Notes under the pieces: generated by a model | Seen by the model: the letters and a program-made list of their open reading frames with translations, nothing else | Told to the model about the DNA's origin: nothing | The model's database searches: none | Part shown: in pieces, positions 1 to 64,000 of the stretch | How positions within the stretch are numbered: the first letter of the stretch is position 1 | Layout: every line of letters begins with the position of its first letter | Program-made: the position numbers and the translations under genes | From: Tuwongella immobilis | Lineage (GTDB): Bacteria > Planctomycetota > Planctomycetia > Gemmatales > Gemmataceae | Reading direction: 5' to 3' | NCBI RefSeq assembly: GCF_901538355.1 | Contig: NZ_LR593887.1 | Coordinates: 3,820,920-3,884,919, forward strand | DNA length: 64,000 nucleotides

Positions 1-404
1 GGGAACATCCTCACGGATTAAGTGATGATGAATTTGATGCACTCTTCACACCGGATCGCCCGATTCTGTTCGCATTTCATGGCTATCCCTGGTTGATTCA
101 TCGACTCACCTATCGTCGAAACAATCACCGAAATCTCCATGTGCGCGGCTATAAGGAAGAAGGAACCACCACGACGCCCTTTGATATGGTCGTCCTCAAC
201 GATATGGATCGATTTCACCTGGCCCAAGATGCGATTCGCTGGATCGGGACACTCGGCGAAGCAGGCGAAGCGGTGAAGGCGAAACTGCAAGCCAAACTCG
301 CGGAGCACCAAACGTATATTCGGGAATATGGCATCGATCTGCCCGAAATTCGCAATTGGAAATGGTCCGGTTGGGACGCGATTCGTGCGGAGAAACCAGA
401 ATGA
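1..404 (+). CDS. xfp: Phosphoketolase (C-terminal end, gene cut by window start)
   Basis: The reading frame is open from base 3 to the TGA at 402-404 and gives the last 133 residues of a xylulose-5-phosphate/fructose-6-phosphate phosphoketolase. This thiamine-diphosphate enzyme splits the ketose phosphate with inorganic phosphate into acetyl phosphate and an aldose phosphate in the cytoplasm. The visible part has the family's C-terminal hallmarks: [17 protein letters not shown], then [19 protein letters not shown], then [13 protein letters not shown] and a final IRNWKW. The stop codon overlaps the start of ackA by four bases (ATGA at 401-404), so the two genes are probably translationally coupled: the product acetyl phosphate is the substrate of the next enzyme. 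The N-terminal catalytic part lies outside the window. Confidence 0.93.
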
Positions 405-1582
405 CCGCGATTCTTACCATCAATAGCGGCTCATCCAGTCTGAAATTTGCCGAATTTCAGATTGGTCCGCCCCTGCACCGCTCCTGGCACGGGCAAATCT
501 CTCGAATCGGTCAGGGGAACGGGCAGATTCGGATCACGACGGAAACTGGCGACATCGTGACCGAAGAGTCGCACTCATTTGACCGGCAAGCCGATGCGTT
601 GACTTGGCTCTTCCAGTGGTGGAAAACACACACCGGGATGGACGCGCCCGCCGCAATCGGTCATCGTGTGGTGCATGGTGGCACGCAGTTTACGGAACCG
701 GAACGGGTAAGCCCGGATTTTCTGCAGGCATTGAAGACGCTCCAACCGTTGGCCCCGGATCATCTCCCACCAGAAATCCGGGCCATGGAGCTGATCGAAG
801 AGCAGCTTCCGAATGTTCCGCAGATCGCTTGTTTCGATACCGCGTTCCATCGCAGCATTCCCCCTGTCGCGCAACGCTTGCCACTGTTGCGGACACTCGC
901 CAAGGGAAATTTGCGTCGGTACGGATTTCATGGGCTGTCGTATGCCTATTTGCTGCAACAACTTCGGGAATTGGAACCGGAACTCGTCGCCGGTCGGTGG
1001 ATCTTCTGCCACCTGGGCAACGGCTCCAGTCTGGCGGCGGTGAAGGCTGGGCAATGCGTGGAAACCACCATGGGGATGACGCCGCTGGGTGGCCTGATGA
1101 TGGGCAGCCGCCCCGGCGAGATTGATCCAGGCGTGATCCTGCATTTGCTGCGAAGCGAACCTCTGGATCCCGATGGGCTGGCCGAGATTTTGCAGCATCA
1201 TTCCGGGCTGAAAGGGGTCTCAGGCATCAGTTCGGATATGGCCGAATTACTCGCGCTCGAAGCGACCGAAGCCCATGCTGCGGAAGCAGTTGCGTTGTTC
1301 GTGTACACGGCAAAGAAAGCGATTGGGGCACTCGCGGCCGTGCTTGACGGCATTGATGGCATCGTCTTCACCGGCGGAATTGGCGAGAATTCGCCAATCA
1401 TTCGGGAGCGAATTTTGGACGGCCTTGCCTACTTGGGTGTGATGCTGGATGCGACTCGGAATCATGGCCAAGCTGCGGTGCTGTCACCCGAAGGCCATCG
1501 CCCGGTGATTCGGCGGATCGTCGCCAACGAGGAAGCCATCATCGCCCAGCAAACCGCCGAGAAATTGGGACTGATCAGCTAA
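401..1582 (+). CDS. ackA: Acetate kinase
   Basis: A 393-residue acetate kinase, converting acetyl phosphate and ADP to acetate and ATP. Seen in the sequence: the N-terminal NSGSSSLKF loop (residues 8-16), HRVVHGG (88-94), the FDTAFH segment with the catalytic-type Asp146, RYGFHG (173-178), the phosphate-binding HLGNGSS (204-210), [10 protein letters not shown] around Arg237, and FTGGIGENS (323-331). The length fits the family (about 400). An in-frame ATG exists at 356, but the start at 401 overlaps the phosphoketolase stop codon and begins directly with the conserved [10 protein letters not shown] strand, so it is preferred. Together with the upstream gene it forms the ATP-yielding end of a phosphoketolase bypass. 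Confidence 0.96.
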
Positions 1583-1588
1583 CGGAAA

Positions 1589-1627
1589 GTCGCCCTCACT
1601 CGAATCGGATCCGCGAGTGAGGGCGAC
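1589..1627. terminator. Hairpin between ackA and the convergent sulfatase gene
   Basis: A perfect 14-bp inverted repeat (1589-1602 with 1614-1627) encloses an 11-base loop. It lies seven bases after the ackA stop and 39 bases before the end of the convergent sulfatase gene, so it could serve both strands. There is no long T-run on the plus side; on the minus side the stem is followed by TTTCC. Confidence 0.7.
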
Positions 1628-1666
1628 CGTTGGATGGTCGATTCTGAAAGGTGGCAAGGCGGGCGA

Positions 1667-3148
1667 TTATTTGCCTTCACGGACCCACTTCAAATTCATC
1701 TCGATATTGCGTTCGAGAATTTCTCGGTGCTTCGGGCCGGACTCCCGGCGATACACATCCATATCCGATTGATACCGTGACGGCGATTCGGGCTTGACGC
1801 CTTGATCGCCGGATTCGCGTTCCCAATCGCTGAGCAATTTCCGCATCGCCTGCAACTGCGCAGCGGATTTCGGATCGTCGGCCAAATTCGTGAGTTCTTC
1901 GGGATCGGCTTGCAAATCGTACAATTCTTCGCGCGGGCGAGTCGGTGCAAACAGCAATCGTTCGGTCAGTTCCGGCAGTTGGTTGGCCGCATGGAGTTCG
2001 CGGAGCCGCTTCACAATCGCCTTATCATCTTTGTAATGATTCGGCTGGAGATGCGGACGTTGATGCAGGTAATTCCGGATGTATTTCCAGCGATCCGTGC
2101 GGACACTTCGCAGATGTTCCATCGTTTCATCGCAGCGATCGCGTGCGGCAAACACGGCCGATTTCGGGGTGTAATCCGCCGCAAACCAGTTGCGCCCCTG
2201 CATCCACTTCGGAATGGCGATTCCGGCCAATCCCAACGATGTGGCAGCGAGGTCGATGTGCTCCACCAAGTCGGTGCGTACGCTTCCGGGCTTCAATCCC
2301 GGCCCACGAATCACCAACGGGACATGGATTCCTTGATCGTACAAAAACTGCTTGCCGCGCGCGTGGCTAATGCCGTGATCGGTGATGAAAATGATCACCG
2401 TTTGATCCAGAATTCCTTCGCGTTCCAAGCGAGAAATGAGCTGACCAACTTCGCGATCGGTGAATCGGCAGCAGTCCAGATAATCGGCCCAATCTTGGAG
2501 CAACACCGGATCGCGGGGGTAAACCGTCGGCAACGTCACCTGATTCGGGTCGGTATTGCTCCCAAATTCCTGGCGAATCCGCGCTTGCCAGGCGGGATTT
2601 GGCCCCTGCCCACGATACTTTCCGCCATGGAGTTGCACTTGCATGAAGAACGGTTGCCCCGGCTTGCGACCGGCCCAATCATTGCCATCGTAAATCGAGC
2701 GATCCCACTCGAAATTGTAATCGGTCTTGCCGAGTCGCTTACCAGCCGCGTTGAATCCGCCGATGCAGGTGTAATACCCCGCTTGTTGGAACAACTTCGG
2801 CACCGGCACCACGCCGTTTTGCAGTGTGATCGTCTCCACTCCTCGCCCGCTGCGGTGATGATGCGAGCCGATGGTGGTTTGGTAGCATCCGGTAATCAGT
2901 GCCGATCGACACGCGGAGCAAACGGGCGCGGTCACAAATGCCCGCTCAAACTTCACGCCTTCTTTCGCCAGTCGATCGACATTTGGCGTCGAAATCTGCT
3001 TTTCTCCGTAGCAGGAGAAATTCGCGGACATATCATCCACCACCACCCATACGATGTTCGGTCGCGGGGTGGGTGTGTCGGCAGCACGCAGTTGGCCGGC
3101 ACCAATCCAGCTCATCGCGATTGCCAGGAGGAATCCGAATCGGGTCAT
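1667..3148 (-). CDS. Secreted formylglycine-dependent sulfatase
   Basis: A 493-residue arylsulfatase-type enzyme that hydrolyses sulfate esters, probably on sulfated polysaccharides outside the cytoplasm. A signal peptide covers about residues 1-23. The metal-binding start of the alkaline-phosphatase fold is NIVWVVVDDM (31-40). The formylglycine motif is CSACR at 77-81, the C-x-A-x-R version of C-x-P/A-x-R, so Cys77 should be oxidised to formylglycine by a maturation enzyme not in this window. ITDHGISHARGKQ and RDRCDETMEHLRSVRTDRWKYI-type elements follow. AAGGA precedes the ATG. The substrate cannot be read from sequence; planctomycetes typically carry many such sulfatases. It lies downstream of the Cas6-like gene on the same strand with a 121-bp gap. 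Confidence 0.93.
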   Translation of the reverse strand: MTRFGFLLAIAMSWIGAGQLRAADTPTPRPNIVWVVVDDMSANFSCYGEKQISTPNVDRLAKEGVKFERAFVTAPVCSACRSALITGCYQTTIGSHHHRSGRGVETITLQNGVVPVPKLFQQAGYYTCIGGFNAAGKRLGKTDYNFEWDRSIYDGNDWAGRKPGQPFFMQVQLHGGKYRGQGPNPAWQARIRQEFGSNTDPNQVTLPTVYPRDPVLLQDWADYLDCCRFTDREVGQLISRLEREGILDQTVIIFITDHGISHARGKQFLYDQGIHVPLVIRGPGLKPGSVRTDLVEHIDLAATSLGLAGIAIPKWMQGRNWFAADYTPKSAVFAARDRCDETMEHLRSVRTDRWKYIRNYLHQRPHLQPNHYKDDKAIVKRLRELHAANQLPELTERLLFAPTRPREELYDLQADPEELTNLADDPKSAAQLQAMRKLLSDWERESGDQGVKPESPSRYQSDMDVYRRESGPKHREILERNIEMNLKWVREGK

Positions 3149-3269
3149 CAGGGAGTCCTTTCTCGGGAGAGACGAGCGACACCACGCGATTGATGCTCCG
3201 GGTAGTTCGGAGCGAATCTCGGCAGTTTACCCGAGGATTCGCCGGGATGTCAGTGGTCGCCGGGGAAAT

Positions 3270-4253
3270 TCACACGCGCTTCCAGCCGGGGGGATACTCA
3301 ACACGCCAGCCCCCCGCACCGGCGACGCGGTGCGTGCCGACATGAATTCGCCCGCCGACTTCGAGCCAATCGACCAATTCCGGCGCGATGGGGCCCAGCG
3401 TCGCCGTGCCCAAGATCCCTTCGACTTCCCAACGATTCCCCGTGCGATGCGACGATTTCACCTGCCGAAAAAGCGACCAATTCGCTTCCACTGTCGGCAC
3501 TTGCATCGCCGCCGATTTGAGCAGTGGGAAGGTCGACTGCGGCACCGGCTCGCCCAGATCGCGAGCCAGCATGCCGACCGTGCGAAGGGTGGCGCGTAGC
3601 AGATCGGCACAACTGGGATTCGTGAGCAATTGCCGATTGCGCTGATTCGCGTGGCTTCGCAGCACCAGCGGCGAGGTGAGATGAACGCGAACCCATGGAA
3701 TCGGCGGACGAGCGGGGTCGATTTCATCGGGCAAATGCATCGGAAAGAGTCGATCGGCGGGCGATTCGCCCTGGGGCAATTCGAGATTGAACAAGATGCG
3801 ATCGTCGCCCAACCCCAGCAATAAATCGCGTCCTCCGGCTTGGAGCGCGTCCCAGAATGCCTGCGAATGCTGGCTCGCGGTCATTCCCAGAAATCGCACT
3901 TGGATCGGCAGAATCTCGCCAATCACGGCTCGATCCGGTGCGGGAAAAGCCGGGGCGATGACCAATGGTCGGGCGCGATCCCGACTGCCGCGAAATTCGT
4001 CGGGGATCGGTTCGCCGTCGGGTTCAAACAGTTCGCCGAAGGCACAGCCGCCCATGAGCGGACATCCCCGGCAATTCCGCCACAGGGTATCTTGCAATGG
4101 GAGTGGTTGGCGACAGGTGGCCGCTCGCAGCCGGCCGCCTGCAAGTCCACGAATGGCAGGCCCGATCCAGGCATTCAGCCGCCCCGCTCGGGCGAATCGC
4201 AAGTGGCGAGTCGATTCCAGCATCCAGAATCGCGGCGTTTTCGACAGGGGCAT
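3270..4253 (-). CDS. Orphan Cas6-like RAMP protein (pre-crRNA endoribonuclease family)
   Basis: A 327-residue protein with the layout of the Cas6 RAMP family, whose members cleave CRISPR precursor RNA. The N-terminal half has the strand-helix start ending in GPAIRGLAGGRL, a cysteine cluster of the C-x2-CP-x4-CxFGxLFE kind (residues about 66-80), and the conserved segment around EILPIQVRFLG. The C-terminal half contains VRVHLTSPLVLRS, RQVKSSHRTGNRWEVEGILG, and the glycine-rich finish GGRIHVGTHRVAGAGGW, matching the family's LHVGK-x-T-x-FGLG-x-Y. No other cas gene and no CRISPR array was found in the window, so substrate and role are open. ATG at 4253 is used; an in-frame TTG at 4262 would add three residues. 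A divergent ECF sigma gene starts 216 bp away. The family call is fairly firm, the function is not. Confidence 0.72.
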   Translation of the reverse strand: MPLSKTPRFWMLESTRHLRFARAGRLNAWIGPAIRGLAGGRLRAATCRQPLPLQDTLWRNCRGCPLMGGCAFGELFEPDGEPIPDEFRGSRDRARPLVIAPAFPAPDRAVIGEILPIQVRFLGMTASQHSQAFWDALQAGGRDLLLGLGDDRILFNLELPQGESPADRLFPMHLPDEIDPARPPIPWVRVHLTSPLVLRSHANQRNRQLLTNPSCADLLRATLRTVGMLARDLGEPVPQSTFPLLKSAAMQVPTVEANWSLFRQVKSSHRTGNRWEVEGILGTATLGPIAPELVDWLEVGGRIHVGTHRVAGAGGWRVEYPPGWKRV

Positions 4254-4469
4254 ACGGTGCAATCCACGGAGAGGGATGATTCACAACGATCTAAAGTGCA
4301 TACGCCAATCGGGTGGATTTGTGACGGCTTTTTCAAATCGCCGCCGAACGGGGATCATTCCGTCTTCCGAACAGATTTTCCTGCACAAAACTGGAACAAT
4401 TCGGTAGATTGTCTTTCGGAAATCGCCAATGAAGGGAGAGGTTCCCTACGGAATCAAGCTGAGATAGCT

Positions 4470-5072
4470 ATGGACGATCAGCCGATTATCGATCCCAATC
4501 GCGATGCGACAGGGCCGCTGGATTCGGGAGCGGATACCTTATTCGCCGCGCTCTATGCCGATCTCCATCGTGTGGCCGTGGTGGTGCTGGATCGTGTGCC
4601 GAAGGGGCAATCCGTTTATCCAACGGATTTGATTCACGAAGCGTATGTTCGATTGTCGCGGCAACCCGATCATCAATGGGAATCCCGTGCGCACTTTTTG
4701 AACGCGGCGGCGCAGGCAATGCGCTGTTTCCTGACCGATCGCGCTCGTCGCCGACTGGCGGCCAAGCGAGGCGAAGGGAAAACAACACTACCACTGGATG
4801 ACCGACTGATTGTCCAAGCACCGGATGAGCAGTTGTTGGAAGTGCACGAAGCGTTGGCGCGATTGGAGCAGATTGACCCGCGAGCGGCGAAACTCGTGGA
4901 ATTGACCTATTTTTTGGGATTAACCCAACTGGAAGCCGCAGAAGTGTTGCAGATCAGCGATCGAACAGCGCGGCGGGACTTAATCTTCGCCCGCGCCTGG
5001 CTCGCGCAAGAAATCGGCATCGACACCAGTGGCCCCGCCTCGGGTGCCGCGGGAGGCTCCTCGGGCGGGTAA
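4470..5072 (+). CDS. ECF-type RNA polymerase sigma factor
   Basis: A 200-residue extracytoplasmic-function sigma factor of the Sigma70_ECF type common in planctomycetes. Region 2 reads from about residue 25 (FAALYADLHRVA) through PTDLIHEAYVRLSRQ and FLNAAAQAMRCFLTDRARRRLAAKRG; region 4 carries the helix-turn-helix LTQLEAAEVLQISDRTARRDLIFARAWL at about 150-180. The ATG at 4470 is chosen because region 2 begins just downstream and there is no homology-like sequence in the long upstream extension of the frame. It converges, with only a nine-base gap, on a Ser/Thr kinase gene. Such ECF/kinase neighbours have been described in planctomycetes and suggest that phosphorylation controls the sigma factor; that link is inference here. 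No anti-sigma gene is adjacent. Confidence 0.9.
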   Translation: MDDQPIIDPNRDATGPLDSGADTLFAALYADLHRVAVVVLDRVPKGQSVYPTDLIHEAYVRLSRQPDHQWESRAHFLNAAAQAMRCFLTDRARRRLAAKRGEGKTTLPLDDRLIVQAPDEQLLEVHEALARLEQIDPRAAKLVELTYFLGLTQLEAAEVLQISDRTARRDLIFARAWLAQEIGIDTSGPASGAAGGSSGG

Positions 5073-5081
5073 ACTCGCGAG

Positions 5082-7661
5082 TTATTGCGCTGGTTCCGCA
5101 CGCTGCATCCAGATGCGTTCCTGCGTCCGATCGCCCTTTACGCGGTAAATCTCGGCAAGAGTCCGCGCCGCCGTCAGCGCGTAAGGGTGCGACTCGCCCA
5201 CCTGCTTCGAGACGATCGCATGCACCGATTCCGCCGTTCGGATCGCCTCATCAAGATCCCCTTGAGATGCCATCGCAGCAGCGTATTTCAAGCGGAATAA
5301 CGCGGCATGCCAATCATTGGGCCCGTATTTTTCGTCGGCATATTCGATTGCTCGTTTCGCGCTATGAATCGCTTCGGGATAGCGTTTTTGCTTCAAATAC
5401 ATCGTCGCCAACCCTTCCGCAGCCAGTCCTCCGATCGGATTTTTCTTCCCGAATGCTTGATCGCCCACGGTCAGGGCATTCTGGTAGAGTCGTTCCGCTT
5501 CTGGAATCCGGTCCAAATCGAGGTACGATCGTGCCAAAATAATCGAGGTGCCCAGCGTTTCCGGATGTTGCGGCCCCAGAACATTTCGTCGAGCGGTCAA
5601 AACTTCCTCCAACACGCGCTGCGCGTCCCCGGGGCGCTTCAACACCGTGTACAATGTACCCAGATTGTGCCCCGCAGTGAGCGTATCCGGATTCGTCATC
5701 CCGTGCATGCGACGATAGCTTTCATACCCTTTGATCGCGTAGGCTTCCGCTTTCTTCGGTTGGTTCAGTTGGGCCAACATGGGGGCCGACATGACCAACG
5801 AGCGCGCAATCACCACATTCGGTTCCGGGGTGCCCGCTCGTTTGCACGTCTCGATCGCCTCTTCCAATAATCGCACGGATTCGGTCAACTGGCCCTGCCC
5901 GGCAAGGGCGTTCGCATACGCAAACTGGGATTCCGACACCATTTGCAGATCGCCAAGCGATTTCGCCGCAACTAAGGATTCTTCGGTGAACTGGCGCGCC
6001 TTGGGAAAATTGCGAACTTGCAGGTAGAATTCGCCCAACACCAATGCGGCGGTAAATCGTTCGCGTTCGTTCGACCATGTTTGTTGGGCTAACTCGTGGG
6101 CATGCAACAACAACGGCTCGGCCTGCTGATATTTCCCCGTGTTGGAATAGGTTCGCCCCAACAGCAGTTCGAGTCGGAAGCGCGTGCGAGGCGTTTCTCC
6201 GGAGATGGTTTGGAGCATTAACTCAATTTTCACTCCAATTCCGCTCAGTTTCTGCTGCACGGCTTGATCGCGCACATTGGCAAAAAATGCAGTTTCGCTC
6301 AGTAATTCCAAGGCTTTTTCGGCTTCTTGAGTCGCTTGCTGGGCCCGTTCTTTTTCTTTGACCGCGTCGTCACGCGCATCTTTCATTGCGTTCGCTGCCA
6401 GACGCGCATTCTCGCGTTCCTGACTGGCTTTGCGGAATCCCACCCAGGTCGACACAAACCCGACTAAAAAAGTCAAGAATACCATTACCCCGGAAAGCAC
6501 GATCACCCGATTGCGGCGAATCCATTTCAGCACCCGATTCCGCGGTGTCACGGGAATGGCTCGAATCGGTTCCATTGCCAGATGCCGCTCCAGGTCATCG
6601 GCAAATTCGGTGACGCTTTGATAGCGGGCATCCGGCTCATGCGCCAGGGCTTTTTCAAGAATCGCGTCCAGATCACCCGTCAACTCGCGTGCAGAAAACG
6701 GCAGCGAATCCCGATTTTCCGCCCGTGCGACCGATGCGGGGACAATCACCGATTCATGCACGATCCGCAATGCTTGCAGAATCCCTTTGCCACGCAGTTG
6801 ATCTGCAGGAATGGGGGTGCGGCCCGTCAGCAATTCGTACAGAATCGCCCCCAGGGAATAGACATCAGCCCGAGCATCGACAAGCATGGTTCCATCCGAT
6901 GCCTGTTCGGGGCTCATGTATTCCAGCGTGCCTAAAATTTGATGCACGCCGGTCAGCCCCATGACCGGGGCATCTTCGATCATTTTGGCGATGCCGAAGT
7001 CAATCACCTTGGGAATCGATTTTCCTTCAATTTCGGCAATCAGCAGATTGGCAGGTTTGAGATCGCGGTGAATCACGCCACGCGCATGCGCGTGCGCCAC
7101 CCCGCGCATGGCCGCGACCACCAAGCGAATTCGATCGGGAAGACTCAGTTGTCGGCTTCGGGCAAATTCGACAATGTTGGGGCCGTTGATGTATTCCATC
7201 ACGAAATACGGTCGCCCATCGTCGCTGGTGCCGGTTTCAAAGAGCATCGCAATGGAAACGTGATTTAACCGCGCCAGGCTGGCTCGCTCGCGGTGAAATC
7301 GAGCGAATCCTTCGGGGCTGACCAACCCGTCACGCAATCGTTTGATCGCCACAATTCGCGGGGTCGGCTCGGGATGCTCCGCCCGATAGACAATGCCCAT
7401 GCCTCCCTGCCCCAAGCGGTCCAGCACGCGATATTGGCCGATGAATTCCGGAGTCGGTTCGGTCGGAATCCCCTCGGCAATGCGCCATGCCGGCTCCAAA
7501 AACCCACTCGGCGAAGCGCGAAGGCATTCGGCCAATCGTTCCAATTGCTGCCGAACTTCGGGCGATTCGTGACTGACCTCGGGAATCGGTTCCCCGCGAC
7601 GGATCGCCTCTTCCGCCTGCACCAACCAATCTTTCATCTGTTCGAGCGGAAAAATCGACAT
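5082..7661 (-). CDS. Membrane Ser/Thr protein kinase with C-terminal TPR domain
   Basis: An 859-residue Hanks-type kinase. The kinase domain spans about residues 77-365: glycine loop GQGGMGIVY (84-92), ATP-binding VAIKR with Lys107, catalytic HRDLKPANLL (198-207, Asp200), DFG (221-223), activation segment GTLEYMSPEQ. It lacks an HRD Arg substitution or other loss, so it should be active. A single membrane segment (about 386-408) follows, then a charged coiled-coil stretch (about 411-450) and TPR repeats to the C-terminus (about 490-850), which would lie outside the cytoplasmic membrane and may sense or scaffold. GAGGTGA lies before the ATG. The gene converges on the ECF sigma factor gene; a regulatory partnership is plausible. 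Confidence 0.93.
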   Translation of the reverse strand: MSIFPLEQMKDWLVQAEEAIRRGEPIPEVSHESPEVRQQLERLAECLRASPSGFLEPAWRIAEGIPTEPTPEFIGQYRVLDRLGQGGMGIVYRAEHPEPTPRIVAIKRLRDGLVSPEGFARFHRERASLARLNHVSIAMLFETGTSDDGRPYFVMEYINGPNIVEFARSRQLSLPDRIRLVVAAMRGVAHAHARGVIHRDLKPANLLIAEIEGKSIPKVIDFGIAKMIEDAPVMGLTGVHQILGTLEYMSPEQASDGTMLVDARADVYSLGAILYELLTGRTPIPADQLRGKGILQALRIVHESVIVPASVARAENRDSLPFSARELTGDLDAILEKALAHEPDARYQSVTEFADDLERHLAMEPIRAIPVTPRNRVLKWIRRNRVIVLSGVMVFLTFLVGFVSTWVGFRKASQERENARLAANAMKDARDDAVKEKERAQQATQEAEKALELLSETAFFANVRDQAVQQKLSGIGVKIELMLQTISGETPRTRFRLELLLGRTYSNTGKYQQAEPLLLHAHELAQQTWSNERERFTAALVLGEFYLQVRNFPKARQFTEESLVAAKSLGDLQMVSESQFAYANALAGQGQLTESVRLLEEAIETCKRAGTPEPNVVIARSLVMSAPMLAQLNQPKKAEAYAIKGYESYRRMHGMTNPDTLTAGHNLGTLYTVLKRPGDAQRVLEEVLTARRNVLGPQHPETLGTSIILARSYLDLDRIPEAERLYQNALTVGDQAFGKKNPIGGLAAEGLATMYLKQKRYPEAIHSAKRAIEYADEKYGPNDWHAALFRLKYAAAMASQGDLDEAIRTAESVHAIVSKQVGESHPYALTAARTLAEIYRVKGDRTQERIWMQRAEPAQ

Positions 7662-7738
7662 GCGATCACCTCGGTGGCTCCCCGTGCCATGGCCGCCTCA
7701 ACCGTCCCGATCCAATCCATCAGCCCCATCGTCGCGGC

Positions 7739-8356
7739 TCAACTCCAATCGCACTGGGCTGCCGCTCCCCAACAGGCATACCATTGTGGAATGTACCGTT
7801 CCCAATTCGTTGGAGCGATGGGTAAATAGCCACTGGATTGGATTTTTCCCAGGAATTCCGCCGTGGTCAGGCAAGAGACCCCAAGTGCCTCCATCCACGC
7901 GATCGCTTCGTACCATTCCTGCCACGATTCGGTCCCCGAGGCATCCAGAACCGCCGTCACGGAATAGCCATCTTGCACCGCCGAGATTGCGACCGCCTGC
8001 AAGATCGTCTCGACCGGCATCCCCGCCAGAATGAGGTGGCGCCGCTGGGTTCGCCGAATCGCCCGCTGAAACGCTGGTGTCCGCCAGGGATTCCACTGAT
8101 TGCGCAAAATCGGCGAAATTTTGGGATAGCGGCCCCGCAACTCGCCACACCATTCCGCCTCTTGGAGCGGTGTTTGCGCCAGACTCACGACAACCGGCAT
8201 GTGCAAATGCTCCGCCGCCTCCAGGAGTTGGAGTGCATTGGCACACAACTGCTGAAAGGAACAATCGAGCCAATTCAACTCCCGGTGCCGATCGTGATAA
8301 TCCAACAGCACCAACGTCGAATGAACCATCGCATCGCGGATCGGACTCCAAGGCAT
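7739..8356 (-). CDS. Isochorismatase-like hydrolase homologue lacking the catalytic cysteine
   Basis: A 205-residue protein with the alpha/beta fold of the isochorismatase-like cysteine hydrolases (nicotinamidase, YcaC). The N-terminal strand STLVLLDYHDRHRELNW supplies the usual Asp, and LPVVVSLAQT-type and RRHLILAGMPVETILQAVAISAVQDGY segments follow. In active members the latter motif is G-x3-(E/H)-x-C-V; here an Ile stands where the nucleophilic Cys is expected (about residue 119). The product is therefore likely inactive as a hydrolase or uses other chemistry. A strong AGGGAGGGGG-like ribosome site precedes ATG 8356. It is followed 77 bp later by the kinase gene on the same strand. It is intact, so it is not treated as a pseudogene. 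Confidence 0.7.
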   Translation of the reverse strand: MPWSPIRDAMVHSTLVLLDYHDRHRELNWLDCSFQQLCANALQLLEAAEHLHMPVVVSLAQTPLQEAEWCGELRGRYPKISPILRNQWNPWRTPAFQRAIRRTQRRHLILAGMPVETILQAVAISAVQDGYSVTAVLDASGTESWQEWYEAIAWMEALGVSCLTTAEFLGKIQSSGYLPIAPTNWERYIPQWYACWGAAAQCDWS

Positions 8357-8675
8357 GCCTCCCCCTCCCTTCGTCGAATTCGCATCGGGCCGAGCGTCGC
8401 TGTCATCCGTTCATCCCCGCGCATCGGTGGCGTGACGAACCTTGATTGGATCGCGATCGGCATCAGTCATGGATTGATTCAGAAGCCGAACCACAATGGG
8501 CCGTGGCGGATGGGGATCAGACGGGATTGCGCATCGGGCATGGGACTGATCCTCGTGGGAATCGTCGGAATCACCGCCATAGTCTCGGCAGAACTGGGCA
8601 ATCGGCACTTCTTGCTGGTGATTACGCGACTCCCACAAGCGGCAGGACACAAACTGGGCCAAATCATGGGCACGT
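8357..8675. other. 319-bp gap with no supported gene
   Basis: Several frames are open here on both strands, but none has a convincing ribosome site or recognisable motif. A plus-strand frame encodes a short hydrophobic stretch (near 8540-8590) that could be chance. Its position between two minus-strand genes suggests promoter and leader sequence for the downstream isochorismatase-like gene. Confidence 0.4.
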
Positions 8676-9839
8676 TCAACGCGATTCGACCAATTCGACG
8701 GGAATTTTAATCGATTTGCCATTCCGCAAGACGGTAAACATGGCTTCTTCTCCCGGTTGGTGCGTCTCCACCGCTGCGAACAGCTCGTCCATCGTCCGCA
8801 CGGGTTTGCCATCGACTGCCACCACGACATCCGCCTTGGCTCGGTCAATCGCCCAATACACCAACGCGCCGCGCTGAATGGCACGCAGTTCCGGCCCGCG
8901 GATTCCGGCTTGTTCGGCAGGTCCGCGAGGCGTCAATCGAGCAATCAGTAATCCACGATCGGTTCGCACGGCGGCTTCGATTCCGCAATCGGCCCGCACC
9001 ACCCGGCCATGTCGAATCAACTCTTCGGCAACGCGGCGAACGGTATTGCCTGGCACTGCCAGCCCGACGCCGGAACTCTGCCCCGCACGCGAGATGATTG
9101 CCGTGGTGATTCCCACCAACTCCCCGCGTCGATTCAACAATGGGCCGCCGGAATTTCCCGGATTGATCGCCGCATCGGTCTGAATCACGCCTCGAATCAA
9201 TCGCCCGTTATCCGTTCGCAGCGTGCGTCCCAAACTGCTCACCATTCCCGCCGTCATGGTGCGTTCCAAGCCAAACGGATTGCCCAAGGCATAGACGCGC
9301 TGCCCGACCACCAGCCGATCGGAGTCGCCCCAGCTCATCGGCCGCAAGACTTCCGCTGGCGCATTGATTCGCACCACGGCCAAATCGTTATTCGGATCAC
9401 TCCCTACCCACCGTGCCGAGTGCGAGCTGCCATCGGCCAAGGTGACAGTAATCTCGTCGGCTCCATCAATGACATGGTGATTCGTCAGAATATAACCATC
9501 GCGGTTGAGGATACACCCCGAACCGGAACCTTGTCGCGTGGGTGCGAACAGCAGCGAGTCTTCCGTTCCGCGCGTCGTGATGTTGACGACACTCCGATTG
9601 GCAATCTCATACACGCGAACATTCGTCGCCTCTTCGGGAGATAACTCCAACGGTTGCGAATTCATCGGTCCCAGCAACGAATCGGCGGGTTTGCTCGGCT
9701 GATCGCCCGCTTCCGGCGGATTGGCCGCAGGCGGCAACGGCGGTTGTGCAACCGGCGGCATTGGCGGCGCGACTTGCCCCATTCCATTGACTGCAAGCAG
9801 GAAAACCCCGACAACAACCCAAGCGAGGATCGTGCGCAT
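8676..9839 (-). CDS. HtrA/DegP-like trypsin-type serine protease with one PDZ domain
   Basis: A 387-residue envelope protease. It has an N-terminal signal or anchor (about 1-21), a proline-rich linker (25-55), the trypsin-like domain and a C-terminal PDZ domain (about 285-380). The catalytic triad is visible: His122 in TNHHV, Asp152 in NNDLAVV, Ser230 in NPGNSGGPL. GLERTMTAGMVSSLGR is typical of the family. The start at 9839 is set by GGAGG eight bases upstream and by the signal sequence; an open frame continues upstream but has neither. The family degrades or refolds damaged exported proteins. It is divergent from a methyltransferase gene. Confidence 0.93.
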   Translation of the reverse strand: MRTILAWVVVGVFLLAVNGMGQVAPPMPPVAQPPLPPAANPPEAGDQPSKPADSLLGPMNSQPLELSPEEATNVRVYEIANRSVVNITTRGTEDSLLFAPTRQGSGSGCILNRDGYILTNHHVIDGADEITVTLADGSSHSARWVGSDPNNDLAVVRINAPAEVLRPMSWGDSDRLVVGQRVYALGNPFGLERTMTAGMVSSLGRTLRTDNGRLIRGVIQTDAAINPGNSGGPLLNRRGELVGITTAIISRAGQSSGVGLAVPGNTVRRVAEELIRHGRVVRADCGIEAAVRTDRGLLIARLTPRGPAEQAGIRGPELRAIQRGALVYWAIDRAKADVVVAVDGKPVRTMDELFAAVETHQPGEEAMFTVLRNGKSIKIPVELVESR

Positions 9840-10026
9840 GATTCGCCTCCGTAAGGATGTCCCGCTTCGGGCTGCTGGAATCGCCGCCAGTTTGGCAGAT
9901 TCCGAACCTCCCGATTCGGAAACCGTGCATGATTTCTCCCACAATTTGCGGAAATCGTCGATCGTCGAAGATCGCTGCAAACCGCATACCAATCCCCAGG
10001 ATCATCCGATCATCGGAGCATGCCCA

Positions 10027-10728
10027 ATGCGTCGTCCGCAGTTCGATCGCTTGGCTCCGATGTATGCGACGCTCGAACGAATCACGTACGGCTCACTTCT
10101 CCAGCGATGCCGCATCGAATGGTTGCCGACCGTTTCGCACGCTCGATCCGCGCTGCTCGTCGGCGATGGAGATGGGCGGTTTCTGGCCGAACTGCTGCGA
10201 AGCAATCCGGAGATTTGCGTCGATTCAATCGATGTCAGCCAGGGGATGCTGTCGTTGGCTCGCAAGCGGATCGATGCGATTCGCGGCGCTCCCGATCGCG
10301 TTCGCTTCCACCAGCAGGATTTGCGTGAGTGGAATCCGGATCGTGCCGATTACGATCTCATCGTCACACATTTCTTGCTGGATTGCTTCCCGGAATCGGA
10401 GTTGGCATGGGTGATGGCGAAACTCGACGCCTGCACTCGCCCCGATGCCGTCTGGTTATCCAGCGATTTTGCCATTCCGCCGGGCGGTTGGCATCGTCCA
10501 CTGGCACAACTCACCATGGGGGCGATGTATTTGGCGTTTCGTGCCGTAACCAATTTGCCTGCCAGTCGTTGGGTCGATCCCACCCCAACATTTGTCGCAC
10601 TGGGATGGGGTCCGCCGCGGGTGCAGTCCTGGCTGGGTGGCTTTCTCCGAGCGGAACGCTGGACGCGATGCGACGGTACCGCCAGTCTGCCGAACGCGGC
10701 CGCTGATTCGCCCGTAGATCATTTCTGA
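10027..10728 (+). CDS. Class I SAM-dependent methyltransferase
   Basis: A 233-residue methyltransferase. Motif I is SALLVGDGDGRFLAEL (about 36-51), followed by the acidic end of strand 2 (VDSIDVSQGML), the DLREW segment and YDLIVTHFLLDCFPE, a pattern seen in UbiE/small-molecule methyltransferases. The C-terminal part is Trp- and Pro-rich without a recognised motif. The substrate is unknown. The start at 10027 follows CGGAG at a normal distance; the long upstream extension of the frame crosses the divergent protease promoter and is unlikely to be translated. Confidence 0.82.
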   Translation: MRRPQFDRLAPMYATLERITYGSLLQRCRIEWLPTVSHARSALLVGDGDGRFLAELLRSNPEICVDSIDVSQGMLSLARKRIDAIRGAPDRVRFHQQDLREWNPDRADYDLIVTHFLLDCFPESELAWVMAKLDACTRPDAVWLSSDFAIPPGGWHRPLAQLTMGAMYLAFRAVTNLPASRWVDPTPTFVALGWGPPRVQSWLGGFLRAERWTRCDGTASLPNAAADSPVDHF

Positions 10729-10826
10729 AAATCGATCTTCGCATTCGGGGCATTCCGCGTGGTAGAATTCTCCCCATTCTCACCCACCCCATACGTGGAT
10801 TGCACGTTCCTACCGCGGAGCGAATC

Positions 10827-12275
10827 ATGTGGAATCCTCTTGGTCCGGCACGGCGCACCTGCGAGGGCTTGACTCGCCGAGATTGGCTTCAAGTCGGGAG
10901 TCTGGCGTGTTTTGGAATGTCGCTGCCGAAATTACTCGCCGCTGAATCGGCATCATCCAGCAAACCGGGCCGCGTCAAATCGGTGATTTTGCTGTTTCTA
11001 TTCGGCGGGCCGTCGCAGTTGGAAACCTGGGATATGAAGCCCGATGCCCCGGAGAAAATCCGTGGCCCGTTTCGACCGATCCCCAGTCGCACTCCCGGTT
11101 TACGCATCTGCGAGCATCTGCCGAAGATGGCGGCGATGTCGGATCAATTCTCGGTCATCCGCACGAATACGCATCGATATAACGACCATTCCGGTGCGGG
11201 ACATTATTTGCAGACCGGGCACGTCTGGCATGTGCCAATTGGCGGCGGATTTAGCCCCACACCGAAGGACTGGCCATCGATTGGTTCGGTTGTGGAATAT
11301 CTGGCACAACAACGCAGTCTCAATCGTCCGATGCCCGATTATTTTGTGCTGCCCAACTCGCTGGGCCAACTCCAGCAAGCGGGCCAATTTCCCCGACCGG
11401 GCGAACACGCCGGCTGGCTGGGACAACGGTACAATCCACTGACCACGCGAATCGGCAAACGCTCGCTGACGGATAATCCCTACTGGCGCAATTGCACCGA
11501 CGATGAACTGAACTTTCAAATCCCCGGCATGACGCCACGAGCGGAATTGAACGGTCCGCGATTGCAAGATCGGCAATCGTTGTTGTCTGCATTCGACGCC
11601 ATGCAGCAGCAGGTGGACGACGCGAAACCGCACAATCTGGATATTTTTCGGCAACGGGCATTGTCGCTGATTACCTCCGCGCAGACGCGATCTGCACTGG
11701 ATATTCGCCGCGAGCCAAGCCAACTCCGCGATCGCTACGGGCGGCATCTGTTCGGGCAATCATGTCTGATGGCACGGCGATTGGTCGAAGCGGGCGTGCG
11801 CTTTGTCACCGTGCATTATGATTGTGTGGACGGCTATTCGTGGGATTCGCATCAGAATAGTGCCGATGTCAAATCGCACTTGTTGCCCACCTTCGATCAG
11901 GCCTATTCCGCGTTAATCACCGATTTGAAGGATCGCGGACTTTTGGATGAAACGCTGGTGCTGGCCACCGGCGAAATGGGGCGGACGCCGCAAGCCAACG
12001 CCAATTGGGGCCGCAATCACTGGTCGACGCTGTTCTCGAATATCTGGGCCGGTGGCGGAATTCCGGGTGGGCAACTCCACGGCAAATCGGACAAAGATGC
12101 CGCATACGCCCTCGAAAAACCTGTCTCCCCGGAAGATCTTGCGGCGACCTTGTACGATGCACTCGGAATCGATCCCGAAATCCGCGTTCTCAATCGAGAG
12201 AATCGCCCCACCAATCTCATCGAAGGTGGCACTCCGTTGCGATCGCTCTGGGGCAGCGACTCCGATCGCGGCTAA
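10827..12275 (+). CDS. DUF1501 family protein with Tat signal
   Basis: A 482-residue DUF1501 protein of the alkaline-phosphatase-like superfamily, abundant in planctomycetes and without an agreed biochemical role. The N-terminus has a twin-arginine-type signal (TRRDWLQVGSLACFGMSLP, residues about 16-34). The body shows VILLFLFGGPSQLETWDMKP, NDHSGAGHYLQTGH, VRFVTVHYDCVDGYSWDSHQN and LVLATGEMGRTPQANANWGRNHW, the metal-site motifs of the family. The ATG at 10827 follows GCGGAG. It is followed after 32 bp by a secreted sialidase-like gene, probably co-transcribed. Export by the Tat route is inferred from the double arginine. Confidence 0.9.
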   Translation: MWNPLGPARRTCEGLTRRDWLQVGSLACFGMSLPKLLAAESASSSKPGRVKSVILLFLFGGPSQLETWDMKPDAPEKIRGPFRPIPSRTPGLRICEHLPKMAAMSDQFSVIRTNTHRYNDHSGAGHYLQTGHVWHVPIGGGFSPTPKDWPSIGSVVEYLAQQRSLNRPMPDYFVLPNSLGQLQQAGQFPRPGEHAGWLGQRYNPLTTRIGKRSLTDNPYWRNCTDDELNFQIPGMTPRAELNGPRLQDRQSLLSAFDAMQQQVDDAKPHNLDIFRQRALSLITSAQTRSALDIRREPSQLRDRYGRHLFGQSCLMARRLVEAGVRFVTVHYDCVDGYSWDSHQNSADVKSHLLPTFDQAYSALITDLKDRGLLDETLVLATGEMGRTPQANANWGRNHWSTLFSNIWAGGGIPGGQLHGKSDKDAAYALEKPVSPEDLAATLYDALGIDPEIRVLNRENRPTNLIEGGTPLRSLWGSDSDRG

Positions 12276-12307
12276 CTTTTCGGTTACTCTCCACGAAGGA
12301 ATGGACC

Positions 12308-13291
12308 ATGTCTCGAATCGTGCTGTTGCTGGCCGGTGCCATTGGCATCCTGCCCAGCGGAATCATCGTCGCCAAGGAGCCAACGCTCAAACTCGTGTCG
12401 GTCAACAAGATTTGGGATGCTGCCCCGCATAATGCCTTCACCGATCTGATTCGCGATTCGGATCGCTGGTATTGCGTGTTCCGCGAAGGCAAGGGGCACG
12501 TTTCGCCAGATGGAGCGCTTCGCGTCATCACGTCGGCGGATGGCAAGTCGTGGGAATCTGCCGCTCTGATTCGGTCGCCAAATTCCGACTTGCGCGACGC
12601 CAAAATCACCCGCACACCAACGGGCGAATGGATGCTCTCCGGTGCCGAGGCGTTTCACGATCGGTCCAAGCATAGTCATCAATCGCTCGTCTGGTTCTCC
12701 AAAGATGGGAAAACCTGGAGCGAGAAACATGCGATCGGCGACATCGATTTTTGGCTTTGGCGAACAACGTGGCATCGCAAGGTTGCCTACAGTGTCGGCT
12801 ACGGATGTGGCCGCGAACGATTGGTGCGGCTGTATGCCAGCAAGGATGGCAAAGCCTTTGAGCCGATCGTGCCTCGATTATTCGACAAGGGATATCCCAA
12901 CGAATCGGCGCTCCTGTTTGATTCGGACACCGCCTATTGTTTGTTGCGGCGTGATGGCAATCCGTCGAGCGGACTTTGGGGCATCTCGCAAGCCCCCTTC
13001 ACCGAGTGGAAATGGCTGGATATGGGCGTGAAAATCGGTGGGCCACAGATGATCCGACTCCCGAATGGAAAGATTCTCGCCGCCGTGCGATTATACGATC
13101 GCAAGGTCCGCACAGCGCTAGCGTGGATCGATCCGACGACCGGCAAATTGACGGAAGCCCTGGCGCTGCCATCTGGTGGAGATACGAGCTATGCCGGAAT
13201 GGTCTGGCACGATAATCAAATCTGGGTGAGTTATTATTCGAGCCACGAAGGAAAGACGAACATCTACCTGGCAGTAGTCGCCGTGGAATGA
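12308..13291 (+). CDS. Secreted sialidase-like (BNR-repeat) beta-propeller protein
   Basis: A 327-residue protein with signal peptide (about 1-22) and the fold pattern of exo-alpha-sialidase-like propellers. Asp-box-like repeats are visible as SADGKSWE, SKDGKTWSE and SKDGKAFEP, and an arginine in YCVFREGKGH matches the first conserved Arg region of the superfamily. The catalytic set for sialic acid release is not clearly complete, so it may act on another glycan or only bind. AAGGAATGG precedes the ATG. It sits directly behind the DUF1501 gene, consistent with a shared role in handling extracellular carbohydrate. Confidence 0.75.
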   Translation: MSRIVLLLAGAIGILPSGIIVAKEPTLKLVSVNKIWDAAPHNAFTDLIRDSDRWYCVFREGKGHVSPDGALRVITSADGKSWESAALIRSPNSDLRDAKITRTPTGEWMLSGAEAFHDRSKHSHQSLVWFSKDGKTWSEKHAIGDIDFWLWRTTWHRKVAYSVGYGCGRERLVRLYASKDGKAFEPIVPRLFDKGYPNESALLFDSDTAYCLLRRDGNPSSGLWGISQAPFTEWKWLDMGVKIGGPQMIRLPNGKILAAVRLYDRKVRTALAWIDPTTGKLTEALALPSGGDTSYAGMVWHDNQIWVSYYSSHEGKTNIYLAVVAVE

Positions 13292-13432
13292 TGATTCGAT
13301 TCCGAAATCATTGCTTCGGAGTCATTCGGCGGGTGATTTCGGGTCCGCGATTTCCCGAATCGGTGGTGTGATGGTGGAGCGAGTGGTGCAAATTGGCTGC
13401 GGGAATCGATCGGATTCGGCGTGAAAAACGAA

Positions 13433-13462
13433 GAGAGTCAGTGATCGCAATCACTGACTCTC
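13433..13462 (-). terminator. Rho-independent terminator of the tRNA-Gln transcript
   Basis: A perfect 13-bp stem (13433-13445 with 13450-13462) with a CGCA tetraloop. On the minus strand it is followed by TTCGTTTTTCAC. It lies four bases downstream of the last tRNA-Gln, so it should end the rex/tRNA transcript. Confidence 0.88.
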
Positions 13463-13466
13463 GAAG

Positions 13467-13537
13467 CTACCCGACTAGGATTCGAACCTAGACGAAGTGG
13501 ACCAAAACCACTTGTGCTACCGTTACACTATCGGGTA
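13467..13537 (-). tRNA. tRNA-Gln (anticodon UUG), distal copy
   Basis: The minus strand folds into a complete cloverleaf of 71 bases: acceptor TACCCGA/TCGGGTA, D-stem GTGT/GCAC, anticodon stem AGTGG/CCACT with loop TTTTGGT (anticodon TTG), T-stem CTAGG/CCTAG with loop TTCGAAT, discriminator G. CCA is not encoded. It is base-for-base identical to the copy at 13587-13657, from which it is separated by 49 bases. Confidence 0.97.
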
Positions 13538-13586
13538 AATATTCAGATTATTCAGTCGACATCATCCATCAGAAAACAAACCCAAA

Positions 13587-13657
13587 CTACCCGACTAGGA
13601 TTCGAACCTAGACGAAGTGGACCAAAACCACTTGTGCTACCGTTACACTATCGGGTA
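13587..13657 (-). tRNA. tRNA-Gln (anticodon UUG), proximal copy overlapping rex
   Basis: Identical to the copy at 13467-13537 with the same cloverleaf and UUG anticodon. Its 5' fifteen bases (13643-13657) are also the last codons and stop codon of rex, so the first transcribed unit downstream of rex is this tRNA. RNase P cleavage of a joint transcript would remove the rex 3' end. CCA is not encoded. Confidence 0.97.
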
Positions 13658-14386
13658 AATATCTGCTAATGTATTCTCGTCTTCACCGAGGTGAACTCGG
13701 AAGGCAAGCTGTTCAAGTTGGATGGTGAAGTCCACCGAGACCAACTGAATGTTGCTAGGCATTTTGAGAACCGTGGGAGCAAAGTTCAGCACACCGCGAA
13801 TTCCCGTGCTAGCGAGGCGATCCACAATTCCCTGAGCAGCATTAGCAGGCACTGTCAGGATTGCAAGTCGGATTGCCTCTGTTTCTATAGTAGCAGGCAT
13901 TTCCTGGAGCGACAAGACCTTTTGGCCATCTACTTCCGAGCCAATTTTTTGCGTGTCGCTGTCGAATAAGCCAACAATTTCGAAGCCGCGTGCGTGAAAT
14001 CCGCGGTATCGCAGCAATGCCCGAGCGAGGTTGCCAATCCCGATGAGAGCGGCTCGCCACGTCCGGTCGATCCCCAGCGATTCACGGATCGCACGAATGA
14101 GATCAACGATGGTATAACCAATCCCACGCTTGCCAAGACTTCCCAATTGTGAAAGATCTTTTCGCACCTGAGAATCGGTAATTCCCAAGGTTTCTGCGAG
14201 ATCGCTACTCGAAATTTTCGTCTGACCTTCTCGCAGTCGGCTTTCGAGGCAGCGAAGATACAGACTGAGTCGCCCGGCGGTTGCGCGGGAGATCCGTTCT
14301 TCACGATGTTCGGGCGGTTCGTTCACCGAAGGCCCCTTCTCGATTGCTGCATGGAAAACCGTCTCCGCGGAACCGACGTAACGCAT
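13643..14386 (-). CDS. rex: Redox-sensing transcriptional repressor Rex
   Basis: A 247-residue Rex-family repressor that senses the NADH/NAD+ ratio and leaves its operators when NADH is high. The winged-helix domain covers about residues 34-105 (ISRATAGRLSLYLRCLE, then ISSSDLAETLGITDSQVRKDLSQLG, then GKRGIGY). The Rossmann domain begins with ALIGIGNLARAL (113-124) and includes GLFDSD and RLAILTVPA; GVLNFAP is a typical late motif. ATG 14386 comes one base after the stop of the DUF1573 gene, so translation is probably coupled; a GTG at 14326 behind GAAGGGG is an alternative that would remove 20 non-conserved residues. The final codons and TAA stop lie inside the tRNA-Gln gene. No clear Rex operator was found nearby. 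Confidence 0.93.
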   Translation of the reverse strand: MRYVGSAETVFHAAIEKGPSVNEPPEHREERISRATAGRLSLYLRCLESRLREGQTKISSSDLAETLGITDSQVRKDLSQLGSLGKRGIGYTIVDLIRAIRESLGIDRTWRAALIGIGNLARALLRYRGFHARGFEIVGLFDSDTQKIGSEVDGQKVLSLQEMPATIETEAIRLAILTVPANAAQGIVDRLASTGIRGVLNFAPTVLKMPSNIQLVSVDFTIQLEQLAFRVHLGEDENTLADIYPIV

Positions 14387-14387
14387 T

Positions 14388-15371
14388 TTAGGGCAAAATC
14401 CATCGGACTGGAATCCGATGTTCTTCGGGTGCTGCCATTCCCTCGGCAGGCTGAAGCATCAAAATCACCTCAGCATTCCCCATCGCCTGTTCGACCTTTG
14501 TTGGATCGAACCGAACACGAATCGGAAACACTGGAAACGCACCATTGGCTGCCGTCACCGAGATTCCTGGTTGATCGCAGCGTGCGGAGATCAGCCGGAT
14601 CGGCTGCCCATCCCCTCGACGCACCTGGAACAACGCCGATTGCATCTCAGTCGATTTCGCGGGTTGGAATACCCATTGTTCCGGCGTATGTTGAACCGTC
14701 TGCGGTCGCTCCTGGGGACGAATCTCAATCGGAAAGCTGAGATTGGGTTGCTGCGGATCATCGGTCGCAAATCCCAGATCCATCCAGCCGGTCGGAACCT
14801 TCGCGCCTGGTTTCACCCGCAGACTGACCATGCATTGATTCCCCCCCGACGCCAACTGAACTTCAAGCCCGTCGGGAATTTTTGTCGGTCGCAGCCGAAG
14901 CTTCTCACGATCGGCCACACCTTCGACGCGAATGGTATGCCAGCGATCGCTGATCGGAATGCTTAACGAGGTTGGCACCACCGTCAGCCGCCGCTCGATG
15001 AGGCCCGTCAGTTCAATTCGTGTCTCGGGGAGATCTTGTTGTGATTCTACTGATTTTGGCGTGAGGGCGATTGTCCAACGATGTCCGCCTACCGTCTGGG
15101 CCAGCGTTCCAACGGTGACGGTAAGGGTTGCGGTGGCATTCGGCTCCAGTTTTTGGGCCGACAGCGTCCAGCGTTGGCAGCCACAACTCGGTCGCACCGA
15201 TGCAATTTCAAGCACCGCTGGTGATGTATTTCGAATTTGGAAGGTTTTGACAATTGGGGTGCCCGCTAAAATCTTGCCACAGTCCGAATGGGTCGGCGTG
15301 ACCATCAGCGGAGCGATGCTTGCCCCATCCGTAGGGGCAAGCAACAACAATGGTAAGATGAAGTGTGTCAT
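14388..15371 (-). CDS. DUF1573 domain protein, exported
   Basis: A 327-residue protein with a short hydrophobic signal (about 1-17) and the DUF1573 Ig-like domain (about 25-110), recognised by the pattern FQIRNTSPAVLEIASVRPSCGCQ with CGC at residues 63-65. The rest is beta-rich and resembles further ASH/Ig-like repeats. The molecular role of the family is unknown; members are exported in Bacteroidetes and planctomycetes. It lies between a PP2C phosphatase gene (42-bp gap) and rex (one-base gap) on the same strand, so the three are probably one operon. Confidence 0.82.
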   Translation of the reverse strand: MTHFILPLLLLAPTDGASIAPLMVTPTHSDCGKILAGTPIVKTFQIRNTSPAVLEIASVRPSCGCQRWTLSAQKLEPNATATLTVTVGTLAQTVGGHRWTIALTPKSVESQQDLPETRIELTGLIERRLTVVPTSLSIPISDRWHTIRVEGVADREKLRLRPTKIPDGLEVQLASGGNQCMVSLRVKPGAKVPTGWMDLGFATDDPQQPNLSFPIEIRPQERPQTVQHTPEQWVFQPAKSTEMQSALFQVRRGDGQPIRLISARCDQPGISVTAANGAFPVFPIRVRFDPTKVEQAMGNAEVILMLQPAEGMAAPEEHRIPVRWILP

Positions 15372-15413
15372 TCCCGCGGAATACCGCGAGTGGCAGGAAC
15401 CCGCAAGGCGAAT

Positions 15414-16178
15414 TTAATTCGCTTCGACCGCTTCGATCACAATGCAGGAGACATTATCACGCGAGTTGCAATCCAGCGCCAATTGGCCCATCGTATCGGC
15501 ACACTCTTGAACATCCGGGTACGATTGCAGATGGTTCAGCAGCTTGTCATCGCTGACAACGCCGGTCAATCCGTCCGAACAGAGCAAGAAGCGATCGCCG
15601 TGCTGCAAGCGCACTTCGATGACATCGGTTTCTCGGCCGGTTGTCAATTCGCGGCTGCCCAAGAATTTCCACAAAACGTTGCGGTAGCGATGCTCTTTGG
15701 CCTCTTGCGGGGAGATCGTCCCTGCTTCCACCAAGGCTTGTGCGAGCGAGTGATCGACCGTCAATTGCTTGATGGCGCGCGTTCGGGCGATGTAGGCTCG
15801 GCTGTCACCCACCCCGGCCACATAGAGTTCCCCACCGCGACGCCAGACGGCCATCACAATGGTTGTCCCCATGTTCTTCATATCTTTGTCGAGCGCACCC
15901 ATTTGCATGATTTCTTCGTTGGCCAACAGAATGCACCGACGAATGGCATCTTTGGTCATGTCGGGTGTGGCCATCGAATGCAAATGCTTGCGGAGTTCGC
16001 GGGGGATGATTTCAATGGCGCGTCGGCTGGCCACTTCGCCGTAGGCTTGGCCGCCCATGCCATCCGCCACAATGCAGACCGTCAGTTCGGGAAACTGCTT
16101 CACTTCGATGGAATCTTCGTTGTTTTCCCGGTAGTTCCCCAGCAGCGTGCATTTGCCGATATTCAGTGCAAAAGGCAT
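15414..16178 (-). CDS. PP2C-family Ser/Thr protein phosphatase
   Basis: A 254-residue PP2C (PPM) phosphatase that removes phosphate from Ser/Thr with two metal ions. Motifs: RENNED (17-22), VADGMGG (37-43), GDSRAYI, HSLAQALVEAGTIS, LLCSDGLTGVV and RDNVSCIVI, giving all the metal-binding Asp residues. The ATG at 16178 follows GAGGG; the frame extends further upstream but without homology. It would counteract Hanks kinases such as the one at 5082-7661, though no direct partner is adjacent. Confidence 0.94.
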   Translation of the reverse strand: MPFALNIGKCTLLGNYRENNEDSIEVKQFPELTVCIVADGMGGQAYGEVASRRAIEIIPRELRKHLHSMATPDMTKDAIRRCILLANEEIMQMGALDKDMKNMGTTIVMAVWRRGGELYVAGVGDSRAYIARTRAIKQLTVDHSLAQALVEAGTISPQEAKEHRYRNVLWKFLGSRELTTGRETDVIEVRLQHGDRFLLCSDGLTGVVSDDKLLNHLQSYPDVQECADTMGQLALDCNSRDNVSCIVIEAVEAN

Positions 16179-16416
16179 AGGACCCTCTCTCGTCGATCCA
16201 TATGGTAAGCAGTTCGGGGGACCTTCGCTCCGAAGGGGGAACACAACGACCAGCATGGCGATTGTGTTACTGGTGAGTATATCATCGCCGTTTCCCAATG
16301 CCAACGGTTCTCCCAAATTTCGATCGACGTAACCTGATACCGGCTCAGCCCGGATGACCTATGCAGGCGGTACCGCGCCGGGTAGACTGCTCGCATCATT
16401 TGAGGGAGGGTCTGGC

Positions 16417-17589
16417 ATGGATGCGCGAGCAACTTCCGACGTGGTTCTGGTTCACGATTGGCTAACCGGAATGCGGGGCGGCGAGAAAGTCTTAGAATCG
16501 TTCGCACGATTATGGCCGAACGCGCCGTTGGCGACGCTTATCCATGTCCCCGGCACTGTTTCTGAAACCATCGAACATCGACGGATCATCACCAGTCTGC
16601 TCAATCGGCTGCCCGGTGTCGCGTCGTACTATCGCTATCTGTTTCCTTGGATGCCCGGTGCAATCCAGCGGATGCGGCTCCCCGAGTCTCGTGTCGTACT
16701 CAGTTCCAGTCACTGTGTTGCCAAGGCGATTCCACTGCCGCCGAATGCCGTGCATCTGTGCTATTGTCACACCCCCATGCGCTATGCCTGGCATATGAAG
16801 GACGCCTATTTTGGCGAACAAGCCACGCAGGGTCGCAAAGTCGTCGGAATGAAGGGGCGGGCACTGGAACTCCTGCTCCAGCAGATGCGGAATTGGGATC
16901 GCCGCACTGCAGCGAATGTGCATCGATTTCTCGCCAACTCTCGCACGACCCAACAACGAATCCGCGATTGCTACCAACGCGAAAGTACGATTGTCTACCC
17001 GCCGGTGGATACCGATTTCTACCAACTCGGCAGCCAACCCCGCGAGTCGTTCTATTTGATTGTGTCGGCCTGTGCGCCGTACAAGCGATTGGACTTGGCA
17101 ATTCAAGCCTGTCAAAAGCTCAAGCGACCACTCGTGATTATCGGCACCGGGCAAGACGCCGCTCGATTGCAATCGATTGCCGGCCCGGAGACGACCTTCC
17201 TGGGCTGGCAGTCCGATGCGGTGATCCGCGACCATCTGCAACGCTGTCGGGCGTTACTCTTTCCAGGATTGGAAGATTTCGGAATCGTCCCGGTGGAAGC
17301 GCAAGCATGCGGTGCCCCGGTCATCGCGTTTGGCCGAGGCGGCGCAACCGAAACTGTGATACCATTGGGAGATGCATCTCAGCCGACGGGCGTCTGGTTT
17401 GAGTCGCAAACCGTCGAATCGATGATCGACGCGATGCAGCGATTCGAGCAATCCGAATCGGCATTCGATCCGCGTGCGTTGCGATCACATGCCGAGCAAT
17501 TCAGCACCCAGGAATTTGAGTCGCAGATTCGGCAGATCGTCACTTCGGCGATCGAACGAACCGGCGTCCGTCGGGCCAATGCAGCCTAA
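16417..17589 (+). CDS. Glycosyltransferase family 4-like (GT-B)
   Basis: A 390-residue GT-B glycosyltransferase. The N-terminal acceptor domain starts with VVLVHDWLTGMRGGEKVLE (about 9-27), matching family 4 Glyco_transf_4 domains, and includes CYCHTPMRYAWHM. The C-terminal donor domain has IVSACAPYKRLDLAIQA and the E-x7-E motif in GLEDFGIVPVEAQACG, with the GAPVIAFGRGGATETV finish. It probably transfers a sugar from a nucleotide-sugar in cell-surface polysaccharide synthesis; the acceptor is unknown. GAGGGAGGG precedes the ATG. It stands alone, divergent from the PP2C gene. Confidence 0.9.
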   Translation: MDARATSDVVLVHDWLTGMRGGEKVLESFARLWPNAPLATLIHVPGTVSETIEHRRIITSLLNRLPGVASYYRYLFPWMPGAIQRMRLPESRVVLSSSHCVAKAIPLPPNAVHLCYCHTPMRYAWHMKDAYFGEQATQGRKVVGMKGRALELLLQQMRNWDRRTAANVHRFLANSRTTQQRIRDCYQRESTIVYPPVDTDFYQLGSQPRESFYLIVSACAPYKRLDLAIQACQKLKRPLVIIGTGQDAARLQSIAGPETTFLGWQSDAVIRDHLQRCRALLFPGLEDFGIVPVEAQACGAPVIAFGRGGATETVIPLGDASQPTGVWFESQTVESMIDAMQRFEQSESAFDPRALRSHAEQFSTQEFESQIRQIVTSAIERTGVRRANAA

Positions 17590-17727
17590 GTCTTTGCCAG
17601 AATGATGGATGATTCTGCGGATTTTTCGAGGTGGGGACTGGAGACGGATGGCTCCGCGGTTTAGAGTGAGGCTCAGAGCGTTTCCACAAACGCGGTCTGT
17701 CGCCTGCTTTTCTGAAGGAGCTTTCCG

Positions 17728-18411
17728 ATGGTATTTCGTATGATTCGCCGCTCGTTGATCGCAGGTGGAATGGCCTGCTTGCTGTTGGTGTCCCCCGCTT
17801 CCGCTCAAGACGTGAAGCCCGAAGCGGCCGCCGCTTCCTCCGCGACCCTCACCCTGGAAGCCGTCCCGGAAACGGAATGGGTTTCCCTGTTCAATGGCAA
17901 AGATATGACCGGCTGGAAGATCTCCAAGAAATCCGACCCCGCCATGAAGTGGGAAGTCAAAGACGGTCTGCTCGTCGGTTCGGGCAAAGCCGGAATGCTC
18001 TACAGCGAAAAGTCGTTTGAAAACTTCCACTTCAAAGTCGAAGCGAAGATTAACGATAAGGGCAACTCCGGTCAGTATTTCCGTTGCAGCGAAAACCCCG
18101 GCTTCCTGGATGGCTACGAAGCGCAAATCAATGCCACGCATCGCGATCCGATCAAGACCGGCTCGCTGTACAAGTTTGACAAGACCTACATTCTCAACAA
18201 CGCCCCGCACAAGCCCGACGAATTCTTCACGCAAGAAGTGATTGCCAACGGCAACCACATTCAAATCTTCGTCAACGGCAAGAAAGTGACCGACATTGTG
18301 GACGAAAAGGGCCAATTCAAGAAGGGCCACTTCGCCATTCAGCAGCACGATCCGGGCAGCATTATCACGATTCGCAAGATCGAAGTGAAAGAACTCCCGG
18401 CCAGCAAGTAA
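17728..18411 (+). CDS. Secreted DUF1080 (3-keto-disaccharide hydrolase-like) protein
   Basis: A 227-residue protein with signal peptide (about 1-26, cleavage after ASAQ) and one DUF1080 domain: WVSLFNGKDMTGWK (51-64), WEVKDGLLVGSG, NSGQYFRCSE, GYEAQINATH and a closing HFAIQQHDPGSIITIRKIEVKEL. The family has a concanavalin-like jelly-roll fold and some members hydrolyse 3-keto-glycosides. It is followed 39 bp later by a sugar-phosphate isomerase-like gene, a pairing that fits carbohydrate breakdown. Confidence 0.92.
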   Translation: MVFRMIRRSLIAGGMACLLLVSPASAQDVKPEAAAASSATLTLEAVPETEWVSLFNGKDMTGWKISKKSDPAMKWEVKDGLLVGSGKAGMLYSEKSFENFHFKVEAKINDKGNSGQYFRCSENPGFLDGYEAQINATHRDPIKTGSLYKFDKTYILNNAPHKPDEFFTQEVIANGNHIQIFVNGKKVTDIVDEKGQFKKGHFAIQQHDPGSIITIRKIEVKELPASK

Positions 18412-18450
18412 TCTTCCCCTTCAGATGATTGAGGATGGAGAGCCTCTCCC

Positions 18451-19620
18451 ATGGGATTTAAGCAAACGACCGCACACCGTTTCGGGAAACACTCGTACCA
18501 CCAAATCGGGCTGGTTCGAGGCCAATTCGGCAATGTCCCGTTCGCCGAATGGCTGAAGTTCCTGGAATCCTCCGGCTTCGACGGCTGGGAAGAAGCGAGC
18601 TGGGAACTCGACCTGCGCAAGTGCGATACCGATGCCGGCGCTGCCGCATACGCACAAGAACGTCTGACTTTGGCCAAGCAGCACAACTTGGAAATCTTCA
18701 CGGTGGCCACCCACCTCCAAGGCCAAGCCTTGGGCGATGAACCGAGCGCCAAGACGCTGCAATTCATTGGTGGCGACGCCGTCGAAGCCTACAAGGCATG
18801 GCGAGCCAGCGGCAAGACCCCGCCGCGCACCGATCCGTACTATGTTCCCGAAGAAGTGGGCAAACTGATCCACGAACAAGCCACCCGCGATCTGCAAGCG
18901 TGCGTGCGATTGGCACATCATCTGAGCAAGCTGCAAAATCGTCGCGTGGCACTTCCGGGATTCGTTGGATCGCCCGCCGGTTGCTGGAGCCACTGGTTCC
19001 TGTTCCCGCCCCTGCCCACCTCGATCGGCGGCTATGCCATCGAAGATGTCCGCAAGGTCAGTCTCGAACTGTTGGCAGAACGATTCGCCCCCGTGTTCGA
19101 CCTGTGCAAGCAACTGGGCGTGACCTACGATCTGGAATGCCACCCGTCCGAACGCGCCATGGGTGACATCGAATCGGCCCACGATTACCTCGAAGCGATG
19201 GACAAGGCCGGGTATGCCGAAGTGGTCGGGTTCAATCTCGACGGTTCGCATATGGAATGGCAAAACGTGTCGGTCATCGACTTCATCCGCGAATTCCCCG
19301 AACGCATCCACTGCGCCCACGTCAAGGGCGTTTGGGTCGCCAAGGAACACGTTCGCGCGGGTCGGCTCGGTGGCCATCGTCCGATGGGTCACTGGACCAA
19401 CGGTTGGAATTTCGTCACGGCTGGGACCGCCCGCGACGCCAATTCGTTGGAAGAAATTTTCATCGAACTCAACCGCATTGGTTATGACGGTGCGGTGAGC
19501 ATCGAATGGGAAGACAACGACGCCGAACAACATGCCGGTGCCCGCACCGCGCTGGCCAATTGCCATCGTGCGGATAATCCGCCCAGCGGCATGCGGCACG
19601 ATGAAATGCTGAAAGCGTAA
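18451..19620 (+). CDS. Sugar phosphate isomerase/epimerase-like TIM-barrel protein
   Basis: A 389-residue member of the xylose-isomerase-like/AP-endonuclease-2 TIM-barrel group. Metal-binding positions are suggested by EEASWELDL, DLECHPSE (Glu and His), NLDGSHMEWQ, HCAHVKGVW and the terminal SIEWEDNDAEQ. The substrate is unknown; relatives act on keto-sugars or inositol derivatives. No signal peptide, so it is cytoplasmic. It follows the DUF1080 gene on the same strand with a 39-bp gap and probably belongs to the same operon. Confidence 0.85.
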   Translation: MGFKQTTAHRFGKHSYHQIGLVRGQFGNVPFAEWLKFLESSGFDGWEEASWELDLRKCDTDAGAAAYAQERLTLAKQHNLEIFTVATHLQGQALGDEPSAKTLQFIGGDAVEAYKAWRASGKTPPRTDPYYVPEEVGKLIHEQATRDLQACVRLAHHLSKLQNRRVALPGFVGSPAGCWSHWFLFPPLPTSIGGYAIEDVRKVSLELLAERFAPVFDLCKQLGVTYDLECHPSERAMGDIESAHDYLEAMDKAGYAEVVGFNLDGSHMEWQNVSVIDFIREFPERIHCAHVKGVWVAKEHVRAGRLGGHRPMGHWTNGWNFVTAGTARDANSLEEIFIELNRIGYDGAVSIEWEDNDAEQHAGARTALANCHRADNPPSGMRHDEMLKA

Positions 19621-19647
19621 TCCCGCCTGAAGTTGCGATAACTCAAG

Positions 19648-19687
19648 TCGCCCGAATCCACGGTCGAAGTGCCGTCGATTCGGGCGA
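19648..19687. terminator. Bidirectional hairpin between convergent genes
   Basis: A perfect 11-bp outer stem (19648-19658 with 19677-19687) with an inner ACGG/CCGT pairing. It separates the isomerase-like gene (plus) from the amidohydrolase gene (minus), both of which end here. Confidence 0.72.
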
Positions 19688-19721
19688 TGCGCATTTCAAC
19701 AACCCATTCCAACTCACGGAA

Positions 19722-20681
19722 TCAGGCGATGCCGTACCAGGTGCGAGCATTCGTATCGAGCAATCGCTTCAGATCGGCGATCGGCTCCTTCGCAAGGATT
19801 TCCAGAACCGCCTTGTACCATTCCAGATAGGTGCCGCCGACCGTGCAAACCGGCCAATCGGAAGCGAAGATTGTCCGCTTTGGGCCGAAGGTGTGGTAGG
19901 TGTGCTGCACAATCGGCGCGAGGTCTTTCGGCGTCCATTCGCCCTTTTTGGCAGTGTACAGAATCCCGGACAGTTTCACGGCCACATTCGGGAGCTTGGC
20001 CAACTGCTCCATATTCTTCATCCAAGGCGAATTATCTGCCGCTTGAACATTCGGATTCCCACAGTGATCGAGAATCAAGCGTGTATCCGGGCAAGCCTTC
20101 GCCATTTCGATGACATTCGGCATATCCACTGCCCGAATGCACAGATCAAAAGTCAGGCCATTTTTGCCCAATTCGCGCACCCCGGCGATGAATTCCGGTT
20201 GCAGGCAGTACTTCGGCCCTTTCTCGGGAACGTGAATCACTTCCCGAATCCCCTTGATGGATGGGCTGCCCTTGAATTGCGCGGCGTACTTGGCGAAACC
20301 GGCATCGACCACATTGCCGCCAATGATTGCGGCAATGAACGGCGATTGTTTGCTCTCGACCAGTTTGGCGATGTAGTCGGCTTCCGCTTGCTTCTGTTCC
20401 TTGGCGACGTCCACTTCCATATACATGGATGCCTTCGTGGGCGTCCCGGCGATGGCGTCTCGGTAATTCTCTGGCGTAAAGTCTTTGGCAAACGGGGCAT
20501 CCGGCGTCAGCCAAGGGAGCTTGAACTGCTTCAAATTCCAAATATGCACATGGGCATCCAACACCGGCAGATCCGCGGGCGATTCTGCCAAGGCGCGGCC
20601 GGTCAGACTCGCCGCCGTCGCCCCCACTGCCAAGGCTGCCAGAAATTCACGTCGGGTCCGCATCGATTCCGGGGTCTGCAT
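19722..20681 (-). CDS. Amidohydrolase 2 family metal-dependent hydrolase, exported
   Basis: A 319-residue amidohydrolase of the TIM-barrel-fold COG3618 type, relatives of which hydrolyse lactones such as L-fuconolactone. Motifs: DAHVHIWN (H-x-H), the Glu/His-bearing GIREVIHVP, LILDHCGNP and IFASDWPVC. The N-terminus TRRREF-like (MRTRREFLAALAVGATAASL, residues 7-26) is a Tat-type signal, which is unusual for the family but common in planctomycetes. The ATG at 20681 is used; the upstream extension of the frame has no signal-like sequence. A sugar-lactonase role would fit the neighbouring carbohydrate genes but is inference. Confidence 0.86.
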   Translation of the reverse strand: MQTPESMRTRREFLAALAVGATAASLTGRALAESPADLPVLDAHVHIWNLKQFKLPWLTPDAPFAKDFTPENYRDAIAGTPTKASMYMEVDVAKEQKQAEADYIAKLVESKQSPFIAAIIGGNVVDAGFAKYAAQFKGSPSIKGIREVIHVPEKGPKYCLQPEFIAGVRELGKNGLTFDLCIRAVDMPNVIEMAKACPDTRLILDHCGNPNVQAADNSPWMKNMEQLAKLPNVAVKLSGILYTAKKGEWTPKDLAPIVQHTYHTFGPKRTIFASDWPVCTVGGTYLEWYKAVLEILAKEPIADLKRLLDTNARTWYGIA

Positions 20682-20772
20682 GGTGGTCTCTTTTCGACAA
20701 CAGAGCATTCCGAGAAATGGGCCAGTGGGGACAATGTACCCCATCCCACAGTCGATTGCACCAATCGATTCG

Positions 20773-22065
20773 CTACTTCGTTCCGGCATTTGGAATGCGA
20801 TTTCCAACCGCGGGCGAACTTGCCGGCTGCAACCGATCACGCAGGAATTTCGCCTTCATCGGTTCGCGTTTTTCGTAGTACTCCACCAGTCGTTCGAGCG
20901 TCGGCCGATGATTGGGCTCAAGCGGCAGCACACTTTCCCACCAGCGAATCGCCTCCACAGTGAAGTGGTTGCGCATCATCAACAATCCCGCCTGATACCG
21001 ATATTCCGCCACATTGGGCTGTTCCCAGATTTGCCGCGTGACCTTCGCCAACTCGACCTGATCCGCCTCGGCCTGTTTGAATTGCTCGCGCACCGTGGCG
21101 GCTTCGGTCCCCTGGCCGGAATTCTCCAACGCGACAGCGAGATTGATGAGCATGCGATTCTCATACGGCGGATTCGCCACCGCTTTGCGGAATGCCGTCA
21201 CCGCCTCCGCGAATCGGGTCTGATCCATCGCAAGATAGCCTTGTGCGGAATAGATTTCGGCATCATTGGGATACTGCGCTTCCAAAGTCGCCAGGATCGA
21301 TTCCGCTTCGCCCCAGCGCTGCTGCAACCGAGCGCATTCGGCCATTCCCAAACGAGCTTGCCGATCGTTCGGATCGCGCTGCATCAACCATTGGAAGTGG
21401 GGCAGCGCTTGCTCGGCGGCATTCGCTCGCAGGTGCGCTCGGGCGACCGCTCGGCGAATCGGAAGCTGACTGCCATCCAATTCAACCGCTTTGACGAACG
21501 CCACCCGTGCTTCGGCAAAATGGCGAATTTTTTCCCGACAATTGCCCAGCAAAAACCAGGCCGTCGGATTCGTCGGTTCCTTTTCGGTCCAAAGTTCCGC
21601 CAAGGGTGTGGCCTGCTCCATTTGATAATTCTGCAAATATGCGGGGCCTAATACTTCGATGATCCGGAGCGTCTCGGGATGATTCTGGTCGATGCTATCG
21701 TGCAGATATTTGAAGTAACTGCTCCCGCGTCCTTGTTGAACGGCAAGCAAGGCTTTTTCCAAGGCGATGGCTTCGGGCACCCAGCCGAGTTGTTCTGCGC
21801 GAATCAGCCAGCGTTGTGCTCGGGTGAAATCACCGGCTCGTCGAGCAATGCGGGCTGCGGTGGCAAAACTCTCCCCGCTTCCGCTCCAGGTGGTTAAACA
21901 CGGTTCGATTTCGGATAACGCGGTTTCGAATTGGCGTTGCTCCTCGGCGGCGATGGCAGCCCGATAATGTTGCCCGGCGGAGACTTCGCTCCCGATTCGC
22001 TGACCGGCGAATCCCACCCCCACCAGCAACAGCCCACCGAAAACGATCTGTTTCAGCCGTCGCAT
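20773..22065 (-). CDS. Membrane-anchored TPR protein
   Basis: A 430-residue protein with an N-terminal hydrophobic segment (about 5-22) and tetratricopeptide repeats through most of its length (for example AIALEKALLAVQQGRG, NPTAWFLLGNCREKIRHFAEARVAFVKAVEL, NDAEIYSAQGYLAMDQTRFAEAVTAFRKAV, EYRYQAGLLMMRN). The start at 22065 follows GAGGAG. Function unknown; a periplasmic or envelope scaffold is likely. It is divergent from the DUF1559 cluster, whose last gene encodes a similar TPR protein. Confidence 0.85.
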   Translation of the reverse strand: MRRLKQIVFGGLLLVGVGFAGQRIGSEVSAGQHYRAAIAAEEQRQFETALSEIEPCLTTWSGSGESFATAARIARRAGDFTRAQRWLIRAEQLGWVPEAIALEKALLAVQQGRGSSYFKYLHDSIDQNHPETLRIIEVLGPAYLQNYQMEQATPLAELWTEKEPTNPTAWFLLGNCREKIRHFAEARVAFVKAVELDGSQLPIRRAVARAHLRANAAEQALPHFQWLMQRDPNDRQARLGMAECARLQQRWGEAESILATLEAQYPNDAEIYSAQGYLAMDQTRFAEAVTAFRKAVANPPYENRMLINLAVALENSGQGTEAATVREQFKQAEADQVELAKVTRQIWEQPNVAEYRYQAGLLMMRNHFTVEAIRWWESVLPLEPNHRPTLERLVEYYEKREPMKAKFLRDRLQPASSPAVGNRIPNAGTK

Positions 22066-22441
22066 GATGTGCGACTCCTCGGACGCTCTGGCTCGTTGAT
22101 TCCACACAAAACAGCCATCATACCGCTCATCCCACTGGGATGGGAACAATTCTCCGCGTCAAGTTCCACCATCCACCACACAACAAACAATCCAAAAAGT
22201 CACTCTTCTAGTGAAGAACCAGACGAATTCCCAAGATTCGATCCCAAATTTGGAAAAAAATGGCAGCCCGATGAGAAAATCGCGTGTATTTTTTTGTCGA
22301 CAGCGGTTACAGTGCGGGTAGGTTCGACCACTTCGTTTCATCATCCGTGAATTTGTTTCTCTTGTCTCGCATTCATATGCGACAACTTCACGGAAGAGGC
22401 GGGGTTCTCTCGGATCATTCATCATTTTCGAGGAGTTCGCC
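22066..22441. promoter_or_regulatory. 376-bp divergent upstream region
   Basis: This stretch separates the TPR gene (minus) from the DUF1559 genes (plus). It is more A/T-rich than its surroundings, with runs such as GGAAAAAAATGG and TATTTTTTTG near 22250-22300, as expected of a promoter region. A small palindrome, CGCAT-TCAT-ATGCG, lies near 22368-22381. No open frame is convincing. Confidence 0.5.
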
Positions 22442-23407
22442 GTGTTTCGAGTCTCTCCCATGTGGCGGAAGGCACGCGCCTTCACGCTCATCGAGCTCTT
22501 GGTGGTGATCGCCATCATCGCCATTCTCATCGGGCTGCTCCTGCCCGCCGTTCAAAAGGTGCGCGAAGCCGCCGCACGCATGAAATGCCAAAACAACCTG
22601 AAACAATTCGGGTTGGCCTGCCACTCGTTCCATGATGCCACCGGGTTCTTCCCGCGCGGTGGTCGCTACGGTCCAACCGGTGACTGGAATGATGACAAGG
22701 GGAGCTGGCTCGTCTTCGTTCTGCCGTATGTGGAACAAGAAGGTCTGTTCCGATTGGTGCCGAATATCGACACCACGTTCAACCCGATCGGGGTTGCCCA
22801 AGGGAACGCCGCGTTCCTGACCGCTCGCCCGCCGATGTTCCGCTGCCCCAGCGACAGTTGGAACCTCAACTGGGGGATCTGTAACTATGTGGCAAGCCTT
22901 GGACCTCAATGTGCGGGTGGTGGTTGCGGAGCCGATCCGAACCAATTCTTGTGTAACACACTGCCTGGCATTCCTGGTTCTCCCGATCACGGGAACTCAA
23001 CGAACTCCTCCGATATTCGCGGGATGTTCAACCGAATCGGCGCTCAAATGAACATGGCTTCGGTCCAAGACGGTACCTCCAACACCATCATGTTGGGTGA
23101 AACCCTGCCCGAAACCCACGATCACTTCGGCGATAATAGCTGGGCACGATACAACGGCGGGAACTCGCACGTAACCACCCTGCCGGTCATCAACTACGAA
23201 ATCCGGACTCGCGAACGATGCAGCAGCGATCCGCTTCGCTCGGCTGGTAACTGGAACGTCTCGTGGGGCTTCCGCTCCCGGCACACCGGTGGCGCAAACT
23301 TCGTCTTCGCAGACGGTTCCGTCTCGTTCTTGTCTGCCAACATTGATCGAAACGTCTATCAATACCTCGGCGCTCGTGCCGATGGTCAACCCGTGAATCG
23401 TCCGTAA
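22442..23407 (+). CDS. DUF1559 prepilin-like protein, first tandem copy
   Basis: A 321-residue DUF1559 protein with a type IV prepilin-like N-terminus: positively charged leader RKARA, then [20 protein letters not shown] (about 13-32) with the conserved Glu five residues after the cleavage site. The C-terminal DUF1559 domain ends in the typical [17 protein letters not shown]. Such proteins are greatly expanded in planctomycetes and are thought to be pseudopilin-like surface components. The start is GTG, chosen because GAGGAG precedes it and the leader begins directly. It shares a 54-base identical stretch (22465-22518) with the next gene. Confidence 0.94.
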
Positions 23408-23661
23408 TCTGCGAATGCGAACTCCCAATTTCGCAGTCCATTCTCATGGATGCGAGATTGGGGGTTCCGAATGGCTCGAGTTGTGAAGAATCGGCAAAAA
23501 ATTCGTATCTTTTTGTGGAACGAACCGATACACTCCCAGAAGGTCCGATTCGACCTGCTTTCATCCGCATTTATTCCGAATCTTTTGTATCGCACAGTCT
23601 CGCTGCGACGCTCGGCGCGGATGAATCCATTTTGTCGTTCGCTTTGTCTGAAGGAGTAATC

Positions 23662-24627
23662 GTGTTCCGTCTCTCCCCAGTTTTGCGGAAGGCACGCGCC
23701 TTCACGCTCATCGAGCTCTTGGTGGTGATCGCCATCATTGCAATCCTCATCGGATTGTTGCTGCCCGCCGTGCAAAAGGTGCGTGAAGCCGCCGCCCGCA
23801 TGAAGTGCCAAAATAACCTCAAGCAATTTGGCCTCGCGTGCCATGCCTTCCATGACGCCAACGGTTCGTTTCCCAGGGGTGGTCGGATCGGACCGACCGG
23901 CGACTGGGGCGATGACAAGGGCACCTGGCTGGTCTATGTTCTGCCATACATCGAACAAGAAAACCTGTTCCGACTCGTGCCCAATATCGATACCACCTAC
24001 AACCCGTTAGGTGTGGCACGCGGGATTGCCGCCTTCACCACGGCTCGCCCGGCAGTGTTCCGTTGCCCCAGCGATAGTTGGAACCTCAACTGGGCGCTTT
24101 GCAACTACGTCGGAAGCCTGGGACCACAATGCTCCGACAGCGGTTGCAGTTACGATCCGTTCGCGTATTTGTGCAACTCGTTGCCCGGCATCCCGGCCAG
24201 TCCTTCGGCAGGTTCATCCTCGAACTCGTCCGAAATTCGCGGCATGTTCAGCCGACTCGGCGCGCAAATTAACATGGCAGCCGTCTCGGACGGGACTTCG
24301 AACACGATTCTCATCGGTGAAGGTCTGCCCGAAGAGCATGACCACTTCTCCGATAATTCGTGGAGCCATATCAATGGTGGTGCCTCGCACTTGACCACGC
24401 TGCCGCCTATCAATTACCGCACGCGTGACCGGACCGGCGCCTGCACCCCGACGACGACGACCAACCGCAACTGGAACATCGCCTGGGGCTTCAAGTCCCG
24501 CCATACTGGTGGCGCGAACTTTGTCTTCGTTGATGGCTCGGTGACGTTCCTGAGCGACAACATCGACCGCACCCTGTATCAATATCTGGGTGCCCGTGCA
24601 GACGGCCAAGTCGCCAATCGTCCGTAA
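23662..24627 (+). CDS. DUF1559 prepilin-like protein, second tandem copy
   Basis: A 321-residue paralogue of the gene at 22442-23407, equal in length and nearly identical in the N-terminal 60 residues, with more change in the C-terminal domain (for example [14 protein letters not shown] against [14 protein letters not shown]). GTG at 23662 follows AAGGAG; the frame is open upstream but has no ribosome site. The two copies arose by tandem duplication, then diverged in the exposed domain. Both should be processed by a prepilin peptidase not in this window. Confidence 0.93.
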
Positions 24628-24658
24628 GCGACCTTCGGCCCGGTGTCTCGATCGAACT

Positions 24659-24688
24659 CACTCGGAGGCGGGGTTCTGCCTCCGAGTG
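24659..24688 (+). terminator. Hairpin after the second DUF1559 gene
   Basis: A perfect 11-bp stem (24659-24669 with 24678-24688) with an eight-base loop, followed by the pyrimidine-rich TCCTCTCTGTCC. No strict T-run. It may attenuate rather than end transcription before the lipoprotein gene. Confidence 0.6.
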
Positions 24689-24728
24689 TCCTCTCTGTCC
24701 TTCGCGATCCCTTCAGGAGTGGTTGGAA

Positions 24729-25196
24729 ATGCGTTCGCTGCGTACCTGGCTCGGCTCATTGATGTTCATCGCTCTGTCGTTCACCCTGGTCGGTTGCGGC
24801 CCTGGCACCACCAAAGTTAACGGAAAAGTCACCCTCGATGGCCAACCCGTTGCTGGCGCCACAGTGACCTTCGTTGGTGATGGCCACTCGGGAACAGGGA
24901 CCGCCTTCACCAAGCCCGATGGCACGTTCGAAATGGTTTCCCCCGTGGATGCCAACGCCGGAATTCTGAACGGCAAATACAAGGTGCTCATCACCAAGAT
25001 CGATTCCAAGAATGCCGACAAGATTGCGGACCCGACGAGCAAAGATGCGATCAAGCAAATGATGGCTGCCGCCAAGGGTGGCTCGGCCGCTCCGAAGAAT
25101 CAACTGCCGACGCAGTATGCCAGCCCGGATAAGACCCCGTTGACCGTCGAAGTTCCCCCGGCCTCGATGCCGTTGGAATTGAAGCTCACCAAGTAA
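24729..25196 (+). CDS. Small lipoprotein with carboxypeptidase-regulatory-like domain
   Basis: A 155-residue lipoprotein: hydrophobic signal with lipobox TLVGC (Cys23), then an Ig-like segment TKVNGKVTLDGQPVAGATVTFVG and GTAFTKPDGTFEM, as in carboxypeptidase-regulatory or transthyretin-like domains. The C-terminal TPLTVEVPPASMPLELKL is typical of planctomycete companions of DUF1559 proteins. ATG 24729 stands nine bases after AGGAG; a TTG at 24723 is less likely. A similar lipoprotein accompanies the third DUF1559 gene at 38167-38619, so the two families probably work together. Confidence 0.85.
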   Translation: MRSLRTWLGSLMFIALSFTLVGCGPGTTKVNGKVTLDGQPVAGATVTFVGDGHSGTGTAFTKPDGTFEMVSPVDANAGILNGKYKVLITKIDSKNADKIADPTSKDAIKQMMAAAKGGSAAPKNQLPTQYASPDKTPLTVEVPPASMPLELKLTK

Positions 25197-25283
25197 TCCG
25201 ATCAGTCTGGCATTGATTCCGCACCGAGTCGCTCTTTGAGCGGCTCGGTTGCATTTTCTCCCGAGCATGCGCAGGTAGCTCTC

Positions 25284-26459
25284 ATGACTCGCCGCCATTT
25301 CCGATTGCTGATTCCGGTGTTCCTCGTCGCGATCTTGGGTGGGGTCGTTTGGTTCCAACTCCGTTCCCCATCTGCAGAAACAATCGCCGCTTGGGTCGAT
25401 CAAGCAGAAATCGCACTCTCGAATCAACAATGGAAAGAAAGCGAACGACTCGCACAACTCATCGCGGATTCCGGTGACCGCGAGGCGGCTCAACTGATCG
25501 CCGGCGAAACCGCCTATTTTGAAGGGAATCTCGAATCGGCCTTCCAGACACTGGGCCAAATCCCGCTTGAGAGCCGCTGGCGACCACGTGCCAGCCTCCT
25601 GGCCGGATACGCGGCATTTCGATTGCAGCAACCCTATCTCGCCGAACAACTTCTGACCGAAGCGATCGAATCGTATCCCAAAGAAGTGGATGCGTTCCGG
25701 GTGTTAAGCGTGATTCATTACGATCAAGGGAATCTGCGCGTTGCGATCGAAGATTTGCAGCAAGTCGCAACGCTTGCACCCGAAGATGCCCGCCCCTGGC
25801 GTCAACTCGGGCTGATCCACCGCGATTTCGAGCGATTCCCCGAAGCCGAGCAAGCCTACGCACAAGCCGTTCAGCGCAAACTTCCCCCGGTTTTGGAAGC
25901 CGAAGTCCGACAAGAATGGGCAGATGTTCTGGTCCGACTTGCACGGCATCCAGAAGCCGAAGCGATTTTGGATGCCATTCCGCCGGAAGTGCCCATGACC
26001 GCCGAGCGGATGACCACCGCGCTGGCGATTGCCCAAGTGACGCAATCGCCGGAACAACTCGATGCCCAACTCGCGCAAGCGGTCAAACAATTCCCACGAC
26101 ATGCACCCATTTTGCGTGCCAACGGTGTGCGAGCACTGCAACGCAACGATCCAGAATCCGCCGTGAAGTGGCTCAAAACTGCGACGCAAGTCGATCCATA
26201 TGACTATCGCAACTATTACGAACTAGCACAAGCATACCAACGGGCGAACAATGCAACCGCGGCGAAAGAAGCCGAGTCGGAAGTGAAGCGATTGCAAGCG
26301 TTGCTCACCCGATTGACCGAACTTTCGGAGGCCGCCATGGATCAGCCATGGGATGCGGCGGTGCGGCGAGAACTGGCCACGCTCTGCCGATCACTGGGCA
26401 AAATGGAGCTGGCCAAACAATGGGAAATCGCCGCAAGTCGTTGTGAGCAAGCCCGTTAA
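25284..26459 (+). CDS. Membrane-anchored TPR protein
   Basis: A 391-residue protein with an N-terminal membrane segment (about 7-25, LLIPVFLVAILGGVVWFQL) and about eight TPR-like helical pairs (EVDAFRVLSVIHYDQGNLRVAIEDLQQVATLAP is a clear one). The architecture resembles the TPR protein at 20773-22065. In planctomycetes such proteins often accompany ASPIC/UnbV proteins, and indeed one (26472-28271) converges on it with a 12-base gap. Function unknown. Confidence 0.83.
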   Translation: MTRRHFRLLIPVFLVAILGGVVWFQLRSPSAETIAAWVDQAEIALSNQQWKESERLAQLIADSGDREAAQLIAGETAYFEGNLESAFQTLGQIPLESRWRPRASLLAGYAAFRLQQPYLAEQLLTEAIESYPKEVDAFRVLSVIHYDQGNLRVAIEDLQQVATLAPEDARPWRQLGLIHRDFERFPEAEQAYAQAVQRKLPPVLEAEVRQEWADVLVRLARHPEAEAILDAIPPEVPMTAERMTTALAIAQVTQSPEQLDAQLAQAVKQFPRHAPILRANGVRALQRNDPESAVKWLKTATQVDPYDYRNYYELAQAYQRANNATAAKEAESEVKRLQALLTRLTELSEAAMDQPWDAAVRRELATLCRSLGKMELAKQWEIAASRCEQAR

Positions 26460-26471
26460 GCGTGCTCGCGT

Positions 26472-28271
26472 TCACTTTCCCTGCTGCAATCGATGATAGC
26501 GGTCCGGTGCCAGCCCCGTGAATACTTGCCGCCGTGGTTCGCCGCTGGGCCAATCCACGGTGACATTCACGGGCTCGCTCGCGGCCCCTAATCCCAACAC
26601 GATTCGACGATCATTGCTGGAAAGGTAGCTTGCCCCACCCTTTGCATAGCGCTTCCGAGTCTGCCCCGCCACCTCAACCGTAATCGTCGCTCCGACTACA
26701 TCCCGACGTTCGGAACCGATCAGCTCCATTCCGAGCCAATGATGCGTGGGCCGGTTGAGTCCCTCATTGCGAAGCATCAAGACGGGTTCATTCAATCGTG
26801 GGAACACGGCATCAATCCAACCGTCGTTATCAAGATCCGCGAGTGCTAAACCTCGACCACGAATTGGCTTCCGGAAGGCTGCCCCCGCTTGATCCACACG
26901 GTTGATGTATTTCCGATACTTCCCAACTTGTTGATTTTGAAACAACACGGGCGGCTGTCGCAAATTGTTGCGGGCAGGATAGCGCACCACGTGACCATTG
27001 GCGATGAGCAGATCTTCCCACCCATCGTTATCATAATCGATAAAACCAGTCCCGAATCCGACGTAAATCGGCCCCATCGCTCCGAGTCCGGCCAAGGGCG
27101 TTCCGTACGAAAACAGCATTCGTCCGCCCGGCGGCGTCAAATTCCGATACAGGGCATGAAATTCATTTTCGTAGTTCGTCACCCAAATCGACGGCCGATT
27201 GCTGCCGTCATAATCCGCCGCATCGATCCCCATGCTGCCATTGGGAACCCCATTGGCATCGCGGGCGACCCCGAGCGCAAAACCATTCTCTTCCAGGCGG
27301 ATGGTGCCGAGTTCCGACCGATTGATGTACAAAAAATTGTCTGTCGTATCGTTACCGACATAAATCTCAGGTTTCGAATCACCATTGAGATCGGCAATCA
27401 ACACCCCCAACCCTTTGCCATACTCCGCATCATCGCGCTTGACGCGAATCCCGGCGGCAGCGGAAACATCGGTAAACGTCCCATCACCGTTATTGCGAAA
27501 AAGCTGATGCGGAATACTGCCGTAAACCTTTGGCGCACAAACATCTTGCGGATATTGCGTGGAATAGCCCGGGCATTTGGGATTGTTCTCCCAAGACCAA
27601 TTAACATAATGACAGATATACAGATCTGGCCAACCGTCACCATCGAGATCGCCAAACGCCGCGCTCGAACTCCAGGAGCGATCCCCATCGAGCTTGGCCG
27701 CAGTGGTCACATCTTGAAAGCGACGTTTGCCGTTTGCATCGGGAACATTCTGATACAAAACGACACGTCCATACCCGGTCATCAGAAAATCGGGCCAGCC
27801 GTCGCGGTTATAATCAGCCACGGCAATCCCGTGACTGTACATCGGCGATGGACCGAATCCGACATCATCCGTTACATCTTGAAATCGAAAGTTCCCGAGA
27901 TTGCGATAGATTCGGCCAGGCAATCCGACAATCGTTCGGCGATCGGGGCCAACAAAATCCCCGCCACCCGGAAAGATGAGATCGAGCAATCCGTCCTGGT
28001 CGTAATCGATCACCCCGCCCCCACCACCAAGCGATTCCAGAATCGCAAAATGGTCTTTCTCTTCGCCATTGCGATATTCAAACGAGATGCCAGACTGATC
28101 GGTGACGTCTCGGAAATCACCCGGTTGGTCCGGAATCGGGATTGGATTGGGATCCGAGACACTCGATGGATCGAGTTGCGGAGTGCTGGGGGTCGTCGCG
28201 GGTTGACACCCGCTGAGCAGCATTCCAAGGACATAAACCAGACCAAACAGCCGGTGGGGAGAGAGCTGCAT
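26472..28271 (-). CDS. ASPIC/UnbV (CRTAC1-like) VCBS-repeat lipoprotein
   Basis: A 599-residue surface protein. The signal ends in the lipobox MLLSGC (Cys22). The body is a beta-propeller of FG-GAP/VCBS repeats with calcium-binding motifs such as VIDYDQDGLLDLIFPGG, VADYNRDGWPDFLMTGY, FGDLDGDGWPDLYI, IADLNGDSKPEIYVGND and FIDYDNDGWEDLLIANGH. The C-terminal ASPIC_UnbV domain (about 510-590) contains GATITVEVAGQTRKRYAKGGASYLSS and a final VTVDWPSGEPRRQVFTGL. Role unknown; it is expected to be an extracellular calcium-binding adhesion or matrix protein. AGGA precedes the ATG. Confidence 0.92.
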   Translation of the reverse strand: MQLSPHRLFGLVYVLGMLLSGCQPATTPSTPQLDPSSVSDPNPIPIPDQPGDFRDVTDQSGISFEYRNGEEKDHFAILESLGGGGGVIDYDQDGLLDLIFPGGGDFVGPDRRTIVGLPGRIYRNLGNFRFQDVTDDVGFGPSPMYSHGIAVADYNRDGWPDFLMTGYGRVVLYQNVPDANGKRRFQDVTTAAKLDGDRSWSSSAAFGDLDGDGWPDLYICHYVNWSWENNPKCPGYSTQYPQDVCAPKVYGSIPHQLFRNNGDGTFTDVSAAAGIRVKRDDAEYGKGLGVLIADLNGDSKPEIYVGNDTTDNFLYINRSELGTIRLEENGFALGVARDANGVPNGSMGIDAADYDGSNRPSIWVTNYENEFHALYRNLTPPGGRMLFSYGTPLAGLGAMGPIYVGFGTGFIDYDNDGWEDLLIANGHVVRYPARNNLRQPPVLFQNQQVGKYRKYINRVDQAGAAFRKPIRGRGLALADLDNDGWIDAVFPRLNEPVLMLRNEGLNRPTHHWLGMELIGSERRDVVGATITVEVAGQTRKRYAKGGASYLSSNDRRIVLGLGAASEPVNVTVDWPSGEPRRQVFTGLAPDRYHRLQQGK

Positions 28272-28283
28272 GGAGGAATTTCC

Positions 28284-28799
28284 TTACGGTTCCAAAAGGC
28301 GACGATGAATGGCATCCGCCACACTCGGATAGCGGGCCACCAGATCGGCTCGCTGTCCATGAACATAATCCGAATAATCAAATCCCGGAGCCATTGTCGC
28401 TCCGATCAGGGCAAACCGACCGCCCGGTTTGAGAATGCTACCTTGCCAAACTCCTCCGGGCACAACGACTTGCGGCCGTTGACCTTGGGCTAGATCGGTG
28501 CCGATTTCCAGCAAACAGGAGCTTCCATCTGGGAACAATTGAAGCATTTCGATTGGATCGCCCAGATAAAAATGAAAAATTTCGTCGGTCGGCAATTGGT
28601 GCATCACCGAAACGCTCGTCGGAGTGAGCAGGTAATAAATCGCTGTCCCCACCGAACGCGGGCCGGTGTGTGCCGCGTAGATGCCGCCAGCGATTGATTC
28701 CCGAGAGCGGTAGGTTTCGACGAAGTAACCACCTTCCATGGGATGTTGTTGCAGCCCCAAAATCTGAATGATTTGCTCTGCGGATTCTGGGGCTCCCAT
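28284..28799 (-). CDS. Cupin DUF985 family protein
   Basis: A 171-residue single-domain cupin. Diagnostic segments are LGLQQHPMEGGYFVETYRS, RSVGTAIYYLLTP, HQLPTDEIFHFYLGDPIEML and PGGVWQGSILKPGGRFALIGATMAPGFDYSDY, which match the DUF985 family (yeast YML079w type) with probable sugar-nucleotide or small-ligand binding. The start at 28799 has AAAGGG six bases upstream; an earlier TTG would add seven residues. It is 12 bases upstream of the ASPIC/UnbV gene on the same strand. Confidence 0.88.
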   Translation of the reverse strand: MGAPESAEQIIQILGLQQHPMEGGYFVETYRSRESIAGGIYAAHTGPRSVGTAIYYLLTPTSVSVMHQLPTDEIFHFYLGDPIEMLQLFPDGSSCLLEIGTDLAQGQRPQVVVPGGVWQGSILKPGGRFALIGATMAPGFDYSDYVHGQRADLVARYPSVADAIHRRLLEP

Positions 28800-28826
28800 G
28801 ATCATCCCTTTCTCAAACAATCCGAA

Positions 28827-29855
28827 TCAAGCCAATGCCGAGAGAACCGCGTAGCCGCGACGGTGATCGGTAATCACTTCCCCAAACACTTCTTCGACCA
28901 TTGGTGCCACTTTGTTGGGCGTCTTGGTGACGAGATAGAACCGCCCACCCACGGCCAGCAATGGACGCGATGCCTCGATAAATTGACGAGCGATTGACAA
29001 ATTCGCGTGATACGGCGGATTCGCCAGCACCACATCGATCGAGCCCGATCCAATTCCATCGAATTGCGGCGACGCAATCGCCCGAAACTGAGTCAAGCCA
29101 TTGGCTTGCGCATTTTGCTCGGCCAGGGCGATTGCTCGAACATTCGAATCCAGAAACGTCACCGCCCCATCGGGGCCACAGCGTTGCCAGGCGATGCACC
29201 CATTGGTACCGGTGCCGCAGCCGAGATCCAGCACCCGCATTCCGGGGCCAATGTCCGCCACTTCGACCAGCGCCCGGGCTCCGTGATCCATATCGCCGTA
29301 GGTGAACACCCCCGGACGCGAGCGAAAATTCATCGATGGGAAATCACCGACGCGGGCATGAAAGTTGAGTTCATGGCGGCGACGTTCGCGTTCCCCGGTG
29401 CGATAGCTCCACAGAACGGTGCCTTCGTCAATTGCCGGGGCGATGCTGACTTTCCCGTAGATTTTTTTATGCCATTTCGGGCACAGAATTTCGGGATTCG
29501 TTTCCGATAAGGTCAGCAGAATCCCATCCGGTTTGAGAATGTGGAATGCCTGTTCGAGCATGTCCAATTTCAACTCGCGTTCGCCCATCGTTTGCATGGG
29601 ATAGATCGCGGCGGCAAACGTCTCGGTGAGATCCCACAAATCGGGAAGGGTTTGGATCGTCGCTTGCACATTTCGCGCATCAAGTTCCGCCTGAAGGCGT
29701 TGCGCTTGAAACAGGTCCATCTGGTAGCATGTGATCGGGCCGTGCTCCGCACAGGCTTGTACCAGATCGGCAACCGGACGCGGCGACCCGAGAATAATGC
29801 ATAATGGAAATTGGAGACGGGGCCGGGCCAGCTCCAACAACGGCAAAATCTTCAT
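28827..29855 (-). CDS. RsmC/RlmG-like class I methyltransferase
   Basis: A 342-residue methyltransferase of the MTS family (methyltransferase small domain), whose relatives methylate a guanine N2 in rRNA. The N-terminal half is a degenerate domain; the C-terminal half has motif I RVLDLGCGTGTNG, acidic motif II VTFLDSNVRAIALAEQNAQ, the catalytic-type NPPYHANLSIARQFIEASRPLL and GGRFYLVTKTPNKV. The NPPY motif supports a base amine as target. ATG 29855 lies 19 bases after the upstream anti-sigma gene; an upstream extension would overlap it. The exact rRNA target cannot be given. Confidence 0.83.
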   Translation of the reverse strand: MKILPLLELARPRLQFPLCIILGSPRPVADLVQACAEHGPITCYQMDLFQAQRLQAELDARNVQATIQTLPDLWDLTETFAAAIYPMQTMGERELKLDMLEQAFHILKPDGILLTLSETNPEILCPKWHKKIYGKVSIAPAIDEGTVLWSYRTGERERRRHELNFHARVGDFPSMNFRSRPGVFTYGDMDHGARALVEVADIGPGMRVLDLGCGTGTNGCIAWQRCGPDGAVTFLDSNVRAIALAEQNAQANGLTQFRAIASPQFDGIGSGSIDVVLANPPYHANLSIARQFIEASRPLLAVGGRFYLVTKTPNKVAPMVEEVFGEVITDHRRGYAVLSALA

Positions 29856-29874
29856 ACCGATTTCACACCAACGG

Positions 29875-30507
29875 TCAGCGCGACCGGGTGGGAGACGCAA
29901 CACGCGTCGGCTCGGTCACTGGAATTGGGCCCGGCTCGGAGGCACGATTGGCGACTCGCGATCGCGGGGCCACATGATTTAAAGGATCGTATCCATCTGG
30001 TTCGCCTGCGACAACGGCCTCAACCGCCGGCTGGAATTGATCCGGAACTTTCCAGGGGGAGCCAGGTTGAGCGGGCGGTTCCTGCACCAGTTGCGTCTCG
30101 GGCGCAGCATGAACTTGCAGTGGTTCGGCTTGGGTTTCCGGTGGTAACTCGGTTCGCCACCCCGGTAGCACAAGGAATACCGCCATGGCCAGCGCGCCGA
30201 CACCAGTCCAAACGGCCGGGTGTCCGACATAAATGCGACGCTGCACCAACCATGCAAACGGTTTGGGATGCATGAGGCGATCGCGGACCACTTTCCGATA
30301 TTCAGGATTCGGTTGGAGTGGTGCGTTACCCACCGCCAATAGCGTGAGTTGCACGGCTTGCGCGAGTGCTTCACGGGCGGATTGCTGTTCGGCTAGTTGC
30401 TGCTCGAAGGCGGCGGCGGCATCTGGATTGAGTTCCCCCGCGACATACAAAAGAGCATCTCGCATGACGGCGTCCTCAATCGCTTCCGGGTGCTGCGGAT
30501 CGCGCAT
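29875..30507 (-). CDS. Probable membrane anti-sigma factor (no zinc motif)
   Basis: A 210-residue protein that overlaps the upstream ECF sigma gene by 32 bases, the usual arrangement for a sigma/anti-sigma pair. Residues 14-60 form the helical start (LLYVAGELNPDAAAAFEQQLAEQ) seen in anti-sigma factors, but the H-x3-C-x2-C zinc motif is absent. A single membrane segment lies at about 98-116, followed by an extracytoplasmic Pro/Glu-rich tail. The topology and overlap support an anti-sigma role; it is inference from position and shape. Confidence 0.72.
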   Translation of the reverse strand: MRDPQHPEAIEDAVMRDALLYVAGELNPDAAAAFEQQLAEQQSAREALAQAVQLTLLAVGNAPLQPNPEYRKVVRDRLMHPKPFAWLVQRRIYVGHPAVWTGVGALAMAVFLVLPGWRTELPPETQAEPLQVHAAPETQLVQEPPAQPGSPWKVPDQFQPAVEAVVAGEPDGYDPLNHVAPRSRVANRASEPGPIPVTEPTRVASPTRSR

Positions 30508-31045
30508 GCTGTTGCTCCCAGAGAGTGCGTAAGCGTTTCAACCCCTCGTGCATCCGAGCGAGGGCGGTATTCAGCGGACAATCCTGGTCCTGGGCAATCT
30601 GTCGAAACGGCTTCCCTTCGTAAATCCGTGCTCGAATCACGTCCCGTTGCAGGGGTGGCAGTTGATCGAGCAAACGACGGACCTGCTGCACCTGTTCGGC
30701 ACGCAGCACTTGGTCGTCGGGAGCCAACTCGGTCGCAGCAAAACCGAGTGCGGCATCTTCGGGTTGTTCGGCTCGACGTTTCTGTTTGCGTTTAGTCAGC
30801 ATGGCTTGCCGATACGCAACCGTGTAAAGCCAACTCTTCAAAGATTCCGCGCGAACCGATGGAATATGCTCAAGTGCCTTGATGAATGTCTCTTGTAAGG
30901 CATCCTCGGCTTGGTGGTGATCCCGGAGCATCCCCAGCAGAAAGTGAAACAGCCCCTGTTCGTAGCGTTCAAATAACGCTTCGAGGGCGAATTCATCGCC
31001 TGCTTGAAAATGCGCCAGCAGTTCGCCATCCGAGAGGCTCGACAT
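30476..31045 (-). CDS. ECF (RpoE-type) RNA polymerase sigma factor
   Basis: A 189-residue ECF sigma factor. Region 2: FEALFERYEQGLFHFLLGMLRDHHQAEDALQETFIKAL-like sequence at about 25-60; region 4: LPPLQRDVIRARIYEGKPFRQIAQDQDCPLNTALARMHEGLKRLR at about 130-175. ATG 31045 is used; an in-frame GTG lies nine bases upstream and cannot be excluded. Its 3' end overlaps the putative anti-sigma gene by 32 bases, so the two are co-translated. Upstream, an ATGATATCAT palindrome (31097-31106) and an inverted repeat (31118-31153) may be part of its promoter. Confidence 0.91.
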   Translation of the reverse strand: MSSLSDGELLAHFQAGDEFALEALFERYEQGLFHFLLGMLRDHHQAEDALQETFIKALEHIPSVRAESLKSWLYTVAYRQAMLTKRKQKRRAEQPEDAALGFAATELAPDDQVLRAEQVQQVRRLLDQLPPLQRDVIRARIYEGKPFRQIAQDQDCPLNTALARMHEGLKRLRTLWEQQHARSAAPGSD

Positions 31046-31117
31046 CGTTGGCACTCGAAAGTCGAATTGACAAGCAACTCCGAATCCATCGGTTCCATGA
31101 TATCATAGCAACGCGAC

Positions 31118-31153
31118 CGATGCAAACAAGCGCGATCTGGCCCATTTGCATCG
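31118..31153. promoter_or_regulatory. Inverted repeat between zinc-ribbon gene and ECF sigma gene
   Basis: CGATGCAAA (31118-31126) pairs perfectly with TTTGCATCG (31145-31153) across an 18-base loop. It could be an operator for the ECF sigma promoter or a weak terminator of the upstream minus-strand gene. No T-run follows in the minus direction. Confidence 0.35.
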
Positions 31154-31181
31154 ATCGATTCAAAAAATGAGAATTCGGAGC

Positions 31182-31865
31182 TTATTTCGGTGGCGGAGCT
31201 TCTTGGAAGCCTGCCCGGACTTCGGGATCGCGCAAAACAATCACAGCCATCAGACCGACAAGCAACGGAGTGGCGAGAACGCCCCCGGCCATCGCCCAAG
31301 GATACGATTCGAGATTCTGCATTTTCGATGCTCCCAAGCAAATCAGAGCACCGTAGCCTCCGACCAACACGAACCCACCCATGTACAACAGTTGCTGCTT
31401 CATCTTCTCATCAGAAACGGCCTTCCCTTCGTTGAACACGAGCGGGAACATCATCCAAATGAAGCCAACAACGGCCGCGAGACCGACTAACATCCCCGCA
31501 CCAACGAGATAGTTCGCCGGCTTCACCAACTTCGCGATCGCAGGCCCACGCTTGCTTTTTGGGTATTTATCTCGGAGTTCGCCGAAGTGAATCGCTTTGG
31601 CTTTCTTTTCCGATTCGGTGAGTTCCTGTTCCGTTTCAACTCCATATGGATTCAAATCATCTTCATCCGATCCGGAGTTGACCGGCGGCGGGGGCGGCGG
31701 CGGCGGGGGAACCGCCACCGGCTTGGCCTTCGGTTTGGCAGCGCCCGCCAGTTTCGGAACGAACACTGCCGAACATTCCGGACATCGAATTTTCTTGCCC
31801 ACTGGAAGGTCGTCTGGAAGTTTCAAGACGGCTTCGCATTCGGGACACGTCACCTTGATCGCCAT
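31182..31865 (-). CDS. Zinc-ribbon membrane protein
   Basis: A 227-residue protein. The N-terminus is an MJ0042-type zinc ribbon with two CPEC knuckles (Cys7/Cys10 and Cys28/Cys31). A polyproline run (nine or more Pro, about 53-61) and an acidic linker follow, then three hydrophobic segments (about 120-145, 160-185 and 190-215). The domain order, ribbon-linker-membrane, is common in planctomycete proteins of unknown role. GAGGGG precedes ATG 31865. It follows the methyltransferase gene by 32 bases and may be co-transcribed with it. Confidence 0.8.
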   Translation of the reverse strand: MAIKVTCPECEAVLKLPDDLPVGKKIRCPECSAVFVPKLAGAAKPKAKPVAVPPPPPPPPPVNSGSDEDDLNPYGVETEQELTESEKKAKAIHFGELRDKYPKSKRGPAIAKLVKPANYLVGAGMLVGLAAVVGFIWMMFPLVFNEGKAVSDEKMKQQLLYMGGFVLVGGYGALICLGASKMQNLESYPWAMAGGVLATPLLVGLMAVIVLRDPEVRAGFQEAPPPK

Positions 31866-31897
31866 GCTTACCCCTCGCAAACCTCGCCGAAGTGGAA

Positions 31898-32998
31898 TCA
31901 GGCGAATGGTTTCTGCCAGACACCAATCATCGCCGGTTGACCCAAAATGCGGACTTTCAGCATTCGTTCCGGGTACCAGCCATACGGTTCAATTGCCGAT
32001 CGCAATAATTCCGGTTCGGATACCAGATAGACGGCTTTCCCGCCCGGCTTCAGGACTCGATTCGATTCCCGAATCATTTTTTGATACAGCGGGCCAATCT
32101 CTTCAGGCGTACTTAACTGCTTACCAAATGGCGGGTTCGAAATCACGCGGTCGACCGCCGCCGATGGCAACGGCAACCGGGTCGCATCCCATTGGGCCAA
32201 CGGTGTTGGACCAACTTTTTGCAGATTCGTGACCGCCGCTCGCAACGCATTCGGTTCCAGATCGCCTCCCCAGGTGGTGATCCGCCCTTCTCGACGCAGC
32301 TTCGCCAGCTCAATTTGCTCCGCCAACAGCGTGCCAGCGCCGCACATGGGGTCCAGCACAATCTGCCCCGGTGTGGCCCCCGCCAAGCGCACCATGGCTG
32401 CCGCCAGCGACGGTCGAAGCGAGGCGGGCATATGCTCTGTTTTATACGCTCGATGCCGCATGGTTCGTTCGGACAATCGCACGCCACAAAACGCAGTCGA
32501 GCCACGAATATTCAGCCAAACTTCAAATCCTGCATTCTCACTCGCAGGCACCCAACCCGGGGGCAATTTCCCGCCCAGCCCCTTGGCCATCGCTTTGCCA
32601 GCATCCATTCGACGATAGACATGCTCGCCGATCATCTGCGTGACCAATCGGTACGTCCCGCGACCTTTGGGCTTTCGATGAACCATGTGGTGCAACCGAA
32701 CCATCTCGCGCCAATCGACTTCCGACTCGGTCCATTCTTGGATCGACTTCAGATCGACCGCCCGATAGGTGAGCGCATCGGTCCCCCACGCGAACAGAAA
32801 CACGTCCTCGACCGTCCGCAATAAGAGGACCGATTCGTCCAGAACCGGGACGCGAAAAATCACGACGCCTCGATCGGTTTTGCGAACCATGCCGCCCAAA
32901 TCGCGGGTAATTTCGTCGGCTGCAACGGATTCCAACCCCGGATGCACGAGGGCAAACAAGGGCGGAAGCCGATCTTCATCACGCCGCTGACGGGCCAT
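31898..32998 (-). CDS. THUMP-domain RNA methyltransferase (UPF0020/TrmN-like)
   Basis: A 366-residue enzyme with an N-terminal THUMP-like RNA-binding domain (about 10-165) and a C-terminal Rossmann methyltransferase (about 190-360). Motifs: ALVHPGLESVAADEI near the N-terminus, ASLRPSLAAAMVRLAG, VLDPMCGAGTLLAEQ and SNPPFGKQLS, the NPPF being typical of enzymes that methylate a base amine in rRNA or tRNA (RlmL/Trm14/TrmN group). It most likely makes N2-methylguanosine in tRNA or rRNA. AAGGAA precedes the ATG. Confidence 0.88.
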   Translation of the reverse strand: MARQRRDEDRLPPLFALVHPGLESVAADEITRDLGGMVRKTDRGVVIFRVPVLDESVLLLRTVEDVFLFAWGTDALTYRAVDLKSIQEWTESEVDWREMVRLHHMVHRKPKGRGTYRLVTQMIGEHVYRRMDAGKAMAKGLGGKLPPGWVPASENAGFEVWLNIRGSTAFCGVRLSERTMRHRAYKTEHMPASLRPSLAAAMVRLAGATPGQIVLDPMCGAGTLLAEQIELAKLRREGRITTWGGDLEPNALRAAVTNLQKVGPTPLAQWDATRLPLPSAAVDRVISNPPFGKQLSTPEEIGPLYQKMIRESNRVLKPGGKAVYLVSEPELLRSAIEPYGWYPERMLKVRILGQPAMIGVWQKPFA

Positions 32999-33014
32999 TC
33001 CAATTCCTTTCCAA

Positions 33015-33806
33015 TCAAATCAACGACAAACGCGGTCGATATTGTTCCACTGTCCGAACGACGGCAACCGGAATCTCATCATCGTCAAACAACCAAACTC
33101 GCCCACCCAACCCGCGAATCGGACCATCGGGAACCGCGGTGCAATCGGTCGCAACCCCAAGTCGCAGTTCATCTTCCGTCTGATTACCAGTTTGAGCGTA
33201 GAGCATCGGCATGACGGCAGAATCCCAAATCTCGCCCGTCACCAACTCCACTCGAACCGGCCGAACATATCGGCGAACGAGATCGGAACGATCGAGATAA
33301 ACCGGATCTTCGATCTCCACCGGCTCATCCAAAAATTGCAAACGTCGCCACTGCGAGGCCGCCACCCAGACCCAGCGACCATCAACAAACAATTCGAGTG
33401 TATCGCCCAGGAGATCGTCCAGATCGCGCCAGCGTTCGCACTCGATGCCGTCGCAGGCAATCACGGTGCGCTGTTGATCCGTTTGCCGCGAGAGCCGATC
33501 GACAATCGCAACTGCTTTTTGGGGCTTCTGTTGCGACAATTGTCGAAGCGCGTGAATCCGTTGTTCCAGCTCCGCGGATTCCGCAGCGGGCTGGGGCAAT
33601 GCCTCGGGATAGTGACGGGATTGGTCCGCTCGAAACGCCGCCTGCAACGACGCATCCCGCGCCAGTTTCAACGCTTGCGGCCAATCACCGAGCATGGCAT
33701 GGAGCAGCGCCAGACAATCCTGATCCGCTTCGAGATCCGACGAGGATCGGAGTTGGGCCTGAATTGCCGCAACGCCCGCCAGAATGTCAGTTAACTCAAT
33801 CATCAT
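33015..33806 (-). CDS. ImpE/SciE-like protein (type VI secretion accessory family)
   Basis: A 263-residue protein. The N-terminal half is helical and TPR-like (LLHAMLGDWPQALKLARDAS). The C-terminal half has ELFVDGRWVWVAASQWRRLQF and VYLDRSDLVRRYVRPVRVEL, followed by SAVMPMLYAQT, matching the shape of the ImpE/SciE family, where F-x-DGRY-x-WVP and the LPVLY motif recur. No other type VI gene is nearby, so a secretion role is not implied. ATG 33806 begins one base after the stop of the upstream gene (TGACATG), with no separate ribosome site, so translation is coupled. The family call is moderate. Confidence 0.62.
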   Translation of the reverse strand: MMIELTDILAGVAAIQAQLRSSSDLEADQDCLALLHAMLGDWPQALKLARDASLQAAFRADQSRHYPEALPQPAAESAELEQRIHALRQLSQQKPQKAVAIVDRLSRQTDQQRTVIACDGIECERWRDLDDLLGDTLELFVDGRWVWVAASQWRRLQFLDEPVEIEDPVYLDRSDLVRRYVRPVRVELVTGEIWDSAVMPMLYAQTGNQTEDELRLGVATDCTAVPDGPIRGLGGRVWLFDDDEIPVAVVRTVEQYRPRLSLI

Positions 33807-33807
33807 G

Positions 33808-35532
33808 TCAATAACGGAATGCCGAGAACGGCCGCCCCTTGGATTCGATTCGCCAAACTTCTTTCTTATTGCGATCGAACTCCGCGACAAAGGGGGTATT
33901 TCCTCCAGCAACAAGAATGTTGCCATTTCGCAGCCGTTGAACCCGCGTGGGAGTCTGAACCGCAAGCTCCCAAACCAATTTCCCGCGTGGATCGAACTCG
34001 GCAATTCGGTTGCCCGCCACATACGATGCGATCAACACGTTCCCGTTCGGCATCAAATCAAACCCGCCCCACCCCGTCGTATTTCCAACGGGAATCGAAC
34101 GAATCTCTTTTCGATCGGTCCCGTATTCGATCAGCCGCCCGTTGGTCAGACAGAATAGGTGACCATTTCGCCCCAAACGAGCATGGTAAATGGTCCCCGG
34201 AATCGAAGGAAACTTCCCCACTTCCTTCAAATCTGGGGTCAGTTCATGCAGGCTGCTCATCGTCGCAATAAACGTATTCCCATTGGGGAGACGCTGACAA
34301 CTGACGGGATTGCCAGAGATTCGCTTTGTCGTCCAAACCACTTTGCCGGATCGATCCCGTTCGGTCACCACTCCGCCGTAATACTCGGCGATTAACAATC
34401 GATTCTTCGGCAGAATTTGCACATCCACGGGCCCCGAAACATCGGTCCATTCCATGCGCATCTGTTTATTGGAATCGACTTCAAACACACGCCCCGAACC
34501 GGAGATATTCCCGCCGTTGCGGTCCACTTCGAGAACGAGCGTCAGATTTTTCAGGGATGCCCCGGATTCAAGTCGCTTGACTAGATCGATTTTCTCCCCG
34601 TCGCGTTTCCACCAGGCTTCCCACATTTGCCGCGCACGCCGACGATTATTCGCATCCACACCATTGAGAACAACCGGCGGCATCTCATCACCAATCAATT
34701 GGCAGAGCAAATCTTCCACTTGGTAGGCGATCGATTCACTTCCTTGTTCGAACAGTTGCAACAGAGCCGGAATTCGTTCGCGCTGCCCCTGCCGAACCAA
34801 ATGCACCAACACATGAAAGCGAATCTCGGTATCGGAATCATTGACCAACCGATCCGCATCGCGAAGCGGCTGTTTCAAATCAATCAACAATCGCACACCG
34901 ACAAGACGATGCCCCGCTTCGGCCGATTCGCTGAGAGACTTGAGCTGCGGATCGACGCCCGCCTTGGTACGAAAATGATCCAGCAGTTGCGAGTAGATGG
35001 ATTCGTAAAGGTAATCCGAATCGCGGTTTGCGATCATGAAACGGAATAAGGTATCCAGTGTTCCCGGCGGCTGTTGATCGAGCAACCACCAGCTTGCCGC
35101 CAAGAATTTCTCGGGGTCGTTCTCGGCGACTAATTGCGCAAGGCATCGGTTCGCCCGTCGCGAGACTTCGGCATCATTCGAATTGGCGGCGTCGCGCAAT
35201 TGTGGAATCACCTGCGCCCCGGCAGCAAGCAATTGAGCGGATGCACTCTCGCGTTCATCGAATGATTCGGCACCTAACTGCAACACCCACGTCTGAACCT
35301 GCGATCGATCACTTGCCCGGAGGAGTCGAGTTCGGAAGTATGCCAACAGCTCATTGGCATCCACTGGGATTTTCGAATCCAGCAGGATTTGACGGTAGCG
35401 TTTGCGAAGGGATTCTCGGTCAGTCGCCTCGGAAGTTGATTCCAGGGCGGGAGATGTGGCGTTTGGCGGTTGGGCGAATGTAGACAGACCGCCGACCAGA
35501 AGCGCAACCGCAATCCATGCGAGCCGTTTCAT
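33808..35532 (-). CDS. Exported HEAT-repeat plus beta-propeller protein
   Basis: A 574-residue protein with signal peptide (about 1-20). Residues about 80-270 read as HEAT-like helices (ASAQLLAAGAQVIPQLRDAANSN, DTEIRFHVLVHLVRQGQRERIPALLQLF). From about 330 a PQQ/NHL-like beta-propeller follows with regular NGN-centred blades (LPNGNTFIATMSSL, MPNGNVLIASYVAG, LRNGNILVAGGNT). The architecture suggests an extracytoplasmic binding or scaffolding protein; no catalytic residues were recognised. GGAGG precedes the ATG. It is coupled to the ImpE-like gene downstream. Confidence 0.8.
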   Translation of the reverse strand: MKRLAWIAVALLVGGLSTFAQPPNATSPALESTSEATDRESLRKRYRQILLDSKIPVDANELLAYFRTRLLRASDRSQVQTWVLQLGAESFDERESASAQLLAAGAQVIPQLRDAANSNDAEVSRRANRCLAQLVAENDPEKFLAASWWLLDQQPPGTLDTLFRFMIANRDSDYLYESIYSQLLDHFRTKAGVDPQLKSLSESAEAGHRLVGVRLLIDLKQPLRDADRLVNDSDTEIRFHVLVHLVRQGQRERIPALLQLFEQGSESIAYQVEDLLCQLIGDEMPPVVLNGVDANNRRRARQMWEAWWKRDGEKIDLVKRLESGASLKNLTLVLEVDRNGGNISGSGRVFEVDSNKQMRMEWTDVSGPVDVQILPKNRLLIAEYYGGVVTERDRSGKVVWTTKRISGNPVSCQRLPNGNTFIATMSSLHELTPDLKEVGKFPSIPGTIYHARLGRNGHLFCLTNGRLIEYGTDRKEIRSIPVGNTTGWGGFDLMPNGNVLIASYVAGNRIAEFDPRGKLVWELAVQTPTRVQRLRNGNILVAGGNTPFVAEFDRNKKEVWRIESKGRPFSAFRY

Positions 35533-35645
35533 CGAAGTGCCTCCACGATGGAAGGAGCGAAACGATCACGAATATCCGATCTGACTTCGATTGGATCGAC
35601 TCAATCGGGCGGGAGAGGGTCGCCCGAGCGGAGCGGAGGTGACAT

Positions 35646-37085
35646 TCACCAATCGATGACCACTTTTTCACCCGGTTCGGGGACACCAACGTCCGGGAAT
35701 CCCAGGTTGCGAAGCGTTTCGGAAAGGGCATCGGCCTGTTCCCGTTCGCCGTGAATCAATCGGATTTTTCCGATCTTCCCGATCAGCGGAGTCAGGTAGG
35801 CCAAGAAATCTTCTCGGTCGGCATGCCCAGAAAAGCCATCCAGATGGACGACATCAATCCACTTGTTCCAATCTTTGCCCGCGATTCGGACTTTCGGCCC
35901 CGGTTCGAGCAGCCGACGACCGGTGGTGCCGGGAGCCTGATAGCTGACAAGCACTACGGTACAACGCGGGTCATCGACATGCATCTTGAGGTGATGCACG
36001 ATTCGACCGGCGTCGCACATTCCACTGGCGGCCAACAGAATGTAAGGACCGGGTCGGCGGGAAACCTCAACCGATTCTTCGAACTTGCGAATGTAACGAA
36101 CTCGGCCTTCACCGAATAGGCCGTGCCCGGATTCCCGATCCGCCCGCATCTCAGCGGTCAAGCATTCGGGGTGATCGCGGTAGACACCCGCGACATCCGC
36201 AGCCAGTGGACTATCGACATAGATCGGCATGTCGGGGATGTGCCCCTGTCGGATGGCCAGATCGATGTAATGAATAATCAACTGAATGCGTCCAAGACTG
36301 AACGCAGGAATGAGCACCTTGCCGCCGCGATCGTATGTCGTGCGAATTGTGGCGTGCAGCTTCTCGATGGTGCGGCTGACTTGTTCGTGGGTCCGATTGC
36401 CGTAAGTACTTTCGGAGACAAGCACATCGGCGGGTGGAATCGGATCGCTGGGTTGCAACATGGGCATGCCACGACGACCCAAATCGCCTGTGAACGTCAG
36501 TCGGCGCTCGCCCTTGCTCCCCTTCAATGTCAGATGCAGCATCGCCGAGCCGAGCACGTGACCGGCGGGGAGAAACTGGCAGCGCATCGATGGGGAGATC
36601 ACCTGATCGGTGTGATACCGCACCGGAACGCATTGATCGAGTGTCTGATCAACATCCACCTGAGTGTACAGCGGTTCCACCCACGGTTCGGCATATTGCC
36701 GCAGGATATTCAGATGGGCGGCATCTTCTTCTTGGATTTTGGCCGAGTCGCGGAGCATCACCGCGAGCAGATCGCGGGTTGCGGAGGTGCAGTAGATCGG
36801 TCCGGTATATCCATGACGAACCAACGTCGGCAGATTCCCACAGTGGTCAATGTGTGAGTGGGAAATCAGAACCGCGTCGATTTGATCCGTTGGAAACGGA
36901 AATCGATCATTTCGGCGGCGGGAATCTTCTCGTTTGCCTTGGACCATCCCGCAGTCCAGAAGCACGCGTGTTGAGCCGACTTCGACCAAATGCATCGAGC
37001 CGGTCACCATCTGGGCCGCTCCCCAGAAGGTTATGGTTGGTTCCACATCAAGCCCCGATCGGAGGGATGTCGTCGTCGTAATCAT
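35646..37085 (-). CDS. Beta-CASP metallo-beta-lactamase-fold ribonuclease-like protein
   Basis: A 479-residue member of the CPSF73/YSH1-like beta-CASP group. Metal motifs: motif 2 SHSHIDHCG (H-x-H-x-D-H), motif 3 PAGHVLGSAM, motif 4 FTGDLG, then the beta-CASP part with ESTYGNR, PAFSLGRIQLIIHYI, SGMCDAGRIVHHLK and the final FSGHADREDFL. This group includes RNA-processing endo/exonucleases. It lacks a KH domain, as in most bacterial members. A C-terminal extension after the HADRED motif is short. The name cannot be more specific from sequence. Confidence 0.9.
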   Translation of the reverse strand: MITTTTSLRSGLDVEPTITFWGAAQMVTGSMHLVEVGSTRVLLDCGMVQGKREDSRRRNDRFPFPTDQIDAVLISHSHIDHCGNLPTLVRHGYTGPIYCTSATRDLLAVMLRDSAKIQEEDAAHLNILRQYAEPWVEPLYTQVDVDQTLDQCVPVRYHTDQVISPSMRCQFLPAGHVLGSAMLHLTLKGSKGERRLTFTGDLGRRGMPMLQPSDPIPPADVLVSESTYGNRTHEQVSRTIEKLHATIRTTYDRGGKVLIPAFSLGRIQLIIHYIDLAIRQGHIPDMPIYVDSPLAADVAGVYRDHPECLTAEMRADRESGHGLFGEGRVRYIRKFEESVEVSRRPGPYILLAASGMCDAGRIVHHLKMHVDDPRCTVVLVSYQAPGTTGRRLLEPGPKVRIAGKDWNKWIDVVHLDGFSGHADREDFLAYLTPLIGKIGKIRLIHGEREQADALSETLRNLGFPDVGVPEPGEKVVIDW

Positions 37086-37155
37086 CTCTACATTCTAGTC
37101 AACTCGCGGCGCTTGTCTGCAAAATTCTTTGCACGAGTTGCGAAAAGAAGAGTGC

Positions 37156-37184
37156 CCGATCTTCCGAATGGTTCGGAAGATCGG
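37156..37184 (-). terminator. Terminator of the DUF1559/lipoprotein operon
   Basis: A perfect 13-bp stem (37156-37168 with 37172-37184) and a three-base loop. On the minus strand it is followed by CACTCTTCTTTTCG. It lies 31 bases after the DUF1559 stop codon. Confidence 0.82.
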
Positions 37185-37215
37185 ATCGTGCCTGCCTCTG
37201 GGAGTCTGAATCGGC

Positions 37216-38139
37216 TTAAAAGTCCGAGGCGACGACGGCTTCGCCCCCGGCTTTGCTGATCGCCGCGGCCAGGACACCTGGGGAAATACTGCGACGAAGG
37301 AAGGTCACCGAGCCATCCGCCCGCAGAATCTGCGCTCCGCCGGGATGGAACGAATAGATTTCGTTATCGTTTGTGCAATTGACCGCGCAAGCTCCATTGC
37401 TTGCATATCCATCCACCGTGAATTCCGCGTGGTAGTCCAGCCACGCACCGCCGGAACTGAATCGACCCGGAATCTGCTTGCCAAGATCGAAGCGTGTCGT
37501 TCGGCCAGCATCTTCAGCCATCACAATGGTGTTCGACAGACCATCTTGACAATCTTCCTTCGTCGCTCGCGAATCCAATTGAAGCAATCCAGTATTGCCG
37601 ATTTCCGAGCCTGCCGGCAGCAATGACGCGAACGATCCGCCAACGCCTGTCACCACGGCATAATCAACCGGTCCCAAATTGGTTGCTCCGCTGTCTGCGG
37701 GAAGGTATCCCGCCGCGACATAGCTGATCCCACCCGTGCGAGGAATCGCTGTCGGACAAATAAACATCTTGATAATTGTTGTCTTTGCCGACGAATCGAG
37801 ATTGGCACGACTCCAGACCGATTGCTCCAAATCAATTGAACGATACAACCCTTCTTGGCCCAAATTCGGGAGCAAGAAGGTCAGAAACGAATGTCCTTGC
37901 GGAAGCGGCGTCGTCGTGCCCGCAGGCGGAAAACTGCCATTGGTCGCGTGATGTTGCTGCATCGCCACGCCAATGTCCTTGAGATTATTCTCGCAACTCA
38001 AATTGGCGGCGACTTCTCGGGCCTTTTGCACCGCTGGGAAGATGAGCCCCAGCAGAAACACACTCATCACGATCACAATGACCATCTCCAAGAGTGTGTA
38101 GGCAGATCGACGTCGAGGGGGATTAACAAAGCGGAACAT
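37216..38139 (-). CDS. DUF1559 prepilin-like protein, divergent copy
   Basis: A 307-residue DUF1559 protein. The prepilin-like N-terminus has drifted: YTLLEMVIVIVMSVFLLGLIFPAVQKAREVAANLSCENNLKD, but the Glu of the pilin signal is kept. The domain ends in HPGGAQILRADGSVTFL. It differs clearly from the tandem pair at 22442-24627. Three possible starts lie close together (TTG 38160 region, ATG 38145, ATG 38139); 38139 is best spaced from GGAG and gives the same MFR- start as the other copies. A lipoprotein gene is just upstream on the same strand. Confidence 0.9.
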   Translation of the reverse strand: MFRFVNPPRRRSAYTLLEMVIVIVMSVFLLGLIFPAVQKAREVAANLSCENNLKDIGVAMQQHHATNGSFPPAGTTTPLPQGHSFLTFLLPNLGQEGLYRSIDLEQSVWSRANLDSSAKTTIIKMFICPTAIPRTGGISYVAAGYLPADSGATNLGPVDYAVVTGVGGSFASLLPAGSEIGNTGLLQLDSRATKEDCQDGLSNTIVMAEDAGRTTRFDLGKQIPGRFSSGGAWLDYHAEFTVDGYASNGACAVNCTNDNEIYSFHPGGAQILRADGSVTFLRRSISPGVLAAAISKAGGEAVVASDF

Positions 38140-38166
38140 GTGCATGGCTCCACAATTGTGAGACAA

Positions 38167-38619
38167 TCACTTCAGATCACTTCGCAGTTGAAACAACGGA
38201 AGGACGTTCGCCTCGGGTGCCACTTCAATCGAAAACGGGGTATCCGCAACCGACGAATAGGGATGCGGAATCTGATTTTGATTCAGGGACCGCTCATCTT
38301 GAGGTGGCACGGATTTCGGCACACGAGGATCGCCCGCCCAAAAGAATGTCACTTTGTACCGACCAACGGGGGCACCATCTTGGTAGTTCGTTCGGACGGT
38401 GAACGAACCATCGTTGCCAATCACCGCAGTCGGTTTGGAAAGCGACAAGCGCGTCTGCCCTTCGGGATGCAGGATGACCGACCCACCCACAGGGGCCGCG
38501 CCATTCATCGTAACCTTGCCGCTGACAGGATAAAGCGGGGGTTGCTCACGAGAACATCCGAGCATTCCGAGGAGCAAAACTGCGAAACATCCGGACATTT
38601 GGACCATTCGAGGGGACAT
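38167..38619 (-). CDS. Small lipoprotein, DUF1559 companion
   Basis: A 150-residue lipoprotein with lipobox MLGC (Cys22), then PVSGKVTMNGAAPVGGSVILHPEG and DGSFTVRTNYQDGAPVGRYKVTF, a transthyretin/carboxypeptidase-regulatory-like domain, and a C-terminal TPFSIEVAPEANVLPLFQL. The same domain order is seen in the lipoprotein at 24729-25196, also next to DUF1559 genes. ATG 38619 is used because the upstream extension has no signal sequence. The gap to the next gene start is 27 bases, so the two form an operon. Confidence 0.83.
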   Translation of the reverse strand: MSPRMVQMSGCFAVLLLGMLGCSREQPPLYPVSGKVTMNGAAPVGGSVILHPEGQTRLSLSKPTAVIGNDGSFTVRTNYQDGAPVGRYKVTFFWAGDPRVPKSVPPQDERSLNQNQIPHPYSSVADTPFSIEVAPEANVLPLFQLRSDLK

Positions 38620-38779
38620 GGACCCGACTCCGCATGAGGATGCGTCGGAACTCACGACGTCGGTTAGTCTGTCCACACGATCCCAAGCGAGCAAGTGAAG
38701 AACAGAAGATTCATCGAATCTTCATTACAATCCAAATATCGTCAAGATTTGAAATATCAAGAGATGCCCGAAACGAAAT

Positions 38780-38813
38780 CAACCACCCGAACATGTTACC
38801 GATCAGGTGGTTG
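38780..38813 (-). terminator. Terminator of fabI
   Basis: An 11-bp stem with one G-T pair (38780-38790 with 38803-38813) and a 12-base loop; on the minus strand it is followed by ATTTCGTTT. It lies 34 bases after the fabI stop codon. Confidence 0.75.
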
Positions 38814-38847
38814 TGGCAAAAATGAGAATTAGGATCCGATTGGGTTC

Positions 38848-39723
38848 TTACACACCCATGATGTGGTAACCGCAATCGACGTACAGCACTTGCCCGGTGA
38901 CTGCCGAGGCGAGATCGGAGCACAGGAACACCGTCGAGGCGCCCACTTCGTCGGCGGAGATGCAGCGTTGCAGCGGCGAACGGGCACTGGCGTAGTCGAT
39001 CATGTTCTTAATGTCGCCGATGGCGGAGGCGGCGCGGGACGCATACGGTCCGGCGGAAATCAGATTGACGCGCACGCCCTTCCCACCGACGTTGCTGGCC
39101 AACTGCCCGGCATCGATTTGCAGCGCGGCCTTGGCGGTGGACATCCCCCCGCCGTAGTGCGGAATCACGCGCTCGCCGCCCAGATAGGTCAGCCCCACGA
39201 CCGACGCATTGCGGCCTTCCATGTACGGCAATCCGGCTCGAACCATCGAGGTGAGCGAATAGGCACTCACACCCAAGGCGGTCATGTAGGCCGCGCGGCT
39301 GGTGTTGAGCTGCAGATTCTTGATTTCCGGCGAGAATGCAATGCTATGGATCAGAATATCGATCGACCCGAATTCTTTACCGACCGCATTCATCACACCA
39401 TGGATCGAATAATCATCGAATTTCGCATATCGGCGATCGGTGCGCGTCTTTTCATCGACATCGTCCATCGTGTCGAAGTTGGCATCGCAGGCGAACATTT
39501 TTTCGACCGTCAGCGAGCCCGCGCCATACGGCAACACGCGCGATTCCGCATCAGCATCACGGGTGAGAATGCTTTCGACGATGCCATAAACGCGCGGATG
39601 GGTCGCAAACACCAATCGCGCACCAGCGGCTTGGAGATGTTTGGCAATATGCCAGGCAAAGCCAACATTATCCGCCACGCCCGTCACCAGGGCGACTTTC
39701 CCCTTCAGGTCCACTGGGATCAT
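38848..39723 (-). CDS. fabI: Enoyl-[acyl-carrier-protein] reductase, plant/chlamydia type
   Basis: A 291-residue NAD(P)H-dependent enoyl-ACP reductase for the last step of each fatty acid elongation round. Rossmann motif GVADNVGFAW (15-24); LIHSIAFSPE for the substrate region; catalytic tyrosines Tyr180 and Tyr190 and Lys198. Between Tyr190 and the Lys the sequence is YGGGMSTAK, one residue longer than in E. coli FabI (YNVMGLAK) and like plant enzymes (YGGGMSSAK); SAGPYASRAASAIGDIKNMIDYA also resembles the plant form. ATG 39723 follows GCAGGAGTGG. The upstream gene encodes a HEAT-repeat protein. Confidence 0.93.
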   Translation of the reverse strand: MIPVDLKGKVALVTGVADNVGFAWHIAKHLQAAGARLVFATHPRVYGIVESILTRDADAESRVLPYGAGSLTVEKMFACDANFDTMDDVDEKTRTDRRYAKFDDYSIHGVMNAVGKEFGSIDILIHSIAFSPEIKNLQLNTSRAAYMTALGVSAYSLTSMVRAGLPYMEGRNASVVGLTYLGGERVIPHYGGGMSTAKAALQIDAGQLASNVGGKGVRVNLISAGPYASRAASAIGDIKNMIDYASARSPLQRCISADEVGASTVFLCSDLASAVTGQVLYVDCGYHIMGV

Positions 39724-39826
39724 GCCATCCACTCCTGCTCGAATCACCCCGTCCGACCAATCGGGCCTCACCACGAGGCTGATTTTCATTGAAGTAACGA
39801 TACGAAATCGCTGGGAAATGACCATT

Positions 39827-39862
39827 CCCCGAGTGACCGCCAATCGCGGGAATCACTCGGGG
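39827..39862. terminator. Hairpin between HEAT-repeat gene and fabI
   Basis: A perfect 10-bp stem (39827-39836 with 39853-39862) with a 16-base loop. On the minus strand it comes 26 bases after the HEAT gene stop and would end that transcript, though it is followed by AATGGTCATTTCC rather than a T-run. Confidence 0.55.
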
Positions 39863-39888
39863 AGTTTTCGAGACGGTACGCCCAGATA

Positions 39889-41379
39889 TTAGCGTTGGCC
39901 GATGATCTTCAGCGCCGCAGCGGCTTCGATGCGGATGACCGGATCGGTATCGGTGGCACGCTCTTTCAAGAGTTGCACGAATTCCGCATCCCGCACATCC
40001 TTTTCAGCCAGGCAGCGAATCGCGGTCGCCCGGACGATCGCCGCCGGATCATCCTTCGCGGCCGTCAAGAACGCAGTCTTCACGTCCGTCGGCAGCGTGC
40101 GATGGATTTGCACCAAGCCAAGAATCGCTTGTTCCCGCTGCGAGGGACGAATGCTTTCGCGGAGTTGCGCCACCAATTGCTCGCTCGAAATCGATTCGAC
40201 ATGACCCGTTACCGTCGAGTCGCTGGCGGGCAAAATCACCGTGCCGGGTTGCAGCGATTCAAACGAAGCCCGCGGGGTGCCGGTCGGTGCGGTCGCCGGA
40301 GTGTTCCCCGACGCTTGCACAATCGTCTCTGAAGTCGGAGCATCGGCGGGGCGATCCAACTGCACCCGAGCGACACCGAAGCTCGTCGGCTGCTTTTCCG
40401 GCGTGCCATCAACGCAAGTAGGGCATTCGGTGAGCAGATTCGGGGTGCCCGTCTTTGAGATCGGTCCCGGATAGGTCGGCTGCGGGGTCGGTTCCGACTT
40501 CTTGGAGCCGGTCAGCCGTTGCCAGAAGGTTGGCTTCTTCGGTGCCACGGGAGTCGTGACCGGATACGCAGATCGCGATGCTTCCGCAGCCGGGGCTAGC
40601 AGTTTGCGATTCAGATTCATCAACGGGTCGGCATTCGTCGCGGCTTGCGGAATCGCATTGGGCATGCTTGCGGTCACGCCGGGACGTTGCGGATTGATCG
40701 TCGAGGGAATCGGCGCAACCGGCGGAGTCGCCAGCGTGTTCACCGCCGGAACCGCCGAAACCTGACGGCCTTGCGAAGTCGGTTCAAATTTCGGAATGAC
40801 CAAGCCATTCATCGCCCCGCCATACGGAGTCGCGGTCGGCTTCGTGGTCGGATTCGCGGCGATCGGCTTCGGCGCAACGGGTGCAAGGCTAGGGGCCGGA
40901 GCCGGTGCCAAAGTCGTTGGCACCGCAGGAGTTGCGGGCACAACTGGGGCGGCGGCAATCGGAGCCGGAGCGGTCGGAGTCGTCGTCAGCGGAGGTTCGG
41001 TCGTCGCCACAGCCGTCGGCTTGTAGTTGGGGTTGAGCGTCCCCTTGGGATCGACCAACTCGACGATTTCGCCCGTCTTCAACATCCGAACTTTGTGCTT
41101 CACCGTTCCATCGGCTTGCGGGATCGATTCTTCGATCGCCCCTTGCATTTCCGGCTTGCCCGGTTCGCCCAAGAAGATGATCGGCTTGCCATTCGCTGTC
41201 TTGAGCAGTCGCGGATCGACTGGCCGACCTTGTTCATCCACCAACGGCGCTTGGCCAGTCGCAGTTGGGATTTGCGGCGCAACGGGCTGCCGTTTCGGGG
41301 CGGCGGCTTGCGATTGGCTCACGAGCACTCCACCCAACACGGTGGCCAGCATCAACTTCCGGACGGTGTATCGAATCAT
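39889..41379 (-). CDS. Exported protein with Pro/Ala-rich middle and C-terminal HEAT repeats
   Basis: A 496-residue protein. Residues 1-25 form a signal peptide (LMLATVLGGVLVSQSQA), residues about 100-330 are low-complexity Pro/Ala/Thr sequence, and the C-terminal 130 residues carry HEAT-like helices (QLVAQLRESIRPSQREQAILGLVQIHRTLP, DPAAIVRATAIRCLAEKDVRDAEFVQLLKERA, DPVIRIEAAAALKIIGQR). Motif FQRLTGSKK-like positive patch near the centre. Function unknown. GGAGG precedes ATG 41379. Confidence 0.78.
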   Translation of the reverse strand: MIRYTVRKLMLATVLGGVLVSQSQAAAPKRQPVAPQIPTATGQAPLVDEQGRPVDPRLLKTANGKPIIFLGEPGKPEMQGAIEESIPQADGTVKHKVRMLKTGEIVELVDPKGTLNPNYKPTAVATTEPPLTTTPTAPAPIAAAPVVPATPAVPTTLAPAPAPSLAPVAPKPIAANPTTKPTATPYGGAMNGLVIPKFEPTSQGRQVSAVPAVNTLATPPVAPIPSTINPQRPGVTASMPNAIPQAATNADPLMNLNRKLLAPAAEASRSAYPVTTPVAPKKPTFWQRLTGSKKSEPTPQPTYPGPISKTGTPNLLTECPTCVDGTPEKQPTSFGVARVQLDRPADAPTSETIVQASGNTPATAPTGTPRASFESLQPGTVILPASDSTVTGHVESISSEQLVAQLRESIRPSQREQAILGLVQIHRTLPTDVKTAFLTAAKDDPAAIVRATAIRCLAEKDVRDAEFVQLLKERATDTDPVIRIEAAAALKIIGQR

Positions 41380-41567
41380 GGAAATCCCTCCCCGTTTGCA
41401 CCCACGCATCCATGCACGAGTGGCCCAGCGTATCGGGTTTGCTGAGCGAATCACTGATGCCAGATGTATCGGCCAGCGCGATTGCATCCGATGGCGCGAA
41501 TCCAGGGGTTCTCGGAGGAATGCCTGTTAAACTGGAGAATGTCTGCTTGGCGTATCGGCTGAAACGA

Positions 41568-41609
41568 CACGATCCGTCGAATCGGGTTTCCCCAACGCGA
41601 CGGATCGTG
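41568..41609 (-). terminator. Terminator of the serA operon
   Basis: A perfect 12-bp stem (41568-41579 with 41598-41609) with an 18-base loop, lying 37 bases after the serA stop codon. On the minus strand it is followed by TCGTTTCAG. Confidence 0.65.
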
Positions 41610-41645
41610 AGCAGTTCAGTTCATGTATGCGGATCGACTCGGATG

Positions 41646-43271
41646 TTACCCGAACCAATGCGGCATGACACCGGCTTCGGGCAAGCGCACAATCTGAATA
41701 TGGCTGATCGCCGCGTGATTGCGAACTTCGCGGATCGCTTCTTCGGGCGGCTGGCTATCCAGGTTGACGGCGGCAATCGCCTCGCCACCCGGCTGGCTGC
41801 GTCCGACCGTCATCTGCGCGATATTCACGCCATACGACCCGAAAATCGTGCCGATGTAGCCGATCAACCCCGGAATATCCCGGTGGGTGAACAGCATCAT
41901 CGTCCCTTCCAGGAAGCTATCCATGCGGAATTGGCCGATTTGCACCAACCGCAGATATTGATTCCCGAACAGCGTTCCGGAGACGGTCAGCGTTTTCCCA
42001 TCCGAAGTCGTGACATCCACTTGCATGAGATTGTTGAAATCTCCGGCCTTGGGATTGCGCGACTCCGAAATCTGGATGCCTCGTTCGCGTGCGAACAGTT
42101 CCGCGTTGACGATATTCACCGATTCGGCCAAACCCGATTCGAGCAATCCGGCAGTGAACGCAGCGGTCAGCAATCGCGTGCCTTTGTTGCGGGCCAAATC
42201 GCCGCGATACAAAATCGACGCATGCTGAATCGGCGAGGTGGCCATCTGCGAGTGCAGCATCCCCAACCGCCGGGCGAGATCGACATATTGCCGCAACTCG
42301 TCCATTTCCGTGCGATCGACGGCGGCCATATTCACCGCAAACTGCACTTCCCCCTTGGTGAGGAAATTGATGAGCAGTTGTGCGGCTTCTCGGGCCACCG
42401 CGTCTTGGGCCTCGTACGTGCTCGCGCCCAAGTGTGGCGTCAGCACCACATTCGGCGCTTTCAGCAGCGGCGAATCGGTCGGAATCGGCTCGACTTCGAA
42501 CACATCCAGCGCAGCCCCGGCGACGACACCGTTCTTGAGCGCTTCGCTGAGTGCGACTTCGTCGATGATTCCGCCTCGTGCGACATTCAGCAGGCGTGCC
42601 GTTTTCGGCATCATCGCCAATTCGCGGGCAGAAATCAGATTCCGTGTCTGATCGTTCAACGGAATATGGATCGACAGAAAATCGCAGCGAGGAAGCATTT
42701 GATGAATCGTCGGCACCGATTCAATCCCCTGCTCCGCCGCACGTTCCGGCGTCAGCAACGGATCGAACCCGACCACCTTCATATCCAGCCCGATCGCGCG
42801 GCGAGCGACTTCCAGGCCGATGCGTCCCAAGCCGATCACGCCGATGGTCTTCCCGGCGACCTGCGTGCCAAGGAATTTGCCGCGCTCCCACTTGCCCGCT
42901 TTCATGCTGGCATCGGCAGCGGGGATGAGCCGCGACAGCGACATCATCAGCGCAATCGTATGCTCGGCGGCGCTAATGGTGTTCCCGCCCGGCGTGTTCA
43001 TCACCACGATCCCCTTGCGAGTCGCGGCAGACACATCGATCGTGTCCACCCCCACCCCCGCTCGGACGATCGCGCGCAACTTGCCTGGCGATTCCAACAG
43101 ATCCGCCGTAATCTTCGTATCCGAGCGAACAATCACCCCATCCGCGGCTTGCAGTGCCTGAATGAGGTCGTCGCCCTTGAGCTTCTGGCGATTGTCAATC
43201 TCGATGCCAGCCGCTTCCAGCATTTTGACCCCGTTGGGGTCGAGTTTATCCGCGATCAGTACCCGTGGCAT
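41646..43271 (-). CDS. serA: D-3-phosphoglycerate dehydrogenase
   Basis: A 541-residue SerA of the long type: substrate domain halves, the NAD-binding Rossmann domain (GLGRIGLEVARRAIG), and the extra ASB plus ACT domains at the C-terminus (residues about 320-541, RDIPGLIGYIGTIFGSYGVNIAQM is the ACT core). It oxidises 3-phosphoglycerate to 3-phosphohydroxypyruvate, the first step of serine synthesis. Catalytic His and Arg are in TPHLGAST and the preceding GVDTIDV. ATG 43271; the frame extends upstream without homology. The class V aminotransferase gene just upstream (16-base gap) probably supplies the second step. Confidence 0.95.
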   Translation of the reverse strand: MPRVLIADKLDPNGVKMLEAAGIEIDNRQKLKGDDLIQALQAADGVIVRSDTKITADLLESPGKLRAIVRAGVGVDTIDVSAATRKGIVVMNTPGGNTISAAEHTIALMMSLSRLIPAADASMKAGKWERGKFLGTQVAGKTIGVIGLGRIGLEVARRAIGLDMKVVGFDPLLTPERAAEQGIESVPTIHQMLPRCDFLSIHIPLNDQTRNLISARELAMMPKTARLLNVARGGIIDEVALSEALKNGVVAGAALDVFEVEPIPTDSPLLKAPNVVLTPHLGASTYEAQDAVAREAAQLLINFLTKGEVQFAVNMAAVDRTEMDELRQYVDLARRLGMLHSQMATSPIQHASILYRGDLARNKGTRLLTAAFTAGLLESGLAESVNIVNAELFARERGIQISESRNPKAGDFNNLMQVDVTTSDGKTLTVSGTLFGNQYLRLVQIGQFRMDSFLEGTMMLFTHRDIPGLIGYIGTIFGSYGVNIAQMTVGRSQPGGEAIAAVNLDSQPPEEAIREVRNHAAISHIQIVRLPEAGVMPHWFG

Positions 43272-43287
43272 TCTGGAGAGTTTCCTT

Positions 43288-44427
43288 TCACGCCTTGGCA
43301 GCGAGTGCTTGTTGTGCCGCCGCGACGCCCGGTCCAACTTCCTTCAGGAAGCCGACCTCGTGCAGCACCAATTCCAACGCCGACAACGCCGCCAGCACAT
43401 CGAAGAGATCGAGATAACCCATGTGGGCCATCCGCCAGATCTTCCCCTTCATGTTGTCTTGGCCGTTGGCGAGTTTGATGCCGTATTGCTTCTCGATTTT
43501 GCTCAGCACGGCGTTCCCGTCCACTCCCTCGGGAACCGTGATGACGGTCAGACCGTTATTCGGCTGTTCGGCGAACAGATGCAGCCCCATCGCCTGCACC
43601 CCAGCGCGAGCGGCCCGCGCCATCCGGGCATGTCGGGCCCAGAGATTTTCGATGCCTTCTTTGCGGATGCGCTGCAAACTCACCCGTTGGGCCTTAATCA
43701 GCGTATTTGCTGGCGTAAACGGCGTATCCGATTCGGCAATCTTGCTCAAATACTTCTTCAGATCGAAGTAGAACGTCTTGCTCGATTGATTCGCGTCGAT
43801 GCGAGCCTTCGCTTTATCGCTAATCGAAACGTATGCCAATCCCGGCGGCAGCATCAGCGCCTTCTGCGAACCAGTGACATTGACATCGATGTTCCACTCA
43901 TCGGTTCGGCATTCCATGCAGCCAAGACCGCTGATCGCATCGACGACGAGAATCGCCGGAGTCGCAGTCACGAGCTTGCCAAACGCGGCGATGTCGTGCC
44001 CCACACCAGTCGATGTTTCGCTCAGCGTGGCGAACACCCCCACCGCATCCGGATGCGCTTTCAACGCTTCTTCGAGTTGGGCCGGCTGAATCGCTTTGCC
44101 ATAAGGCACTTCGACGACGACCGCATTTAAGCCGAACGCCTTCGCCAGGTTACGCCAGCGATCGCCCCAACGACCCGCGATCAGCAGAATGACTTTCTCG
44201 CCCGCCGAAAAGCAGTTCGAGACCGCCGCTTCCATCCCGCCGGTACCCGAGCTCGTGAGCGTCACCACCGGATTTTTCGTCTGGAAAACGTACTTGAGAT
44301 CTTCGCTGACTTCCGCGAGGATCGCTTTCGCTTCCGACGATCGATGGTAACCCACAGGTTTGGCCAGCTCGAGCAGGGTCTCCTCAGGCACCGGGGTCGG
44401 ACCAGGGGTCATCAAACGAGGCTTCAT
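43288..44427 (-). CDS. Class V aminotransferase, candidate phosphoserine aminotransferase
   Basis: A 379-residue PLP-dependent enzyme of the serine-glyoxylate/alanine-glyoxylate aminotransferase group, beginning MTPGPTPVPEETL (6-18) after a short leader. SSGTGGMEAAVSNCF, GRWGDRW, DAISGLGC and GSQKALMLPPGLAYVS with the PLP-binding Lys are visible. Because it precedes serA by 16 bases, it may act as the phosphoserine aminotransferase of serine synthesis, as class V enzymes do in some lineages lacking the usual SerC; a serine-pyruvate reaction is the alternative. ATG 44427 is used; an upstream extension of nine residues is possible. Confidence 0.88.
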   Translation of the reverse strand: MKPRLMTPGPTPVPEETLLELAKPVGYHRSSEAKAILAEVSEDLKYVFQTKNPVVTLTSSGTGGMEAAVSNCFSAGEKVILLIAGRWGDRWRNLAKAFGLNAVVVEVPYGKAIQPAQLEEALKAHPDAVGVFATLSETSTGVGHDIAAFGKLVTATPAILVVDAISGLGCMECRTDEWNIDVNVTGSQKALMLPPGLAYVSISDKAKARIDANQSSKTFYFDLKKYLSKIAESDTPFTPANTLIKAQRVSLQRIRKEGIENLWARHARMARAARAGVQAMGLHLFAEQPNNGLTVITVPEGVDGNAVLSKIEKQYGIKLANGQDNMKGKIWRMAHMGYLDLFDVLAALSALELVLHEVGFLKEVGPGVAAAQQALAAKA

Positions 44428-44523
44428 GGGATTGCTATCCTTGAACCGTGGCAAGAACCATTCTTATCGACTCACTTAGTATAAGGGCCGAATGCGAATA
44501 GTCACCCCGCCAAGCCCAGAATC

Positions 44524-46047
44524 CTAGAGAGTCACTCGAATTCCGAAGCTTTCACCCAGCATCTCCCGACAGCTTTCCGAGATCGGATTCCCCGCCAATC
44601 GGAACACGCGAACCGACGCCAATCGCGGCGAAGTCAGCAACGCGACGGCCCCTTCATCGTCAATATGGTTGGCTTCCAGGTTGAGTTCGCGGAGATTGGT
44701 CAATTGGGAGGATTCTGCGATGGCTAACATTGTCGGCGTGCCCAGATAGTTTGCACTCAAGTCCAGGCGTTCCAATAATCCAAGATGCGTCGATTGAAAC
44801 AATGCCTTGGTTCCAGGACCGCCCAGTTGATTGCGACTCAGATTGAGCGCCGTCAGCGTCTCCGCCCACGATGCCGACGCAATCGCACGAACGCCAGTGT
44901 CCCGAATCGAATTATGCGACAGATCCAACCGCCGAAGTTTCGGAAAGTGCCCATTTTCGGCCAACCAACGCATGCTCCAACCGCTCAGTTGGGTCTGATT
45001 CAAATCCAATCGGTTCATCCCTTCCCACCGAACGGGATGGCACAGCACCCGCATCGCCGATTCGCACAACGGGGAGCCACTCAGACGCAGTTGCTCGATG
45101 CCATCGAGTCCCGACCACTCCAGAAAATGGCACACGTCCGGGGAGCTAATCGACGCGATATCGGTCAATTCCAACAACTGGAATGGAATATCGCGCTCGG
45201 CCTCGGCAAATTGTCGCAAGCTCAACTCATCCAACAAGTTAAAGCCGATCGACAATCGCCGCAAATTCGGAAAGAACCGCGACCGAACCAGATTCCGCAC
45301 CCCCGCCAAACCAATTCGATTGGATGACAGATTCAGCGATTGCAAATTCTGAAGGACACTCGATTGCGCTAATCGAGCAGCCCCGCGATCACTCAACGAG
45401 CCACCGCGTAAGTCGAGCGTCCGCAACTCACGCAGTGCCTCCGAATGCGTTAGAATATCGAGATATTCCACATAGGTGAGGTTCCCCGGAATCGTCGATT
45501 CGGGATAATACGGCCGCAACCGTAACCCACGTAATCCATAGAGGTTACGGGACGAAAGAATCGCTCGAAGATGATTCGGATTCACCGGGGGATCTTCCAG
45601 CTCCAACGATCCAATCCACTGATAAATTGGGTGATTGCGCAGTGGTGCGGAATAATCGGTCTGAAACGGAATTGGCCCCAACGCGATGTGTCGAACGGTG
45701 GATTCGGGCAGCCAGTTCATCGCCTCGGTCAGAAACGATTCCCACGAAAGCCGAGCGTGATTCGGGAACCCGCGTCGAAAGTGCAGTTGCTGGGCGACGA
45801 TCCGCTGCTCCGCTCGCCACAATGCGGTAAATCGTTGCAGCCATTTGTGTTCGGTAGATTCGAGGTCGAAACGGCCAGGCTCATCCGGCCCCATTTGCGC
45901 CAATGCACACTGCAACCGGATGAATTGAGCGCGCTCAAAATCGAAATCACCGCCGCGTTCCTCAAACCAATCGGCATAAATGAGCCGTGGCGCATCGTCT
46001 TCCGGGAATTCACGCACCGCGGCAAGAAGACTTGATTGCACGCTCAT
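44524..46047 (-). CDS. TIGR02996-type leucine-rich-repeat protein
   Basis: A 507-residue cytoplasmic protein. The N-terminus is the repeat-companion domain found in Gemmata-group proteins: LLAAVREFPEDDAPRLIYADWFEERGG followed by FERAQFIRLQCALAQ (about 6-55). The rest is a ribonuclease-inhibitor-like array of leucine-rich repeats, with LRRLDLSHNSI, LTALNLSRNQL, LERLDLSANYL, LRELNLEANHI and similar units. It probably binds a protein partner; no enzyme domain. ATG 46047 has AGGTGG upstream; an in-frame GTG at 46056 is an alternative. It is divergent from the OPT transporter gene. Confidence 0.88.
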   Translation of the reverse strand: MSVQSSLLAAVREFPEDDAPRLIYADWFEERGGDFDFERAQFIRLQCALAQMGPDEPGRFDLESTEHKWLQRFTALWRAEQRIVAQQLHFRRGFPNHARLSWESFLTEAMNWLPESTVRHIALGPIPFQTDYSAPLRNHPIYQWIGSLELEDPPVNPNHLRAILSSRNLYGLRGLRLRPYYPESTIPGNLTYVEYLDILTHSEALRELRTLDLRGGSLSDRGAARLAQSSVLQNLQSLNLSSNRIGLAGVRNLVRSRFFPNLRRLSIGFNLLDELSLRQFAEAERDIPFQLLELTDIASISSPDVCHFLEWSGLDGIEQLRLSGSPLCESAMRVLCHPVRWEGMNRLDLNQTQLSGWSMRWLAENGHFPKLRRLDLSHNSIRDTGVRAIASASWAETLTALNLSRNQLGGPGTKALFQSTHLGLLERLDLSANYLGTPTMLAIAESSQLTNLRELNLEANHIDDEGAVALLTSPRLASVRVFRLAGNPISESCREMLGESFGIRVTL

Positions 46048-46194
46048 CGAGACCACCTATTTCGCGTCGCAAAACCACCGGGATTTCGGCCCAGGAAACA
46101 AAATTCGATCGACTATCTACTTGCGTTCCCCGATCCAATCGAGGACGCTAAGCACCATTCTTTCGACTTTCTGAACTCAGAATGCAGGTTTCCC

Positions 46195-48477
46195 ATGGCG
46201 ACCAATTCACCCAGTGAATTGCCAAACACCCCGGAATCGACGTTCCAGCCCTACGTTCGCCCCGAAACGGTCATCCCCGAATTCACCTGGGGACCGATTG
46301 CAATGGGGGCACTGTTAGGAATTATCTTTGGAGCCTCGTCACTATACTTGGTTCTCAAAGTCGGTCTCACGGTGTCGGCATCCATCCCCGTGGCAGTCTT
46401 ATCGTTGACGCTATTTCGGGTATTGTCCAAAGTTTTTGGCTTCCGTCCAACGACAATTTTAGAAAATAACATTGTTCAGACGACCGGCAGCGCTGGCGAG
46501 TCAATCGCCTTCGGTGTTGGCCTGACCATGCCAACGCTCCTGCTCCTGGGATTCGATATCGATGTCGTCCGGGTAATGACCGTGGGTGTCCTTGGTGGAC
46601 TCCTGGGGATTTTGATGATGATCCCCCTGCGCCGTGCCTTTGTGGTCAAGCAACATGGCGTATTGAAATATCCCGAAGGAACAGCATGCGCGGATGTGTT
46701 AATTGCTGGTGAAAAAGGCGGAAGCATGGCAAAGAATATCTCTATTGGCTTTGGCATGGGGATGTTATTTCACATCGCACAATCCGCGTTAAAACTCTTC
46801 AAAGGTGAGGCAGCGTTCAAGTTATTCGGAACGAATGCAGCCGGAAAAACCGTTGGCCTCAAGGGTGGTGTGGTCGGCTCGGATCTCTCCGCCGTGCTTC
46901 TCGGGGTGGGATACATCATTGGCCCACGCATTGCCAGCATTATGGTCGCCGGTGGTGTCTTGGCCTATCTCGTGATTGTCCCGTTAATTCTCTATATCGG
47001 TTCGGATCTCACGACGCCGGTTCCGCCCGAAAAGCAAATGTTAATTCGGGATATGGAACCGGATAAGGTGCGCAACGCATACATTCTTTACATTGGTGCG
47101 GGTGCCGTCGCCACGGGTGGCATCATCAGTATGTTTCAGGCGTTGCCGGTGATCCTCTCCTCGGTGATTAGTGGTTTCCGAGATTTGCGTGCGGACCGAA
47201 AGAATCCGAATCGCGGCACCAGCTTAACGCTTCGTACCGAGCATGATCTGCCGATGAGCGTGGTGTTGTTTGGTTCCATCGGAATGGTTGTCGCGTTGGC
47301 TGCTGCCCCGTCGCTTGGTCTCGGTTTTTCGCTGACTGGGATAGCCGGGGCGCTGATGATTCTCGCCTTCGGGTTTCTCTTCGTCACGGTCTCCTCACGG
47401 CTCACCGGGGAAATCGGTTCGTCCTCCAATCCCATTTCCGGGATGACCGTCGCGACGTTGTTGTTAACCTGTTTGTTATTCTTGGGACTCGATGGGTTAG
47501 GCCTGGTCACAATTAACAAAGAGATCAAGTTGGCGGCGCTCACCATCGCATCCGTTGTCTGTATTGCCTCATCCAACGGCGGCACGACTTCCCAGGCATT
47601 AAAGACGGGTCACCTGATTGGTGCCACCCCGCGAAATCAGCAACTCGCAATCCTGATCGGCTCGCTAACTTCCGCAGCTGTAATTGGCCTAACCCTCTTG
47701 CTGCTCAATACTTCGGGAACAAGCTACACGAAGAAAGACCTTCCCAATGCGATCATTCCGATCGAGACGCTGACCGTCAAAGACAAAGTCCATACCGGGA
47801 TGTACGCTTCGGATACCACGGAATATCACGTCTTAAATGTTGGCAATAACGAAAAGGATGCTCTCGTTCCGCCAGGTCGCTATTTAGTGGATCATCAAGG
47901 GGCAATCACCTACCGGGTTGATCCGGCGATTAACGGCACCATGAAAGTCGAAGATAACGACGAAGCGTTAGAAAACAAATTCGTAGCACCCAAAACTCAA
48001 CTCATGGCGTTAATCATCAATGGGGTTCTCGATCAGGATTTACCCTGGGATTTGGTCATGATTGGAGCATTAATCGCATTCACGCTCGAACTCGCTGGCG
48101 TGCCCGCACTCCCGTTCGCAGTCGGAATTTATCTTCCGCTCTCCGCTTCGACGCCTATCTTTATTGGTGGGATGATTCGCTGGCTGGTCGATCGCGTTCG
48201 AAAGCCATCGTCCGCCGAAAGCGACTCAAGCCCTGGAGTTTTGCTCAGTTCCGGGTTTATCGCGGGTGGGTCGATTGCGTCACTGCTGTACGCATTTGCG
48301 AACTTCAGCAATCCGTTGACCGAATTCCTGGACATCTCGGAATATCTGCCAAAGCAATGGAACGAGAGCGAATTGCCAGGACTCGTCGCGTTCGCGTTCC
48401 TCGGAATCACACTCTTGATCGTTGGCCTTCAACGGTCCCGATCCACGAAATCCGAGGTTGGAACGAACTCCAACTGA
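46195..48477 (+). CDS. OPT-family oligopeptide transporter
   Basis: A 760-residue integral membrane protein with about 14 to 16 hydrophobic segments and the OPT signature (PEFTWGPIAMGALLGIIFGASSLYLVLKVG at the N-terminus; ENNIVQTTGSAGESIAFGVG; SSNPISGMTVATLL; SSNGGTTSQALKTGHLIGATPRNQQ). A soluble loop lies around residues 520-610. Members take up small peptides or metal chelates. ATG 46195 follows GCAGG; the long upstream extension lacks a hydrophobic start. It is followed after 41 bp by an S46 peptidase gene on the same strand, so the pair may serve peptide use. Confidence 0.93.
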   Translation: MATNSPSELPNTPESTFQPYVRPETVIPEFTWGPIAMGALLGIIFGASSLYLVLKVGLTVSASIPVAVLSLTLFRVLSKVFGFRPTTILENNIVQTTGSAGESIAFGVGLTMPTLLLLGFDIDVVRVMTVGVLGGLLGILMMIPLRRAFVVKQHGVLKYPEGTACADVLIAGEKGGSMAKNISIGFGMGMLFHIAQSALKLFKGEAAFKLFGTNAAGKTVGLKGGVVGSDLSAVLLGVGYIIGPRIASIMVAGGVLAYLVIVPLILYIGSDLTTPVPPEKQMLIRDMEPDKVRNAYILYIGAGAVATGGIISMFQALPVILSSVISGFRDLRADRKNPNRGTSLTLRTEHDLPMSVVLFGSIGMVVALAAAPSLGLGFSLTGIAGALMILAFGFLFVTVSSRLTGEIGSSSNPISGMTVATLLLTCLLFLGLDGLGLVTINKEIKLAALTIASVVCIASSNGGTTSQALKTGHLIGATPRNQQLAILIGSLTSAAVIGLTLLLLNTSGTSYTKKDLPNAIIPIETLTVKDKVHTGMYASDTTEYHVLNVGNNEKDALVPPGRYLVDHQGAITYRVDPAINGTMKVEDNDEALENKFVAPKTQLMALIINGVLDQDLPWDLVMIGALIAFTLELAGVPALPFAVGIYLPLSASTPIFIGGMIRWLVDRVRKPSSAESDSSPGVLLSSGFIAGGSIASLLYAFANFSNPLTEFLDISEYLPKQWNESELPGLVAFAFLGITLLIVGLQRSRSTKSEVGTNSN

Positions 48478-48518
48478 GCGCAACCTCCAAAGTAACCTTC
48501 GCACAAAGGAAGAAGCGA

Positions 48519-50606
48519 ATGATTCGTTCGGAATTTTGGGTTGTCTTAACCCTCGGCCTCGCACTCGTCGGGGTCCGCAACCGCGCCCTCGGCGACGAGG
48601 GAATGTGGCTGTTCAATAATCCGCCTAAAGAATATCTGAAGAAAACCTACGGATTTGAGCCAGACCAAGCCTGGCTGGACCACGTCCAAAAGTCGTCGGT
48701 TCGCTTCAACTCCGGCGGGTCGGGGTCGTTCGTCTCCCCGGATGGTTTGGTGATGACCAACCACCACGTTGCCGCCGATGCGATTCAAAAATTGTCGAAT
48801 CAAGAGAACAACTATCTTCGCGATGGGTTCCACGCCCGAACCCGTTCCGAAGAAAAGAAATGCGTCGATCTCGAACTCAATGTGCTGCAAAGCATTGAGG
48901 ATGTGACGGCGGCTGTCAATGCGGCGGTGAAACCGGGCATGTCGCCGGAGCAAGCCAACGCTGCGCGTCGGGGCGTCACGGCGGAAATCGAAAAGGCTTC
49001 GCTCGAAAAAACCGGCCTGCGAAGCGATGTGGTCACGCTGTATAACGGTGCGCAATACCATCTCTATCGGTATAAAAAATATACCGATGTCCGGCTTGTG
49101 TTTGCACCGGAACAACAGATTGCCTTCTTCGGGGGAGATCCGGATAATTTTGAATATCCCCGATATGATTTGGACTTCACGTTTTTCCGGGTTTATGAAA
49201 ATGATAAGCCCGTCAAATTAGAGCATTATCTCAAATGGAGCAAGAACGGCGCGGCGGAAAATGAGCTGGTGTTTGTCTCCGGCCATCCCGGTCGGACGAG
49301 CCGCTTGAACACGGTTGCTGAGCTGGAATATCTGCGAGATACCGCATTTCCGTTTCTGATGCAGCGACTGTATCGCATGGAAACGAATCTGAAAGTGTTC
49401 TCGGATCGCAATAGCGAAAATGCACGTCGTGCGAAGGATGAACTGTTCGGAATCCAAAATAGCCGCAAGGCGCGGGACGGCGGTCTGGCCGGTCTGTTGG
49501 ACCCAGCGCTGATGGCTCGCAAACGTGCCCAGGAACAAAAGATTCGCGACGCTGTGAAGTCGAATCCCGAACTGGCGGATGTCGTGGATGCCTGGGACCG
49601 CATTGAAGCCGCGACCAAGAAACAATTGGAAATGAATCGGCCGTATGCGATGTTAGAAATGGGTGCTGGATTTAACAGCATCTATTTTAAGATTGGCCGC
49701 ACACTGCTGCGAGCCAACGCCGAAAAAGGCAAACCCAACGGTGAACGTCTGCGTGAATTTCGTGATTCGGGATTAGAATCGCTGGAACAAGAATTATTCT
49801 CCGCCGAACCGATCTATCCGGATCTGGAAATTGTGAAACTGAGCGATGCCCTGACCCACTTGGCGAGTGAATTGGGGACCAATTCGCCCGTGGTGCAAGC
49901 CGTGCTGAACGGGAAATCCCCGCGACTGCGAGCGGCGGAACTCGTTACCGCAACGAAACTTGGGTCGATCGATATCCGCAAGAAACTGTACGCTGCCTCA
50001 AGCGATGAGTTGGCCGCTGCCAAGGAGCCGTTCGTCGAATTGGCGCGACTGATCGATGAAGAATCCCGAGCACTTCGCAAGAAATATGAATCGGAAATCG
50101 ACGAAGTGAAGCGTCAAGCGAACTCTCAAATTGCCAAAGCCCGCTATGCAGTCGAAGGCGATCGCGTTTACCCCGATGCAACCTTTACGCTGCGACTCGC
50201 CTTTGGAACGGTGAATGGTTTCGAGGAAAACGGCAAGAAGGTGCCGTATGTTACGAATTTCGCCGGCCTGTATGAGCATTCGAATGAGCATCAAGGACAA
50301 CCGCCCTATGATTTGCCCAAGCGTTGGCTGGATCGAAAAGACAAACTGGATTTGAAAGTCCCGTTCAACTTCGTTTGCACTGCCGACATTATTGGTGGCA
50401 ATTCGGGCAGTCCGGTGATCAATCGGAATGCCGAAGTGGTCGGTCTGATCTTCGACGGCAACATTCAGTCGCTCGTGTTAGACTTCAGCTATGACGATGT
50501 ACAGGCCCGTGCGGTCTCCGTGCACTCGGCCGGCATGATCGAAGCGCTCAAGAAAATCTACGAAGCCGACGAACTCGTTCAAGAACTGCTCGGAACATCC
50601 AAGTAA
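48519..50606 (+). CDS. S46-family dipeptidyl peptidase, exported
   Basis: A 695-residue peptidase of the DPP7/DPP11 family, which removes dipeptides from the N-terminus of peptides. Signal peptide at about 1-25; GMWLFNNPPKEYLKK is the typical S46 start of the mature protein. The catalytic region has SPDGLVMTNHHVA (73-85), QIAFFGGDPDNFEYPRYDLDFTFFRVYEN and the serine in GGNSGSPVIN near the C-terminus. The helical domain between 250 and 560 is the S46 insertion. AAAGGAAG precedes the ATG. Its product dipeptides could be imported by the OPT transporter upstream. Confidence 0.94.
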   Translation: MIRSEFWVVLTLGLALVGVRNRALGDEGMWLFNNPPKEYLKKTYGFEPDQAWLDHVQKSSVRFNSGGSGSFVSPDGLVMTNHHVAADAIQKLSNQENNYLRDGFHARTRSEEKKCVDLELNVLQSIEDVTAAVNAAVKPGMSPEQANAARRGVTAEIEKASLEKTGLRSDVVTLYNGAQYHLYRYKKYTDVRLVFAPEQQIAFFGGDPDNFEYPRYDLDFTFFRVYENDKPVKLEHYLKWSKNGAAENELVFVSGHPGRTSRLNTVAELEYLRDTAFPFLMQRLYRMETNLKVFSDRNSENARRAKDELFGIQNSRKARDGGLAGLLDPALMARKRAQEQKIRDAVKSNPELADVVDAWDRIEAATKKQLEMNRPYAMLEMGAGFNSIYFKIGRTLLRANAEKGKPNGERLREFRDSGLESLEQELFSAEPIYPDLEIVKLSDALTHLASELGTNSPVVQAVLNGKSPRLRAAELVTATKLGSIDIRKKLYAASSDELAAAKEPFVELARLIDEESRALRKKYESEIDEVKRQANSQIAKARYAVEGDRVYPDATFTLRLAFGTVNGFEENGKKVPYVTNFAGLYEHSNEHQGQPPYDLPKRWLDRKDKLDLKVPFNFVCTADIIGGNSGSPVINRNAEVVGLIFDGNIQSLVLDFSYDDVQARAVSVHSAGMIEALKKIYEADELVQELLGTSK

Positions 50607-50630
50607 TCCGATTTGCGAATCGATCGCTCG

Positions 50631-50670
50631 TGAAGACCCCTTTCATCAATTGAGATGGAAGGGGTCTTCA
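50631..50670 (+). terminator. Terminator after the S46 peptidase gene
   Basis: A 17-bp stem with one G-T pair (50631-50647 with 50654-50670) and a six-base loop, followed by TCATTTCT. It lies 24 bases after the stop codon and ends the OPT/S46 operon. Confidence 0.85.
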
Positions 50671-51250
50671 TCATTTCTGCATCGAATTCCGAAACATTTC
50701 ATGCATTTTCTGCTTAAATCGGTTGCATCTCAACAACCGCCAACCGATTGTCGGCGATCATTTTCGAGAACGCATCCCAATGATAGATAAGGACTTAGGA
50801 CAAATCCCCAATTTATTCTGCGAGTCTGGCACTGCATTTGCTCTGAGTTAGTTCATGGAAATCTCACACAGACTAACCTTGTCAACTGTGACATGTGAGA
50901 TAAGAATGGTTGTGAGTTACGCCAAGATTCGAGTGTGATTTGGACTGAGTCGAAGACACTTGAATGATTGGTTCCCAGGAATGAGAGTGATATTCGTTGG
51001 TTTTAGAATTCACGAATCGTTCCGCCCACTGGAAAACCTGCCCCTATGAAATTTCCTCAATCAGGTAATTTCTCTCTCCCTGCCTGGATTTCACACCAAT
51101 CGACATCGTTGGTTCACTCAATCAACATGATCGGTTGTTAGAACCCGCCGATGTGCTTTTCGATTCTCCTCACTTGTCGTTCTCTCACCTGTTGTGAGCG
51201 AGCTACCGGCTTGCTTGGATTGAACTTTCTTGATTCGGAGCCTGACATCC
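50671..51250. other. 580-bp upstream region of the orphan secreted-protein gene
   Basis: More A/T-rich than the genes around it. It contains a 9-bp hairpin (50717-50725 with 50741-50749), a weak promoter-like pair TTGTCA (50879-50884) and AAGAAT (50902-50907) with a 17-base spacer, and an inverted ATCTCACA/TGTGAGAT. No open frame has a ribosome site or motif. It is much longer than other gaps in the window and may hold a small RNA or complex regulation. Confidence 0.4.
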
Positions 51251-51742
51251 ATGACTGTTGTCACGCGGTGGAGCCTGGTCGTCTTAATCGGTGCGTGTCT
51301 TTGCAGCGGAGTGACTCTCGCTTGTCCGACCTGGCCTGAATCGATCGGCGTCGATTTCTGGAATTACTCGCATTACAACCGGCAGGTTGACGAATTCCAA
51401 CGGCAAGATGAAGTCATGGGGCAGACGCAAACCCTTGTGCAGAATCGCATTGCGAAAAAAGAAGCGATTATCCTCGACTTGATCGAATCCCGAATCCAGC
51501 TCGAAGACGCGATCCAAGCATTCTGGAAAATGAATAATACCGCCCCGAATCTCATGTCGGTCGTCCGGCACTGTTATCCGGGTGATTCCGACTGGGAAAA
51601 GCTCGGACATAACGTGATCGATCATGTGAGTGCGCGAATGAAACACACAAGCTATTTCCCGAATGGTCGGATCCAAGAATTAGAAGCGGAATTGGAACTG
51701 TTGAAATGCCAAAACCAACTCTCGCTTTCTAACGTGGAATGA
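51251..51742 (+). CDS. Orphan secreted protein of unknown function
   Basis: A 163-residue protein with an N-terminal signal peptide (about 1-24, cleavage after TLA or LAC). The mature part is helical and rich in Gln, Glu and Asn, with QRQDEVMGQTQTLVQNRIAKKEAIILDLIESRIQLEDAIQAF reading as an amphipathic coiled coil, and ends in ELEAELELLKCQNQL. I do not recognise a family. The ATG at 51251 is 12 bases after CGGAG; a TTG at 51230 is an alternative that would lengthen the signal region. It converges on the HD-Pnk gene. Confidence 0.75.
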   Translation: MTVVTRWSLVVLIGACLCSGVTLACPTWPESIGVDFWNYSHYNRQVDEFQRQDEVMGQTQTLVQNRIAKKEAIILDLIESRIQLEDAIQAFWKMNNTAPNLMSVVRHCYPGDSDWEKLGHNVIDHVSARMKHTSYFPNGRIQELEAELELLKCQNQLSLSNVE

Positions 51743-51753
51743 CGATTGTCGTT

Positions 51754-51787
51754 GGTCGTGAGGTGCCCCCCTGCACCTCTCGCGACC
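51754..51787. terminator. Hairpin between convergent genes
   Basis: GGTCGTGAGGTGC (51754-51766) pairs with GCACCTCTCGCGACC (51773-51787), with one G-T pair and a two-base bulge, between the orphan secreted-protein gene and the RNA-repair operon. Confidence 0.5.
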
Positions 51788-51790
51788 GGG

Positions 51791-52909
51791 TTATTCATGA
51801 ATGTGCATCTCAAGTTGATGAGCTTCCAGACAGGTCGGCACCTCCCAGCGATCCCGCAATCTCAGCATCACCGAATCCGGCACGCGAGCCTTCCGAGAAC
51901 GATTCTGCTCAGCCAATCGCGTCAGCGGCACTTCCAAATAAACAATCCGCACCTGAGCATGGTAATCCAACAATAGCCGGACTGTCTCGCCGCGAATGCG
52001 AGCGGAGAGATTGGTCGCATTCCACGCAAAGTCTTGCCCCTGACGAAGATACGCTCGCGCAGCTTCTCGCCCCTGCTGAATCACCGCTCCCTGATCATCC
52101 TCGGGACTGATGCCGAACGACGCTCGAATTTCGTCTAACGAAACGACTGGAAGATTCGGGTGCTGTTGGCGTAACCAGGTATCTTTCCCAACTCCGGGAA
52201 AACCTGACAGCAAAATCACTTGCGAACCAAACGATTCAAAGCGGTGAATCAATTCGGAAGCATTCGGATCGGCTGCATAGGCCAAGCGGCTCGTATCGTT
52301 CGGAAACGCAAACGGTTTCCTTCGACAATCGAGATCGCTTAATGATTCAGCAAATAGTGCAACGATTTCGAGCAGTTGATTTTTCGACTCCGAGATTCGG
52401 CCGCGTGCATCCGCCTCGGCCAAAATCGCCAGATGTTCGCAACACACCAATTGCGACAGGAGAATCGTCTCCCGATTGGGACGGTGCTGTTCCAGCCAAT
52501 AGAATGGGCGCATGTGCGTCTGAATGAGATTGCAAATCGCCTCCCGACGCGCAAACGGGCAGCGTTGTTCCCAGAGATCGTTACGGGCGAGAATCGTACC
52601 GACACGCGAATGACCGCGGGATGATATTCGTCCGTCCGGCTCGGTTTTTGTGGTCGCAGGCTTTCCGACATCATGCAGGCAAGCCACCGCAAAGACAATC
52701 TCGCGTTCATCTTGCGGTAAATCACGCCACGATTGCAGCGACACCAACGCTTCTACAACCGCGTGAACATGATTCCAGACATCGCCCTCAGCATGGTGAT
52801 TCGGATCTTGCGGGCAACCACGAAGGGCTTGCCAGAGTGGATGTGTTTCCAGTGGTGCCCAGGCGATTTGCCAATGGGGCGGCTGGGGACAAGCCTCAAA
52901 CCAATTCAT
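51791..52909 (-). CDS. HD-domain polynucleotide kinase (HD-Pnk), RNA end-healing enzyme
   Basis: A 372-residue two-domain protein. The N-terminal HD phosphohydrolase (about 40-190) shows HHAEGDVWNHVHAVVEAL, ACLHDVGKPAT (His79-Asp80), RGHSRVG and NLIQTHMRPF; in the HD-Pnk family it removes 2',3'-cyclic or 3'-phosphates. The C-terminal P-loop kinase (about 228-372) has GFPGVGKDTW (236-245), SLDEIRASFG with the catalytic-type Asp259/Arg262 and RNRSRKARVPD as the lid, and phosphorylates 5'-OH ends. The prototype is Runella HD-Pnk. ATG 52909 follows GGGGGAAAG and overlaps the RNA ligase gene by 14 bases, so both are translated together. Confidence 0.87.
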   Translation of the reverse strand: MNWFEACPQPPHWQIAWAPLETHPLWQALRGCPQDPNHHAEGDVWNHVHAVVEALVSLQSWRDLPQDEREIVFAVACLHDVGKPATTKTEPDGRISSRGHSRVGTILARNDLWEQRCPFARREAICNLIQTHMRPFYWLEQHRPNRETILLSQLVCCEHLAILAEADARGRISESKNQLLEIVALFAESLSDLDCRRKPFAFPNDTSRLAYAADPNASELIHRFESFGSQVILLSGFPGVGKDTWLRQQHPNLPVVSLDEIRASFGISPEDDQGAVIQQGREAARAYLRQGQDFAWNATNLSARIRGETVRLLLDYHAQVRIVYLEVPLTRLAEQNRSRKARVPDSVMLRLRDRWEVPTCLEAHQLEMHIHE

Positions 52910-53684
52910 GACTTTCCCCCAGAATCTGATTCGGGAACAGCGGGCGATTCTTCCAGTGCGATCCCGAATCGAGGATGCACTGAAGGAAATCAGCCCGTAC
53001 ATATTTGTAGCGGTCCACCACAATGCCGTTTTCTTCAAGCTTCAGATACAGCCCCTCAGCCAGATCCGATGCATCGGTTTCATGCAGAATCTGCTGCGGA
53101 TCTAAGCGACGTGTTTCTGCGATACGGATCAGCGAATCGCGCCAGTTCGCGGACTGATATCGCGATCGACCGATAAGTGACAATGCGGCCCGACGGGATT
53201 GAAAGATCCCTTCCCACAACACGGGGACCGATTCTAATTCCAAGAGTTCACATAATTGTCGACGACGTGCGGTACTTAGAAATTGATTTTCATGCGTATC
53301 AAGAATGTCAAATTCGAGAAAATAATGTGGGAGAGCATCATAAAACATCGTGTGTTTGGCGTAAAGCCACTCACCGTACATCACATACCGATCGCCAAGA
53401 ACATCCCAGAGATCCCCGCGCATCATCGCGGCCCAGGCTTTGAATCGATCCCACTGCCGCTCATTGGCACCACCGACAAGATAATGTCCGCGGCTCTGCA
53501 AGAACAAATCGCCGTTGGAATTGAAGCGAATCGCTGCGTTCGCGCCATCCACTTTTTCTTCGATCACCAAAAAGCGACCGCGGAGCGAATCCCAACTTGC
53601 ATCATCCAAATCGTCGTCGCCGGGTTGCGATCGAGAGCCGCGTAAGTGCTGCGTCCGTGGGTACTTGCGAATTTGTGGAACCAT
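52896..53684 (-). CDS. ATP-dependent RNA ligase (Rnl-type)
   Basis: A 262-residue nucleotidyltransferase-fold ligase. Motif I EKVDGAN (43-49, nucleophile Lys44), a motif-Ia-like SRGHYL segment, motif III YGEWLYA (103-109), motif IIIa EFDILD (124-129), motif IV EGLYLKLE (210-217) and motif V DRYKYVR (224-230) are all present, so it should be active. It matches the Pfam RNA_ligase group, closest in motif style to small bacterial Rnl5/DraRnl-like ligases, with no long N- or C-terminal extra domain. It seals 3'-OH/5'-phosphate ends that HD-Pnk heals. GAGGTGG precedes ATG 53684. It follows selA by 19 bases in the same operon. Confidence 0.9.
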   Translation of the reverse strand: MVPQIRKYPRTQHLRGSRSQPGDDDLDDASWDSLRGRFLVIEEKVDGANAAIRFNSNGDLFLQSRGHYLVGGANERQWDRFKAWAAMMRGDLWDVLGDRYVMYGEWLYAKHTMFYDALPHYFLEFDILDTHENQFLSTARRRQLCELLELESVPVLWEGIFQSRRAALSLIGRSRYQSANWRDSLIRIAETRRLDPQQILHETDASDLAEGLYLKLEENGIVVDRYKYVRADFLQCILDSGSHWKNRPLFPNQILGESHELV

Positions 53685-53703
53685 CTCAGCCACCTCAACC
53701 GCA

Positions 53704-55086
53704 TCACTCCCGCAGCACCGTTTGCAGGATCGATACCACCACGGACAACTGATCGGAGAGAATGGTTCGTGGATCAATCAGAATCTCACCCGCTTGAATC
53801 CGAACGAGCAGTGCCGGGTGCGATTGCCGTAGATTTCGAGCGAGAACGGTCTCACGCATGCGCAGTGGTCGGATCGCCACCACATAACTCGGCAATGGTT
53901 GTTCGGGGCTGGAACCGCCGCCGACATACCCCGCGGAAGGAATCACCCGAATCGTCGCAACCGTTTCGGGCAACTGTAGTTGCGATGCGATCCACTCCGC
54001 ATCGGCCCGCAACGAATCTTCGGTTCGATGGAGCATCGCCAAGGTGGGGATTTCGTGGTAGGCTTGCTCTGGATTGAGATAACTGCGAAGCGTTGCTTCC
54101 AAGGCGGCGAGCGTGATTTTGTCGAGTCGAAAGGCCCGCATCCAGGGATCCGCCTCGATTTTGTCGATCCACGTCTTTTTGCCGATGATGAGACCCGCTT
54201 GCGGTCCGCCCAGCAGCTTATCGCCCGAGCAAATCAGCAGGTCCGCCCCCAGAATGATTCGTTCCGGAATCACCGGATCATTTGGACGCATCACTCCCGG
54301 AATCGGGAGCATCGCCCCACTACCGATGTCATCAATCACCGGAAGTTGTTTTTCCCGGCCAAGTTGCACCAATTCTTGCAGTGTCGCGGTTTCGGTGAAT
54401 CCCTCAATTCGATAGTTACTCGGATGCACAATCATCAGGGCGGCAGTTTGGTCGCAAATCGCTTTCGCATAATCGCCGATACGTGTGATGTTCGTCGTGC
54501 CGACTTCGCGGAGAATCGCCCCGCTGGCCGCCATGATGTCCGGCATGCGGAAACTGCCGCCAATTTCGATCAGTTGTCCGCGTGACAGAATCACCTCGCG
54601 GCCCGCGGCCACCACTTTCAGCGTCAGCATGGTGGCCGCCGCCGCGTTGTTGACCACCGTCGCCGCTTCCGCTCCGCTGAGCATCGCCAGCAGCTCACCG
54701 ATCGGACGTTGGCGAGACGATCGTTCTCCACTCGAAAGATCGATTTCCAGATTGACATAGCCCCGTGCCGCCGACTCCATCGCCTGAATGGCCGGTTCGG
54801 AGAGCAGTGACCGACCGAGATTCGTGTGTAGCACAATCCCGGTCGCATTGATGACTCGACGATAATGCGGCTGACTCAACTGATGGAGTTGACGTTGCAC
54901 ATCGTTGAGGATGCCATCGAAGCTGGGAACAGACGCATCCGCTTCTCCTGATTGAAGTTGCGCCCGGGCCTGTCCCAACACTTCGCGAATGATCGCAAGT
55001 TTGACACCATGGCTGATCGGGATCGATTCGACTCGTGCCAGCAGCGCATTGACCGGCGGGAGCGGATGACGCGGGCGTGGCTTCAT
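53704..55086 (-). CDS. selA: L-seryl-tRNA(Sec) selenium transferase
   Basis: A 460-residue PLP enzyme that turns Ser-tRNA(Sec) into Sec-tRNA(Sec) with selenophosphate. Seen: the N-terminal PPVNALLARVES, VINATGIVLHTNLGRSLLSE, LEIDLSSGERSSRQ, VNNAAAATMLTL, VGTTNITRIGDY, VIDDIGSGAML and ICSGDKLLGGPQAGLI with the PLP-binding Lys. It overlaps selB by four bases (ATGA at 55083-55086). selD and the tRNA(Sec) gene were not found in this window. Confidence 0.97.
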   Translation of the reverse strand: MKPRPRHPLPPVNALLARVESIPISHGVKLAIIREVLGQARAQLQSGEADASVPSFDGILNDVQRQLHQLSQPHYRRVINATGIVLHTNLGRSLLSEPAIQAMESAARGYVNLEIDLSSGERSSRQRPIGELLAMLSGAEAATVVNNAAAATMLTLKVVAAGREVILSRGQLIEIGGSFRMPDIMAASGAILREVGTTNITRIGDYAKAICDQTAALMIVHPSNYRIEGFTETATLQELVQLGREKQLPVIDDIGSGAMLPIPGVMRPNDPVIPERIILGADLLICSGDKLLGGPQAGLIIGKKTWIDKIEADPWMRAFRLDKITLAALEATLRSYLNPEQAYHEIPTLAMLHRTEDSLRADAEWIASQLQLPETVATIRVIPSAGYVGGGSSPEQPLPSYVVAIRPLRMRETVLARNLRQSHPALLVRIQAGEILIDPRTILSDQLSVVVSILQTVLRE

Positions 55087-57011
55087 TCCTCGCTCCGTTC
55101 GACTGATTCGCCAAGGTAGCGGAGATCGCCTTCGCGGCGGGTCACTCCAATGCGATCGAGATATTCACAGAATGGAACTGCGTACTTTCGCGTCGTTCCA
55201 AGGCAATCCCGAATTTGCGCCACGGTCTGCGGCCCGGTAGCAAGCAGTTTCGTAACCCGTTGACGCAACTCACGTTCCGATTCGGAGGCCAAATATAGCC
55301 CATCGCTTAATCGCACCAGCTCCCCCTCGGTAATGCATCGCTCGAACAACTCGGGGAGATGGACGGCCAAGCCTTTTGATTCGGCGATGAACCGACTCGG
55401 TTCCGGTGGTTGGAATCGGGCCGCTCGAAACTCGTGAACAATCCGCTGCTTCAACTTCGCCAAATTCGGGGAAAGTCGCGGCTGGAATCCAGCGATGCGG
55501 ATCCGGTGCTGATCGACTTCAATTCGTTTTGTGTCGCACAAGTGGCCAACCAATGCCTGACAAAATTCGTCGGTGTAGCGATGGCGGATCGGCTCCCACA
55601 CCTCCACCAATCGATGCCAGGAAAGCATCGGGGATTGCTGATGCAAGGTGTCGAGTCGTGCGAGGAATTGGGATTCGCGTTCGGCGATCCATTCGGCATG
55701 GAATAATCGGGTTGATTTGCCGATGATCCATTCCAGACATGTTCCCGAAGCGATTGCCTCAGAATAGGTTGCATCAATTTCGCGGATCGGGATTCCCACT
55801 TCACGAACGCAATCGCCGCGATCGATTCCCTCCACGCCAGCGAACCATGCGGCTTCGGCCAAGCGGGTCATGGCGTCGCCAGTACACCAATTCGTGAGTC
55901 GACGCAGAATCGTCGAATCGCGCCGCTTCAGCCGTTGAGTGGTTGGAGCCGTCACGGTCCCACCACCCAAGGTATGTTCCGCCGAGGAATCCCGCAGTAT
56001 GACCGGCCGCCCCCAGGTTGCCACAACTGCTTCATCGAGAATGAGTTGCGTCCATTGTGACTCGCCGGCTGGGAGTTCGTCGGACTCCAACAGAAACAAT
56101 CGCCCCATTTGTTCGACGGTGCCCAGATGCACGCGGACGGGTAATCCGTGTCGTAACGGTTTTCGTACCGATGGCAGCGTGTGGAGTGGAAGTGTCAACC
56201 AGCGACTCGGCTTGAAGATTCCGGGCGTGGCGAGTTCCTGTCCCCGATGTACCGATTCCAATGGGACTTGCGCCAAATTCAATGCCGCGCGCTGACCGCG
56301 ATTTGCGCTCGCAATCGGATGATCGTGATGCTGCAATCCGCGCACGCGAATCCGATCACCGCCGGGGAATCGTTCCAACTCCTCGCCGACTGCCACTCGG
56401 CCGGAGCGCACCGAGCCTGTCACCACCGTTCCGTGGCCGGGGACGAGAAACGCTCGATCGATGGGCAAATGAAACCAGCCCGCATCCTCGGGATCGGGAA
56501 CTGTTTTCGCGATGTCATGAATTGTGTTGCGCAGAATGTCGATGCCTTCGCCAGTTGTTGCGGAAGTCTCGATTCGGGGTGCCGACTCGAGAAATGTCCC
56601 CTGAACAAGCTGCCGAATCTGCGAATGCAGCTCAACTCGCCGCGTTGCGGATGCGAGATCGCATTTGGTGAAGACGATGATTCCGGCCCGAAGTGCAAGC
56701 AGGCGAAGGATTTCGAGATGCTCGCGGGTTTGGGGCATCACGCCATCGTCGGCGGCGACTACCAGCAGCGCCAGATCGATTCCGGTTGCACCGGCGAGCA
56801 TATTTCGCAAGAATCGTTCGTGACCGGGAACATCGACAATTCCCAGATGAACATCGGGGAAATCGAGTCGCGCAAAGCCCAGATCGATGGTAATTCCGCG
56901 CGCTTTTTCTTCGGGCAGCCGATCGCAATCCACGCCGGTCAGGGCACGGATCAAAGCGGTCTTCCCGTGGTCAATATGTCCGGCAGTCCCGACAATGAGG
57001 TCACGTGGCAT
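55083..57011 (-). CDS. selB: Selenocysteine-specific translation elongation factor
   Basis: A 642-residue SelB. The GTPase domain starts at [22 protein letters not shown] (G1), with the switch region [28 protein letters not shown] (G3) and TKCD-type G4. EF-Tu-like domains 2 and 3 follow, and the C-terminal winged-helix domains that bind the SECIS RNA end in [27 protein letters not shown]. It delivers Sec-tRNA to UGA codons. ATG 57011; the open frame upstream overlaps the divergent SIS gene promoter and is not used. With selA it shows that the organism makes selenoproteins. Confidence 0.96.
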
Positions 57012-57102
57012 TGCGATGACCTGGATGGTACCAATCGAGCAAATCGCACGGCGACATTGTACCGCACTCAACCCTGGAATGGTAAGTCTGGAGACTCTCC
57101 CG

Positions 57103-57705
57103 ATGCTTGGAATCCGCCTGAATCCGCAGGAATTTCTGGCCCGAGTCGGCGAAGAATTGGGTCGCATCAACCCGGCCGAGATTCAGGTCTTGGCGGATCA
57201 AATCTACGAATGCTATCGCAATGGCAAGATGGTTTTCGTGATTGGCAACGGTGGCAGCGGCTCAAATGCCTCGCATCTTTGCGAGGATCTCGGCAAAGGG
57301 ACGATTCGCCGCGAAGATTTCGACAATGACTCCAAGAAGCGTCTGAAGATTCTGAGTCTGACTGACAACACGCCGTACATTTTGGCGTGGGGGAATGATG
57401 AAGGATTTGATCGCGTCTTCGTTGAACAATTGAAGAATCTCGCCAGTGAAGGCGATTTGCTGATCGCCATCAGCGGGTCGGGCAACTCGCCGAATATCCT
57501 GCGGGCCGTGGATTGGGCCAAGCGGCACGGGTTGCGCACGTATGGCTGCACGGGCTTCACCGGCGGCAAACTGCGTGACCTGGCCGACTCGGGATTGCAT
57601 GTGCCGTTGGATGATATGGGGATTGTCGAATCGATTCACTTGACAGCATTCCACTGGGTGGTGGATGATCTGTATCGCCGCATTGGTCTGGAAGGCGGCA
57701 ACTGA
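57103..57705 (+). CDS. SIS-domain phosphosugar isomerase, GmhA-like
   Basis: A 200-residue SIS-domain protein close to phosphoheptose isomerases: [23 protein letters not shown] (44-66), [43 protein letters not shown] and [14 protein letters not shown] are in the order seen in GmhA. It may make heptose phosphate or another phosphosugar for surface glycans. The start at 57103 has GGAG upstream; ATG 57079 is a close alternative. It is divergent from selB. Confidence 0.88.
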
Positions 57706-57860
57706 TCGATTGGGACTGCTCCCGATCCATCGTCGCGCAAGTCCGGCGTGGAAATTCGTTTGCCACTCGCAACGCCACGCCGATCCAAGATTTTCGGGAA
57801 TCGAACGAATCAACCGGATGGAAGTCGGTTTGGCCTCTCCTCTCGCGGAAGGATCGCAGC

Positions 57861-60800
57861 ATGATGCAATCGTGGATTCGTCCCCTGCTTGGACTTGCGC
57901 TGGCTATCAGCGCGTGGGGGTGTGGCGATGCCGCGCCACGTCCAAAGCCGCAAGCCGTTTCCGAAACGGCCCCGACGATTCTGGTCGGAAATCCGACTGA
58001 TCCCGGCACCATTCCCGTGGGCAACCCGCCGGTTGCGCTCCTTCCGGGCAATGGATCGGCCCCCGTCACTGCCGGATCGACCCAATCCCTCTCGAACTAT
58101 TTTCCCAACTCCGACATTCAGATTTCGCCGCTGCAGCAGTACGAAACGCTGTTGTCGCAAGCGGTTGCGCTTCTGAACGAACGACGGGATGCGGATGCGC
58201 TGACCGCGCTGCAACAAGCGCAGGCGATTCAAGACACGGAGTTGGTGCGTCAGGAAATTCAAGGGATTCAACAACGGTTGGCACGTCGCAATGGTGCCGC
58301 CCAGACGCTCAAACATTTGCAAGCAGTTCTGCAAGTCGGTCGGGCCGAGGAAGCCTCGCGCTTGGCGAACGATGCCCTGTTGCAATATGGGGACTCCGAT
58401 TTCGCCGGGGACTTTGTCGCACTGAAGCGGCAGGCAGATGCGATTCTGTCAGTCCAACAACAGAATCAGCAACGACGGTTGCAACAGTTGATTGCCGAAG
58501 CGGATGCGGCTCTTTCGGCGAAGAATTATCGCACGGCAGCCACATCATTCGATCAGGCACTTGCACTCGGTGCGGATGCCGCCGTGCAGGCGCGGGCTGC
58601 TCAGGTGCGAACGACGCTGGAACGGTACGATTCGCTGCGGACCCGTGCGGATGAACTCCGCAAGCATCCCGATACGCTGGATGAGGCACTAACAGCCTAC
58701 GAATCGGCGGCGCAAGTCTGGGATACGGTTCAACTTCGGCAAGATATCGAAGCGGTACGACTGGCGTTGTCATCGCGTCGTGAGCGACTCGCTGTCGGCG
58801 ATTTTGAAGTCGCTGCCAATTTGGGATTCCCGCTGAACGGCAAGCAAATTGGCGAAGAATTGTTGCCGACGTTCAAGCCGCAATTCGATCTCGTGGAACG
58901 GTCGCAACTGCAAGCGATTGCGCAAGAATTAAAGTTGGCCTCCGCCGAATTCGGCGATTTGGGCGGGGCACGCGACGCCTTCGCCCGCATGACCCGCGCT
59001 CGTTACCTGGTGGTTGGCAGCATCTCCGCATTGGACGGCTGGACCGCTCGCGCTCGGCTGATCGATTTGAGCAACGGTTTGATCGTGCAGACGGGCAAAA
59101 TCGTCGCCCCCACCCCCAGCGATTTGGTGCGTCGGCTGCCGCAATTGGGCCGCATGCTGATGCTCAACGACGACCAGCGGCTGGCGCTGGAACAACAGTT
59201 ACTGCGCGATTCCGTTCGCGTGCAACCGATCGTGGTGGCTCCGATCCCACCGCCGCCACCCGTGGAGTTGCCGCAACCGCCGCCCCCCGTGATCGTGCAT
59301 GCCACGACCCCACCGGTGTTAGACGCATTATCGTGGGACGATTTCCGCACGATTCCGCTTGGCGAAGCGCCGCCCGAGCCGGTGGTTCTCTCGCCGGTCG
59401 ATGTCGATCGCCAGCGTGCCCTTCGCATCGCGGTCGAACTCGGCGACAACATGCTGGCCCGCGGTCAAGTTGCCGCAGCCACCAAACATTTCCAATTTGC
59501 GTTGAGCATCGAGCCGGACCGCAACGACTTGCGGGTGCGTCTGGATCGCTGCGGCCCAGTACGACCGTTGCCGCCGGTGATCCGCCCGCGCATGGCGATT
59601 GTTCACTTCGCGGAATTCAGCCCTTCGCCGCCGCTGCCGCCGATGATTGGTGCGGTCACCGCGGATCAGTTGGCACCGTACTTCACCGCCACACACGATG
59701 TCATCGAGCGATCGCAAGTGTATTGGTACATGGGGCGACTGGGATTCTCGCTCCGTGATATTATCGTCGACCCGATGAAGCGGCTGCTGTTGGCTCGCTC
59801 CATGGGGGTACGGTATCTGCTCGTCGGCGGCATTCGCTCCATCAGCGTTCGCCCGCCGCACACCGAAATGGAAGTCAGCACGCATCTGATTGATGCGGAA
59901 TATGGCATTCGCGTGGGGACGGCGGCGGTCCAGGTTTCGAGCGCGACCGCACTGCGATTCGCACTGCCGGAATTGGCCCGACAGACGCTGCTCTCCGAAC
60001 GTGATCGCCGCCAATGGCAACGCGAAGCGGAAGCGTATCAGGCAATCCTGATGGAAATCGATCGATTGGACCGACAGGCGAATTATACCGCCGCGTTGGT
60101 GATGGTCGATCGCGCGCTCACCATTCGGCCCGATAGTGTGGAGGTGCTGGCATTCCGAGATCGGATTCGGCAGCATCAGCGCCAGGCCGCCTTGGAAATC
60201 GCCCGCCGACAAGCCTGGGAACTGGAACAGCAGCGAATCCGCGAAGCCCAAATTCGTGCGGCATTGCTCGCGCAACAAGCCGAAGCTGCCCGCCGCGAAG
60301 CCGAATTGCAGGCTGCTCGATTCGCCGCCGCCGAGCAACAGCGCATCGCCGATCAACGTGCCCGAGCTGCCGAAGGGTTGCTCATTCAAGCACGCTTGGC
60401 CGGCAAACGAGGCGATGTCACAATCGCACTGAACTTGTTTGAATCGGCCAACGGAATCGCCCCATCCGCGACCGTCCGCGCCGAGATGCAACGCCTGCGT
60501 GACGAAGCCGCCGCCCGCGATGTGGCCCGCCAACAAGCGGAAATCCAAGCCCGTCAGCAAGCCATTGCCCAACGCCAAGCCGAAGAAGCCGCCCGCGCTC
60601 GTGCCATGATCCTCGAGCAACAACGGCAACGCGAAGCCGCCGAACTCGCGCGACAACAGGCATTCGAACAACAACAAGCGAACGAGATTACCAGCCTGCT
60701 GCGGGTCGCGGATCGCGAAATCGCCTTGGGTCGATACGAACGCGCGATTTCCGCCCTGCAAACCGCACGCGGCATTCGGCCCAATGCGGATGTGGAGCGC

Positions 60801-61889
60801 AAACTACAATCCACGCTTCAACTTGCGGCCAATCAACCGCGCTCGAAGCCGACGATTCCGACTCCGCCACCGCTCCCCACGACGCGCCCGACACCACCGA
60901 TGCCGACGCCGACGCCGCCGACTCCCAAGCCGATGCCGGTCCCAGTGCCAGTGCCGAAAACGACGCCAACGCCGCCACCACTGCCGATGACGCCGCCACC
61001 GTTGCCGAAGCCGGTGATCCCGCCCCCCGTCCCCAAGTCGATCCCGACGCCGACACCGACACCGACACCCAAGCCGGTCGTGCCGCCGCCATTGCCGCAA
61101 ACACCGCCGCCATTACCCAAGACAATGCCCGCGCCGACGCCATCGCCGAAGCCGGTCGTGCCGCCCCCATTGCCGATGACTCCGCCGCCGCTTCCGAAGA
61201 CGGTTCCGCCCCCGGTGCCGACACCGACTCCGACGCCGAAGCCGGTGCCGCCGCCATTGCCGAAGGCCAATCCAATGCCCAAGGCGATTCCGACTCCGAC
61301 GCCCACACCGACGCCCAAGCCGGTCGTGCCGCCGCCGTTGCCACAAACACCGCCGCCATTGCCCAAGACGATGCCTGCGCCGAAGCCAGTGGTGCCGCCC
61401 CCATTGCCGATGACGCCGCCACCGTTGCCGAAAGCGACTCCGACTCCGACTCCAACTCCGAAGCCAACGGTTCCACCGCCGTTGCCGATGACGCCGCCAC
61501 CGGTTCCGATGCCCACGCCGAAACCGATGACACCGCCGCCACTTCCGACGGTGCCACCACCGTTGCCGAAAGCGACGCCACAGCCGAAACCGCCGGTGCC
61601 GAAATCGCCGGATACTTCGACGCTCGAAGCACGGGCTACCGCATTGACATCTTCCGGGAGTTATGCCGAGGCCAAACGGGTCTGGCAGGCGGTGCAGTCG
61701 CAGGCTCCGCAGCATCCGACGGCCGCGAAACGGGTTCAGTTTGTCGATCTGTTGGCGACGGCTGCCGGGCAGTTGAAGTCCGGGAATCGGCCAGCAGCAA
61801 CGGCCAGCGCTCAGGCCGCGCTGCAATTGTTTCCCGGTGATGCGGCCGCTCAGGGGCTACTCAACCAAGCGAAGACCGGGAAAAAGTAG
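57861..61889 (+). CDS. Giant lipoprotein with two CsgG-like domains and a proline-rich repeat region
   Basis: A 1342-residue protein. An N-terminal signal ends in AWGC (Cys21), a lipobox-like site. Helical TPR-like sequence follows (about 85-310). Two CsgG/TolB-like segments are seen: VGDFEVAANLGFPLNGKQIGEELL plus FDLVERSQLQAIAQELKL (about 313-415), and IVHFAEFSPSPPLPPMIGAVTADQL plus HDVIERSQVYWYMGRLGF (about 577-693). A long Gln/Ala/Glu/Arg coiled coil (about 763-947) leads to a proline/threonine/lysine repeat (about 993-1250) and a short TPR-like tail. It is probably anchored in the envelope; CsgG relatives form export pores, but this is not shown here. The gene stands alone after the SIS gene. 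Confidence 0.82.
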   Translation: MMQSWIRPLLGLALAISAWGCGDAAPRPKPQAVSETAPTILVGNPTDPGTIPVGNPPVALLPGNGSAPVTAGSTQSLSNYFPNSDIQISPLQQYETLLSQAVALLNERRDADALTALQQAQAIQDTELVRQEIQGIQQRLARRNGAAQTLKHLQAVLQVGRAEEASRLANDALLQYGDSDFAGDFVALKRQADAILSVQQQNQQRRLQQLIAEADAALSAKNYRTAATSFDQALALGADAAVQARAAQVRTTLERYDSLRTRADELRKHPDTLDEALTAYESAAQVWDTVQLRQDIEAVRLALSSRRERLAVGDFEVAANLGFPLNGKQIGEELLPTFKPQFDLVERSQLQAIAQELKLASAEFGDLGGARDAFARMTRARYLVVGSISALDGWTARARLIDLSNGLIVQTGKIVAPTPSDLVRRLPQLGRMLMLNDDQRLALEQQLLRDSVRVQPIVVAPIPPPPPVELPQPPPPVIVHATTPPVLDALSWDDFRTIPLGEAPPEPVVLSPVDVDRQRALRIAVELGDNMLARGQVAAATKHFQFALSIEPDRNDLRVRLDRCGPVRPLPPVIRPRMAIVHFAEFSPSPPLPPMIGAVTADQLAPYFTATHDVIERSQVYWYMGRLGFSLRDIIVDPMKRLLLARSMGVRYLLVGGIRSISVRPPHTEMEVSTHLIDAEYGIRVGTAAVQVSSATALRFALPELARQTLLSERDRRQWQREAEAYQAILMEIDRLDRQANYTAALVMVDRALTIRPDSVEVLAFRDRIRQHQRQAALEIARRQAWELEQQRIREAQIRAALLAQQAEAARREAELQAARFAAAEQQRIADQRARAAEGLLIQARLAGKRGDVTIALNLFESANGIAPSATVRAEMQRLRDEAAARDVARQQAEIQARQQAIAQRQAEEAARARAMILEQQRQREAAELARQQAFEQQQANEITSLLRVADREIALGRYERAISALQTARGIRPNADVERKLQSTLQLAANQPRSKPTIPTPPPLPTTRPTPPMPTPTPPTPKPMPVPVPVPKTTPTPPPLPMTPPPLPKPVIPPPVPKSIPTPTPTPTPKPVVPPPLPQTPPPLPKTMPAPTPSPKPVVPPPLPMTPPPLPKTVPPPVPTPTPTPKPVPPPLPKANPMPKAIPTPTPTPTPKPVVPPPLPQTPPPLPKTMPAPKPVVPPPLPMTPPPLPKATPTPTPTPKPTVPPPLPMTPPPVPMPTPKPMTPPPLPTVPPPLPKATPQPKPPVPKSPDTSTLEARATALTSSGSYAEAKRVWQAVQSQAPQHPTAAKRVQFVDLLATAAGQLKSGNRPAATASAQAALQLFPGDAAAQGLLNQAKTGKK
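60840..61610 (+). repeat. Degenerate Pro-rich coding repeat region
   Basis: About 770 bases inside the giant lipoprotein gene made of variants of CCG/CCA/ACG-rich units that encode TPTPTPKPVVPPPLPQTPPPLPKTMPAP-like sequence; that block appears twice almost unchanged, near 61045-61135 and 61290-61380. The opposite strand gives long Gly-rich frames that are only the reverse reading of this repeat. The region is prone to slippage and to assembly errors. Confidence 0.85.
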
Positions 61890-61987
61890 TTGAGATTGTG
61901 ACGGAGTCCGACTCCCCGAATCGGTCCGCTTGCTATACTAGCGGCAAATCGATTCGGGGATGTCTGTTGAAATCGAGAACGATTGAC

Positions 61988-62911
61988 ATGTACTTGGGCA
62001 TCGAAATCGGCGGCACCAAGCTGCAACTGGGACTCGGTTCCGGAAATGGTCACCTTTCCGGTTTGTGGCGGGGACAAGTCGATGTCGCCAAAGGTGGCGA
62101 GGGCATTCGACAGCAGATTCTCACCGCCGTCCCCGAACTCATCGCTCAAGCTCAGATTCAACGATCCGAAATTCGAGCCGTCGGCATCGGCTTCGGCGGT
62201 CCGGTCGATGATGCCACCCAATCGGTGATCGAATCGCATCAAATCCATGGCTGGACGGGCTTTCCGCTTGCCCGCTGGTTAGGCGAATCGTTGGAATTAC
62301 CTGCGGTCATGGGCAACGATGCCGACGTGGCCGGACTCGGCGAGGCCTGCTTCGGTGCGGGCCGTGGAAAGTCGCCGCTATTCTACGTGACCATCGGCTC
62401 CGGCATCGGTGGTGGACTGATTCTGGATGGTACGATTCTTCGTGGGACCGGTCGCGGGGCTGCGGAAATCGGCCACTTGCGGATCTTCGACCCCACCTGC
62501 GGCGAATATCGCACCTTGGAATCGCTCGCCAGCGGTTGGGGAATCGAATCCCGCGCACGACGCTTACCTGGTCAACCCGCCACCCGAACTGCTCTGGAAG
62601 TCGGTCAAGCCGCCAACGCGGGCGAAGCGTGGGCCATCGAATTGATGCACACCACCTGCGATTATCTCGCTGAAGCCATTTGCCAATGCATTGCGTTGGT
62701 CTGTCCCCGTCGGATCGTCATCGGCGGCGGGGTTTCGTTGATGGGCGAATCGGTGTTTTTCCAACCATTGCGAGAACGTGTTACCTCCCGCGTTTTCAAA
62801 CCGTTTGCCGGGCTGACCGACATTGTCCCCGCCGAACTCGGTGAGACGGTCGTCGTCCATGGTGCGTTAGCCTTGGCGTCGCAATCCTACCCTCCTTTGT
62901 CCGCGTCGTGA
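61988..62911 (+). CDS. ROK-family sugar kinase
   Basis: A 307-residue ROK protein that phosphorylates a sugar. ATP-binding IEIGGTKLQLG (4-14), GIGFGGPVDDATQSV, GNDADVAGLGEACFGAG with the catalytic-type Asp, and GSGIGGGLILDG plus GRGAAEIGHLRI are present. The usual zinc site CxCGxxGCxE is reduced to TCGEYRTLES, so it may fold without zinc. A TATACT -10-like box lies at 61934-61939. It is followed after 12 bases by the DUF445 gene. Confidence 0.88.
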   Translation: MYLGIEIGGTKLQLGLGSGNGHLSGLWRGQVDVAKGGEGIRQQILTAVPELIAQAQIQRSEIRAVGIGFGGPVDDATQSVIESHQIHGWTGFPLARWLGESLELPAVMGNDADVAGLGEACFGAGRGKSPLFYVTIGSGIGGGLILDGTILRGTGRGAAEIGHLRIFDPTCGEYRTLESLASGWGIESRARRLPGQPATRTALEVGQAANAGEAWAIELMHTTCDYLAEAICQCIALVCPRRIVIGGGVSLMGESVFFQPLRERVTSRVFKPFAGLTDIVPAELGETVVVHGALALASQSYPPLSAS

Positions 62912-62923
62912 GAATCCATTGCG

Positions 62924-64000
62924 ATGAATGCCGAGAATTCCCCCACTCCGATCGATCAACCGGGAAAACTGCGTTCGTTGTGGCGACTCGCCCGCACGAG
63001 CCCGCATTCCGGCACCCGATTATTCGCACTCGCCGAACTCGTTTGCTTTCCCGTATCGCTGCTTACCATTGTCGCCCTGCTGACCACCGTCGGGTTGCGT
63101 TGGACCGAGTTTGCCCTGCCGAGCTGGTGGACGCGAATCGCCCTGCCACTGCTCTGCACCGGCGCGGTCGGATATTTGACCAACTATGTCGCCGTCCGAA
63201 TGCTGTTTGAACCGTATTCCCGCAGCGATTCGCACTGGCTGACCTGGCTGACCTTGGGACTTTGGCGACAAGGGCTTGTCCCCGCCCGCAAGGAACAACT
63301 CGCGGAATCCGTCGGTCTCGAAGTCGCGCAGCGGCTGTTGACACCGAAAGCAATCACCGAAGAAATCACCAAATTGGTCAACGAAACGCTCGATGATCCC
63401 AGTTTTCGAGCGAATCTGCGCCGCATCGCCGGTCCCGTTCTGCGCGAGCAGTTGCCGGGAATCATCCACCGGCTCGGTCCCGATCTGCAAACCATGGCCA
63501 CCAAAGGGCTTGCGAAAGCCATGACACGAGAACAGGTGAAAGCCTTTCTCACGGATGTCGTCGAGCCGTGGCTGCAAGAAGAGTCGAACCGCGATCGCGT
63601 GCTGACCGCAATTGTCGACAATCTTCGCAAACAATCACCGCGACTGGTCGGGTTCATGCGGCAAGCCGCCCAGAAATACGTGGCCGGCGACGTGATGAAA
63701 TCGATGATGTTGAACATGGCCGAATCGAGCGGCATGCTCGACTGGGACAGCATTAGTCGGTCGATTGGCGAACAGTTGGGCACCCGAGAAAGCCGCGCTG
63801 AATTCGCCGGCATGCTTGATGGAATCGTCGCCAGTCTGTCTCGCAGTCTGGACGAAGCCGGTGCCGAGGCGACGCTGGAACAACTGCGGACTCGCGCCGG
63901 TGGCTATCTGGGTCAAATGCTGGAAGGCTTTCTCGCTGCGGAACTTCCGGATCAAATCGGCCCCTTGCTGGAAAGCGATGGCTTTTGGAACTGGCTGCAC
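62924..64000 (+). CDS. DUF445 membrane protein, N-terminal part (cut by window end)
   Basis: The frame is open from ATG 62924 to the last base of the window, 359 codons. Two membrane segments (about 38-60 and 70-90) precede the conserved GAVGYLTNYVAVRMLFEPY and GLWRQGLVPARKEQLAESVG of the DUF445/YheB-like family; the rest is helical. Family members are membrane-linked proteins of unknown function. The end is not visible. Confidence 0.88.
   Translation, partial: MNAENSPTPIDQPGKLRSLWRLARTSPHSGTRLFALAELVCFPVSLLTIVALLTTVGLRWTEFALPSWWTRIALPLLCTGAVGYLTNYVAVRMLFEPYSRSDSHWLTWLTLGLWRQGLVPARKEQLAESVGLEVAQRLLTPKAITEEITKLVNETLDDPSFRANLRRIAGPVLREQLPGIIHRLGPDLQTMATKGLAKAMTREQVKAFLTDVVEPWLQEESNRDRVLTAIVDNLRKQSPRLVGFMRQAAQKYVAGDVMKSMMLNMAESSGMLDWDSISRSIGEQLGTRESRAEFAGMLDGIVASLSRSLDEAGAEATLEQLRTRAGGYLGQMLEGFLAAELPDQIGPLLESDGFWNWLH

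What the first reader, a model, noticed from the sequence alone, without database searches (positions are those of the whole stretch)
3270..4253. Orphan Cas6-like RAMP gene without CRISPR array or cas neighbours
The protein has the two-part RAMP layout with the cysteine cluster and the glycine-rich C-terminal loop of Cas6, yet the surrounding 64 kb hold no array and no other cas gene. It stands between a sulfatase and an ECF sigma factor. It may process CRISPR RNA from a distant array in trans, or cut a cellular RNA.
Basis: partly seen in the sequence, partly recalled or inferred. Interest (0 to 1): 0.72.

Follow-up and report, generated by a model that had tools for sequence, protein, structure and literature searches.

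The report
Stand-alone Cas6 serving distant CRISPR arrays
The gene is a real, apparently intact Cas6 that most likely cuts CRISPR transcripts made elsewhere on the same chromosome, where three arrays and a type III-B CRISPR system without a cas6 of its own are found; this scattered layout is already known, so the finding is ordinary.

Summary
The 327-330 aa gene on the minus strand at 3270-4253/4262 is a genuine Cas6. It passes the Pfam Cas6 cut-off, matches a PADLOC Cas6 profile over its full length (1.6e-32), and its AlphaFold model (pLDDT 90) matches solved Cas6 structures best (Z 19.5). The window holds no array or other cas gene, but the gene is not an orphan in its genome. The 6.69 Mb chromosome also carries a full type III-B cmr1-6 + csx1 operon lacking cas6, a type I-G locus, a Cas6-RT-Cas1 fusion with a 23-repeat array, a second Cas6 beside a 9-repeat array, and a lone 16-repeat array. 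The lone array's repeat has the same short hairpin and ATTGAAAC end as the 9-repeat array. The closest relative (G006, 49% identical) sits within about 20 kb of a Cas10/RAMP effector operon, array and RT/Cas1. Best explanation: a dispersed cas6 that processes pre-crRNA in trans for the Cmr complex. The 16-repeat array is its likeliest partner, but that pairing is inferred. Supply of crRNA in trans to cas6-less type III-B systems is published. New member of a known kind; low interest.

The parts
3270..4262 (-). cas6 gene; ATG start at 4253 (327 aa) or TTG at 4262 (330 aa), stop 3270-3272
   Evidence: ORF list; Pfam, PADLOC; fold
3312..3686 (-). region of the Pfam Cas6 C-terminal match (residues 193-317)
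3306..3353 (-). glycine-rich C-terminal loop (residues 304-319), with invariant G304, G309, R312, G315, G317
   Evidence: alignment A1
4044..4115 (-). cysteine cluster C50, C64, C67, C73 (probable metal site, inferred)
   Evidence: alignment A1: C50, C67, C73 invariant, C64 nearly so

Best explanation
The gene encodes a Cas6 pre-crRNA endoribonuclease whose gene lies apart from the rest of a dispersed type III-B CRISPR system. It most likely binds the repeat hairpin of transcripts from arrays elsewhere on the chromosome and cuts about 8 nt before the repeat's end, leaving an ATTGAAAC tag. The crRNAs would then load onto the Cmr complex encoded at about 2.05 Mb. Its likeliest substrate is the 16-repeat array at about 480 kb, which has no cas6 beside it and whose repeat has the same GAGC/GCTC stem, 7-nt loop and ATTGAAAC end as the 839 kb array. 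Shown: family, fold, genomic inventory, repeat similarity. Inferred: cleavage activity, substrate choice, hand-over to Cmr.
For: Cas6 by profile and fold. G000 holds three Cas6 genes. A cmr1-6 + csx1 operon has no cas6 in it. Arrays lie at 480, 839 and 4370 kb. The 4370 kb array sits beside a Cas6-RT-Cas1 fusion and has a different 35-nt repeat; the 480 and 839 kb repeats share hairpin and end. The window Cas6 groups with G006 and G022 (97/94 support), not with the 838 kb paralogue. In G006 the cas6 lies within about 20 kb of Cas10, RAMPs, a 59-repeat array and RT/Cas1. Other relatives sit beside CARF-Lon, Csx1, Cas1/Cas2 or Cas10 genes.
Against: A second Cas6 at 838 kb could process both related repeats, so the window copy may be redundant. 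No invariant histidine exists in the family, so catalytic residues could not be checked. No expression or cleavage data. G127, a genome in which no type III effector was detected, keeps a related Cas6.
Confidence: 0.8

Rival explanations
1. Redundant or decaying copy: the Cas6 at 838 kb processes both related arrays and the window gene is a leftover of an earlier type III locus with little present role.
For: Two Cas6 genes for two arrays with the same hairpin and end; no array near the window gene.
Against: The frame is intact and keeps every residue invariant in the family; the predicted fold is confident. No sister-species copy was available to measure selection on this gene.
Confidence: 0.13
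2. Cellular role: the protein has left CRISPR and cuts a host RNA, perhaps in regulation.
For: In G127 and G143 related genes sit in a shared housekeeping neighbourhood without nearby cas genes; G127 has no detected Cas10 or RAMP though it has a type I-G-like locus.
Against: G143 does have a type III-D-like Cas10 and Csm3-like gene elsewhere; both are draft assemblies at 94% completeness; most relatives sit beside CRISPR or cOA-effector genes; G000 itself has arrays and Cmr.
Confidence: 0.04
3. Another RAMP protein (Cas5, Cas7 or similar), not Cas6.
For: RAMP folds resemble one another; Csm3 and Cmr chains also appear lower in the structural list.
Against: Cas6 chains fill the top of the list, up to Z 19.5 over about 220-250 residues, against about 10 over about 140 residues for Csm3; Pfam and PADLOC name Cas6 only.
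Confidence: 0.02

Closest known systems
Stand-alone Cas6 endoribonuclease (Pfam PF10040; PDB 4ill; Thermus TTHB231, PDB 4c9d)
   Same: Two-domain RAMP fold over residues 10-326, Gly-rich C-terminal loop
   Different: Only 12-16% identical; adds a four-cysteine cluster; catalytic residues not assigned
Type III-B systems that use crRNA made elsewhere in the genome (Marinomonas mediterranea, PMC5576922)
   Same: Cmr operon without cas6, crRNA supplied from other loci
   Different: There the donor system is type I-F with Cas6f; here the cas6 is a separate gene far from every array found
Cas6-RT-Cas1 fusion (PDB 6dd5, 7kfu)
   Same: Cas6 fold; one such fusion exists in this genome
   Different: The window protein has no RT or Cas1 part

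Membership tests
Cas6 (PF10040) | Profile match above the curated cut-off | tested here: met
   26.6 bits against 25; PADLOC Cas6 1.6e-32
Cas6 (PF10040) | Two RRM/RAMP domains in the Cas6 arrangement | tested here: met
   AlphaFold pLDDT 90; best match Cas6 4ill, Z 19.5, rmsd 3.5, 249 residues
Cas6 (PF10040) | Glycine-rich loop before the last strand | tested here: met
   Residues 304-319, invariant glycines; last strand 319-322 in the model
Cas6 (PF10040) | Catalytic residues, often a histidine | tested here: inconclusive
   No invariant histidine in 14 homologues; catalytic residues are known to differ among Cas6 proteins (PMC6452270)
Cas6 (PF10040) | Cleaves CRISPR repeat RNA | not testable with these tools
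   Needs an assay
Type III-B CRISPR system | cmr operon with Cas10 in the same genome | tested here: met
   L011 cmr1-6 and csx1
Type III-B CRISPR system | cas6 encoded next to the cmr operon or an array (usual, not required) | tested here: not met
   Window gene is about 1.8 Mb from cmr and far from every array found; many type III-B systems lack cas6 (PMC5576922)

The most novel reading that the evidence does not exclude
A branch of planctomycete Cas6 proteins, kept in genomes without a matching effector such as G127, has been recruited to cut a cellular RNA, and the window gene shares that role.
Probability: 0.04. Interest if true: 0.7.

Novelty: new member of a known kind. Interest (0 to 1): 0.18.

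Why it matters
It shows that a cas gene that looks orphaned in a 64 kb window can belong to a CRISPR system scattered over a whole chromosome, and that local context alone is a poor guide. The genome, with three Cas6 genes, three arrays and one cas6-less Cmr operon, would be a usable case for asking which Cas6 serves which repeat. It does not reveal a new kind of system.

Tried and rejected
Repeat remnants near the gene: best matches to the three repeats were no better than in shuffled sequence. Sequence search of solved structures: no Cas6 match with the protein or with the family profile; only the fold comparison linked it. NCBIfam gave no match over cut-off. I first read G127 and G143 as genomes without CRISPR; two searches showed a type III-D-like Cas10 and Csm3-like gene in G143, whose Cas10 hit had looked like a mere cyclase at 3.6e-8, and one search showed a type I-G-like locus in G127, so that reading was dropped. 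A dN/dS test of G127 against G143 failed because synonymous sites are saturated. The window's species was not identified.

Full report
What is there. The window has an open frame on the minus strand, 3270-4262, 330 aa from TTG or 327 aa from the ATG at 4253. It passes Pfam's cut-off for CRISPR_Cas6 (26.6 bits against 25) and matches a PADLOC Cas6 profile from residue 19 to 322 at 1.6e-32. An AlphaFold model from 14 homologues has mean pLDDT 90. Its best solved matches are Cas6 chains: Foldseek 4ill, 4.8e-12; VIA-align Z 19.5, rmsd 3.5, over 249 residues.

Surroundings. A sulfatase and an ECF sigma factor flank the gene. The window and the 20 kb to its left have no CRISPR-like array and no recognisable repeat remnant. 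The genome-wide Cas1, RAMP and Cas10 hits all lie outside the window.

The rest of the genome. The window is G000:C1:3820920-3884919 of a single 6.69 Mb contig. Elsewhere on it lie: a cmr1-6 operon with a Csx1-like CARF-HEPN gene at about 2.05 Mb, without cas6 in the operon; a type I-G locus with cas3, cas8g, cas7g, the cas5-cas6 fusion and cas4-cas1 at about 1.43 Mb; a Cas6-RT-Cas1 fusion and a 23-repeat array at about 4.37 Mb; a Cas6 with a 9-repeat array at about 838 kb; and a 16-repeat array at about 480 kb. No Cas6, Cas1, RAMP or Cas10 hit of the genome falls near the 480 kb array; three of its neighbouring frames were profiled and are CobW, an HNH-domain frame and an FG-GAP repeat protein.

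Which array. The 480 kb repeat (GGCGCAGTCCGCACGAGCGATTAGAGCTCATTGAAAC) and the 839 kb repeat (GTCACAGACCTAACGAGCGCACAGAGCTCATTGAAAC) are both predicted to fold into a GAGC/GCTC stem with a 7-nt loop before ATTGAAAC. The 4370 kb repeat is 35 nt and folds differently. That makes the 480 kb array, which lacks a cas6 neighbour, the likeliest partner of the window gene, but the 838 kb Cas6 could serve it too. This pairing is inference.

Relatives. In a tree the window protein groups with those of G006 and G022 (97/94) and not with its 838 kb paralogue. In G006 the gene lies within about 20 kb of Cas10 and RAMP genes, a 59-repeat array, RT and Cas1, and beside a TIR-domain gene. In G022 it is beside a Csx1-like gene and a SAVED-domain gene, with Cas10 on another contig. 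More distant relatives stand beside CARF-Lon genes, Cas1/Cas2 or Cas10 operons. G127 and G143 have the gene in a shared housekeeping neighbourhood. G143 has a type III-D-like Cas10 elsewhere; in G127, a draft assembly, only a type I-G-like locus was found.

Mechanism. From established Cas6 biochemistry (own knowledge), the protein should bind the repeat hairpin and cut the pre-crRNA about 8 nt upstream of the repeat end, and the crRNA would pass to Cmr. Family and fold are shown; activity, substrate and hand-over are inferred. The family has no invariant histidine, which does not argue against activity because Cas6 proteins use different catalytic residues (PMC6452270).

Comparison. Many type III-B systems lack cas6 and adaptation genes and share crRNAs with other systems (PMC5576922). 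Cas6 is also described as one of the 'attractor' genes around which effector modules are exchanged (PMC6452270). The window gene fits these known patterns. Verdict: real Cas6, locally alone, most likely working in trans; new member of a known kind, interest 0.18.

Noticed in passing
L009:9429-12482 (G000 about 4.37 Mb): Cas6-RT-Cas1 fusion of 1017 aa followed by a Cas2-like 91 aa frame (L009:12479-12754, not profiled) and a 23-repeat array.
   Followed up: partly
L013 (G000 about 1.43 Mb): Type I-G operon with cas4-cas1 and a Cas2-like frame but no array found within the 20 kb read.
   Followed up: partly
L034, L048, L049, L051, L052: A CARF-Lon gene stands next to or near cas6 in several planctomycete relatives.
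   Followed up: partly
L030:10354-11460 and L031:806-1363: TIR-domain gene beside cas6 in G006 and SAVED-domain gene beside cas6 in G022.
   Followed up: partly
window 13464-13662: Two nearly identical 79-nt copies 120 nt apart that look like duplicated tRNA genes.
   Followed up: no
window 60931-61589: Diverged repeat block inside a long open frame.
   Followed up: no

What the first reader, a model, noticed from the sequence alone, without database searches (positions are those of the whole stretch)
13643..13657. rex stop codon lies inside a tRNA-Gln gene
The last four codons and TAA stop of rex are the first bases of the proximal tRNA-Gln(UUG). A joint transcript would be cut by RNase P, so tRNA maturation would clip the rex mRNA just before its stop codon. 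This could link Rex levels to tRNA processing, or produce non-stop mRNA.
Basis: seen in the sequence. Interest (0 to 1): 0.66.

Follow-up and report, generated by a model that had tools for sequence, protein, structure and literature searches.

The report
Rex gene ends inside tRNA-Gln gene
In this planctomycete the gene for the redox sensor Rex runs 15 bases into the tRNA gene behind it and borrows its stop codon from the tRNA, an extreme form of an old Rex–tRNA-Gln gene pairing rather than a proven regulatory switch.

Summary

tRNA-Gln(UUG) lies directly behind rex, same strand, in 68 of 87 rex loci of the class outside this order, 2 of 4 in the rest of the order, 11 of 58 in the family and 5 of 40 loci elsewhere in the phylum. 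It is an old gene neighbourhood. Usually rex stops 7-220 nt before the tRNA. The stop lies inside the tRNA in only three of the loci examined (this genome, G034, G044), at two positions; a Rex tree needs three separate changes. The pairing is conserved; the overlap is not.

Best explanation: erosion of the spacer. Once rex loses its stop, the tRNA 5' half supplies one (UAG at nt 8-10, UAA at nt 13-15). A promoter-like site inside the rex tail (TTCACC-16-TACATT) suggests that the tRNA may also have its own start; G034 and G044 show none. Clipping of read-through rex transcripts by RNase P follows from the layout but is untested, and nothing supports selection for it as a regulatory link.

The parts
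13643..14386 (-). rex, redox-sensing transcriptional repressor, 247 aa
   Evidence: NCBIfam and Pfam matches
13643..13657 (-). overlap: last four rex codons and TAA stop = tRNA-Gln nt 1-15
13587..13657 (-). proximal tRNA-Gln(UUG); CCA not encoded
13467..13537 (-). distal tRNA-Gln(UUG), identical copy; best upstream promoter score only 2.7
13668..13695 (-). candidate tRNA promoter inside the rex tail: TTCACC (13695-13690), 16 nt, TACATT (13673-13668)
   Evidence: score 7.3; 2.9% of 1662 coding windows score as high; a prediction only
13673..13678 (-). GAGAAT, at the same phase and distance from the tRNA as TAGAAT (rex stop plus likely -10 box) in L135; possible trace of a lost stop
   Evidence: compared by eye; suggestive only
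13433..13462 (-). intrinsic terminator after the distal tRNA
14388..15371 (-). DUF1573 gene; its TAA is 1 nt before the rex ATG
15414..16208 (-). PP2C-type phosphatase gene, first gene of the likely operon (listed ORF starts at 16316; start uncertain)

Best explanation
rex and tRNA-Gln(UUG) are an old neighbour pair in planctomycetes. In this lineage the spacer has gone: the rex reading frame runs through the former spacer (and probably through the tRNA's own promoter) and ends on a stop codon that the tRNA D-arm happens to supply. The tRNA is made from read-through of the PP2C-DUF1573-rex unit and probably also from a promoter inside the rex tail; one terminator closes the unit after the second tRNA. 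RNase P must then cut any rex-tRNA transcript before the rex stop, so such mRNA either is read before cutting or gives non-stop mRNA for tmRNA to rescue. Shown here: the overlap, the conserved pairing, the variable stop position, the D-arm stops, the terminator, the presence of a tmRNA gene. Inferred: co-transcription, the internal promoter, RNase P cutting of rex mRNA. I read the overlap as tolerated drift, not as a selected regulatory device.
For: Pairing: same-strand tRNA-Gln(UUG) within 1200 nt behind rex in 68 of 87 class loci outside the order (65 of 80, 3 of 7; one further genome contigs locus, L031, has none; L120 has it on the opposite strand), 2 of 4 order loci, 11 of 58 family loci, 5 of 40 loci elsewhere in the phylum. 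Drift: family gaps are 7, 9, 11, 11, 13, 33, 259 and 414 nt, plus three overlaps. In G034 and G044 rex ends GAT ACC CGG TAG, with TAG = tRNA nt 8-10; in this window TAA = nt 13-15. Overlap needs three changes on the Rex tree. Safety net: over 78 adjacent tRNA-Gln genes, a frame entering at nt 1 first stops at nt 13 in 36, and a frame entering at nt 2 has its first stop at nt 8, 11, 14 or 20 in 61. Promoter: the window's site scores 7.3; 2.9% of 1662 coding windows reach that, the 95th percentile of 47 rex ends without a tRNA is 5.7, and held-out real tRNA upstream regions have a median of 8.0. In L142, L165, L134, L139 and L135 the rex TAG stop is the TAG of a TAGAAT -10-like box (read by eye). 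Same habit in this genome: tRNAs sit 11-19 nt behind Pfam-confirmed genes (HscB-like, carbamoyltransferase, kinase, LigT-like, MFS, Na/H exchanger), three of them with a promoter-like site within or across the gene end. tmRNA gene present.
Against: No transcript data. G034 and G044, with the same kind of overlap, have no promoter-like site above background in the last 62 nt (scores 1.0 and 4.8), so an internal promoter is not general. The promoter result is one modest score among eleven family loci scored, and the distal copy has no good site. Drift does not explain why the pairing itself has lasted so long.
Confidence: 0.68

Rival explanations
1. Regulatory coupling: RNase P and the ribosome compete for the same transcript, so tRNA maturation clips rex to a non-stop mRNA and sets Rex level.
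For: Geometry: the cut at 13658/13657 removes four codons and the stop; no terminator or room between rex and tRNA; tmRNA gene present; overlap reached in three lineages.
Against: Nearly all relatives end rex before the tRNA, so the clipped stop is not conserved; most family genomes with rex lack the pairing (47 of 58); stop position differs (nt 8-10 or 13-15).
Confidence: 0.1
2. The tRNA is transcribed mostly from its own promoter inside the rex tail, rex read-through is minor, and the overlap has no consequence for rex.
For: TTCACC-16-TACATT in the rex tail, 2.9% of coding windows as good; relatives show TAGAAT/TACAAT boxes 10-30 nt before the tRNA (by eye); similar sites across other gene ends in this genome.
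Against: No site in G034/G044; no terminator was found that would end rex before the tRNA.
Confidence: 0.17
3. A sequencing or assembly error near the rex end creates the overlap; the true stop is TAG at 13668-13666.
For: An out-of-frame TAG lies 8 nt before the tRNA, the usual family spacing.
Against: Single-contig genome, no long homopolymer, two other genera show overlap.
Confidence: 0.05

Closest known systems
Bacterial mRNA-tRNA co-transcripts (E. coli secG-leuU; title seen only in the reference list of PMC3985628; that paper itself is not held)
   Same: A protein gene and a tRNA directly behind it, parted by RNase P
   Different: Here the stop codon itself lies inside the tRNA, so the cut would remove it; I recall no such overlap in secG-leuU
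tRNA punctuation in animal mitochondria (recalled; titles and abstract starts seen)
   Same: tRNA excision sets the 3' end of an mRNA, which may lack a complete stop
   Different: Mitochondria restore the stop by polyadenylation (recalled); no such step is known here, and only one gene is involved
Same-strand overlapping genes in bacteria (PMC2542354, search listing only)
   Same: The upstream gene runs into the downstream one on the same strand
   Different: The downstream gene is a tRNA, which must fold and be cut out

Membership tests
Rex redox repressor | N-terminal winged helix and NAD(H)-type Rossmann domain, score above model cut-off | tested here: met
   NF003993 238 bits (cut-off 217), PF06971, PF02629
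Rex redox repressor | NADH-dependent release from its operator | not testable with these tools
   none
tRNA-Gln(UUG) | cloverleaf above Rfam cut-off with UUG anticodon | tested here: met
   60 bits each; anticodon ttg
mRNA-tRNA co-transcript processed by RNase P | no terminator between gene and tRNA, terminator after the tRNA | tested here: met
mRNA-tRNA co-transcript processed by RNase P | a joint RNA and an RNase P cut detected | not testable with these tools
   no RNA data
Regulatory clipping of the rex stop | overlap kept by relatives | tested here: not met
   3 overlaps in 58 family rex loci, none confirmed in 87 class loci (L135 has an earlier in-frame TAG)

The most novel reading that the evidence does not exclude
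One transcript, two exclusive fates: a ribosome finishing rex covers the tRNA 5' half, while RNase P freeing the tRNA destroys the rex stop. Rex, an NADH sensor, would thus be set by tRNA-Gln maturation. In G034 and G044 the overlapped gene was the only tRNA-Gln(UUG) pattern match found, so the same fork would there bear on the supply of that tRNA.
Probability: 0.1. Interest if true: 0.72.

Novelty: new variant of a known kind. Interest (0 to 1): 0.42.

Why it matters
It shows how a protein gene can end on a stop codon lent by a tRNA, and gives a natural test of what a cell does when RNase P removes a stop codon. The wide rex/tRNA-Gln(UUG) pairing, for which the paper searches listed no report, is the sturdier find and asks why a redox regulator and a tRNA stay together.

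Tried and rejected
Consensus sigma-70 scan near the tRNA: nothing next to it, so I trained a model on the genome's own tRNA upstream regions (46 of 64; left out were the two window genes, the L197 array, L208 and genes with another tRNA end within 75 nt upstream).

The genome-contig scan for rex relatives gave one locus only, without the pairing. The tRNA-Gln copy count in G034/G044 rests on a pattern with up to two mismatches; it misses divergent copies (it did not report this genome's own tRNA-Gln(CUG)), so 'sole copy' is not proven.

L135 first looked like a fourth overlap (gap -16); it has an in-frame TAG earlier, so its real gap is 18 nt (counted by eye). L077/G006 carries a tRNA-Gln-like remnant behind rex that ARAGORN does not call; counted as no pairing. 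Papers: searches; none showed in its listing a rex-tRNA pairing or a bacterial stop codon inside a tRNA. I saw listings for all, passages of PMC3985628, PMC12320835 and PMC8567305, and no whole paper. That the genome is Tuwongella immobilis is recalled from its size and form, not shown by a call.

Full report
What is there. On the minus strand rex runs from 14386 to 13643 and ends ...GAT ATT TAC CCG ATA GTG TAA. tRNA-Gln(UUG) begins at the T of TAC, at 13657. A second, identical tRNA follows at 13537-13467, then a strong intrinsic terminator at 13462-13433. Upstream, the DUF1573 gene ends 1 nt before the rex ATG, and a PP2C phosphatase gene precedes it. The unit reads PP2C - DUF1573 - rex - tRNA-Gln - tRNA-Gln - terminator.

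Is it conserved? rex was found in 58 of 95 family genomes, 122 of 198 genomes drawn from the class, many of the family among them, and 71 of 294 drawn from the phylum (three of them from the class, and some only weak part matches). I took the stretch behind rex for all 58 family loci, the 4 other order loci seen, all 87 class loci outside the order, one genome contigs locus (L031), and 40 loci of the phylum outside the class, mostly the best-scoring of those listed. tRNA-Gln(UUG) follows rex on the same strand within 1200 nt in 11 of 58, 2 of 4, 68 of 87, 0 of 1 and 5 of 40. A few stretches were short (about 125 to 270 nt in L229, L136, L214, L223), so counts are lower bounds. No other tRNA type stands first behind rex on the same strand in these outputs. 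The pairing is thus old and is missing from most of this family; the tree needs seven changes for it (73 rows: 58 family and 15 chosen outside rows).

Where does rex stop? Mostly before the tRNA, at 7 to 414 nt (family) or 8 to 223 nt (class). Three family loci overlap: this one at TAA nt 13-15, G034 and G044 at TAG nt 8-10. The three do not group on the Rex tree (three changes; the window's row has a long branch, so its place is unsure). The path is visible in L021 (G043) and L029 (G042): they stop 11 nt before the tRNA, in the frame that next meets the tRNA's UAG at nt 8-10 (read by eye; L029 has one more stop in between). The tRNA 5' half is a safety net: of 78 adjacent tRNA-Gln genes a frame entering at nt 1 stops first at nt 13 in 36, and one entering at nt 2 stops first at nt 8, 11, 14 or 20 in 61.

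How is the tRNA transcribed? A two-block model trained on 46 tRNA upstream regions of this genome finds TTCACC-16-TACATT in the rex tail, 10 nt before tRNA nt 1, score 7.3. Of 1662 windows from long reading frames of the window 2.9% score as high, and for 47 rex ends without tRNA the 95th percentile is 5.7; held-out tRNA regions have a median of 8.0. The control windows overlap in part and some long frames may be non-coding, so 2.9% is rough. G034 and G044 score 1.0 and 4.8, inside the background. Class relatives with room have TAGAAT/TACAAT boxes before the tRNA, and in five loci the rex TAG is the TAG of TAGAAT (by eye). As a group, though, the relatives' best scores under this model have a median of 5.0, which 11% of coding windows reach, so the model carries over only in part. 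The window's GAG AAT ACA ... TAC CCG matches L135's TAG AAT ACG ... TAC CCG in phase and distance, which could mean that one base change removed an older stop; with one distant relative this is a hint only.

Is it special in this genome? Several tRNAs sit 11-19 nt behind real genes: tRNA-Val(UAC) behind an HscB-like gene, Ser(GGA) behind a carbamoyltransferase, Gln(CUG) behind a kinase, Arg(UCU) behind a LigT-like gene, Leu(UAG) behind an MFS gene, Phe behind a Na/H exchanger. For Ser(GGA), Leu(UAG) and Phe a promoter-like site lies within or across the gene end (scores 8.0, 7.1, 11.1); for Val, Arg and Gln(CUG) none does (0.5, -3.3, -1.9). rex is the far end of this habit.

What it most likely does. 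The overlap itself is best read as tolerated loss of the spacer. It has one forced consequence if rex is co-transcribed: RNase P cuts before the stop. The removed part (YPIV) lies outside the Rex models (matches end by residue 235), a tmRNA gene is present, and the second tRNA copy is not overlapped. So damage would be small in this genome (inference). In G034 and G044 only one tRNA-Gln(UUG) pattern match was found and it is the overlapped one, so there the overlapped gene probably works as a tRNA gene.

What is not shown: any transcript, any cut, any effect on Rex. Searches for printed reports.

Noticed in passing
G000:C1, loci L042, L198, L202, L191, L201, L037, L199: tRNA genes sit 11-38 nt behind Pfam-confirmed protein genes on the same strand; in L198 and L201 the gene's stop touches or overlaps a -10-like box.
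   Followed up: partly
L142, L165, L134, L139, L135: The rex TAG stop codon is also the TAG of a TAGAAT -10-like box of the tRNA-Gln behind it.
   Followed up: partly
L077 / L217 (G006): A degraded tRNA-Gln-like remnant lies behind rex, while an exact pattern match is elsewhere in that genome.
   Followed up: partly
L120 (G120): tRNA-Gln behind rex is on the opposite strand, as if inverted in place.
   Followed up: no
G000:C1:6682899-6683765 (L197): Dense array of mostly low-scoring tRNAs for many amino acids near the contig end, perhaps of mobile-element origin.
   Followed up: no
L209 (G000:C1:3455995-3456067): tRNA-like gene with a two-base anticodon call by ARAGORN.
   Followed up: no
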